Part shown: positions 1 to 40,319 of the stretch, one piece after another | Layout of the letters: every line of letters begins with the position of its first letter | Position numbering within the stretch: the first letter of the stretch is position 1 | NCBI GenBank assembly: GCA_029979505.1 | Contig: JAPOHH010000009.1 | Location: 1 to 40,319 of the forward strand | Source of the DNA: a bacterium | GTDB taxonomy: Bacteria > Pseudomonadota > Gammaproteobacteria > GCA-002705445 > GCA-002716945 | Length of the DNA: 40,319 nt | Reading direction: 5' to 3' | The notes under the pieces: generated by a model | What the model was told of the DNA's origin: nothing | Seen by the model: the letters and a program-made list of their open reading frames with translations, nothing else | The model's database searches: none | Position numbers and translations under genes: made by a program

Positions 1-611
1 AACAAAGAGTTGCGATTGCTAGAGCGATAGCACCAAAACCAAATTTACTCCTACTTGATGAACCCTTCAGTGCTCTTGATTATGAACTTAAAGATAATCT
101 CATGAGTGACATTATGAAACTAATAAAGTCAGAAAAAATTACGGCTATACTTATCACTCACAGTGCAGAGGAAGCTTTTAAAATGTCAGATAAAATTGCG
201 TTCATCAGTAATAATACGATCACTCAGTTTGCAAATCCGTATGACATCTACCATAGGCCAAACTCAAAAGAAATCGCAAATTTTTTTGGAATATCCTCGT
301 ACATTAAAGCAAAGATTACTGATTCTAGCCATATCAGCTGCGTCTTGGGTGATTTTGTTGGCATAGCAGATAGATTTAAAAATGGAGCTGATGTAGATTT
401 ATTGATTCGGCCAGATGATATTATTCATGATGACGATTCACTTTTTTCTGCTAAAGTTACAGAGAAAACATTTCGTGGTTCAGACTTTCTCTATGAATTA
501 GAGCTTAAGGATGGTCAGAGAATATTTTGCTACGCACCTAGTCATCATAACCATCAAATTAATGAAGTGATAGGCATAAAGTTAAATCTTGATCATTTAG
601 TTATTTTCTAG
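1..611 (+). CDS. ABC transporter ATP-binding protein, 3' part (ferric-iron/FbpC-like)
   Basis: The gene runs in from before the window; the first complete codon is at base 3. The visible part opens at the end of the ABC signature (QRVAIARA), followed by Walker B and D-loop (LLLLDEPFSALD) and the switch histidine (ITHSAEEA). It ends in a short TOBE-like region with an IRPDDI motif. The Walker A half lies outside. The linker 'YDIYHRP...FFG' resembles ATPases of the FbpC/PotA/UgpC type, which energise uptake of iron(III), polyamines or sugars. Ferric iron is my best guess and is not proven, because the permease and binding-protein genes are not in view. The stop is 2 bp from the convergent fadD stop, with no terminator between them. 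Confidence 0.85.
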   Translation, partial: QRVAIARAIAPKPNLLLLDEPFSALDYELKDNLMSDIMKLIKSEKITAILITHSAEEAFKMSDKIAFISNNTITQFANPYDIYHRPNSKEIANFFGISSYIKAKITDSSHISCVLGDFVGIADRFKNGADVDLLIRPDDIIHDDDSLFSAKVTEKTFRGSDFLYELELKDGQRIFCYAPSHHNHQINEVIGIKLNLDHLVIF

Positions 612-613
612 AG

Positions 614-2266
614 TTAATCAAGATTTCTTAGTTCTCTTCTTAATATTTTACCTACATTTGTCTTAGGCAAATCATCTATAAATATAATCTTTTTGGGTAC
701 TTTGTACTCAGTCAGCCCCTCTTTACAAAATGTAATTACTTCATTATCTGAGAGGCTTTTATTTTTTTTAACAATAAATGCCTTAATATATTCTCCCCTG
801 TTTTTATCAGGAACACCAATCACTCCAGCTTCTAGAATATCTGGATGAGTCGTTAAGTAATCCTCCAATTCATTCGGAAAAACGTTATAACCAGAAGAAA
901 TAATCATATCTTTTTTTCTATCCACAATAGTAAGATAACCATCTGCACTAATTGAAGCAATATCTCCTGTCTTAAAGAAACCATCACTAGTAAACGGATT
1001 TTCTTGATCTTGAGGATGTTTCCAATAACCGGACATAACCTGAGGCCCCATAACGCAGAGCTCTCCAGGTTGATCATCATTTATAGTATCTCCATGTTCA
1101 TTAATAATCTTAATACTCGTAGACTGAACAGGAAGACCAATACTTCCGTTATACAGACTATCAATTTTATTAATTGAAATAACAGGAGAAGTTTCTGTTA
1201 ATCCATAGCCTTGTGTAATATTAGTTCCAGTGATTGTTCTCCAATTTTTTGCAGTCTCACTCAAAACTGCCATACCTCCTCCTACTGAAAATTTAAAGGC
1301 TGAGAAATCTAGATCTTTAAATTTTTTACTTGTTAAAAGAAGATTAAACAAAGTATTAACAGCAGTCATCACTGTAAATTTTTTCTTTTTAAGAACATTA
1401 AGGAAAGATTTTAAATCTCTTGGATTTGCAATCAGAACGTTCTCAGCTCCTATTTTTAGAAAAGTTAAGCAGTTGACAGTGAAAGAAAAAATGTGAAACA
1501 AAGGTAAGGCTGTAATAATAATCTCTTCTCCTTTTTTTATATGAGGTTCTATCCAGTTTGATACTTGCTGCACATTAGATAATAGATTTTTATGTGTCAA
1601 CACAGCAGCTTTAGATTTACCTGTGGTCCCACCCGTATATTGCAAAAGTGCTATATCATTCTGCTCAACATGAATATCTTCAAAACCAAAATTATTTGAA
1701 ATAATATCTTTAAAATAAATAGTATTTTTATTCTTTTTTATATTGACTGTTTGCTTTTTATAGAACATTACTATTGGAATAACTAATTTCATAAATGGAT
1801 TTAATAAATCGCTTATTTGACAAATAATAATTTTTTTTAGTCTTGAATTTTTAATACATGGTTCAAGTTCATTAAAAAATTTGTCTAAAACAAAAATATA
1901 CTCAGCTTCCGAATCTTCTAAAAGATGTTTTATCTCTCTTGATTTATACATAGGATTTACATTAATTACAGTTGCTCCACAATAATAAGAGCCAAACAAT
2001 GTTATAGGATAAGTGAGTAGATTAGGTAACATAATAGCTATCTTAGTATTTTTTTTTACACCAAGATATTGTAAATATGCTGCCAACCTTTTAGATAACA
2101 AGCTTGTCATTTTATAGGTTAATGAACTATTTAAACTGTAATATGCAAGTTTAGAATCATATTCTCTTGCTGAAGATTCAAGTAAATCAATAATAGTATC
2201 ATTATCGATATCACCTAGATTTTCACTCAAGTGTTTTGGATACTCTTTATGCCATTTATTTTTCAT
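614..2266 (-). CDS. fadD: Long-chain fatty acid--CoA ligase
   Basis: ANL-superfamily enzyme that activates free fatty acids to acyl-CoA through an acyl-adenylate, at the inner membrane. The P-loop-like motif YTGGTTGKSKAA, the adenylate motif QGYGLTET, the TGD motif and the hinge region DRKKDMIISSGYNVFP are all visible, and the C-terminal domain ends with a PKTNVGKI-type lysine motif. The reading frame is open to 2323, but the start at 2266 (MKNKWHKEYPKHL) matches the N-terminus of E. coli FadD and gives 551 aa, close to the usual 560. No clear Shine-Dalgarno is seen. It lies downstream of groEL on the same strand but behind a strong terminator, so it is probably transcribed separately. Confidence 0.9.
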   Translation of the reverse strand: MKNKWHKEYPKHLSENLGDIDNDTIIDLLESSAREYDSKLAYYSLNSSLTYKMTSLLSKRLAAYLQYLGVKKNTKIAIMLPNLLTYPITLFGSYYCGATVINVNPMYKSREIKHLLEDSEAEYIFVLDKFFNELEPCIKNSRLKKIIICQISDLLNPFMKLVIPIVMFYKKQTVNIKKNKNTIYFKDIISNNFGFEDIHVEQNDIALLQYTGGTTGKSKAAVLTHKNLLSNVQQVSNWIEPHIKKGEEIIITALPLFHIFSFTVNCLTFLKIGAENVLIANPRDLKSFLNVLKKKKFTVMTAVNTLFNLLLTSKKFKDLDFSAFKFSVGGGMAVLSETAKNWRTITGTNITQGYGLTETSPVISINKIDSLYNGSIGLPVQSTSIKIINEHGDTINDDQPGELCVMGPQVMSGYWKHPQDQENPFTSDGFFKTGDIASISADGYLTIVDRKKDMIISSGYNVFPNELEDYLTTHPDILEAGVIGVPDKNRGEYIKAFIVKKNKSLSDNEVITFCKEGLTEYKVPKKIIFIDDLPKTNVGKILRRELRNLD

Positions 2267-2309
2267 TTCATATGAATTGTAACATTGAATATATTTGAAA
2301 ATTATCAAA

Positions 2310-2346
2310 TATACAAAAAACAAAGCCTCTTAAAAAAGAGGCTTTG
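2310..2346 (-). terminator. Intrinsic terminator of the groESL operon
   Basis: On the minus strand, an 11-bp perfect stem (arms at 2336-2346 and 2321-2331) with a 4-nt loop is followed by a run of six T (2315-2320). It lies 26 bp past the groEL stop. This is the only textbook intrinsic terminator I found in the window. Confidence 0.92.
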
Positions 2347-2372
2347 AGTGAACTTTAATTGGATTGAAAGGG

Positions 2373-4046
<1,674 letters not shown>

Positions 4047-4059
4047 TTATCCTCAAATA

Positions 4060-4350
4060 TTAATTAGTTATTATTGCGGTGATATCGTCTTCTCTCATGA
4101 CAAGCATTTCTTCACCGTCAATAGTTATTTCTGTTCCTGAGTATTTTCCAAATAGGATTTGATCCCCTTCTTTGACATCTAGAGGTCTAATATCGCCATT
4201 TTCAAGTATTTTACCTTTACCAACAGCAACAATTTCACCTTTTACTGGTTTTTCTGTGGCACTGTCAGGTATTACAATACCACCTGGTGATGTCTTCTCT
4301 TCTTCTGTTCTTCTTACGATTACACGATCATGTAATGGTCTTATATTCAT
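4060..4350 (-). CDS. groES: Co-chaperonin GroES (Hsp10)
   Basis: Seven-subunit lid of the GroEL chamber. The 96-aa product is full length: [18 protein letters not shown] at the start, the mobile-loop region [11 protein letters not shown], and the conserved [14 protein letters not shown] strong Shine-Dalgarno (AGAGGT) lies 7 bases before the ATG. It is the first gene after the CIRCE element and promoter, and groEL follows by 19 bp. Confidence 0.98.
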
Positions 4351-4374
4351 TATTTACCTCTCTTAAATTATAAG

Positions 4375-4401
4375 TTAGCACTCTAACCCTACGACTGCTA
4401 A
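4375..4401 (-). promoter_or_regulatory. CIRCE operator (HrcA site) in the groESL leader
   Basis: An inverted repeat with arms TTAGCACTC (4375-4383) and GACTGCTAA (4393-4401) and a spacer of exactly 9 bp. The CIRCE consensus is TTAGCACTC-N9-GAGTGCTAA, so 17 of 18 arm bases match. It directly follows the -10 box of the groES promoter, where a bound HrcA repressor would block initiation. HrcA itself is not in this window. Confidence 0.92.
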
Positions 4402-4428
4402 TGATATGGACTTTGACTCAAATTTCAA
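4401..4428 (-). promoter_or_regulatory. groESL promoter
   Basis: On the minus strand, a -35 box TTGAAA (4423-4428), 16 bp spacer and a -10 box TATCAT (4401-4406). This is a good sigma-70 promoter, and the CIRCE element begins at the end of the -10 box. The same -35 reads CTTGAAA, the sigma-32 -35 consensus, and a CCATAT sequence 13 bp further on loosely resembles a sigma-32 -10. Dual recognition is possible, but the spacing for sigma-32 is poor. Confidence 0.7.
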
Positions 4429-4444
4429 GGATTATACAAAAAAA

Positions 4445-4852
4445 CTACTCATCATTCCTGTAATCACCATCAATGATATTATTCTTATTACTGTTTTTAT
4501 TTCGTGTCCTATTATCATTTTTAAAATATTTGGAAATCTGGGATCTGAAGATCGGCAGCAATAAAAGAAGTCCTAGAGAATCAGTTAGAAATCCTGGGAT
4601 TATTAATAATATGCCAGCAATTAATGAATATACGTTTGCTGTATATCGTTGGTGCATATTTTCAAGATTTCTTATATCAAAAATGCTTAATTTTATATTT
4701 CTAAGGTTAGATTTTATTAAATATATTCCCAGAAATATTGTAAGAAAGATTAAGAAAATAACATTTAAACTACCAATGTCTGAACCTAACTCAATAAAAA
4801 TCACTAGCTCTAGCAAAGGTATTATAAGAAAAAGATACCTGAGTTTATTCAT
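4445..4852 (-). CDS. fxsA: FxsA family membrane protein
   Basis: Small cytoplasmic-membrane protein of 135 aa with hydrophobic segments near residues 5-25, 30-46 and 75-98. It has the family signature IAGILLIIPGFLTDSLG followed by LLLLPIFR. FxsA in E. coli relieves exclusion of phage T7 by the F plasmid when overproduced; its normal role is unclear. As in E. coli it precedes groES on the same strand. Its stop is 16 bp from the -35 box of the groES promoter. No strong ribosome site precedes the chosen ATG. Confidence 0.88.
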   Translation of the reverse strand: MNKLRYLFLIIPLLELVIFIELGSDIGSLNVIFLIFLTIFLGIYLIKSNLRNIKLSIFDIRNLENMHQRYTANVYSLIAGILLIIPGFLTDSLGLLLLLPIFRSQISKYFKNDNRTRNKNSNKNNIIDGDYRNDE

Positions 4853-4992
4853 GAGATGATTATAAGGTAAAAAAGGAAAATTATCATATTCATGCCTAAT
4901 AATAGGTAATATGAGATAAATTAACTAAAAATAATTGAGTAATTGCATAACACTGTAACCCCTGAAATAATAACAATAGAAATTAAAAAGAG

Positions 4993-4998
4993 TATAAT
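4993..4998 (+). promoter_or_regulatory. Possible -10 box for dsbD
   Basis: A perfect TATAAT lies 18 bp before the dsbD ATG, in the 164-bp gap separating it from divergent fxsA. No convincing -35 lies at the right distance. The implied leader is only about a dozen bases. Nothing else was recognised in this gap. Confidence 0.35.
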
Positions 4999-5016
4999 AA
5001 TTTTTCAAAAATAAAG

Positions 5017-6771
5017 ATGATATCGACTTTTAAAAAAATAAGCCTAATCTTATTCTTAGGATTTTTTTCTTTTTCAGCAATAAACAATGTGCATGCTGAA
5101 TTACCAAAAAATGATTCAGAATTTCTCTCCCCTGAAGATGCATTCAAAATTAATTATGAAATAGTTAATCATAATCAAATCAAAATTAATTGGAAAATTC
5201 ATCCTGGTTATTATTTGTATATGGGAATGTTTGAATTTGAATCACTTGATGAATCAAACAAAATTATCAAAGTTGAAATGCCGGAGGGTGAGAAAAAGAA
5301 AGATGAGTTTTTTGGTGATGTAGATGTCTTCTACTACTCTACGGTCGCTGATATCTTTTTTGAGAAAAATATAAATGATTCACATAAAATAAAAATTAAA
5401 TACCAAGGTTGTGCGGATGCTGGATTATGCTACCCACCAGTATTCAAGACATTATCTTTAAAAAAAAAGTATCCAATAAGTAAACTTGAAAAAACATCAT
5501 TGTTTGAGAGTCAAAATGCTATGAGCAACTCACTTCTCTCAAATTCACTATTCTATAATACGATAATTTTCTATATAGCTGGTTTATTACTAGCATTTAC
5601 GCCTTGCGTGCTACCAATGGTGCCCATACTCACAGGCATTATTGCAGGGCAAGGAAATGTGTCGCAAAAAAGATCAATCTCTTTATCATTGGTCTATGTT
5701 TTCAGCATGTCTATAACCTACTCAGCTGCAGGTATAATTGTTGCTCTTTCTGGAACTAATATTCAAGCTAGTCTTCAAAACCCTTATGTAATAGGGTCAA
5801 TATCATTTTTATTTCTCTTATTCGCATTGGCTATGTTTAAATTCTTCAATTTACAAATGCCTAAATCTATTCAAACATTATTTACTAAATTAAGTAACAA
5901 ACAAAAGTCTGGCACTGTAAGAGATGTAGCCGTTATGGGGGTACTATCTGCTTTAATTGTAGGCCCGTGTGTCACCGCACCTCTCATCGGAGCATTAATC
6001 TATATCGCAAGTACAGGTGATATAATTGTTGGGGGCCTTGCTCTTTTTGCTTTAGGAATAGGTATGGGTACTCCACTAGTTATACTAGGATCCACTACGA
6101 CTAAGTTAATTTCAAAAATAGGACGATACTTAGAGCTTGTAAATTACTTTTTTGGAATTTTATTTTTAATAGTTTCAATTTGGTTATTAGAGAGAATACT
6201 ATCAGTCGAAATAGCTGCTTATTTATGGTCATTATTATCCATAATTATGATTGTGATACTAATAAAGTCCTTGAAAATTATAAATAATAATATTTATAAA
6301 AGTTTTACTTATGGGAGCTCTTTAACTCTATTTATATACTCGAGTTTACAAGTCTATGGTATTCAAAATAATTCATATTATGAACCTATAACAAGTTTTA
6401 TTGAAAAAGAAAGGTATGTTGATTTCATTACAGTTAACACAAGTCAGGATTTGAATAAACTAATAAGAGATTCAAAACTACCTGTTATGGTGGATCTTTA
6501 TGCAGATTGGTGTGTTGCTTGCAAAGAATTAGAAAAATATACTTTCAGCAATCCTAAAGTAAGCAATATCCTTAATCAATTGATGCTTATAAAGTTTGAC
6601 ATAACAGATACTAATGAGAATCATTCAAAATATTTACAGTCTATGCGCATCTTTGGACCGCCCGCACTGTTCTTTTATGATAAAGAAGGTAATGAAATCA
6701 AGGATGCCAGAGTTGTAGGCTTTATTGAAAGTGAGAATTTCCTAAAAATTTTAGAAATTGTAAAAAAATAA
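5017..6771 (+). CDS. dsbD: Thiol:disulfide interchange protein DsbD
   Basis: Carries reducing power from cytoplasmic thioredoxin across the inner membrane to periplasmic thiol proteins (DsbC, cytochrome c maturation). The 584-aa product has the full three-part layout. A signal peptide ends near residue 28 (NNVHA). A periplasmic alpha domain has the Cys pair C132/C138 (GCADAGLCYPP). The membrane domain has C197 (FTPCVLPM) and C318 (GPCVTAPL). A C-terminal thioredoxin domain has the CVAC site at C499/C502. All six redox cysteines are present. TrxA, its likely electron donor, is encoded at 28657. Confidence 0.95.
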   Translation: MISTFKKISLILFLGFFSFSAINNVHAELPKNDSEFLSPEDAFKINYEIVNHNQIKINWKIHPGYYLYMGMFEFESLDESNKIIKVEMPEGEKKKDEFFGDVDVFYYSTVADIFFEKNINDSHKIKIKYQGCADAGLCYPPVFKTLSLKKKYPISKLEKTSLFESQNAMSNSLLSNSLFYNTIIFYIAGLLLAFTPCVLPMVPILTGIIAGQGNVSQKRSISLSLVYVFSMSITYSAAGIIVALSGTNIQASLQNPYVIGSISFLFLLFALAMFKFFNLQMPKSIQTLFTKLSNKQKSGTVRDVAVMGVLSALIVGPCVTAPLIGALIYIASTGDIIVGGLALFALGIGMGTPLVILGSTTTKLISKIGRYLELVNYFFGILFLIVSIWLLERILSVEIAAYLWSLLSIIMIVILIKSLKIINNNIYKSFTYGSSLTLFIYSSLQVYGIQNNSYYEPITSFIEKERYVDFITVNTSQDLNKLIRDSKLPVMVDLYADWCVACKELEKYTFSNPKVSNILNQLMLIKFDITDTNENHSKYLQSMRIFGPPALFFYDKEGNEIKDARVVGFIESENFLKILEIVKK

Positions 6772-6836
6772 AATAAAACTTCTATTTTCTTTTAAGTTCA
6801 TATAAAATCACCTAAAATTAATTAAATACTTATAAA

Positions 6837-7268
6837 ATGAGAATATTAGTACTCAATGGACCTAATTTAAACCTTCTTGGCACCAGAGAACCTGAGATAT
6901 ACGGGTCAGAAACACTAAGTGACATTGAGAACAAATTACTCTCGCAAGCTTCAGAAAACTCCATAGATATTGATTTTTTTCAGTCTAATTCAGAAAATGG
7001 ATTAATAGATCGATTACATCAAGCAAAGAAGGAGTCGGTAGATTACGTAATTATTAACCCTGGTGCTTTTACTCACACTAGCGTTGCACTAAGAGATGCA
7101 TTTCTTGGTGTAAACATACCGTTCATAGAAGTACATATTTCCAATATATACAGTAGAGAAGACTTTAGAAAAAAATCTTTTTTGTCCGACATTAGCTTAG
7201 GTCTTATTTCAGGGTTAGGAACTGCTGGTTATGAATTTGCATTATTATCAATTACACGAAGAGGTTAA
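6837..7268 (+). CDS. aroQ: 3-dehydroquinate dehydratase, type II
   Basis: Third step of the shikimate pathway: 3-dehydroquinate to 3-dehydroshikimate. The 143-aa length is normal for the dodecameric type II enzyme. Motifs visible are [20 protein letters not shown] with the catalytic tyrosine, the [16 protein letters not shown] stretch, and the [14 protein letters not shown] loop with its histidine and arginine. It is followed 2 bp later by accB, the usual gammaproteobacterial aroQ-accB-accC order. Confidence 0.96.
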
Positions 7269-7270
7269 AC

Positions 7271-7732
7271 ATGGATTTAAGAAAGATTAAGAAATTAATG
7301 GAACTTTTAGAAGAAAGTGGAATAGCAGAAATAGAAGTCAAAGAGGGTGAGGAATCTATTAAGTTATCAAGGAACACTTCAAATCTATCGGCTCCAGTTC
7401 AACAAATTATGCAACAGCCAGTTGTTGCATCACAGCAACAAATGCCACAAGCTCCTAATAGTCCTGCAAATTTAAAAGAAACTTCAGCAAATGAGAATCG
7501 AAACACCGTCAATTCTCCAATGGTAGGCACGTTCTATGCATCTGCATCACCTGAGTCTAAACCGTTTGTGACAGTTGGGCAGACTATTAAAAAAGGTGAC
7601 ACTTTGTGTATATTAGAAGCAATGAAAATGATGAATCAAGTCCAAGCTGAAACTGATGGTAAGATATTAGAAATATTAGTTGATAATGCTGAACCTGTAG
7701 AATTTGACCAACCTTTGTTCGTGATACAATGA
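7271..7732 (+). CDS. accB: Biotin carboxyl carrier protein of acetyl-CoA carboxylase
   Basis: Carries the biotin that moves CO2 from AccC to the carboxyltransferase in the first step of fatty acid synthesis. The 153-aa product has an N-terminal helical region, a Gln/Pro/Ala/Asn-rich flexible linker (about residues 42-78) and a C-terminal biotinyl domain. The biotinylation motif EAMKMMN puts the acceptor at Lys119. Its last bases overlap the accC start by 4 (ATGA), so the two are translationally coupled. Confidence 0.97.
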   Translation: MDLRKIKKLMELLEESGIAEIEVKEGEESIKLSRNTSNLSAPVQQIMQQPVVASQQQMPQAPNSPANLKETSANENRNTVNSPMVGTFYASASPESKPFVTVGQTIKKGDTLCILEAMKMMNQVQAETDGKILEILVDNAEPVEFDQPLFVIQ

Positions 7733-9075
7733 TCAAAAAGGTATTGATTGCAAATAGAGGTGAAATTGCTCTTCGTGTTTTGAGAGCCTGTAAAAAACTT
7801 GGTATTAAAACCGTCGCAGTTCATTCAACGGCTGATAGACAACTAGCACATGTCAAACTTGCAGACGAATCTGTTTGTATAGGTGGCCCAAATCCAAAAG
7901 AAAGTTACCTAAATATGCCATCAATAATAAGTGCAGCTGAGCTTACTAATTCAGATGCAATTCATCCAGGTTATGGATTTCTTTCTGAATCTGAAATGTT
8001 TGCAGAAATCATTGAGACTAACAAATTTAAATTTATCGGTCCTTCAAGCAAAGTATTGAACAAGATGGGTGATAAGATAAAAGCAAAAAACGCAATGAAA
8101 GATTTTGGAGTTCCATGTATTCCAGGTTTTGATGGCGTTCTTCCAGAACAACCAGATAAGGCTATGCTGAAAAAAGTCAATGAAATAGGTTATCCAATAA
8201 TGCTAAAAGCTATTCATGGTGGTGGTGGTAGAGGAATGATGGTTGTAGAGAATGAATCTGAATTAGCAAATAGTATGAATATTGTTAGAACTGAAGCAAA
8301 GAATGCATTTGGTAATGGTGATTTATATTTTGAAAAATATTTTGATAATCCGAGACATATTGAGATACAAATAATGAGTGATGAGCATGGTAATGCTGTT
8401 CACTTTGGAGAAAGAGATTGCTCAATGCAAAGAAGAAATCAAAAGATTATTGAGGAAACTCAAGCATGCGGTATATCACGTGAAGAAATTAATAAAATAG
8501 GTGCAATATGTTCAGAGGCCTGCGTGAAACTTGGTTATACTGGTGCAGGTACATTTGAATTTCTATATCAAGATGGCCATTTCAGCTTCATTGAAATGAA
8601 TACTAGAATACAAGTTGAACACCCTGTAACAGAACTTGTAACTAATACTGATTTAATTGCTGAACAGATTAAAGTCGCATCTGGCGAGAAACTTAGTATG
8701 AAACAAAGTGATATAACTCTTACTGGACACGCTATAGAATGTCGAATAAATGCTGAAGACCCTAACACGTTTATACCATCTCCGGGAAAAATTGAATCAT
8801 TTCATGCTCCAGGTGGGCCTGGTGTAAGAATTGATACTCATGTATATAGTGGCTATTCTGTTCCACCTTATTACGATTCATTATTAGCAAAATTAATCAC
8901 CTATGATAAGACAAGAGAGCTAGCTATTGAAAAGATGTATCAAGCTCTAAGCGAAACGGTAGTACAAGGTGTTAAGACAAATATTGATCTACATAAAAAG
9001 CTACTAAGAACTGATTTCTTTACATCTGGTAAATATTCTATTAACACATTGACTAAGTATATTAAAAATAACTAG
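7729..9075 (+). CDS. accC: Biotin carboxylase subunit of acetyl-CoA carboxylase
   Basis: ATP-grasp enzyme that carboxylates AccB-bound biotin with bicarbonate. The 448-aa length is normal. Visible are the N-terminal motif LIANRGEIALRVLRA, the glycine-rich ATP loop HGGGGRGMMVV, the catalytic region FIEMNTRIQVEHPVTE and the RINAEDP motif. It overlaps accB by 4 bases. The prmA and dusB genes that often separate accC from fis in gammaproteobacteria are absent here. Confidence 0.97.
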   Translation: MIKKVLIANRGEIALRVLRACKKLGIKTVAVHSTADRQLAHVKLADESVCIGGPNPKESYLNMPSIISAAELTNSDAIHPGYGFLSESEMFAEIIETNKFKFIGPSSKVLNKMGDKIKAKNAMKDFGVPCIPGFDGVLPEQPDKAMLKKVNEIGYPIMLKAIHGGGGRGMMVVENESELANSMNIVRTEAKNAFGNGDLYFEKYFDNPRHIEIQIMSDEHGNAVHFGERDCSMQRRNQKIIEETQACGISREEINKIGAICSEACVKLGYTGAGTFEFLYQDGHFSFIEMNTRIQVEHPVTELVTNTDLIAEQIKVASGEKLSMKQSDITLTGHAIECRINAEDPNTFIPSPGKIESFHAPGGPGVRIDTHVYSGYSVPPYYDSLLAKLITYDKTRELAIEKMYQALSETVVQGVKTNIDLHKKLLRTDFFTSGKYSINTLTKYIKNN

Positions 9076-9118
9076 TTTTTAAGTATTTAACCTTTATCAA
9101 TACTCTCTTTGATTGTAA

Positions 9119-9124
9119 TATAAT
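9119..9124 (+). promoter_or_regulatory. Possible -10 box upstream of fis
   Basis: A perfect TATAAT in the 81-bp gap between accC and fis, with only a weak -35 candidate (near 9093-9098). It would give a leader of about 25 bases and a separate start for fis-purH-purD. Confidence 0.35.
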
Positions 9125-9156
9125 CTTCTCGGGGTATCGTTTACTTTAAAATTAAT

Positions 9157-9420
9157 ATGAAAAAGAAAAGAGCTACAAAAAATCTATCTAATAGTAGTCT
9201 TAGCGCAGTTGTAAAAAAGGAAGCTAAATTATTTATTAAAAATATGAACGGCAATGGCAGTAGCTCAAATATGCATAGCCTTTTCCTCAATGATACAGAG
9301 AGGACTCTGATTGATACCGTTCTTGAATTATGCAAGGGAAACGTAACAAAGTCAGCTGATTTTTTAGGAATAAGTCGTGGTACATTAATAAAAAGAATAA
9401 AAGAATATGGCATTAAATAA
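9157..9420 (+). CDS. fis: Fis-family DNA-binding protein
   Basis: Nucleoid protein and transcription regulator that binds DNA as a dimer. The C-terminal third (LELCKGNVTKSADFLGISRGTLIKRIKEYGIK) is the Fis helix-turn-helix and is well conserved. At 87 aa the protein is shorter than E. coli Fis (98), and the N-terminal part is Lys/Ser-rich with little resemblance to the Hin-activating arm. No Shine-Dalgarno precedes this ATG; ATG codons at 9244 and 9271 would remove the basic N-terminus. Only 2 bases separate it from purH, suggesting cotranscription. Confidence 0.85.
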   Translation: MKKKRATKNLSNSSLSAVVKKEAKLFIKNMNGNGSSSNMHSLFLNDTERTLIDTVLELCKGNVTKSADFLGISRGTLIKRIKEYGIK

Positions 9421-9422
9421 AA

Positions 9423-10970
9423 ATGAATAAAATAGCTCTTATTAGCGTTTCAGACAAGACTGATATTGATGTACTCGCCTCTGAACTAATTGAAAATGGC
9501 TATACAATAATCTCAACTGGTGGAACAGCCACCTATCTCAAAGATAAAGGTATCAAAATAATCCCTATCTCTAAATTCACAAAATTTGAAGAGATTCTTG
9601 GCGGACGCGTAAAAACACTTCATCCTGTAATTCATGCTGGTATTCTTGCCAAGACAGAAAAGGATATTGCTAAACTTGGTAATAAGAAATATTCATTGAT
9701 AGACATGGTTGTAGTGAATTTATATCCATTTGAGAAAGCTATTTCAAAAAAAAATTGCTCCTTTAGCAATGCTATAGAAAATATTGATATTGGCGGTCCT
9801 ACCCTATTAAGAGCTTCAGCAAAAAATCATCAAAGGGTGACCGTACTAACAGATCCTTCTGATTATAGTAATGTGTTAAATCAAATAAAGAATAATGGTA
9901 AAGTTAATTCAAGTACCAGATTAACGCTTGCTAAGAAGGTATTTTCAATGGTCTCGAATTATGATGCGATGATTTCAACTTATTTAGATAAATCAATAGA
10001 TAATAAAACAAACTTACTTCAAAGTAGGATCTCAATTAACGCAAGAGAGCTGTCAGAACTTAGATATGGTGAAAATCCACATCAAAAAGCAAAATTATAT
10101 GAAGTAACTAATCCTCAGTTAGCAGAATTTGATTATGTACAATTATCAGGTAAAGCACTTTCGTTTAATAATTTGGTAGATACTGAAAGTGCATTTTCGT
10201 GTGTTGAACAATTTGAAGAGCCTTCATGTGTAATAGTCAAGCATGCTAACCCATGCGGTGTTGCAACATCAAAAACATCAGAGGATGCATATAAGTATGC
10301 ATATAAGACAGACCCAACATCTGCATTTGGAGGGATTATAACATTCAATAAAAAGATAAATCATAAGCTCATAGATAAAATAATAAAAAAACAATTTGTA
10401 GAGGTGATTGCAGCACCTGATTTCGATAAAAAATCTTTGGATGTTATTAAGAAAAAACCAAATATACGATTATTAAAAATAAAACTTAAAAAAAATAATC
10501 ATATAATTTATGAAACAAAACTATTAAGAAATAAAATACTTATTCAAGAAAAAGATAGTAAGAGTCTTTCAAAAAAAGAACTAACTGTAGTAACTTCAAA
10601 AAAACCTACTCGTAACCAATTAGAGGATATGATATTTGCTTTTAAGATATCTAGATATGTAAAATCTAATTCAATTATTATTGTAAAAAATAATAAAACT
10701 CTTGCTATAGGAGCAGGACAAATGAGTAGAATTGATTCGACAAACATTGCTTATAATAAAGCCAAAAAAGAAAATATCTCGCTTAAAGGTGCTGTCTTAG
10801 CTTCTGAAGCATTCTTTCCATTCCGAGATAATGTTGATTTGGCAAAAAAGATTGGAATCTCTGCGATTATACAACCAGGTGGCTCTATAAATGATGAAAA
10901 GATAATAGAAGTTGCGAATAACCATAAACTTTCAATGTGCTTTTCTCATACAAGAGTTTTCAAACATTAA
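9423..10970 (+). CDS. purH: Bifunctional AICAR transformylase / IMP cyclohydrolase
   Basis: Last two steps of de novo purine synthesis: formylation of AICAR with 10-formyl-THF, then closure to IMP. The 515-aa product has an N-terminal MGS-like domain (LISVSDKTDI, STGGTATYL, GGRVKTLHP) and a C-terminal transformylase domain (LRYGENPHQKA, VKHANPCGVA with the catalytic Lys-His, DPTSAFGGII, and PFRDNVDLA near the end). The segment around residues 325-395 is Lys/Asn/Ile-rich and diverged, as in other AT-rich genomes. purD starts 1 bp after the stop. Confidence 0.96.
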   Translation: MNKIALISVSDKTDIDVLASELIENGYTIISTGGTATYLKDKGIKIIPISKFTKFEEILGGRVKTLHPVIHAGILAKTEKDIAKLGNKKYSLIDMVVVNLYPFEKAISKKNCSFSNAIENIDIGGPTLLRASAKNHQRVTVLTDPSDYSNVLNQIKNNGKVNSSTRLTLAKKVFSMVSNYDAMISTYLDKSIDNKTNLLQSRISINARELSELRYGENPHQKAKLYEVTNPQLAEFDYVQLSGKALSFNNLVDTESAFSCVEQFEEPSCVIVKHANPCGVATSKTSEDAYKYAYKTDPTSAFGGIITFNKKINHKLIDKIIKKQFVEVIAAPDFDKKSLDVIKKKPNIRLLKIKLKKNNHIIYETKLLRNKILIQEKDSKSLSKKELTVVTSKKPTRNQLEDMIFAFKISRYVKSNSIIIVKNNKTLAIGAGQMSRIDSTNIAYNKAKKENISLKGAVLASEAFFPFRDNVDLAKKIGISAIIQPGGSINDEKIIEVANNHKLSMCFSHTRVFKH

Positions 10971-10971
10971 A

Positions 10972-12315
10972 ATGAATCTAAAAATTCTTATCATAGGTTC
11001 TGGTGGTAGGGAACATGCACTTTCTTGGATAATCTCAAAATCAAATAGGCAAATTGAGAAAATTTATGTCATGCCTGGAAATGCAGGGACATTATCAGAA
11101 AGAAATGTATTTAATATAGAATGTGATATTAGTAATCATCAAGCCGTATTGGATTTTGCAATAACTAACAAGATAGATTTGACTATCGTTGGACCGGAAG
11201 TCCCATTAGTAGAGGGAATTAGTGATTTATTTGAAAAAAATAATCTTAATATATTTGGGCCTAAAAAATATTTTGCACAACTTGAGGGTTCAAAAGTATT
11301 CTCAAAAAATTTTATGAGCAATAATGGGCTACCAACAGCTGAATATAAAGAATTTAATAATTCTCAAAATGCAAAAGCATACTTAGATACAAAAAAGATG
11401 CCTATTGTTATAAAATATGATGGTCTAGCTGCAGGTAAAGGCGTTGATATTTGTGAATCAGTTATTGATGCTAAAGAATCCGTTGATAATCTTTTAAAAC
11501 CTAATGATAAAATCATAATAGAAGAATTCTTAAAGGGTATAGAGCTTTCTGCTATTTATATTTGTAACCCAAATGCAAGTAAAAAAAATATAGGGCTTAC
11601 ATGGGTAAAAGATTATAAATCCCGTGATGAATATAATTCTGGACCTAATACAGGTGGTATGGGTGCTATTACACATCCTTTTTGTAGTTATAAGAAAAAC
11701 GATATCTATTCACTCAATGTAGAAATTGAAAAAATTATTATCAAAACCTTAGTAGCTATCAATAGTGGTTCTGAATCTGCTAGTAAGTACAATGGTTTCT
11801 TGTATCTAGGATTAATGATATCTACTTTAGATGATAAACCTTATATTCTTGAATATAACTGCAGAATGGGAGATCCAGAAACACAAAACATAATGCTTTA
11901 TTTAGAAAAAAATAATATTGATTTCCTTGATCTTATTGGATTTGATAATGAAAAATATCCTGATAATTTTAATTTATCTTTCATTGATGATAATAAATAT
12001 TCAGGTTTTTGTTGTACTGTTGTTTTAGCAGCAAAAGGTTATCCAGATTCACCAGTAAAAGACTTTTATATCGATTTATCTGGTATAAAAGATACTGATA
12101 CGGTAAAAATATTTCATGCGGGCACTAAAATTAGTAAAGGTGCTATCAAAGTTACTGGTGGGAGAATTTTAACAGTCAACGCATTCAGCGAAAGTAAACA
12201 AGAAGCGATTGATCTTGCTTATGAAAATATCTCTAAGATAAAAGCTTTCAATGACTCTGATTTGAAGACTGAAAATAATGAACTAATTTTCTTCAGGACT
12301 GATATCGGTTCATAA
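10972..12315 (+). CDS. purD: Phosphoribosylamine--glycine ligase (GAR synthetase)
   Basis: Second step of de novo purine synthesis, an ATP-grasp enzyme. The frame is open from 10912 but that part overlaps purH. The start at 10972 gives the family N-terminus MNLKILIIGSGGREHAL and 447 aa. Other motifs are VGPEVPLVEG, IKYDGLAAGKGV, the GPNTGGMGA motif, and YNCRMGDPETQ with its metal-binding residues. The stop abuts the stop of the convergent mutM with no gap (shared TAATTA). Confidence 0.96.
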   Translation: MNLKILIIGSGGREHALSWIISKSNRQIEKIYVMPGNAGTLSERNVFNIECDISNHQAVLDFAITNKIDLTIVGPEVPLVEGISDLFEKNNLNIFGPKKYFAQLEGSKVFSKNFMSNNGLPTAEYKEFNNSQNAKAYLDTKKMPIVIKYDGLAAGKGVDICESVIDAKESVDNLLKPNDKIIIEEFLKGIELSAIYICNPNASKKNIGLTWVKDYKSRDEYNSGPNTGGMGAITHPFCSYKKNDIYSLNVEIEKIIIKTLVAINSGSESASKYNGFLYLGLMISTLDDKPYILEYNCRMGDPETQNIMLYLEKNNIDFLDLIGFDNEKYPDNFNLSFIDDNKYSGFCCTVVLAAKGYPDSPVKDFYIDLSGIKDTDTVKIFHAGTKISKGAIKVTGGRILTVNAFSESKQEAIDLAYENISKIKAFNDSDLKTENNELIFFRTDIGS

Positions 12316-13134
12316 TTATTTTTTCTGACAGATATCACAAAAAAATGATGATCTTCCAGAAATTTTTATGTTCCGCACTGCATTGTTTTTGTGTATGGGA
12401 CAATTTTTCTTCTGATATATATTTAACTCCTGAGTAAAATAACCTGGTTTTCCCTCTGCATTTACATAATCCTTTATAGTCGTTCCACCCAGTTTAATTG
12501 CTTTTTGTAAAATAAACTTTATATTCGAAACTAATGATTTTGATTTTGAAAGATTTAGACGTTTAGCTTGCATTGAAGGATGAATCTTTGATAAAAATAA
12601 TGCTTCGGTAGCGTAAATATTGCCAATACCAACAACTATCTTTTGGTTCATGATAAATTCTTTAATACTGCATGATTTATTTTTTGATAATTGTAAAAGA
12701 TACTTCCCATCAAACTTTTTCGATAAAGGTTCTATTCCTAAATTCTTTATAAGAAACATCTCAGAAAGATCTTGAGTTATGTGTATTGATCCAAACTTTC
12801 GTACATCATTAAATATAAAAATAAAACTATCAAAAAATAATAAGAGATGGTCATGTTTATGCCTTTTATATTCCTCCTGATTCGTAAATGATATTACTCC
12901 AGTCATACCAAGATGAATTATTAATATGGCCTTCTCAATCTCAAATTCTAAAAGAATATATTTACCACGCCTACTGACACTCTTAATGGTTTCATTTTCA
13001 AGATTTCTAAGCTTTCTAGTTTCAATAGGCCATCTAAGTTTTGCATTTAAAACCTTAGTTTTAATAATTTTTTTATTTGTAAGCCTCCTTTTGACAAGGC
13101 TCATAATGGTCTCAACTTCTGGTAATTCAGGCAT
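12316..13134 (-). CDS. mutM: Formamidopyrimidine-DNA glycosylase
   Basis: Base-excision repair enzyme that removes 8-oxoguanine and formamidopyrimidines. The start is fixed by the N-terminal catalytic motif MPELPEVE (Pro2 and Glu3 are the active residues after Met removal), although the frame is open to 13245. The product is 272 aa. Other motifs are the IGNIYATEALF helix-2-turn-helix region, GTTIKDYVNAEGKPGYFTQ, and a C-terminal zinc finger with two CxxC/CxxxH-type pairs. In E. coli mutM directly follows rpmG; here an unrelated desaturase gene on the other strand lies between them. Confidence 0.96.
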   Translation of the reverse strand: MPELPEVETIMSLVKRRLTNKKIIKTKVLNAKLRWPIETRKLRNLENETIKSVSRRGKYILLEFEIEKAILIIHLGMTGVISFTNQEEYKRHKHDHLLLFFDSFIFIFNDVRKFGSIHITQDLSEMFLIKNLGIEPLSKKFDGKYLLQLSKNKSCSIKEFIMNQKIVVGIGNIYATEALFLSKIHPSMQAKRLNLSKSKSLVSNIKFILQKAIKLGGTTIKDYVNAEGKPGYFTQELNIYQKKNCPIHKNNAVRNIKISGRSSFFCDICQKK

Positions 13135-13140
13135 AATTAT

Positions 13141-13168
13141 TGGACAAAATTTATATTCTTGATAAGAT
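13141..13168 (+). promoter_or_regulatory. Possible desaturase promoter
   Basis: In the 55-bp divergent gap, TGGACA (13141-13146) and TAAGAT (13163-13168) are 16 bp apart, giving a 5/6 and 4/6 match to the sigma-70 boxes. A GGAAA ribosome site follows before the ATG at 13190. Confidence 0.35.
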
Positions 13169-13189
13169 GATAACCTACTGGAAACTAAT

Positions 13190-14341
13190 ATGCTCGAAAC
13201 ATTCATACATGGACTTGTACCACTAAGCTTTATAGGATATACCATCTATACGTTAGTAGTTACACATATAACAATTGTAGCAATAACACTCTATCTCCAT
13301 AGAGGTGTTTGTCATTCAGCGATAGAAATACATCCTATATTGTCGCATTTCTTCAGATTTTGGCTTTGGCTAACCACCTCAATGAGAACAGCTGATTGGG
13401 TAGCAATTCATAGAAAACATCACGCTAAAGTTGAAACTGATGACGATCCACACAGTCCAGCTGTTTATGGTATTAATAAAGTAATATTTCAAGGTGCAGA
13501 TCTTTATCATAAAGAGAAAAATAATAAAGAGACAATAGAGAAATATTCACAGAACTGTCCAAAAGATTGGATTGAAAATCATGTTTATACTGGAAGAAAT
13601 AATCTTGGCATCTTGCTGCTTTTTATTTTGAATATTGTTTTATTTGGAACGGTAGGTATTATAATTTGGTCCATTCAGATGATGTGGACACCAATATTTG
13701 CTGCAGGCGGAATAAATGGTGCAGGACACTATTGGGGTTACAGAAATTATAACACTAATGATGACTCAACAAATATGTCTCCCATTGGTATTATTATAGG
13801 AGGAGAAGAGCTTCATAATAATCATCATGCCTATCCAACGGCAGCAAAGTTTTCTCTAAGACCATGGGAATTTGATATAGGCTGGATGTACATTAAAATA
13901 TTTGGTTCTATTGGGTTATGTAAAGTTAAGAGAATAGCTCCAAAACCAGTAATACAGAAAAATGAAAATACTGACTCAAAAATTATTACACAATCCTTAC
14001 TGCAATCTAAACTAGCTGTAATTACTGACTTTACTCAAAAAGTATTAAAACCAGTTTACCGAAAAGAGAAATTTAAGCTTTCATTTAAACTTCTTGCAGA
14101 TCATCCTCAAAGATTAAATGAATACCAAGAAATCAAAGTAAAAGCTCTTCTCGATAGTAATTCTACTTTACACACTATATACACCTTAAAAAATAGACTT
14201 CACGAAATATTACACTCTAGACAAACGAAGCATGAGCAGTTTATTGAAACCCTTAATAATTGGTCAAACGAAGCTAAAAGTCATGGAATAGACGCACTAG
14301 ATGATTTTATAGTGAGACTTAGAAGTTACAAAGTTATTTAA
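13190..14341 (+). CDS. Membrane fatty acid desaturase (acyl-CoA/delta-9 type)
   Basis: Di-iron membrane enzyme that puts a cis double bond into acyl chains using O2. All three histidine boxes are present: H37-RGVC-H42, HRKHH (74-78) and HNNHH (209-213), plus the conserved GHYWGYRN near residue 180. Hydrophobic segments lie around 12-35, 52-64 and 140-175. The 383-aa length includes about 120 residues after the last histidine box that are charged and helical, which I do not recognise. It sits between mutM and rpmG, on the opposite strand, and its 3' end overlaps rpmG by 8 bp. Confidence 0.9.
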
Positions 14342-14489
14342 TTTTCTTTTCTGAATAAGTTACATATTTTCTGATAACAGGATCAAATTTTTTGATTTCC
14401 ATTTTATCAGGCATAGTCTTTTTATTTTTTGTAGTAGTATAGAAATGGCCTGTTCCAGCCGATGAAACTAGCTTAATCTTTTCTCTCAT
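14334..14489 (-). CDS. rpmG: 50S ribosomal protein L33
   Basis: A 51-aa product that starts [21 protein letters not shown] and ends [14 protein letters not shown], clearly L33. It has no cysteines, so it is the zinc-free form. Its ATG overlaps the rpmB stop (ATGA), so translation is coupled. Its 3' end overlaps the stop of the convergent desaturase by 8 bp. Confidence 0.96.
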
Positions 14490-14713
14490 GATTTAAGCCC
14501 ATATTTGATTAAAGCTGTGTCTAAGCCAAGTTTATTTACTATCCTTAAACCCTTATTAGACAAAGTAAGCTTAATGAATTTATTTTGCTTTTCAGACCAT
14601 AGCCTGTGAGAGTGTAAATTAGGCTCAAATGTGCGCCTTGTACGGTTTTTGGCATGAGATACATTATTACCTACCATTACTCTCTTTTTAGTTATATCGC
14701 AAATTTTAGACAT
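14486..14713 (-). CDS. rpmB: 50S ribosomal protein L28
   Basis: A 75-aa protein with the L28 N-terminus [23 protein letters not shown] and the [14 protein letters not shown] motif. The frame stays open to 14758, but the 15 extra residues are hydrophobic and foreign to the family, so 14713 is the start. It is first in the rpmB-rpmG pair. The 76-bp gap to divergent folB must hold both promoters. Confidence 0.96.
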
Positions 14714-14789
14714 GATTTTGTAACTCAGTAATGATATCAGAAACCTAATCAGATACAATACTGTTTATTGTCAAAATTGAGAGAAAAAT

Positions 14790-15149
14790 ATGGATATTGT
14801 ATTTATAAAAGAACTTTGTATTGAAACCGTGATTGGAATATATGACTGGGAACGTAAAATTAAGCAATTTGTCTGCATAGACTTAGAATTAGGGACTGAT
14901 ATAACTAATGCATCAAATAGTGACGTAATTAACGATACTGTTGATTATAAGGCTGTGTCAAAAAAGTTGAAGGTATTTATAGGTGACAGTCAATTTCAAT
15001 TAATTGAAGCATTAGCTGAAGAGTCCGTTAAGTTACTATTTGAAAACTTTAATGTGACATACATAAAAGGGAGATTTAGTAAGCCAGGAGCAGTAACCGG
15101 ATCAAAAGAAGTTGGAGTAATAATTGAGCGATACAGAAAAAAAGCATAA
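14790..15149 (+). CDS. folB: Dihydroneopterin aldolase
   Basis: Folate synthesis: cleaves 7,8-dihydroneopterin to 6-hydroxymethyl-dihydropterin and glycolaldehyde. The 119-aa length is usual. Motifs are IETVIGIYDWERK, NDTVDYKAV and the C-terminal SKPGAVTGSKEVGVIIER. A GAGAG ribosome site lies before the ATG. The last 26 bases overlap folK, which makes the next substrate-product step. Confidence 0.94.
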   Translation: MDIVFIKELCIETVIGIYDWERKIKQFVCIDLELGTDITNASNSDVINDTVDYKAVSKKLKVFIGDSQFQLIEALAEESVKLLFENFNVTYIKGRFSKPGAVTGSKEVGVIIERYRKKA

Positions 15150-15630
15150 AGTCTTTGTAGGGATAGGTAGCAATATTAATCAAAAAGTGCACATTCAGGC
15201 ATGTATTACAGCTCTTAATCATAAATTTAAAAATTTAGAATTATCACCAACTTATGAATCCTGTTCTATGGGCTTTGATGGTCCAAACTTTTATAATTTA
15301 GTAGCTACGTTTAATACACAAATGACAGTAGATGAACTGAAACAAACGCTTAATACCATAGAAATTGATAACGGCAGGTCTTTGGGGGAAGTAAAATTTA
15401 GTTCACGAACACTTGATATCGATATACTCTATTATGATGATTTAATAGATGAAAAAAGAAATATCCCAAGAAGTGAAATTGTTAGATTTGACTTTGTTTT
15501 ACGACCTCTCTGTGATGTATGCCCCGCGCACATACACCCAATTACAAAAAAAACACATCACACATTGATTAATAGTACTATTTACGAAAAAATGATTATT
15601 AATCAAATTGAAATAGACTATAAACTGTGA
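15124..15630 (+). CDS. folK: HPPK: 2-amino-4-hydroxy-6-hydroxymethyldihydropteridine pyrophosphokinase
   Basis: Transfers pyrophosphate from ATP to the FolB product. The N-terminal FVGIGSNIN and the signature SSRTLDIDILYYDD (metal-binding Asp pair) are present, followed by the FVLRPLCDVCP region. There is no ATG near the N-terminus. A TTG at 15124 has a GGAG ribosome site (15114-15117) 6 bp upstream, inside folB, and gives 168 aa. Overlap with folB suggests coupled translation. Confidence 0.93.
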   Translation: MSDTEKKHKVFVGIGSNINQKVHIQACITALNHKFKNLELSPTYESCSMGFDGPNFYNLVATFNTQMTVDELKQTLNTIEIDNGRSLGEVKFSSRTLDIDILYYDDLIDEKRNIPRSEIVRFDFVLRPLCDVCPAHIHPITKKTHHTLINSTIYEKMIINQIEIDYKL

Positions 15631-16046
15631 ATATAAAATATATAGTATCTTACCTTGGTCTCTTACCTTTCATCTTTTTAAGTATTGACGGATATTTTAT
15701 AGCACTACTTGAAGTTCAATTGATACAAAATTTAGCAATAATAATGTCCTGTATAATCTTTACATTTATTGGTGCGTATAACTGGAACTTTAAGGTGGAC
15801 TTTAATCTACTTGAGTTTTATGGTTTCATCCCGAGCTTATTATCTATGATAATCCTTACAGTAAATATCTTTGATAGTAGTAAATATTATCTATTTAATG
15901 CAATGATACTATTCTTATTTATTCAATTATTAATAGACATATTTTTATCACTGAAAGATATTTTCCCAATGAAATATTTAATTACACTCAGAGTGCCTGT
16001 CACATTAATTTTGACTGCTAATTTATTTGTGATTTCACAACTCTAA
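15627..16046 (+). CDS. Small integral membrane protein, DUF3429-like
   Basis: A 139-aa, very hydrophobic protein with about five membrane segments (near residues 7-23, 28-50, 64-82, 88-108 and 118-137). The pattern of an early GLLPF, a FIGAYNW segment after the second helix and a PSLLSM helix resembles the DUF3429 family, for which no function is known. It starts with GTG overlapping the folK stop (GTGA), so it is coupled to folB-folK. Its stop is 3 bp from the convergent SDR gene. Confidence 0.7.
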   Translation: MNIKYIVSYLGLLPFIFLSIDGYFIALLEVQLIQNLAIIMSCIIFTFIGAYNWNFKVDFNLLEFYGFIPSLLSMIILTVNIFDSSKYYLFNAMILFLFIQLLIDIFLSLKDIFPMKYLITLRVPVTLILTANLFVISQL

Positions 16047-16049
16047 CAA

Positions 16050-16781
16050 CTACATGTTCAAGCGTCTACCGCCATCAACATTGATATTTTGTCCTGTGAT
16101 ATAAGGGCTTTGCTCGAGAAGAAAATAGATTGTTTTGGCAATATCGATTGGATTACCTGTGCATTTCATTGGAATTTTACTTAGGATATCCAATTTCTTT
16201 TTTTTGTTAGATTCATTCTCAGGCCACATAATAGCTCCTGGTGAAACACCATTAACCCTTATAGCTGGTGCTAAGTCTTTAGCAAGTGTTCGTGTAAGTG
16301 CCAGCAAACCGGCTTTACTTATATTATAAATAATATGATCTTTCAGAGGTGGTTCTACATGTATATCTATAATATTTACAATTGATCCTTTTCTTTTTTT
16401 AAGTTCGTTAAAAAAAAATTTCGATAAAAATAGTGGTGTTTTAATGTTTGTATTAATAGTATCTTGCCAAACCTTATCTGTAACTTCTTTTATTTTAGTG
16501 GGATAGAATTTTGAAGCATTATTTATTAGATAATCTAAACGTCCATAAATTTTAAGGATATCATCAGCTATTTTTTTATAATTTGCATGTTGGTCAAAAT
16601 TTGCTTTATAAATCTCACAAGATTTTTTTCTTTTTATATTGAGTTCTTTTTTAAGTTCTTTTGCAGCTATGGATGACTTACTAAAAGTAATAATTATATC
16701 AATATTTTTTGAATGCAAGTAATTAGCAGTTTCAGCTCCTATTCTTCTTGCGCCTCCGGTAATTAATGCAACTTTATTCAT
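16050..16781 (-). CDS. Pteridine-reductase-like SDR (PTR1/FolM type)
   Basis: NADPH-dependent short-chain dehydrogenase, 243 aa. The cofactor motif is TGGARRIG (8-15), the TGxxxRxG form typical of pteridine reductases. NNASKFYP (87-94) is also typical of that group. The catalytic positions read D139, Y152 and K156: Asp replaces the usual SDR serine, as in Leishmania PTR1. The likely role is reduction of dihydropterins or dihydrofolate, which suits its place beside folB-folK. The codon before the ATG is TTG, which could give one more residue; ATG at 16781 is preferred. Confidence 0.82.
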   Translation of the reverse strand: MNKVALITGGARRIGAETANYLHSKNIDIIITFSKSSIAAKELKKELNIKRKKSCEIYKANFDQHANYKKIADDILKIYGRLDYLINNASKFYPTKIKEVTDKVWQDTINTNIKTPLFLSKFFFNELKKRKGSIVNIIDIHVEPPLKDHIIYNISKAGLLALTRTLAKDLAPAIRVNGVSPGAIMWPENESNKKKKLDILSKIPMKCTGNPIDIAKTIYFLLEQSPYITGQNINVDGGRRLNM

Positions 16782-16844
16782 CAATATATAATGTCACAAT
16801 CTAAAAATAATTTATACTTTACAATGAATTAATAATTTATCTAT

Positions 16845-17915
16845 ATGACTGATAATCTTCAAATATTACTAGAAAGGAACGAGAAAATTAGCTTCTCAGA
16901 ATATATGAATAGCATATTGTTCAATAAAGATACTGGTTTATATGAGTCAGAAGAACTATTTGGTGAAAAGGGACATTTTGTGACATCTCCACTAATATCA
17001 AAACATTTCGCAAATTGCATAGGTAAACATTTTATAAAACTGTCGTCATTAGAAAATATAATTGAAGTTGGCGCTGGTAATGGCAAACTAGCTACTGATT
17101 TACTAATTTATCTTAGGTCTCAAAATAAGCTACCCAAGCAATATTATATTTTAGAAAAGTCAGAAAAGCTTATTGATAAACAGAAATCATTAATCAAGGA
17201 TAATTCGCTTGAAAAATATATAGAAATCCATTGGATAAATGATTATAAAGAATTACCTGATAATGCATTTATTATATCTAATGAATTATTTGACTGTTTT
17301 CCCACAGACATTATCAAATATGCAAATAATAAATATAAAAAAGCATTTATAAATTATGAATATAAAATTGTATGGGAAGATTTTTCATTTGATTCTGAAT
17401 ATATTAAGAGACATCTTGGCCTTCCGAAACATCTCCCAAATAATTATATATTTGAATATAGTACTCACCAGAGTAATTTTATTGATGATATTTCAAAAGT
17501 TATTAAAAAAGCTTATTTTCTAATATTTGATTATGGATATCCAGCAAATGAATTATTCTTAGCTGATAGGATGCAAGGCACCATAACTTGCATCAAAAAT
17601 CATAGAGCAGATTTTAATCCTTTAGTTGATATTGGGTTAAAAGATATAAGTGCTTTTGTTAACTATACTTTTCTAAAAAACATATTTGAAAAAAATAGAT
17701 GGATAACTGAAGCATTTATGAGTCAAAGCAATTATTTACTGAGCTTCGATGTACTAGAAGATGTTGATATCGATAACTTGGATGATATCAACAGTGTAAA
17801 AAAATTAATCATGCCTAATCATATGGGTGAAATTTTTAAGGCACTTGTTGTCAGAAAAAATATTTCTGAAACAAATGAAAGTTTATTTATTAAAAATGAC
17901 ATAATAAAACTATAG
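16845..17915 (+). CDS. MidA-family SAM-dependent methyltransferase
   Basis: A 356-aa class I methyltransferase of the COG1565 (MidA/NDUFAF7) family. The SAM-binding loop is IIEVGAGNGKLATDLL (about residues 69-84), preceded by the family feature GHFVTSPLIS and followed by ISNELFDCFPTD. The mitochondrial member NDUFAF7 methylates an arginine of complex I; bacterial members are uncharacterised, so the target here is unknown. It is divergent from the SDR (63-bp gap), and its stop overlaps the GTG start of uppP by one base. Confidence 0.85.
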   Translation: MTDNLQILLERNEKISFSEYMNSILFNKDTGLYESEELFGEKGHFVTSPLISKHFANCIGKHFIKLSSLENIIEVGAGNGKLATDLLIYLRSQNKLPKQYYILEKSEKLIDKQKSLIKDNSLEKYIEIHWINDYKELPDNAFIISNELFDCFPTDIIKYANNKYKKAFINYEYKIVWEDFSFDSEYIKRHLGLPKHLPNNYIFEYSTHQSNFIDDISKVIKKAYFLIFDYGYPANELFLADRMQGTITCIKNHRADFNPLVDIGLKDISAFVNYTFLKNIFEKNRWITEAFMSQSNYLLSFDVLEDVDIDNLDDINSVKKLIMPNHMGEIFKALVVRKNISETNESLFIKNDIIKL

Positions 17916-18691
17916 TGGATATATTAAATATAATAATTTTATCACTGATACAAGGTATTACTGAGTTTTTACCAATATCAAGTAGTTCACATTTAATTCT
18001 TATTCCGATAATAACGGATTATCCTGATCAAGGTATTATGTTTGACATAGCCCTTCACACAGGTTCTTTGTTAGCAGTATTAATGTATTACAAAGAAGAC
18101 ATAAAAAAAATATTAATGCTATCTAATCATGGCAAAGATTTAATTAGACTAATTATAGTAGGGTCAATACCTCTCCCTATAGCTGGGTTAATTATGGTTA
18201 GCTTTGTTGAATATAATTTAAGGACTGTTGAAGTGATTGCATTGATGACAATTAGTTTTGCATTGTTATTATTTTTTGCAGATAAGAACTCTAAATATAA
18301 TATGAACATTTCTGATATATCATTAAAGGCAATATCAATTATAGGTTTATTCCAGATATTAGCTCTCGTACCAGGTGTATCTAGATCGGGTATCGTAATT
18401 ACGGCGGCATTATTGTTAAATTATAATAGAGCTGATGCTATCAAAATTGCCTTCTTATTATCAATACCAGCCATTTTTATGGCTAGCGTTTATAATATTT
18501 ATGATTTAGCAAATACTCAAGCTATTGACATCTATGCAGAACACTTTATTGGTATGATATTATCTTTATTGTTTTCATATATTACAATACATTTATTTAT
18601 AACCACTATAAATAAAGTTAATTTCACACCATACATACTGTATAGAATTATATTAGGAACTATACTTTTGACTTTTCTAAGTATTCTTTAA
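17915..18691 (+). CDS. uppP: Undecaprenyl-diphosphatase (BacA/UppP)
   Basis: Recycles the lipid carrier of cell-wall synthesis by hydrolysing undecaprenyl pyrophosphate. The 258-aa product with about eight membrane helices has both active motifs: [14 protein letters not shown] near residue 13 and PGVSRSGIV near residue 152. It starts with GTG overlapping the midA-like stop. The last 32 bp overlap the 3' end of convergent cca. Confidence 0.96.
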
Positions 18692-19721
18692 TATGTTGTC
18701 TAGCAATATTATAATGAGCATCTTGAATAATTTTCTGTATATCTTTACCTGATTTTTTTAAATCAGTACTACATAACTTATAAATTTTGATTTTTTGTAT
18801 AAGTTCTCTAAAAAATTCTACGTATTTTGTATCTCTATTTATTATAGTAAAAAAGTTTTCAAGTCTATCTGATTTTCTAATATCTAAGTTTTTAATAATT
18901 AATATCAAGTGTGATATGGTATTTTCAGTAGGTTTATAGCTAATTATTTCCTCTTTACTTTTGTTTAATAATGATGCGAGATCTTTATACTCATTTGGTA
19001 CTTTCAATTTATCACAAAAAACAGTTAGATTATCAATGCATTTGTGCATAAATAAAGAAATACTTAATAACTTGTTTAAGTCATCAATGAAATAATCTGA
19101 AACTTGTTTATAACCAGGGAAAATATATTCAACATCCAAGTCCTCAAGATTTCTTAAAAATAGAAAAGGGTTATTCGATTTATAAAGCTCTAACCAAATT
19201 CTTTCTCCTGTGAGATAATCTAATTCTCCACTTTCTTTGATATTTTTTATTTCGTTAATAGTTTCTCTGGCTATTTGAAAATTTTTCAAGTTAGTTTTGA
19301 ATCTTGCAATTCTTAAGACTCTTAAAGGGTCTTCCGAAAATGCATGAGATACATGTTTTAATTGTTTTTTTTCGATATCTTTTTGGCCATTAAATGGGTC
19401 AATTAAATTCCCATTATCATCTTGAGCAATTGCATTAATAGTTAAATCTCTCCTTTCAAGGTCCTCTTCAAGGGTAATTTTGCTATTAATATTGAAGTTA
19501 AAACCTGTATAACCATGTCCAGATTTTCTCTCTGTTCTGGCCAATGCATATTCTTCACCAGTTTTAGGATGAATAAATACTGGAAAATCTTTACCAACTT
19601 GCTTAAAACCTTTCGATAGCATCTCTTCTGGCGAAGATCCAACAACTACCCAATCTCTCTCCTTTGGCTCTAAACCCAAAAGTTTATCTCTTACTGCTCC
19701 GCCTACTAAATAGATTTTCAT
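18660..19721 (-). CDS. cca: CCA tRNA nucleotidyltransferase, HD domain reduced
   Basis: Adds or repairs the 3' CCA of tRNAs. The N-terminal polymerase head is intact: [16 protein letters not shown], the metal-binding pair in [19 protein letters not shown], and the [12 protein letters not shown] motif. At 353 aa it is well short of E. coli Cca (412). The region corresponding to the E. coli HD phosphohydrolase keeps its [14 protein letters not shown] helix but lacks the HD-motif segment before it. It overlaps the upstream NDUFA9-like gene by 1 bp and convergent uppP by 32 bp. Confidence 0.93.
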
Positions 19722-20647
19722 TATCTTCCTGAAGTTTTTCTATACATATCAAGTTTTTTATCATTTTTACAGAGATACGTTGGAACAACTTCTTCAATGG
19801 TCGATCTGCCTTTTAGACCACCAGCTGAGATATTATCTTTTTGAAGTGACTTAAAATTATCTAATGTAAATATATGCCCAGGCAAACATGTAAATATGAA
19901 TGCTTGAAGCTTAGATAATGAATAATTTAAAGGGATAATAAATCTTCGTATTTTTTTTGTTGATATAATGAAGCGAATGAGTTCTATAAATTTATAATTT
20001 TTCGGACCAGTAACATTTATGATTGTATTGTCGTAAGTACTTACAAGAGCAGATTGTTCTATAAATCCAGCAAGGTCTTTCACATATACAGGGGAAAACA
20101 TTGAATTAGGACAAGCTAATGGAAATACTATTAGATACTTTAGAAGATTAGCAAAGCGATTAAAAAATTGATCTTTCTCTCCAAAAACAATAGACGGTCT
20201 CAATATTACAGTTTTAAATGACTCAGAAGTGATACTTAGTATATATTTATCTGCTTTACCTTTAGATTGTAAATAACGACTTGCGCCACTAGGGTCTGAA
20301 TTTAATGCACTGAGATGAATAAATTTTTTAACATTATTTTCTTTTGATTTATTAATAATTTTTTTTAAAAATTCATAATGAACTTCATCAAATGTATCTT
20401 TTCTCGTTTCATTTAGAATACCAACAGTATTAATTACAATATTCGAATCACTAATATGTTTATTATAACTGGATGGTATTTTAGGGTCATATAAGTAAAT
20501 TTTGATGTTCTTAAGAACTTTGATATGGTTACATTTTTGTGTATTTCTAGTTAGGAGTCGAATCTCACTAAAATGTTTTGAAAGTCTGTAGACTATCTCA
20601 GTAGCTATAAATCCAGACCCACCAAAAATTGTCAGGATATTAGACAT
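19721..20647 (-). CDS. NDUFA9-like NAD(P)-binding protein
   Basis: A 308-aa atypical SDR with the N-terminal Rossmann motif [18 protein letters not shown] and [22 protein letters not shown] in the position of the YxxxK region. Together with [20 protein letters not shown] this is characteristic of the complex I NDUFA9-like group of NAD-dependent epimerases. Bacterial members are not well characterised and the role here is unknown. It overlaps both neighbours by 1 bp in the run that begins with aprM. Confidence 0.82.
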
Positions 20648-21165
20648 TATTTAATACAATATGGTTGTATATCCCAATTATTGTTCTCGATTAAGATTTG
20701 CATATAACAGGGTCCTCCATCATTATTTCTAGTATGTCCTGCCGCGCCTGGATTTACTATCCATGGTTTGGAACTTTTATCACATATTTGATTATGAGTA
20801 TGCCCATAAATAATTAATTTAGATTCTGGATAAGCAAATCTTAGGTCATCATGTGATGGATGATGGCCAAATCTATCACCGTGCTCTACTGTTACAATAT
20901 CATCCCCAATAGTAAATTGTTCAACTTTGCTTAGTTTAGATATTATCTCTTTATCTTTAGGATCAGAAAACCTTTCTGGAACGTCATTATTCCCTGCAAC
21001 CGCAACAACATTATTACTATAGGATTTAAGTTGTGTAAGAATAGCTGTGTCCATAATATCACCTGCATGCACAATCATATCTGAATTTTTTAAATGTGGA
21101 ATTATATTATCATCTATTATTCCATGAGTATCTGAAATAACAGTAATTTTCTTGATATCTGACAT
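20647..21165 (-). CDS. Metallophosphoesterase, YfcE/MJ0936 family
   Basis: A 172-aa calcineurin-like phosphodiesterase with every metal motif present: ISDTHG near the N-terminus, VHAGDI, AGNND, VEHGDRFG and YGHTHNQ. Related enzymes hydrolyse artificial phosphodiesters; the natural substrate is unknown. It lies 6 bp after the small unknown gene that follows aprA. Whether it has a role in sulfur metabolism (for instance on APS- or PAPS-like nucleotides) cannot be said from sequence. Confidence 0.88.
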   Translation of the reverse strand: MSDIKKITVISDTHGIIDDNIIPHLKNSDMIVHAGDIMDTAILTQLKSYSNNVVAVAGNNDVPERFSDPKDKEIISKLSKVEQFTIGDDIVTVEHGDRFGHHPSHDDLRFAYPESKLIIYGHTHNQICDKSSKPWIVNPGAAGHTRNNDGGPCYMQILIENNNWDIQPYCIK

Positions 21166-21171
21166 TAGATA

Positions 21172-21525
21172 TTAAAAAATTGTACAGCCATATATTTTAA
21201 TATCTTCATCTTGCATACCCAGTACGAGTCTACCTAAGTACTCGCCAGGTACAGATTCGCTAACTTGTTTAAATAAGACTGTTACATAATCGTCTCTTTT
21301 TAAACAACCAAGAGCACTATAATCGGGTGCTAGTTTAGCTAAAATTGGGCTATTAGCCCACTGTTTACCAAGGGTGACTTCATCAGCTCCCATTAGCATT
21401 TTTTTTGAAAAGTTCTTTGTAAACCCACCGTAGTCTTTATTATTAGAAGTTCTAATTAAATCTTCCCACAGTGGGTTTGCAATATCTATTATCTCTTGAT
21501 CTGATAGTTCTAATAGATTAGCCAT
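21172..21525 (-). CDS. Small protein of unknown function after aprA (NTF2/SnoaL-like fold suspected)
   Basis: A 117-aa soluble protein with no signal peptide or membrane segment. I do not recognise a named family. The pattern of an acidic N-terminal helix (IIDIANPLWEDLIRTSNNKDY), a FTKNFSKKML helix, then alternating strands ending YLGRLVLGMQDEDIKIYGCTIF resembles small NTF2/SnoaL-like alpha+beta proteins; this is a shape argument only. Cysteines are at about positions 74 and 114. It starts 8 bp after the aprA stop and ends 6 bp before the phosphoesterase, so it is almost certainly cotranscribed with aprMBA. Confidence 0.75.
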   Translation of the reverse strand: MANLLELSDQEIIDIANPLWEDLIRTSNNKDYGGFTKNFSKKMLMGADEVTLGKQWANSPILAKLAPDYSALGCLKRDDYVTVLFKQVSESVPGEYLGRLVLGMQDEDIKIYGCTIF

Positions 21526-21533
21526 TATCTATC

Positions 21534-23387
21534 TCAAGAAACTTTTTCTGTCTCTTCATCCACAATGTGATAAAGAGGAGCTTTTTCGCATGTAAACTTA
21601 CCTGTTTTTGGATCTCTTCTTGAGACTGTTAGACAGTGCCAATTATCATCATCCAGTTTTAGGAAATCACCACGATAGTAATAACCTGGCCAACGTGTTT
21701 CTTCACGGAACAATGTATGTTCACAAACACATTGTGAAACAAGTGTTCTATGTTTTAGTTCCCATGCTCTCATTAATTGATGATAATCTTCAGCACCAAT
21801 TTTTTCTAAGTCTTCTGTTAATGTATCAAGTAACTGAAGTCCTCGTTTAAGCATATTTCCATTGGTCATATAGTTTGTCCCAATTCCACCTGCATAGTCA
21901 TCCATTATTTTTTGAAGACGTTGGAGACCTTGAATAGGAAGTAAATAGCTTGGAGAAACTGTACCAGCTGTAATCTCATTACGACCTACAGTATAGTTTT
22001 CAAGAGGTTTATAAACTTCTTCTTTATATTTCTCTATTTGGCTATCTGAGACTCTAATGCCAACAGCTTTTTGATCTTGTATGTATTTTACAGCTGCTTT
22101 GGCACATAATCTTCCTTCGGTAAATGAACCAGATGAGAATGCATGAGCAGTTCCACCGGCAGCATCACCTGCAGCAAACAGACCGTCTACAGTCATCATA
22201 CGGTTATAACCCCAGAAATACTCAGGAGGAGAAAGATCTTCAGGACCACTACACCATGCACCTGAACATGTTGCATGCGAACCCATGACATAAGGTTCGG
22301 ATGTTGTAAGTTCTGGGTTTTGGTATTTAGGATCAATATCTTGAGCCGCCCATACAACAGCTTGCCCAACAGTCATTCCTAAAAAGTTTTCCCAACCAAT
22401 TTCCTCAAGATGAGGATCTTGGAATGCTTCCATTGTTACCATATGTATTGGACCGCCACCTGCAATTGTCTCTTGAATAAATGCATGATTTCTAAGACAT
22501 GTTGGTGTTGGAACATGATCTAAGTAATCACCAACGATTGCTTTTGTGTTGTCGTACCACTTTTTCTCATAGTTTTCACCAGCTGCGTTTTGAGTATATG
22601 TTTTTAAATGCAGAAAGTACGCGCCAACAGGTCCATAACCATCTTTGAATCTGGTTAACACAATTCTATTTTCCATTTGCGTCATTTTTGCGCCAACAGC
22701 AATAGGTAGAGCATATGCTGAACCATTACTCCAAGGAGCGTACCATGTACGACCCATACCCTCACCGACAGATCTTGGTTTAAAGATGTGTGATGCACCA
22801 CCTGCGGCACACACTACAGCTTTTGCTCTAAAGACATGGAATTCACCTGTACGCATATTAAATCCACACGCACCACCAATTCTATTTTCTTTAGCCTCAT
22901 CCATAAGTAAATGAGTGACCATTACTCTATTATAAATTTTATCAGCTGACTTTTTAGCAGCTTCGGCAACTATTGGTTTATAGCTCTCGCCATGTATCAT
23001 AATTTGCCATTTTCCTTCTCTTTGGTAACGTCCTGTCTCTTTATTTCTCATAAGCGGTAATCCCCACTCTTCGAACATATGTACAGCAGAATCAACGTGT
23101 CGAGCCATATCATAAGCTAGATCTTCACGTACCATTCCCATTAAATCATTTCTTGCATATCTTACATGATCTTCAGGAGCGTTTTCACCCCATTGCATAC
23201 CCATGTAACAGTTAATAGCATATAGACCTTGTGCAACAGCGCCACTTCTATCAATGTTTGCTTTTTCAGCAACAATAATTTTCATGTCTTTGCCCCAGTA
23301 TCTTGCTTCAAAGGCAGCGCCTGTACCAGCCATACCTCCACCTACAACAAGAATGTCGCAATCTTCATAATGTGTTTTTCTAGCCAT
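21534..23387 (-). CDS. aprA: Adenylylsulfate (APS) reductase alpha subunit
   Basis: FAD subunit of dissimilatory APS reductase, here most likely running in the oxidative direction (sulfite + AMP to APS) in the cytoplasm. The 617-aa product has the FAD motif DILVVGGGMAGTGAAFEARYW at the N-terminus, IAEKANIDRSGAVAQGLYAIN-type flavin contacts, AAGDAAGGTAHAFSSGSFTEGR near residue 405, and RTLVSQCVCEHTLFREETRWPGYYYRGD near the C-terminus. It overlaps aprB by one base. The neighbouring aprM places it with sulfur-oxidiser Apr systems that use this anchor rather than QmoABC. Confidence 0.97.
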   Translation of the reverse strand: MARKTHYEDCDILVVGGGMAGTGAAFEARYWGKDMKIIVAEKANIDRSGAVAQGLYAINCYMGMQWGENAPEDHVRYARNDLMGMVREDLAYDMARHVDSAVHMFEEWGLPLMRNKETGRYQREGKWQIMIHGESYKPIVAEAAKKSADKIYNRVMVTHLLMDEAKENRIGGACGFNMRTGEFHVFRAKAVVCAAGGASHIFKPRSVGEGMGRTWYAPWSNGSAYALPIAVGAKMTQMENRIVLTRFKDGYGPVGAYFLHLKTYTQNAAGENYEKKWYDNTKAIVGDYLDHVPTPTCLRNHAFIQETIAGGGPIHMVTMEAFQDPHLEEIGWENFLGMTVGQAVVWAAQDIDPKYQNPELTTSEPYVMGSHATCSGAWCSGPEDLSPPEYFWGYNRMMTVDGLFAAGDAAGGTAHAFSSGSFTEGRLCAKAAVKYIQDQKAVGIRVSDSQIEKYKEEVYKPLENYTVGRNEITAGTVSPSYLLPIQGLQRLQKIMDDYAGGIGTNYMTNGNMLKRGLQLLDTLTEDLEKIGAEDYHQLMRAWELKHRTLVSQCVCEHTLFREETRWPGYYYRGDFLKLDDDNWHCLTVSRRDPKTGKFTCEKAPLYHIVDEETEKVS

Positions 23388-23878
23388 TAGTAATAAACTC
23401 CCTGTTTTAGTTTACCGATTTTTTGCATTTCTGGTAAACCGTCATTAGCTGTAGCGATTTCTCCAGTTTTTAGATATTTAGGTTCGTTATAAAGAAGCTC
23501 ACCATCATATACATCTTTACTTGGAGATGGTTCAGCTGCTAGTTCTGGAATATATTCACCCCATGGTTTGGTTGTTATAGGTGAGCAAAAGTTTTTCTCT
23601 GTTCCATTTCTGAACTTAATCTTCCATGAAATTGTTCCTTTTTCCTCTTCGCGCAGAGCTCTGACACTGTGCCCTAATGGTGAAAAATCTGCGTATCCAC
23701 GAGCATCAATAGCATTTTGATCACAAGCTTTTACACATGAGTAACACTCCCAACACATATTAGGTTCAATGTTTACTGCACGTCTTAATGTTTTATCAAT
23801 GTGCATGATGTCTGATGGGCAAATATCTACGCACATACCACATCCATCACATCTGGTCATATATACAAAAGTTGACAT
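23387..23878 (-). CDS. aprB: Adenylylsulfate (APS) reductase beta subunit
   Basis: Electron-transfer subunit with two [4Fe-4S] clusters. The 163-aa product has two cysteine clusters: CDGCGMCVDICP and CWECYSCVKACDQ. A C-terminal tail wraps round AprA in known structures. It takes electrons from the AprA flavin and probably hands them to AprM. The ATG has a Shine-Dalgarno (GGAGA) upstream. Confidence 0.97.
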   Translation of the reverse strand: MSTFVYMTRCDGCGMCVDICPSDIMHIDKTLRRAVNIEPNMCWECYSCVKACDQNAIDARGYADFSPLGHSVRALREEEKGTISWKIKFRNGTEKNFCSPITTKPWGEYIPELAAEPSPSKDVYDGELLYNEPKYLKTGEIATANDGLPEMQKIGKLKQGVYY

Positions 23879-23907
23879 AATCTTATCTCCTTATTTCCTT
23901 ATAGTTA

Positions 23908-24699
23908 TTAATAATTTTTTGGTGACTCACGTCTTATACCCAACCCAAATTGTTTTGGTTTATCAGCTGGCGAAGGTAAATTACTATTTGAACCATCAGC
24001 CTCAGCTAAGTGTTTTTGTATCGCTGCTCCAGGTTTGTAAAACATATGAGCAAATTTAGACCAATACACTCCCCCAAACAAAACAACGTTTGAAACAATA
24101 AATAATATTAAAAATAGGTCGCTTAAAGCTGAGCCAGCTCCTTGTGTTATAGACCAGAGTAGAGCAGTTGATTGCGATGCTAATAAAGCTAGCACAAATA
24201 AGTCAGCAAACATTACATGATACCAAGGGTGTCCTTCAGCTGATACGTTAACTCTGATTGAAAACCAAAACCAAAATCCGCCGACACATGTCATGAGTGC
24301 GCCAATATGCCATAGCATTGGAAGCATAGAGGGTGCTGATGATGATGGTGTTGAGTAACTAAAAATCAACATAGCTGATGTAACCCAAAAAATTATTGTG
24401 CCATACATTCCCAAAAGGTGAGCTGCACGACGTTGAAATGTGCAAAATTCAGATGATGTCATAATATCTGATGCAACTGTTTTGGATATTATTGCAATTT
24501 TTTCGCCTGATGATAATTCTCTTGTTGCAGATTTTTTGGCTTTTTGTGCGTTTTCAAAAAAGTATTTAACATTCTTTTTATGCATCATGTCTAATACCAC
24601 TCCACCTATCACTAAAAGAACCATTGCAATTAAAAAGGCTTGCATAGCAAAAGACGGTATGAATGCACCTAAATCTGAAAATGGATTGTAAGCTAGCAT
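23908..24699 (-). CDS. aprM: AprM, membrane anchor of APS reductase
   Basis: A 263-aa membrane protein with about six hydrophobic segments (near residues 14-36, 85-112, 120-145, 157-175 and 178-207) and histidines in the membrane region that could bind heme. Its position just before aprB and aprA is the defining feature of AprM. In sulfur oxidisers lacking QmoABC it is thought to pass electrons from AprBA to the quinone pool. The start at 24699 has a strong ribosome site (GGGAGA, plus-strand 24705-24710). Own promoter and palindrome lie upstream. Confidence 0.88.
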   Translation of the reverse strand: MLAYNPFSDLGAFIPSFAMQAFLIAMVLLVIGGVVLDMMHKKNVKYFFENAQKAKKSATRELSSGEKIAIISKTVASDIMTSSEFCTFQRRAAHLLGMYGTIIFWVTSAMLIFSYSTPSSSAPSMLPMLWHIGALMTCVGGFWFWFSIRVNVSAEGHPWYHVMFADLFVLALLASQSTALLWSITQGAGSALSDLFLILFIVSNVVLFGGVYWSKFAHMFYKPGAAIQKHLAEADGSNSNLPSPADKPKQFGLGIRRESPKNY

Positions 24700-24725
24700 G
24701 TTTTCTCCCTATTCTTAATAAAATC

Positions 24726-24742
24726 TAGTATCTTAGATACTA
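24726..24742. promoter_or_regulatory. Palindrome in the aprM leader
   Basis: A 7-bp perfect inverted repeat (TAGTATC and GATACTA) around a 3-bp centre, 17 bp in all. It lies just downstream of the predicted aprM transcription start and 16 bp before the ribosome site. It could be a repressor operator or a small mRNA hairpin. No matching regulator is in the window. Confidence 0.5.
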
Positions 24743-24752
24743 CCCGATGAAC

Positions 24753-24781
24753 ATTATAGCCAAAATTTAGAATATTAGGAA
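24753..24781 (-). promoter_or_regulatory. aprM promoter
   Basis: On the minus strand, TTCCTA (24776-24781), a 17-bp spacer and TATAAT (24753-24758). The -10 is perfect and the -35 is weak. It would start the aprM-to-cca transcript independently of sat, giving a leader of about 45 bases that contains the palindrome at 24726-24742. Confidence 0.5.
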
Positions 24782-24835
24782 TTAATTATTAACTTAATTT
24801 CACTTATTTCATCACCCTATTTTTTAGGGTATTTA

Positions 24836-26038
24836 TCAGCCTTTTTGTTGATAGTAAGTCATCAAAATCTCTGCCACCTCTTTCCTCGCAAATTCTGGAG
24901 GTAATTCTTGTCCAGCAGCAAGCATTTCTCTTACTTTTGTGCCAGATAGAAGAACAAAATCATCTTTCGTATGATCTTTAGCATCTCTCATCATAACTAC
25001 TTCATTTAGTTTTTTTGAATAAGCTGTGTGATCGGCTTTAAATATCTCAATTTTTAATGAATCTTTGACTACATCCTGATTAAAAATATCTTGAGCACCA
25101 AATGGCTCATAATAATCACCGACTCCGGCGTGATCACGCCCAACTATGAGATGTGTACATCCTGCGTTTTGTCTAAAAACTGCATGAAGCAAAGCTTCTC
25201 TTGGCCCAGCGTACATCATATCAAAACCAAAACCTGAGATGATGGCTGTATTTTCTTGGAAGTAAATTTCAACCATTTTCCTGATTGCTGCATCTCTTAC
25301 ATCTCCTGGTATATCTCCTTCTTTTAGTTTACCAAGTGTCATATGTATGAGCACTCCATCAGCCTGAAGTCTATCAAGAGCCATTTTGCATAGCTCTTCA
25401 TGTGCTCTATGCATAGGGTTTCTTGTTTGAAATGCAACTGTCTTAGACCAGCCCGCTTTAGTAAGCATTTCTCTTATTTGAGGAGCTGTAGCAAATGTTT
25501 CTGGAAAGTCTGAAGGAAAATAACTGTAATTTAAGACTTCTATTGATCCAGAAATTATATACCTCCCTTGGTCCTTGAAAGCTTTCACACCTGGATGATC
25601 ATTATCATTAGTGCCAAATACGTTCGTCACGATAATGTCAATGTCATCATCACTAAGTTTTTCTACATTTTCAACACGTTGGATGGCTATGACTGGGTTG
25701 CCATCAACATTTGGATCTTTAAGCGCAATCTCTTCTCCATGAGTGTAATCTAGGGAATTAGCATCAGTCGTTAGATTGACTATAGGAACTGGCCAAAACA
25801 AATTATCCAAAGTAAGCATTTCCTTAGAAACTCTGAGAGCTTCTTCTTTGTTCATATACCCTGTTAACGGATTAAAATAGCCTGCACCTAACATAACTGC
25901 ATTCGCAGCAGCAGCTGAAGATATTTCTAAAGTTCGCATCTCAGCAGCAGCTGAGAGCATTGATGCGCGAGCTAGATCGTCCTCTATATATAAAGTATTT
26001 AATTCATTTGAGCCATGAGGCATTATCAGATTAGTCAT
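24836..26038 (-). CDS. sat: Sulfate adenylyltransferase (dissimilatory ATP sulfurylase)
   Basis: In sulfur oxidation it converts APS + pyrophosphate to ATP + sulfate, a substrate-level phosphorylation. The 400-aa single-subunit Sat has an N-terminal PUA-like domain with MLGAGYFNPLTGYMN. The active-site motifs are QTRNPMHRAHE (204-214) with the HxxH-type histidines, and GRDHAG (300-305). It lacks an APS-kinase domain. It is 136 bp upstream of aprM on the same strand, divergent from the PEPCK-like gene, and apparently has its own promoter. Confidence 0.97.
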   Translation of the reverse strand: MTNLIMPHGSNELNTLYIEDDLARASMLSAAAEMRTLEISSAAAANAVMLGAGYFNPLTGYMNKEEALRVSKEMLTLDNLFWPVPIVNLTTDANSLDYTHGEEIALKDPNVDGNPVIAIQRVENVEKLSDDDIDIIVTNVFGTNDNDHPGVKAFKDQGRYIISGSIEVLNYSYFPSDFPETFATAPQIREMLTKAGWSKTVAFQTRNPMHRAHEELCKMALDRLQADGVLIHMTLGKLKEGDIPGDVRDAAIRKMVEIYFQENTAIISGFGFDMMYAGPREALLHAVFRQNAGCTHLIVGRDHAGVGDYYEPFGAQDIFNQDVVKDSLKIEIFKADHTAYSKKLNEVVMMRDAKDHTKDDFVLLSGTKVREMLAAGQELPPEFARKEVAEILMTYYQQKG

Positions 26039-26090
26039 AGAAATTCTACCTATATTTAAATTTAAATTAATTTATGATGTGAAGACAGAT

Positions 26091-26117
26091 ATTATAATGC
26101 ATTAGAAAAAATATCAA
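26091..26117. promoter_or_regulatory. Back-to-back promoters between sat and the PEPCK-like gene
   Basis: The 114-bp divergent gap has an 8-bp palindrome ATTATAAT (26091-26098) that reads as a perfect TATAAT on both strands: 26093-26098 on plus, 26091-26096 on minus. For sat a TTGATA-like -35 lies at 26112-26117 (15-bp spacer); for the plus-strand gene a weak TTTATG lies at 26071-26076 (16-bp spacer). Both leaders would be roughly 45-50 bases. The two genes may be fired from one symmetric promoter. Confidence 0.45.
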
Positions 26118-26152
26118 AGAAGAATTATCATTACGAAAAATAGGGGTGGGTA

Positions 26153-28069
26153 ATGGGAGAAATGTTAGAGATAAGGGAGATTTGTAAGTCTCCTAAACAG
26201 TTGCTTGAAAGTAAATCGTTTAATAGATATCTAGAATTATACAAAAAAGAATTTATTGCTGAACTTAAAAAGAGACAAGACAAAGACCTGAAAGAGGAAC
26301 TTCAACACAGGATTAGTTTTATCAAAAACCTCAAACCTAGTGATTTTATGGTTATTCTTAATGGAGTCACCCCGTTTTCGGGAGATTTACTCAGAGATTT
26401 TCGAGCAATTGTTCAATTTCTAGATGGTGCTTTTCATCACTATAGAACAAAAACATATACTAGATTGATATTTCCATTAGATAAGTCCTCTACTAACGAG
26501 AGTGCTGAATCCGTCAAAGACAAAATTTCAAGTAAAGCCGATAAATTATCTGAATTGATATTAGAAACTAGAAGATTACTTTTGGTAAAAGTAGGTCTAG
26601 GTTCAGGAATTAGACGATCCCAAGGATTAGAATGTCATCCAAATGTAGCTGTCGGAGAAATCAATGGAGAGTCAATTATGCTCCCAAATGACTATTCGTG
26701 TCTCAAAAAAGTACCAGTTACATCTACCGCGGATATGAGAACGGGTGTCTATTACACAACACATTCTAATAAACGTGCGTTCCCTTTTTTTGAATTAAAG
26801 CACAATCCATTTAAAAAACAAAAATTTAAACACGAAGAGTATATTGCAATACCTTTTGAAATTGGAGCGTGGAATATTTTGTGTTATATCCACAAAACTC
26901 CTGGATATATTGAAATTGAGCCAGGTCTGTTGAATTTATTTCCTTACTCTAAAACTAAAAATATTACTGATAAACAAGCAGATGGTATTTTTATACTAGG
27001 TTGCCCTAACTCAGGTATGGATGATTTAGGTTATTATCATGATAAGAAAAATAATTTACTAGTTGGGGTCATACCAGGATTAGATGATTGTCAATATTTT
27101 GGGTATGGAAAGAAACCTATGCTTACTCTTCATAATGTTTTGTGTATATTGAAAGGTAACCTTCCTCTCCACTGTGGTGCTACAAGATATGTAGTTCGTT
27201 TTGATGAAAAAACAAATGAGCCGTATATTTTTGATTCACTTATCAAGGCAGATGATATGGGAAGAGCTATATTGGAAAAAAATTCAGAAGGCTATGAAAT
27301 ACCATACTTTTATGGAACTGAAACTGGAGCTTTTGCATGTCTTGATGGTTTCAGTGAACATGCAAAAATGCAAATGGAAGGAAGAGAAATTGGGTACAAT
27401 AAACATTCGGGTACAAATGCAAGACAGATTGTTCCAGTAACAGACTACTCTGAAATAGCGACAGGTTCAGAATTAGATATACTCTTGTACTTAAATAACT
27501 ATGAAGTAATACCTGTTGGTGAATCATGTATGAAAGCAAACATGAGTCCCGGTGATGCTTTGGAACATTTTAGAAAAGGAGCAAGAGTTGCTGCAGGAAG
27601 TACACAGACACATCGTGGTGATGTTGAGATAAGTTATTGGGCTAATCCATTCCCTCTTCTTAAAGATAATGATTGGAAACCTCTCCCTGAGCATAAAGAT
27701 CTTTGTGAGAAATTTGAGCAGATTGAGAAACGTTTTTTTGATAACTTTCAGAAACGTGTTGAAAAAGGAGAAATGAAAATTGGCGTAGCGCACAGCATGT
27801 TGATGGCAGGAGTGTATAAAGAAAGCACAGATCAAGTTTTAAAAGATGGGGGTTTTCGAGATAGAGAATTAGTTGAACATCATGGACCAGAAAGGGCTGC
27901 ACATGATATGATTGAACTCATTAAAGAAGCTGCTATTGATAAAAGAAAAAGGTTGGATAGTAATTTAAAAGAGGTAGATATTACAATCGCCACGATTGGT
28001 GACAGTCGGACTGGTAAATCAGAAATGGCTGAAAAAATGGATGGCGTGCTTAATATGAGTTTGATTTAA
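26153..28069 (+). CDS. PEP carboxykinase-like protein with a C-terminal P-loop
   Basis: A 638-aa cytoplasmic protein, longer than ATP-dependent PEP carboxykinase (about 540). The middle aligns by eye with PckA: Y315, K321, H340 (LPLHCGAT), D367/D368 (KADD) and R424 (NARQIVP) sit like Y207, K213, H232, D268/D269 and R333 of the E. coli enzyme, and the K-to-H spacing is the same (19). Between H340 and D367 the stretch is about 9 residues shorter and has no Walker A. A perfect Walker A, GDSRTGKS (616-623), ends the protein after strand DITIATI and resembles the HPr-kinase form GxSxxGKSE. The N-terminal 190 residues are helical and unlike PckA. Whether it is a carboxykinase, a kinase or a sensor is unknown. 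A GGGG ribosome site precedes the ATG; a second ATG lies at 26162. Confidence 0.72.
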   Translation: MGEMLEIREICKSPKQLLESKSFNRYLELYKKEFIAELKKRQDKDLKEELQHRISFIKNLKPSDFMVILNGVTPFSGDLLRDFRAIVQFLDGAFHHYRTKTYTRLIFPLDKSSTNESAESVKDKISSKADKLSELILETRRLLLVKVGLGSGIRRSQGLECHPNVAVGEINGESIMLPNDYSCLKKVPVTSTADMRTGVYYTTHSNKRAFPFFELKHNPFKKQKFKHEEYIAIPFEIGAWNILCYIHKTPGYIEIEPGLLNLFPYSKTKNITDKQADGIFILGCPNSGMDDLGYYHDKKNNLLVGVIPGLDDCQYFGYGKKPMLTLHNVLCILKGNLPLHCGATRYVVRFDEKTNEPYIFDSLIKADDMGRAILEKNSEGYEIPYFYGTETGAFACLDGFSEHAKMQMEGREIGYNKHSGTNARQIVPVTDYSEIATGSELDILLYLNNYEVIPVGESCMKANMSPGDALEHFRKGARVAAGSTQTHRGDVEISYWANPFPLLKDNDWKPLPEHKDLCEKFEQIEKRFFDNFQKRVEKGEMKIGVAHSMLMAGVYKESTDQVLKDGGFRDRELVEHHGPERAAHDMIELIKEAAIDKRKRLDSNLKEVDITIATIGDSRTGKSEMAEKMDGVLNMSLI

Positions 28070-28070
28070 A

Positions 28071-28508
28071 TTAGTCTTTTACTGCTTCAGTTTCTGACAC
28101 ACTAGTAATCATAATTTTATATATCAATGTCTTTCCAGAAAATGGATGATTTCCATCAAATGTAATATTATCACCCTTAATTTCTGCTACACGGAATTTT
28201 CTTTTAAGGCCTTTTTCGTTTTCAAAATCAATTTCCATGCCTACTTTTGAATACTCTTTTGGTACATTATTAATTGAATCAACAAAAATTAAGTTATTAT
28301 CTACTTCCCCGAACCCTAATTCAGGGCTTACTTCGATAGTTAATTCATCTCCCGCTTTTTTATCCTTGAGAGATTTTTCAACTATTGGTAGTAGATTAGT
28401 TTCTTTTCCATAAATGAAACTAACAGGAGTGTCTACATTTTCAATAATATTGCCGTTCTCATAGATTGTATAAGTCATGCTTACTAATTTCTGATTGGAT
28501 ATTTTCAT
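28071..28508 (-). CDS. SlyD-like FKBP-type peptidyl-prolyl isomerase
   Basis: Proline isomerase and folding helper of the cytoplasm, 145 aa. The N-terminus MKISNQKLVSMTYTI aligns with SlyD. VSFIYGKETNLLPIVEKSL is the FKBP core, the inserted chaperone (IF) domain spans about 70-120, and GNHPFSGKTLIYKI closes the fold. The His/Cys-rich nickel-binding tail of E. coli SlyD is missing, so it is closer to short SlyD or FkpB. Its stop lies 1 bp from that of the convergent PEPCK-like gene. Confidence 0.88.
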   Translation of the reverse strand: MKISNQKLVSMTYTIYENGNIIENVDTPVSFIYGKETNLLPIVEKSLKDKKAGDELTIEVSPELGFGEVDNNLIFVDSINNVPKEYSKVGMEIDFENEKGLKRKFRVAEIKGDNITFDGNHPFSGKTLIYKIMITSVSETEAVKD

Positions 28509-28556
28509 TATTGTGTATCTTATCAGAAATATAAAAGATGTTATCTAAAGAATCTC

Positions 28557-28588
28557 TTGACATAATATTGAATCTATTTAATTATAAT
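28557..28588 (+). promoter_or_regulatory. Possible trxA-rho promoter
   Basis: A perfect -35 TTGACA (28557-28562) in the 148-bp divergent gap. A -10-like AATTAT lies 17 bp on (28580-28585); a perfect TATAAT (28583-28588) is 20 bp on, longer than usual. Either gives a leader of about 60-70 bases. Confidence 0.4.
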
Positions 28589-28656
28589 GTTACTCAAAGT
28601 TACTAATCAAACCGTAAACAACCTTTAACCAGACGTATTTTTAATGGAGACTTTAT

Positions 28657-28980
28657 ATGAGTAATGCAATTGACATAAGTGATGATAATTTCGATTCAGA
28701 AGTTTTAGAATCTGATAAACCAGTCTTGATAGACTTTTGGGCAGAATGGTGCGGACCTTGTAAAGTCCTTGGTCCTGTTATAGATGAAGTCTCAGTAGAT
28801 TACTCAGATAAAGTCAAATTTGTAAAACTAAACATTGATAATAACCCGTCTAATACACAAAAATATGGAATAAGGGGTATTCCAACTTTACTCCTATTCA
28901 AAAATGGCGAGAAAGTAGATACTAGCGTAGGTGTTCTATCTAAGAGCGAACTAGCAAGTTTTATAGATAAAAATTTATAA
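28657..28980 (+). CDS. trxA: Thioredoxin 1
   Basis: General cytoplasmic dithiol reductant. The 107-aa product matches E. coli TrxA in length and numbering, with the active site WAEWCGPCK at C32/C35 and cis-proline in [15 protein letters not shown]. It is the electron source for DsbD. rho begins 2 bp after its stop, the standard trxA-rho arrangement. Confidence 0.98.
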
Positions 28981-28982
28981 TC

Positions 28983-30239
28983 ATGAACTTAACAGAACTT
29001 AAGCAAAAACCCGTCCAAGAGTTAGTAAAAATGGCTGAAGACATGGGTGCTGATAATGTTGGTAGGCTCAGAAAACAAGATGTAATATTTACTATTCTTA
29101 AAAGTCACTCATCTAGCGGTGAAGACATATCAGGAGGTGGTGTTCTTGAAATCTTACAAGATGGCTTCGGGTTTTTACGATCAGCAGATAGTTCTTACTT
29201 AGCTGGACCAGATGATATCTATGTGTCTCCCAGTCAAATTAGAAAATTTTCACTAAGAACAGGTGATACCATTCAAGGAAAAATAAGGCCACCGAAGGAA
29301 AGTGAAAGATACTTTGCGCTGCTTAAAATTGATACGATTAATTCAGATACCTCATCTAGCACTAAAAATAAAATTCTATTTGAAAATTTAACGCCATTAC
29401 ATGCGAATGAAAGATTGAGACTCGAACAAGGCAATGGTAGCTCTGAAGACATGTCTGCCCGTCTAATTGATATCGCCTCTCCAATAGGTAAAGGCCAAAG
29501 AGGGCTGGTCATATCGCCACCTAAAGCAGGTAAAACAATTATGCTTCAAAATATTGCTCAGAGTCTTTCGGCAAGTAATCCTGACGCTCACTTAATTGTT
29601 TTATTAATTGATGAAAGACCCGAGGAAGTAACAGAGATGTCAAGAATGGTTAAGGGTGAAGTTGTGGCTAGCACGTTTGATGAGCCAGCTAACAGACATG
29701 TTCAAGTAGCTGAGATGGTGATAGAAAAAGCAAAGAGGTTAGTAGAGCACAAACAAGATGTAATTATACTTCTCGATTCGATAACGCGTCTAGCTAGAGC
29801 ATACAATACTATTGCGCCATCCTCTGGGAAAGTGTTGACTGGTGGTGTAGATGCAAATGCACTTACAAAACCAAAAAAATTCTATGGCGCTGCGAGAAAT
29901 ATTGAAGAAGGTGGTAGCTTGACGATACTTGCTACAGCTCTAATTGATACTGGGTCAAAAATGGATGAGGTAATCTACGAGGAATTTAAAGGTACAGGTA
30001 ACATGGAAGTGCATTTGGATAGAAGGATTGCCGAAAAAAGAATATATCCTGCAATAAATATTAATCGCTCAGGTACCAGAAGGGAGGAGCTGCTCATGGA
30101 ACCAGATGAACTTCAAAAAATCTGGATTTTACGAAAAGTCCTTCATTCAATGGATGAGTTAGATGCAATGGAATTCATGTTAAATAAACTTAAATCTACT
30201 AAAACTAATTCAGAATTTTTTGAATCAATGAAAAGGTAA
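28983..30239 (+). CDS. rho: Transcription termination factor Rho
   Basis: Hexameric RNA helicase that ends transcription at C-rich, unstructured RNA. The 418-aa length is normal. The N-terminal RNA-binding domain has [13 protein letters not shown] and [15 protein letters not shown]. The Walker A is SPPKAGKT near residue 178, Walker B is [16 protein letters not shown], and the Q/R-loop region is [21 protein letters not shown]. Given that convergent genes here leave no room for intrinsic terminators, Rho is likely to matter greatly in this genome. Its stop is 2 bp from convergent coaD. Confidence 0.98.
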
Positions 30240-30241
30240 AT

Positions 30242-30721
30242 CTACTTTATTTTATCAATTAATTTTTTTTCAACATATTCATCTAAAAATTTTTTTAAAT
30301 CCCCATTATGTCTAGCAATATCTTTAATCACAGATGAAGATATGAAACTATACTTTTCATCAGGACTTAAGAAAATGCTTTCTATTTTTGGATTTAATGT
30401 TCTATTAAGATTAGATAATTGAACTTCATATTCAAAATCAGAAACAGCTCTCAATCCTCTTAGCATAACTTTGGCTCCCAATTCCTGAGCATGATCAACT
30501 GATAATTTATCAAGCTTGATGACATCCACGTTATTGTATTTTTCCAGGACTTTACAACACATATCAAATCTCTCGTTATAGCTGAATAAAGTATTTTTTT
30601 GTGTTTTGAAAGCAACAGCTACAATGACAGATTCAAAGATTCCGCAAGCTCTTTTAACAAGATCCTCGTGACCAAAAGTAATAGGATCAAAGGTTCCAGG
30701 ATATATTGCCTTTATATTCAT
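30242..30721 (-). CDS. coaD: Phosphopantetheine adenylyltransferase
   Basis: Fourth step of coenzyme A synthesis: 4'-phosphopantetheine + ATP to dephospho-CoA. The 159-aa product has the nucleotidyltransferase motif YPGTFDPITFGHEDLVKRA, LRGLRAVSDFEYE and the C-terminal SFISSSVIKDIA motif. Its ATG overlaps the rsmD stop by 4 bases (ATGA). Confidence 0.97.
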   Translation of the reverse strand: MNIKAIYPGTFDPITFGHEDLVKRACGIFESVIVAVAFKTQKNTLFSYNERFDMCCKVLEKYNNVDVIKLDKLSVDHAQELGAKVMLRGLRAVSDFEYEVQLSNLNRTLNPKIESIFLSPDEKYSFISSSVIKDIARHNGDLKKFLDEYVEKKLIDKIK

Positions 30722-31284
30722 ATATTTTTGCTTACCGCGATTGTATAACTTACATCACCAATACTCAAATCTTTAACAACATTATGAGTGTTCAAAATAT
30801 ATTTTAAGTAATTACAGTTGTCATTTTTATATCTTTCAAAATATAAATATTTATTTTTCCTTAGAAAATCATTTTTATTTAGATAATCTAAAGTATATTC
30901 AAGCAATGGGGTGCCATATGGTGGGTCTATAAAAATAATATCAAAATATGCAATCTTTAAGTTTTTTAAAAATAACTCAACTTTTTTATTTATAATAACT
31001 ACATCTTTGATATCAAAATGTGAGAGATTAGTTTTTATAGACTTAACTAGCTCTTTATCAGATTCAACAATAATAGAATTTTTTACACCTCTTGATATGG
31101 CCTCTAAAGAGAGTATTCCACTCCCTGAAAATAAATCTAATGACGTTTCACAGCGATGGATATCAATTACATTAAATAGAACTTCTCTTATGTAAGATTT
31201 AGTAGGCTTAAGATTTTTTTTATCTGGGATATGTATTGTACGTGATTTATATTTTCCAGAGATTATCTTTAATTTATTATTCAA
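30718..31284 (-). CDS. rsmD: 16S rRNA (guanine-966-N2)-methyltransferase
   Basis: Methylates G966 of 16S rRNA. The family N-terminus KIISGKYKSRTIHIP, PTKSYIREVLFNVI, the SAM loop SLDLFSGSGILSLEAISRG and the catalytic DPPYG are clear. The frame is open to an ATG at 31332, but that would overlap the upstream peptidase by 56 bp and add a hydrophobic stretch foreign to the family. A TTG at 31284 gives 188 aa with the expected start (MNNKLKIISG) and only an 8-bp overlap. The start is therefore probable, not certain. Confidence 0.92.
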   Translation of the reverse strand: MNNKLKIISGKYKSRTIHIPDKKNLKPTKSYIREVLFNVIDIHRCETSLDLFSGSGILSLEAISRGVKNSIIVESDKELVKSIKTNLSHFDIKDVVIINKKVELFLKNLKIAYFDIIFIDPPYGTPLLEYTLDYLNKNDFLRKNKYLYFERYKNDNCNYLKYILNTHNVVKDLSIGDVSYTIAVSKNI

Positions 31285-32554
31285 TAGTCTTACCAACAGT
31301 AAAAATTGAGATACTATTGAAATCAATAACATCTTTTAAAGACATTTGAATACTTTTTTTATTAACTTTATTAAGATTAGCTTTATAGTTTTCAAAATAA
31401 TTTAAATCTAAATCTAAATTATTAATAGCTGATAAAAGATTGAGTAATTTCTTATTCGTATCTATCCTCATTTCAAAGCTTCGCAAAATAGACAACTTAG
31501 CTGAAGATATTTGATCTTCCGTGACATCAAAAAGTTGAAGTCTTTTAATTTGATCTAGGATTATATTTTTAGCTAAAGATATATTTTCATTCTTGGTCTG
31601 TAGAGAAATCTTTAAATAACCTCCTTTTTTATTTGATACAAGATAACTAGAAACGGAATATGATAACCCTCTCTTTTGCCTAATTTCTTCCATAAGCCAT
31701 GATCCAAATCCGCTACCTCCAAAAATATAATTTGATACCAGAATATTGTAATAGTGTGGATTTGTTCGATTAATTGCAGGGAGTATTACGGCGAGATGTG
31801 ATTGAACTGAATCAAATTCGGTGTGATGGACTGATTGTTGTATCATATATTCACTTTGAGTAAATTGACTCTCTGTGCTTAAATTTTTAGTAACTGAATG
31901 AATTAGTCTTTTAGAGTCTCGTTCAGAAATATCCCCAACAATATTAATTTCAATATCTTTTAGATTAAATATCTTGTTTCTATGATTCAGAATTTGATTT
32001 CTAGTAATTTTATTAATTGAATTTTTAGTACCAATCACCTGATGCTCAAAGCCTGTGCCCGCAAAGAGGTGCTTTGATATATCAGCGCCTAGTAACGATC
32101 CTGGTCGTTTTTCAATTTCTGATATGTTTCTATTAACTTTATCTTTCTCCAAAGATAATATATTTTCATTGATTTGATTTGAAGAAATAGCTACATTAAT
32201 TATGTTCGTAAGTTTTAATACTTGTTCAATATCACTTAGAGTTCTAATAGAAATCGATAATGATTCCTTAGCAGCTGAATATGTTAACTTTGCGCCAACA
32301 TCCTCAAAATAACTAATTATACTTTTTGAATTGATATCAGAAGTCATCAGAACATTCAGCATTAAATTTGTTATACCTGGATAATCTCCATCATTAATAC
32401 TGCCATTTTTTACTGTGATATTAATATCTATGATAGGTAGTGTCTTAGTTTCAACAAATAAATAATTACTGTTATCAGCTATACTATTAATTTTAATATC
32501 CGCATTGCTCGTCTGTAGAAAAAATAATGCCAATAGAGTAACGATACTTCTCAT
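31277..32554 (-). CDS. M16 family peptidase-like protein, catalytically dead
   Basis: A 425-aa exported protein (signal peptide ending near TSNA, residue 18) with the M16 fold: LPIIDINITVKNGSINDGDYPGITNLM, and GGSGFGSWLMEEIRQKRGLSYSVSSY in the C-terminal half. The zinc motif HxxEH is replaced by N63-LML-N67, so it should not bind zinc. Such inactive partners pair with an active M16 subunit as in mitochondrial processing peptidase. The active partner is the upstream gene, which overlaps it by 4 bp. Confidence 0.9.
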   Translation of the reverse strand: MRSIVTLLALFFLQTSNADIKINSIADNSNYLFVETKTLPIIDINITVKNGSINDGDYPGITNLMLNVLMTSDINSKSIISYFEDVGAKLTYSAAKESLSISIRTLSDIEQVLKLTNIINVAISSNQINENILSLEKDKVNRNISEIEKRPGSLLGADISKHLFAGTGFEHQVIGTKNSINKITRNQILNHRNKIFNLKDIEINIVGDISERDSKRLIHSVTKNLSTESQFTQSEYMIQQSVHHTEFDSVQSHLAVILPAINRTNPHYYNILVSNYIFGGSGFGSWLMEEIRQKRGLSYSVSSYLVSNKKGGYLKISLQTKNENISLAKNIILDQIKRLQLFDVTEDQISSAKLSILRSFEMRIDTNKKLLNLLSAINNLDLDLNYFENYKANLNKVNKKSIQMSLKDVIDFNSISIFTVGKTIE

Positions 32555-33882
32555 TTTTCTGGCCTAAGGACTGTGGTAAGAACCTGATTATTTACAAAAT
32601 ATTTACTTGCAGAGTCTTTAATTTCCTTGAGAGTTATAGATTCAATTATTGAATTATAATTATCAAGATTCTCCCATCCTATGTCTTTAGTTTCTAACAT
32701 TCCTACTTGCATGGCTTGATAAAATACTGAGTCAAATTTATAAATATTATTAGCTTTTATTCTAGCTTTAGCATTGTTCAACTCTATGTCAGTTACTGAT
32801 TCAATAGACTCTATTGAGAGTTGTTCAAGAATTTTTGATTTTAATTTTTCCGGAGAGGTATCACCTCTAGGAGTACCTCCAATAATTATTAAATTTGGAT
32901 ATTGGTTGTATGTATCATTAGATAGAAATATGTCTAATGCAACTTTTTGATCATCAACTAAATTTCGTGTAAGTCGGGATGAGTAACCGCCATCCATTAT
33001 TTCTATAAATAAATCTAAAGCATATAATTCTCTAATTCTTTCTTTATCAAATTTAGGTTTTTTAAACGATAGAAAAATTATTGGTTTGGAAACTTTATCA
33101 TAAACATCAAAAGATTCTTTTGTTGTATAATCTATTCGTTCATTTGAGTTAATTGATGTTTTATTATTTTTATACCTACCATAATATTTTTGAATATAAC
33201 TTTTGACCTGATTAGTATCAAAGTTACCTGCAATTATCACAATTGCATTATTAGGTTGATAATGAAGATTGTACCAAACCTCTAAATCTTTCTTAGTAAT
33301 ACTCTCCAAGTTTTCCATAGTTCCAATAATTGGAATACCATATTCATTCATACCATACGCATTTATCATGATTTTTTCATAAGTCTTTGAAACTGGATTA
33401 TCATCTGTTCTTAAACGTCGCTCCTCTTTTACTACTTCTATTTCACTTTTTAATTCTTTGTCATCAAGCTTTAAGTTTTTCATTCGATCGGATTCTAATT
33501 CTATACACCTCTCTAGATTAGACGTATGTACCTTTTGAAAATAACCTGTGTAATCTTTACTTGTAAATGCATTCTCAGTTCCTCCCATCCGTTTTATAAT
33601 TGAGGAAAATTCTCCTGGCATTAAATTTTTAGTTCCTTTAAACATCATGTGTTCCAGAACATGAGATATACCTGTTTTTCCTGAAACTTCATTACTGGAA
33701 CCAACCTTGTACCAGATACTGTTTACTACTGATGGGCTTCTTCTATCTTCAATTAAAACAACTTTCAGCCCATTTGCTAATGAATAGGATTCTACTCTAT
33801 CTTGGAATTTTATTTCTGAATATCCAGGTTTAATGAAAGGTATTAATAGTAATAATATAGCTGTCTTCAAGATTATATGCAT
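32551..33882 (-). CDS. M16 family zinc peptidase, active subunit
   Basis: A 443-aa periplasmic metallopeptidase with a signal peptide ending near residue 22. The inverted zinc motif is H74-VLE-H78, with the third ligand in VVKEERRLRTDD (about 154), matching the HxxEH-x75-E spacing. The C-terminal half has the GGYSSRLTRNLVD motif. The substrate is unknown. It heads the run peptidase-peptidase-rsmD-coaD and is divergent from rpoH. No strong ribosome site is seen. Confidence 0.92.
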   Translation of the reverse strand: MHIILKTAILLLLIPFIKPGYSEIKFQDRVESYSLANGLKVVLIEDRRSPSVVNSIWYKVGSSNEVSGKTGISHVLEHMMFKGTKNLMPGEFSSIIKRMGGTENAFTSKDYTGYFQKVHTSNLERCIELESDRMKNLKLDDKELKSEIEVVKEERRLRTDDNPVSKTYEKIMINAYGMNEYGIPIIGTMENLESITKKDLEVWYNLHYQPNNAIVIIAGNFDTNQVKSYIQKYYGRYKNNKTSINSNERIDYTTKESFDVYDKVSKPIIFLSFKKPKFDKERIRELYALDLFIEIMDGGYSSRLTRNLVDDQKVALDIFLSNDTYNQYPNLIIIGGTPRGDTSPEKLKSKILEQLSIESIESVTDIELNNAKARIKANNIYKFDSVFYQAMQVGMLETKDIGWENLDNYNSIIESITLKEIKDSASKYFVNNQVLTTVLRPEK

Positions 33883-33959
33883 GGTTTATAATATCAAATA
33901 ATGTTGGGATTTGTGTTAGATTGATTAAAGATATTTAACTTAATTTTGATATCAATTAC

Positions 33960-33987
33960 TTGAAATAAGGTTATCAATAACTATAAT
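33960..33987 (+). promoter_or_regulatory. rpoH promoter
   Basis: TTGAAA (33960-33965), a 16-bp spacer and a perfect TATAAT (33982-33987). The expected start of transcription is near 33994, only about seven bases before the rpoH ATG. Confidence 0.6.
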
Positions 33988-34000
33988 TAACTTGAAGATT

Positions 34001-34861
34001 ATGAATAAAAACCTTACACATAATGTAGTAGCTAAAGAAGTCGCAATTGATCTTGAGTCTTCTGATGCGCTCAATTACTATTTAGCTCAATTAAGGGAAA
34101 CTCCTTTGTTGTCAAAAGAACAAGAAGAGGAGTTGTTCAAAAGACTTCAAAATTCAGATGATATGGATGCGGCTCGCAAACTTGTCATGTCTCATTTAAG
34201 ATTCGTAGTACATATAGCAAAAACTTACAAAGGTTATGGTTTGCCATTATTAGATATAATCCAAGAAGGCAATGTAGGATTAATGAAAGCTGTTAAAAAA
34301 TTTGACCCTAGCAAAAAAGTTAGATTATTATCATTTGCAATCTATTGGATTAGAGCAGAAATACATGAATTTGTTTTGAAAAATTGGAGAATCGTTAAAG
34401 TTGCAACCACTAAAGCACAAAGAAAACTTTTCTTCAAATTAAGAAGTAAAAAAACATCTTCTGGTTGGCTATCTGAGCAAGAGACTAATGATATTGCTTC
34501 AGAATTAAAAGTTGACAGCAAAACTGTCAAATTAATGGAGAGCCGTCTCAGCGGAAGTGATGTTGCATTCGATCCTGTAGAAGATGATGAAAATGCACCA
34601 GCTAGTTATTTGACTCAAAATACAAATCCATTAACCATACTTGAACATCAAGACACAGATGATGATAATGCAATGAAATTAAATCTAGCTCTAGAAAAAT
34701 TAGATGAGAGAAGCAAAGACATCATTTTACAAAGATTTTTATCTGATAACAAACCTACACTAGATGATCTCTCAAAAAAATACAACGTCTCCAAAGAGAG
34801 AATCAGACAAATAGAAGAGAAATCTCTAGCTACCTTAAAAGAAACTATCCTGCTTGCATAA
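34001..34861 (+). CDS. rpoH: RNA polymerase heat-shock sigma factor RpoH (sigma-32)
   Basis: Directs RNA polymerase to heat-shock promoters. The 286-aa product has region 2 (SHLRFVVHIAKTYKGYG, DIIQEGNVGLMKAVKKFDP, FAIYWIRAEIHEFVLKNWR), region 4 (LSKKYNVSKERIRQIEEKSLATLK) and the diagnostic RpoH box QRKLFFKLR (140-148), which separates it from other sigma factors. A TTG at 33992 could add three residues but would sit at the predicted transcription start, so ATG 34001 is preferred. The usual ftsY-ftsE-ftsX neighbours are absent. The stop abuts convergent ctaB with no gap. Confidence 0.96.
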   Translation: MNKNLTHNVVAKEVAIDLESSDALNYYLAQLRETPLLSKEQEEELFKRLQNSDDMDAARKLVMSHLRFVVHIAKTYKGYGLPLLDIIQEGNVGLMKAVKKFDPSKKVRLLSFAIYWIRAEIHEFVLKNWRIVKVATTKAQRKLFFKLRSKKTSSGWLSEQETNDIASELKVDSKTVKLMESRLSGSDVAFDPVEDDENAPASYLTQNTNPLTILEHQDTDDDNAMKLNLALEKLDERSKDIILQRFLSDNKPTLDDLSKKYNVSKERIRQIEEKSLATLKETILLA

Positions 34862-35752
34862 TTAAAGCATCAAAATATAGTGGTCAAAAAGAAGCGCTGC
34901 AAATAACAATGCAAGGTATGCAATTGAATATTTAAAAAGCTCAAAAGCTTTTCTATCATTTTTAGTTAAATATAACTTGTAAGAATCAGCTATAAATTTT
35001 CCACCGAGAATAAGTACAGATATTAAATATATGTATGAAACGAGATTAAGAAGATATGGGAATAATGTGATACAAAATAACAAAATAGAATATAAAAAGA
35101 TATGTAAGCGAGTAAAATCAGCTCCATGCGTTACAGGTAGCATAGGTACATTTGCTTTACTATAATCCTCTTGTTTGTAAACTGCTAGCGCCCAAAAATG
35201 AGGTGGTGTCCATAGAAAAATAATTAAAAATAATAGCAAAGGTAGCTCACTCACACTATTCGTCATTGCAGTCCAACCTAAAAGTGGAGGCATAGCTCCG
35301 GCAATACCTCCTATTACAATATTTTGTGATGTTAAGTTTTTTAAATAAACCGAATAAATAATAGAGTAAACAATAATTGAAAACAGTGTCAAAATGGTAG
35401 TGATAGTATTTACGTACTTAAAAAGAATATATGTCGAGAGTAATGAAATAATTAGAGAAAAATATATAGCGTGATTTGTCGTTACATTACCTCTGATTAG
35501 TGGACGACTTTTCGTCCTGTCCATAATAGCATCTATCTTTTGATCAACGACATGGTTTATAACTGCTGCAGCAGATGCGGCTAAATATATGCCAATGCTA
35601 GCATACAGCATCAATAGGTAGTCTAAGTTTAAATCTTGGGCAAGAAGCATTCCAACTATTGCTGTAAATATAATTAAAAAATTTACACGAGGCTTTGTAA
35701 GGGCAATTAGGTCGAATAAAATCGAATTAGTGTTTCTAGCTGTGTTGTTCAT
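34862..35752 (-). CDS. ctaB: Protoheme IX farnesyltransferase (heme O synthase)
   Basis: Membrane UbiA-family prenyltransferase that farnesylates heme B to heme O, the precursor of heme A. The 296-aa product has about nine helices, the KPRVNFLIIFTA motif, the Asp-rich motif VINHVVDQKIDAIMDRTKSRPL and the HFWALAVYKQEDY loop. It directly follows ctaA (stop and start adjacent) at the end of the oxidase gene run. Confidence 0.96.
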   Translation of the reverse strand: MNNTARNTNSILFDLIALTKPRVNFLIIFTAIVGMLLAQDLNLDYLLMLYASIGIYLAASAAAVINHVVDQKIDAIMDRTKSRPLIRGNVTTNHAIYFSLIISLLSTYILFKYVNTITTILTLFSIIVYSIIYSVYLKNLTSQNIVIGGIAGAMPPLLGWTAMTNSVSELPLLLFLIIFLWTPPHFWALAVYKQEDYSKANVPMLPVTHGADFTRLHIFLYSILLFCITLFPYLLNLVSYIYLISVLILGGKFIADSYKLYLTKNDRKAFELFKYSIAYLALLFAALLFDHYILML

Positions 35753-36757
35753 CTATTTTATTTTATAGAATGATACCAGACAATAATAAAAAGCGCTTGA
35801 TATAAAAGCCATTAAAATTGCAGCATTCATTGTATGCCACACTGCAATGTTTAGAGGCAGGCTGTATACCACATTAGAAATCCCAAGGATTATTTGTAAA
35901 ATAAAAAATATGATACTTAAGCTCATGAGTTTTTTCAAAAAAACATGCTCTTTTAGTTTTAGAACCGTATAGACTGCAAATATATAAATGACTGTTAAAA
36001 TTAAAGCTGTAATTCTATGCGAGTAATGAATAGCAACTTTTGCTCCATAAGCTAAAATACCTCCTTCATAATTTACATCTGGTAGTCCTATTAAATCAAA
36101 AGCACCGTCAAAAACCATTTCTTTCGGATACCATTGGTCGAGACATTTTGGAAAATCAGTACACGCTAATGATGCATAGTTAGTACTTGTCCACCCACCT
36201 AATAAAATCTGAGCAATTAAAAACAACCAAGTCGCAGATATTAACACTAGTGCAAAAAAAGGGATACGTTTATGGCTTACGCTTATACCAGAATAATTAA
36301 TAGCATTTATAAAGAGTAATGTGGCTGTCAACATTCCAAAAAATAAATGTGTTGTTACGATGGTAGGTTTTACCAACATAGTTACTGTGAGCATGCCCAT
36401 AATTGCTTGTATCACAATAAGAATAGATAACAGGACTGGTAAAGTGTAATTTTTTTTTGAATATTTAACTGATATGAATGTGATGAAAAAAACATATAGT
36501 CCTAGAATACCGGCCATATATCGATGTAACATTTCTCTCCATGCTTTACCTACATCTATATCTGCATCGGGATAATACTCTTTTGCTTTTGCCAATTCTT
36601 CTGCTGTATCTGGTGTAGTTAATAATCCATAACATCCTGGCCAATCTGGACAACCTAGTCCTGCATCCGTTAATCTAACCCACGCACCTAGTGATATGAC
36701 TACTAAGGTAAATAGTGCACCGATAAAACTTAATTTTGCTATTTTTAAATCATCCAT
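35753..36757 (-). CDS. ctaA: Heme A synthase (Cox15/CtaA)
   Basis: Oxidises the heme O methyl group to formyl, giving heme A for cytochrome aa3. The 334-aa product has eight predicted helices and the family motif LGAWVRLTDAGLGCPDWPGCYG near residue 23. Membrane histidines for heme are in LHRYMAGILG, TTHLFFG, HYSHRITA and WHTMNA. The cysteines in YASLACTDFPKCLDQW match the second lumenal loop of the Cox15 type. Confidence 0.96.
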   Translation of the reverse strand: MDDLKIAKLSFIGALFTLVVISLGAWVRLTDAGLGCPDWPGCYGLLTTPDTAEELAKAKEYYPDADIDVGKAWREMLHRYMAGILGLYVFFITFISVKYSKKNYTLPVLLSILIVIQAIMGMLTVTMLVKPTIVTTHLFFGMLTATLLFINAINYSGISVSHKRIPFFALVLISATWLFLIAQILLGGWTSTNYASLACTDFPKCLDQWYPKEMVFDGAFDLIGLPDVNYEGGILAYGAKVAIHYSHRITALILTVIYIFAVYTVLKLKEHVFLKKLMSLSIIFFILQIILGISNVVYSLPLNIAVWHTMNAAILMAFISSAFYYCLVSFYKIK

Positions 36758-36761
36758 GATT

Positions 36762-37271
36762 TTATATTTTTGAATATTTTAAAAGTTTTTTTAAATCCTT
36801 TAGTAATCCTTTCGCCTCAAAATTTTGATTATATCCCAGTATAAGTTTCCCAAAAGGGTCGACAATGAATATTCCATCACCCATTTTCGAAAGTTTATTA
36901 TAGAGTGTTTCTGACTTATCTAAAACAATAACTTTTGGATAGTTATTCAGGTATTGATACTGATTTTCATTACTACGATTAAAAAGAATATATCTTTCGA
37001 CCCTATCCATATTTTTACCCAATAACGTATTTACCTGTCTAAGCATATGAGTGTTATCTTGGCATTTTAAATCACATTCTAATGGGAGAACTTGGAGAAG
37101 TGCCCAGTGTTCATCTTGATTGTTTAAACTAATATTAATCTCCTCATCAAGAAACTTTCCATGATTTGTTGTGCCTCTCGAATCTGTCGCGTTGTTCATA
37201 TAGAAATATTGAGCAAATAAAAAAGGTGTTATAAACACGAGAAGTATTAGTATAAGTTTAACTTTTCCCAT
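36762..37271 (-). CDS. Membrane-anchored Sco/thioredoxin-like protein of the oxidase cluster
   Basis: A 169-aa protein with one N-terminal membrane segment (residues 5-22) and a periplasmic domain. It has a C-xxx-C pair (CDLKC, about residues 66-70), the spacing of the copper motif of Sco proteins, then YPKVIVLDKSE and GDGIFIVDPFGKLILGYNQN, which look like the last strands of a thioredoxin fold. A role in copper or thiol handling during oxidase assembly is plausible. Proteins like this lie between SURF1 and ctaA in other gammaproteobacteria and are usually called hypothetical. It overlaps surf1 by 14 bp. Confidence 0.75.
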   Translation of the reverse strand: MGKVKLILILLVFITPFLFAQYFYMNNATDSRGTTNHGKFLDEEINISLNNQDEHWALLQVLPLECDLKCQDNTHMLRQVNTLLGKNMDRVERYILFNRSNENQYQYLNNYPKVIVLDKSETLYNKLSKMGDGIFIVDPFGKLILGYNQNFEAKGLLKDLKKLLKYSKI

Positions 37272-37938
37272 TTTTCCTCCTATTTAATATAAATAAAAAA
37301 AACATACCAATGATTGTAAACAAAAACCACTGCCCGGCATACATGTAATGCTTCAGATGATTGTTCTCATTTTTAATAGGAATGTAAGTATATGCGTATT
37401 GATTCTCTTGATTAAGATTGATCATGAAAGGATAGATATCTTTATTTAATATTTTAGAGATTTGCTGTGTATTTATATTTTGTATTACATATGGTTTTTT
37501 TTTAGTAATATTATTAGGGCTCAATTCAAGTAACTGCATTGGATACTTAACATATCCTCTAATGGTTACCATGCTTTCAGGAGTTTCAATTATTGGGTAT
37601 TTTTGTCGAGAATGATTATCTACCCATCCTCTATTCACCAATAATACTTTATCACCTACAATTAATGGTGATATTACGTAATAACCAGCTTTGCGTTTGA
37701 AAACAATATTATCCAATAAAAAAAATGACTCATCAAAAATCCCTGTCGCATATAATTTTTTATATCTAATCGGTTTATCCACTAACTGACTAATATCAGA
37801 GTATTCAGTATTAAGCTGAGATTCAAAGTCTATTTGAATGGATAGTTTATCTTGACCCCTATCAATTTGCCACATACCTAAATAAAAGCATATGCCAATC
37901 AGGCTAATCAAACTTAAGTTTTTTAAAATATTTATCAT
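37258..37938 (-). CDS. SURF1-family cytochrome oxidase assembly protein
   Basis: A 226-aa inner-membrane protein helping insertion of heme A into subunit I. Two membrane helices bracket a periplasmic domain: residues 8-24 (including FYLGMWQIDRGQDK) and 203-219 (WFLFTIIGMFFLFIL). The core has the family pattern KRKAGYYVISPLIVGDKVLLVNRGWV and the C-terminal HYMYAGQWF. The start is 20 bp from the divergent DUF2909 gene, leaving no promoter space. Confidence 0.92.
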   Translation of the reverse strand: MINILKNLSLISLIGICFYLGMWQIDRGQDKLSIQIDFESQLNTEYSDISQLVDKPIRYKKLYATGIFDESFFLLDNIVFKRKAGYYVISPLIVGDKVLLVNRGWVDNHSRQKYPIIETPESMVTIRGYVKYPMQLLELSPNNITKKKPYVIQNINTQQISKILNKDIYPFMINLNQENQYAYTYIPIKNENNHLKHYMYAGQWFLFTIIGMFFLFILNRRKNGKS

Positions 37939-37958
37939 TCTAGTGTTAACATGACTCT

Positions 37959-38159
37959 ATGTTTAAGTATGCGATTGTAACTTTACTAATATTAATTATA
38001 TACAATCTTGTTATGGGATTTATATATATACTTAAAGATAAATCATCTAGTAGAAGAGGGCTCGCATCACTTAAAACAAGAATTATCCTATCATTATTGC
38101 TTTTTATCCTGATTATTGTTGGGTTCTACACAGATATGATAAAACCAAATAGCTTTTAA
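37959..38159 (+). CDS. DUF2909-like twin-helix membrane protein
   Basis: A 66-aa protein with two membrane helices (about 4-26 and 43-60) joined by a basic loop (KDKSSSRRGLASLKTR). This shape and its location between coxC and surf1 match DUF2909. Function unknown; a role in the oxidase is suspected from context only. It lies on the strand opposite to the whole cox run. Its stop abuts the coxC stop, and its start is 20 bp from surf1. No Shine-Dalgarno is seen. Confidence 0.75.
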   Translation: MFKYAIVTLLILIIYNLVMGFIYILKDKSSSRRGLASLKTRIILSLLLFILIIVGFYTDMIKPNSF

Positions 38160-39017
38160 TCAGAGCCAATAGACAAATACAAATAAGCCTAACCAAACAA
38201 CATCGACGAAGTGCCAATACCATGCAACAGCCTCAAAACCAAAGTGGTTTTCGTTTGTGAAGTGGCCTTTTATACATCTAAACAAGATAACAGTTAGCAT
38301 GATGGCGCCTAATGTTACATGGAAACCATGAAACCCTGTTAACATATAAAATGTTGATCCGTACATACCTGATGTCATTTTCAGATTTAAATCATTATAT
38401 GCATGTGAGTATTCATATGCTTGAAATCCAACAAAGATAAATCCTAATAAAACTGTAGCAAGCAACCCAACAATAAGTTGATTTCTTTTTCCTTCTTTAA
38501 GACCATGATGTGCCCATGTTACTGTTAAACCACTAATAAGAAGAATTATTGTATTAAGGGCCGGTATTCCCGCTGCTTTCATGACAACAAAATCCCCTCC
38601 GTAATTTGCTGGACCATTTGATGGCCATACATTTTCAAAAGTAGGCCATAATTCTTGGTTTGTACTTACTTTAGTACCTTCGCCTGCAAGCCAGGGTAAA
38701 GACAATTCTCTGGCATAGTACAAAGCACCAAAAAAAGCTGCAAAAAACATTACTTCTGAAAATATGAACCAAGCCATTCCCCATCTAAATGACATATCTA
38801 CTTGTGAGTCATATAGTCCACCTTCACTTTCATTAACGACATAAGAAAACCATCCGTATACAACAAGCAGTAGTAAAGCTAAGCCTGTGTAGGTTAACGT
38901 TAAGTTTGATTCATCATTCATATAATTCGCTAGGCCTGTGAACATTACAATTAATGCTACAGTCGCAAGAAATGGCCACTTAGTTTCGTGTGGTACGTAA
39001 TATGATGATCCGCTCAT
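38160..39017 (-). CDS. coxC: Cytochrome c oxidase subunit III
   Basis: Core subunit of the aa3 oxidase, 285 aa with seven helices. Motifs are the N-terminal YYVPHETKWPFLA, MAWFIFSEVMFFAAFFGALYYAR with the conserved acidic residue, MYGSTFYMLTGFHGFHVTLG and the C-terminal AVAWYWHFVDVVWLGLFVFVYW. It starts 4 bp inside the end of ctaG (ATGA overlap). Confidence 0.98.
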   Translation of the reverse strand: MSGSSYYVPHETKWPFLATVALIVMFTGLANYMNDESNLTLTYTGLALLLLVVYGWFSYVVNESEGGLYDSQVDMSFRWGMAWFIFSEVMFFAAFFGALYYARELSLPWLAGEGTKVSTNQELWPTFENVWPSNGPANYGGDFVVMKAAGIPALNTIILLISGLTVTWAHHGLKEGKRNQLIVGLLATVLLGFIFVGFQAYEYSHAYNDLNLKMTSGMYGSTFYMLTGFHGFHVTLGAIMLTVILFRCIKGHFTNENHFGFEAVAWYWHFVDVVWLGLFVFVYWL

Positions 39018-39550
39018 AATTTATTAGTCTCCTTAATATTATTTGAAATATCGAACATTGTATAAGAAAGCACAATGTCGCCGCTGTCGTTTGGTATTTC
39101 ATCATCAATGATAAATTGAATGCCTAAATCTTTGACTTCGCCAGCATTAATTGTCTGTTGATTGAAACAAAAACATTCAATTTTTTTAAAATATTCTGCG
39201 TGTTTACCTGGTGTTACGCTTGGACTAGCTGTTGTATGTAGCTGCTTGCTTGAATTATTTTTCATTACATAGTGAGTATTGTATGGTTTTCCAATTTGGA
39301 CTGTCATCTCTGAAACTGAAGGCTCAAAATATAATGGAGCAGAATTTGCTACATTTGAAATAAATTTAACTGTAATAAATCTATTATCTTCTTTAATATC
39401 ATTAGCTACATATGCAACTTCATTAGTTTTGCCATTTAATCCTGTAATTTCACAGAAAGTATCATAGATAGGCACTAGTGCATATGAAAAACCGTACATA
39501 GCAACTACTGCTAGCGACAATTTCGTAATTGTTGATTTTATTCCTGTCAT
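39014..39550 (-). CDS. ctaG: Cytochrome c oxidase assembly protein CtaG (Cox11)
   Basis: Membrane-anchored copper chaperone that delivers CuB to subunit I. The 178-aa product has an N-terminal helix (residues 10-28, SLAVVAMYGFSYALVPIYDTFC), the motif TGLNGKT and the copper-binding CFCF. It overlaps both coxA (1 base, TAATG) and coxC (4 bases), so the three are translated as a unit. Confidence 0.96.
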   Translation of the reverse strand: MTGIKSTITKLSLAVVAMYGFSYALVPIYDTFCEITGLNGKTNEVAYVANDIKEDNRFITVKFISNVANSAPLYFEPSVSEMTVQIGKPYNTHYVMKNNSSKQLHTTASPSVTPGKHAEYFKKIECFCFNQQTINAGEVKDLGIQFIIDDEIPNDSGDIVLSYTMFDISNNIKETNKL

Positions 39551-40319
39551 TAGTCAACTTTTGGTGGGGTATCAAACGAATGATATGGTGCTGGTGATGG
39601 TAATGTCCATTCTAATCCCTCTGCTCCTTCCCAGCTTTTATCAGCTGCAGTTACAGGTTGTCTCAGTGTTAAGAACAAAATGTAAACAAATAATAGTTGG
39701 GATAAACCAAAACCAAAAGCTCCTACTGAAGCAATCATATTAAAGTCCGTAAACTGTACCGCGTAATCTGGTATCCTTCTTGGCATTCCAGCTAACCCGA
39801 CAAAATGCATAGGGAAAAATGTAATATTTACAAATATTGTTGTCATCCAGAAATGAATTTTACCTAAAGTTTCGTTGTACATTTTCCCTGTCCATTTAGG
39901 TAACCAATAATATACAGCTGCAATGATAGCAAATACGGCACCTGGAACGAGTACATAATGGAAATGTGCAACTACAAAATATGTGTCATGGTATTGAAAA
40001 TCAGCTGGTGTTATAGCCAACATTAATCCTGAAAATCCACCAATTGTAAACAATATGATAAAGGCTAATGCAAATAACATAGGAGTTTCAAATGTCATAG
40101 AACCCTTCCACATAGTAGCTACCCAATTGAAAACTTTAACACCAGTTGGCACTGCTATTAACATAGTAGTAAACATGAAGAATATTTCTCCTGCTAACGG
40201 CATGCCTACAGTGAACATATGATGTGCCCATACTATGAATGATAGAAGTGCAATGGATGCTGTAGCATAGACCATTGAGTCATAACCAAATAGTTTCTTT
40301 CTTGAAAAAGCAGGAATAA
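39550..40319 (-). CDS. coxA: Cytochrome c oxidase subunit I, 3' part (aa3 type)
   Basis: The coding frame is open through the window edge, so only the C-terminal half is seen. It reads IPAFSRKKLFGYDSMVYA, then WAHHMFTVGMP with the CuB-ligand histidine pair, TTMLIAVPTGVKVFNW of the K-channel helix, HDTYFVVAHFHYVL with the heme ligands, and the GMPRRIPDY loop. It is the first gene in view of the run coxA-ctaG-coxC. The active-site residues identify a cytochrome-c-type heme-copper oxidase, not a cbb3. Confidence 0.97.
   Translation of the reverse strand, partial: IPAFSRKKLFGYDSMVYATASIALLSFIVWAHHMFTVGMPLAGEIFFMFTTMLIAVPTGVKVFNWVATMWKGSMTFETPMLFALAFIILFTIGGFSGLMLAITPADFQYHDTYFVVAHFHYVLVPGAVFAIIAAVYYWLPKWTGKMYNETLGKIHFWMTTIFVNITFFPMHFVGLAGMPRRIPDYAVQFTDFNMIASVGAFGFGLSQLLFVYILFLTLRQPVTAADKSWEGAEGLEWTLPSPAPYHSFDTPPKVD

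Follow-up and report, generated by a model that had tools for sequence, protein, structure and literature searches.

The window, by which we mean the whole stretch of 40,319 nucleotides that was analyzed, harbors an open reading frame for a protein of 638 amino acids, which lies divergently to a sulfate adenylyltransferase gene and a set of apr genes:

26153 to 28069, plus strand: gene of the predicted PEPCK-fold protein with a C-terminal P-loop, 638 amino acids, ATG start, stop codon included (identified as open reading frame and by its homologs)
24836 to 26038, minus strand: sat, sulfate adenylyltransferase, the divergent neighbor (TIGR00339 above cut-off)
23908 to 24699, minus strand: gene of an aprM-like membrane protein (named from its position only, no NCBIfam match)
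23387 to 23878, minus strand: aprB (TIGR02060 above cut-off)
21534 to 23387, minus strand: aprA (TIGR02061 above cut-off)

The order of the gene, divergent sat, the aprM-like gene, aprB and aprA was kept in the window and in eight loci of related genomes, and was absent from a tenth contig (L033). Outside the window's family the gene is flanked by unrelated neighbors (valyl-tRNA synthetase, leucyl aminopeptidase, CBS proteins etc., named by eye). These neighbors are not shared, by which a split enzyme with a partner subunit was ruled out. The link to sat suggested by the earlier note thus holds as adjacency within the window's family and as co-occurrence with AprA in nearly all carrier genomes (see below), but the adjacency is lost in other families. 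Elsewhere in the window, a 117-aa protein conserved in the family and without Pfam match is encoded beside aprA (21172-21525), a single frame at 13190-14341 matches a fatty acid desaturase at its N-terminus and a DDE_Tnp_ISL3 transposase at its C-terminus, and the CCA tRNA nucleotidyltransferase at 18660-19721 shares no more than 58-59% identity with its counterparts in genomes of the same genus, the adjoining genes reaching mostly 88-99%.

Scans of the 638-aa protein against Pfam and NCBIfam gave nothing above cut-off. The ATP-type model PEPCK_ATP (PF01293) matched a stretch at residues 313-344 with 10.5 bits, below the Pfam cut-off of 26.5 bits, and weak matches to it were found in 2 of 18 family members. 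Neither GTP-PEPCK (PF00821) nor the C-terminal model of HprK appeared in the Pfam scan up to an E value of 10. No meaningful match to the protein or to the family profile was found among PDB sequences, nor was a PPi-PEPCK (EC 4.1.1.38) matched within this set.

A PEPCK fold of the protein is supported by structure prediction. The AlphaFold2 model was calculated from 28 sequences (pLDDT 82, pTM 0.82). In the Foldseek search with this model PEPCKs ranked first (E 7e-12 to 1ytm), and VIA aligned 331-350 residues with ATP-PEPCKs (Z about 15-16, 3.6-4.5 A, 11-13% identity), whereby residues of about 170-597 of the model corresponded to about 6-470 of E. coli PckA. The PckA fold implied by the earlier note is supported by the predicted structures. 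Neither PPi-PEPCK nor HprK was among the top 50 structural matches listed by VIA, a listing that does not argue against a kinship to either. A second model, made from a 53%-identical homolog, gave Z 11-12 against ATP-PEPCKs. In both models, the C-terminal stretch was predicted to form a 9-residue strand of the sheet and, after it, the P-loop and a helix. The strand comprises residues 607-615 of the window protein (pLDDT 92 for the block 601-610) and directly precedes the Walker A motif GDSRTGKS at 616-623, as had been proposed. The P-loop and the last helix were modeled with reduced confidence in the window protein (block means 76, 62 and 52), and with higher block means of 84, 79 and 60 in the homolog. 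The following features were located on the gene:

26153 to 26647, plus strand: residues 1-165, N-terminal and mostly helical, beyond the part aligned to solved PEPCKs, conservation below that of the rest
27095 to 27172, plus strand: residues 315-340, YFGYGKK...H, aligned with Y207-H232 of E. coli PckA (substrate and metal ligands)
27173 to 27250, plus strand: residues 341-366, interval between the His and the Asp pair without the canonical strand-P-loop-helix unit (spacing, alignment)
27251 to 27256, plus strand: D367-D368, Asp pair in the motif KADDMG, likely metal ligands, register against D268/D269 of PckA ambiguous (conservation, alignment)
27422 to 27424, plus strand: R424, aligned with the substrate Arg R333 of E. 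coli PckA
27965 to 28066, plus strand: residues 605-638, the putatively relocated segment of strand, Walker A and helix up to the protein end (models, re-insertion test)
27998 to 28021, plus strand: residues 616-623, Walker A GDSRTGKS, invariant in the family and followed by the invariant E624 (homolog alignment)

Profile alignment by hhalign paired Y315, K320, K321, H340 and R424 of the window protein with Y207, K212, K213, H232 and R333 of E. coli PckA, respectively. Global or greedy settings produced meaningless registers, which were discarded. Y315, K321, H340 and R424 are invariant in the 28-sequence alignment, and the numbering of PckA (Y207, K213, H232, K254, T255, D268/D269, R333) was correct on NP_417862. 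Hence, the pairs which the earlier note had drawn for these four residues were recovered, as was the equal distance of 19 between Lys and His in both proteins. The position of the Asp pair at D367/D368 was likewise right. Its pairing with D268/D269 is uncertain, as hhalign placed it opposite D274/D275 of PckA in a register that the sequence leaves ambiguous. The interval between His and Asp comprises 27 residues in the window protein versus 36 in PckA, in accordance with the previously estimated difference of about 9.

Full-length homologs and two further fragments were found in the window's GTDB family, with identities of 66-91% in alignment A1 save for one member of 53%. A profile search of 369 gammaproteobacterial genomes revealed the gene or a remnant of it in 19 genomes from 13 genera, the members beyond the window's family sharing 51-55% identity with the window protein. 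All 28 sequences of alignment A3, with identities down to 51-53%, end 13-15 residues past the invariant GDSRTGKS; these aligned members are full-length homologs with a C-terminal GDSRTGKSE and without an internal P-loop. None of the 15 members that were scanned contained a second Walker A motif. Residues 616-628 are 96% conserved versus 73% for the whole protein and belong to the most conserved 13-residue windows. The observation lies far beyond chance, the C-terminal motif being invariant in 28 homologs, and the earlier proposal thereby withstood its own refuting condition of a poorly conserved C-terminal Walker A. A search for viral or phage homologs gave none. In a different genus, the copy of genome G462 (L066 4556-6531) contains a frameshift, and that of G594 (L067 7846-8148) consists of an N-terminal remnant; both genomes have kept AprA and PEP carboxylase.

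The only plasmid match was a 569-aa protein of Limosilactobacillus fermentum, AYP99509.1 (P0002), which is annotated as phosphoenolpyruvate carboxykinase and shares 26% identity with the window protein over 484 columns (BLAST, E 3e-36; hhalign 99.9%). When AYP99509.1 was searched in 398 genomes of the window's phylum, the window protein was the only strong match. Its relationship to ATP-PEPCK is indicated by a PF01293 match of 23.9 bits, just below the cut-off of 26.5 bits, and by hhalign (94.8%). According to hhalign, AYP99509.1 keeps the same catalytic set as the window protein and exhibits the same 6-residue shift of the Asp pair relative to PckA, its interval between His and Asp amounting to 49 residues. 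For R65 of PckA the alignment did not pick a single equivalent; R155 and R208 are both common to the window protein and AYP99509.1. The 252-kb L. fermentum 'plasmid' CP033373.1 (L071, L079) carries ylqF, ribonuclease HII and dprA near the PEPCK relative and, on account of these housekeeping-type genes, may be a chromosomal piece labeled as plasmid.

In AYP99509.1 the P-loop GDSGAGKSE occupies the canonical site within the chain, between the His and the Asp pair, as part of a unit of the sequence TVVFFGDSGAGKSES. In the family of the window protein the flanking strands are kept at the internal site and the unit is gone, while the protein end carries VDITIATIGDSRTGKSE. A second local BLAST match indeed joined residues 609-638 of the window protein with 352-381 of AYP99509.1. 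For the re-insertion test, residues 605-638 were excised, put back at each position and scored against AYP99509.1. Among 605 insertion positions the optimum lay after residue 350, with a score of 411 versus 347 for the native sequence. One hundred shuffled segments placed at 335-375 yielded 370 +/- 5 (maximum 387), and other segments of the window protein reached at most 377. The optimum was located between the His and the Asp pair in all 28 family members. In hhalign comparisons with four ATP-PEPCKs, insertion after residue 345 raised the probability from 6% (E 6e-3) to 92% (E 8e-7), whereas insertion points outside about 340-380 gave 6-9%. With the segment re-inserted in silico, G616, S618, K622 and S623 paired with G248, S250, K254 and T255 of PckA. 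The homologs, the relative with the internal loop and the re-insertion test strongly support the relocation of a P-loop unit from the internal site to the C-terminus, as the earlier note had supposed with its segment-swapped nucleotide-binding site. Given the internal position in both PckA and AYP99509.1, the simplest view is that the C-terminal position is the derived state.

We also studied the distribution of the gene together with enzymes of sulfur and PEP metabolism. Among 27 carriers from 16 genera, counted with those that have just a remnant of the gene, 26 contained AprA above cut-off, the exception being 73% complete, and 23 a membrane pyrophosphatase. No ATP- or GTP-PEPCK was found in 25 of these carriers, one of the 27 possessing GTP-PEPCK, and PckA was absent from the window's GTDB family. 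ATP-PEPCK occurred in 92 of the 369 genomes of the class and overlapped with the gene in one (4.7 expected), an avoidance that is statistically weak (P 0.03 by genome, 0.10 by genus). PEP carboxylase was present in 20 of the 27 carriers, many of which thus have both. In the window's own genome (G000), which is 90% complete so that absences may be gaps, pyruvate kinase was detected, and no PEP carboxylase, PPDK or PEP synthase was found. Of the same-genus genomes, G000 and G008 carry the gene, and the search for PEP carboxylase gave no hit in either; G005 and G007 show the reverse, possessing PEP carboxylase and lacking the gene. In these few genomes the gene partly alternates with PEP carboxylase, and in this small sample it is distributed like an enzyme whose role overlaps that of PEP carboxylase. 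Nearly all of the genomes of G005 and G007 was examined. In both, rho-trxA-SlyD-like and sat-aprMBA are in place, aprA showing about 99% identity, and the site of the gene between sat and the SlyD-like gene is empty (158 bp at L112 15640-15797 in G005; L148 8990-9154 in G007). Both genomes thus retain apr-sat in the absence of the gene, which shows it to be dispensable for the Apr/Sat pathway.

Taking these data together, we consider it likely, with a probability of roughly two in three, that the protein is a carboxykinase acting at PEP/oxaloacetate, whose P-loop unit, transposed to the C-terminal end, makes the site complete, and which has an anaplerotic role in sulfur oxidizers. The strand-P-loop-helix unit, originally placed behind the metal-binding His and ahead of the Asp pair, would have moved to the end of the chain. 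After the helix 571-601 the chain is expected to exit the core and to turn, so that strand 607-615 could re-enter the central sheet at the vacant slot. By this, GDSRTGKS with K622 and S623 would be brought to Y315, K321, H340, D367/D368 and R424, and the loop may fill the site either within one chain or by a swap between subunits. Using ATP/ADP or PPi/Pi, the enzyme would catalyze the interconversion of PEP and oxaloacetate. In the sulfur oxidizers that carry the gene, anaplerotic carboxylation of PEP, overlapping with PEP carboxylase, would be its most likely role; the direction from PEP to oxaloacetate is favored by the PEP carboxylase pattern in these probable autotrophs. ATP/ADP is favored as donor by the Walker A motif and the kinship to ATP-PEPCK, while PPi is worth considering in view of the association with Sat and pyrophosphatases.

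As a special case of this carboxykinase, a PPi-dependent enzyme might convert PEP, CO2 and Pi to oxaloacetate and PPi. The latter would then be available both to Sat (APS + PPi -> ATP + sulfate) and to the proton-pumping pyrophosphatase, whereby carbon assimilation would be coupled to sulfite oxidation. Such an enzyme would suit the position of the gene next to sat in the window's family, the AprA and pyrophosphatase counts among the carriers, and the loop GDS..GKSE, similar to that of HprK, which itself can use PPi. Nevertheless this donor is less likely than not, as a Walker A motif serves ATP enzymes too, the family profile has no detectable similarity to any PDB entry, the adjacency to sat is lost beyond the window's family, and apr-sat is kept without the gene in G005 and G007. 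The complete chain of assumptions, i.e. a working PEPCK completed by the C-terminal P-loop of the same or a neighboring subunit, which in dissimilatory sulfur oxidizers turns PEP, CO2 and Pi into oxaloacetate and into PPi for use by Sat in sulfite oxidation, is unlikely to apply in all its parts.

A site of PEPCK type could also serve other chemistry than that of a carboxykinase, the protein being a kinase, phosphorylase or HprK-like regulator of another substrate. This would be in line with the resemblance of the loop to HprK, as judged by eye, the very divergent sequence, the lack of a curated family match and the additional N-terminal helical region, yet the PEPCK substrate residues R424, Y315 and K321 are invariant, AYP99509.1 retains the same set and the distribution is consistent with a role at the PEP/oxaloacetate node, so that we regard it as a rather improbable reading. 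Still less probable is a P-loop-free or dead enzyme with a separate nucleotide-binding or regulatory tail, whose Walker A would be unrelated to the lost loop. The low confidence of the helix past the loop would agree with such a tail, but only 15 residues follow the motif, leaving no room for a separate P-loop domain; moreover, the loss of exactly one unit is matched by the gain of exactly one, the transposed unit can be aligned with its internal counterpart in AYP99509.1 and restores the profile match, and residues 616-628 are nearly invariant. An artefact of assembly, frameshift or annotation, by which a longer protein would appear truncated, has a negligible likelihood. A frameshift was seen in one distant genome (G462) and nothing of this kind for the window, while 28 homologs, which come from many different assemblies and represent some ten families or more, show the same end, each with a stop codon behind it; by this shared end, truncation or frameshift of the window gene was ruled out.

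The preferred reading, a carboxykinase with a transposed P-loop unit, may finally be compared with known systems. ATP-PEPCK (PckA, PF01293) resembles the window protein in the fold over residues 170-597 and in the Tyr, Lys, His and Arg, which pair one to one, as do the P-loop residues after virtual transposition. It differs by its P-loop unit between His and Asp, by the lack of about 165 additional N-terminal residues and by an identity of 11-13% over the fold, the window protein remaining below the Pfam cut-off. AYP99509.1 of L. fermentum, the closest relative of the other layout, shares the motifs YFGY.KK, LTLHN, DDMG, GTETGAF and NAR..P, but contains GDSGAGKSE internally and lacks the C-terminal segment. 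PPi-PEPCK (EC 4.1.1.38), known from Entamoeba and Propionibacterium, has about double the length and the order of secondary structure elements of the ATP and GTP types; it belongs to the PEPCK superfamily and has a possible PPi link in common with the window protein. Chiba et al. are said to have found this order strictly conserved among the ATP, GTP and PPi types, and if so, the family of the window protein departs from all three. In PMC10441589, a structural comparison of PPi-PEPCK is credited to Chiba et al. 2019. In our literature search, which covered mainly open-access papers, no report on a permuted or C-terminal P-loop in the PEPCK superfamily was found. Enzymes of this superfamily are regarded as retaining the order of their structural elements.

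HprK, the HPr kinase/phosphorylase, possesses a P-loop of the form GDSxxGKSE. It has been grouped with PEPCK in one kinase family (PMC1079889). The window protein resembles it in the form of the P-loop, as judged by eye, but has no Pfam match to HprK, contains the substrate Arg and Tyr of PEPCK and differs in size and layout. In sulfur oxidizers where searches for ATP- and GTP-PEPCK, and in some cases also for PEP carboxylase, gave no match, the protein represents a candidate enzyme at the PEP/oxaloacetate node, with a possible tie to the use of PPi by Sat. A precedent for motifs in a changed chain order is given by YlqF and RsgA, circularly permuted GTPases with nucleotide-binding motifs in altered order. 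In these proteins a whole domain is permuted, whereas in the window protein a single supersecondary unit would have moved, so that an active site appears to have been rewired by transfer of the P-loop unit alone and kept in this state across many families.
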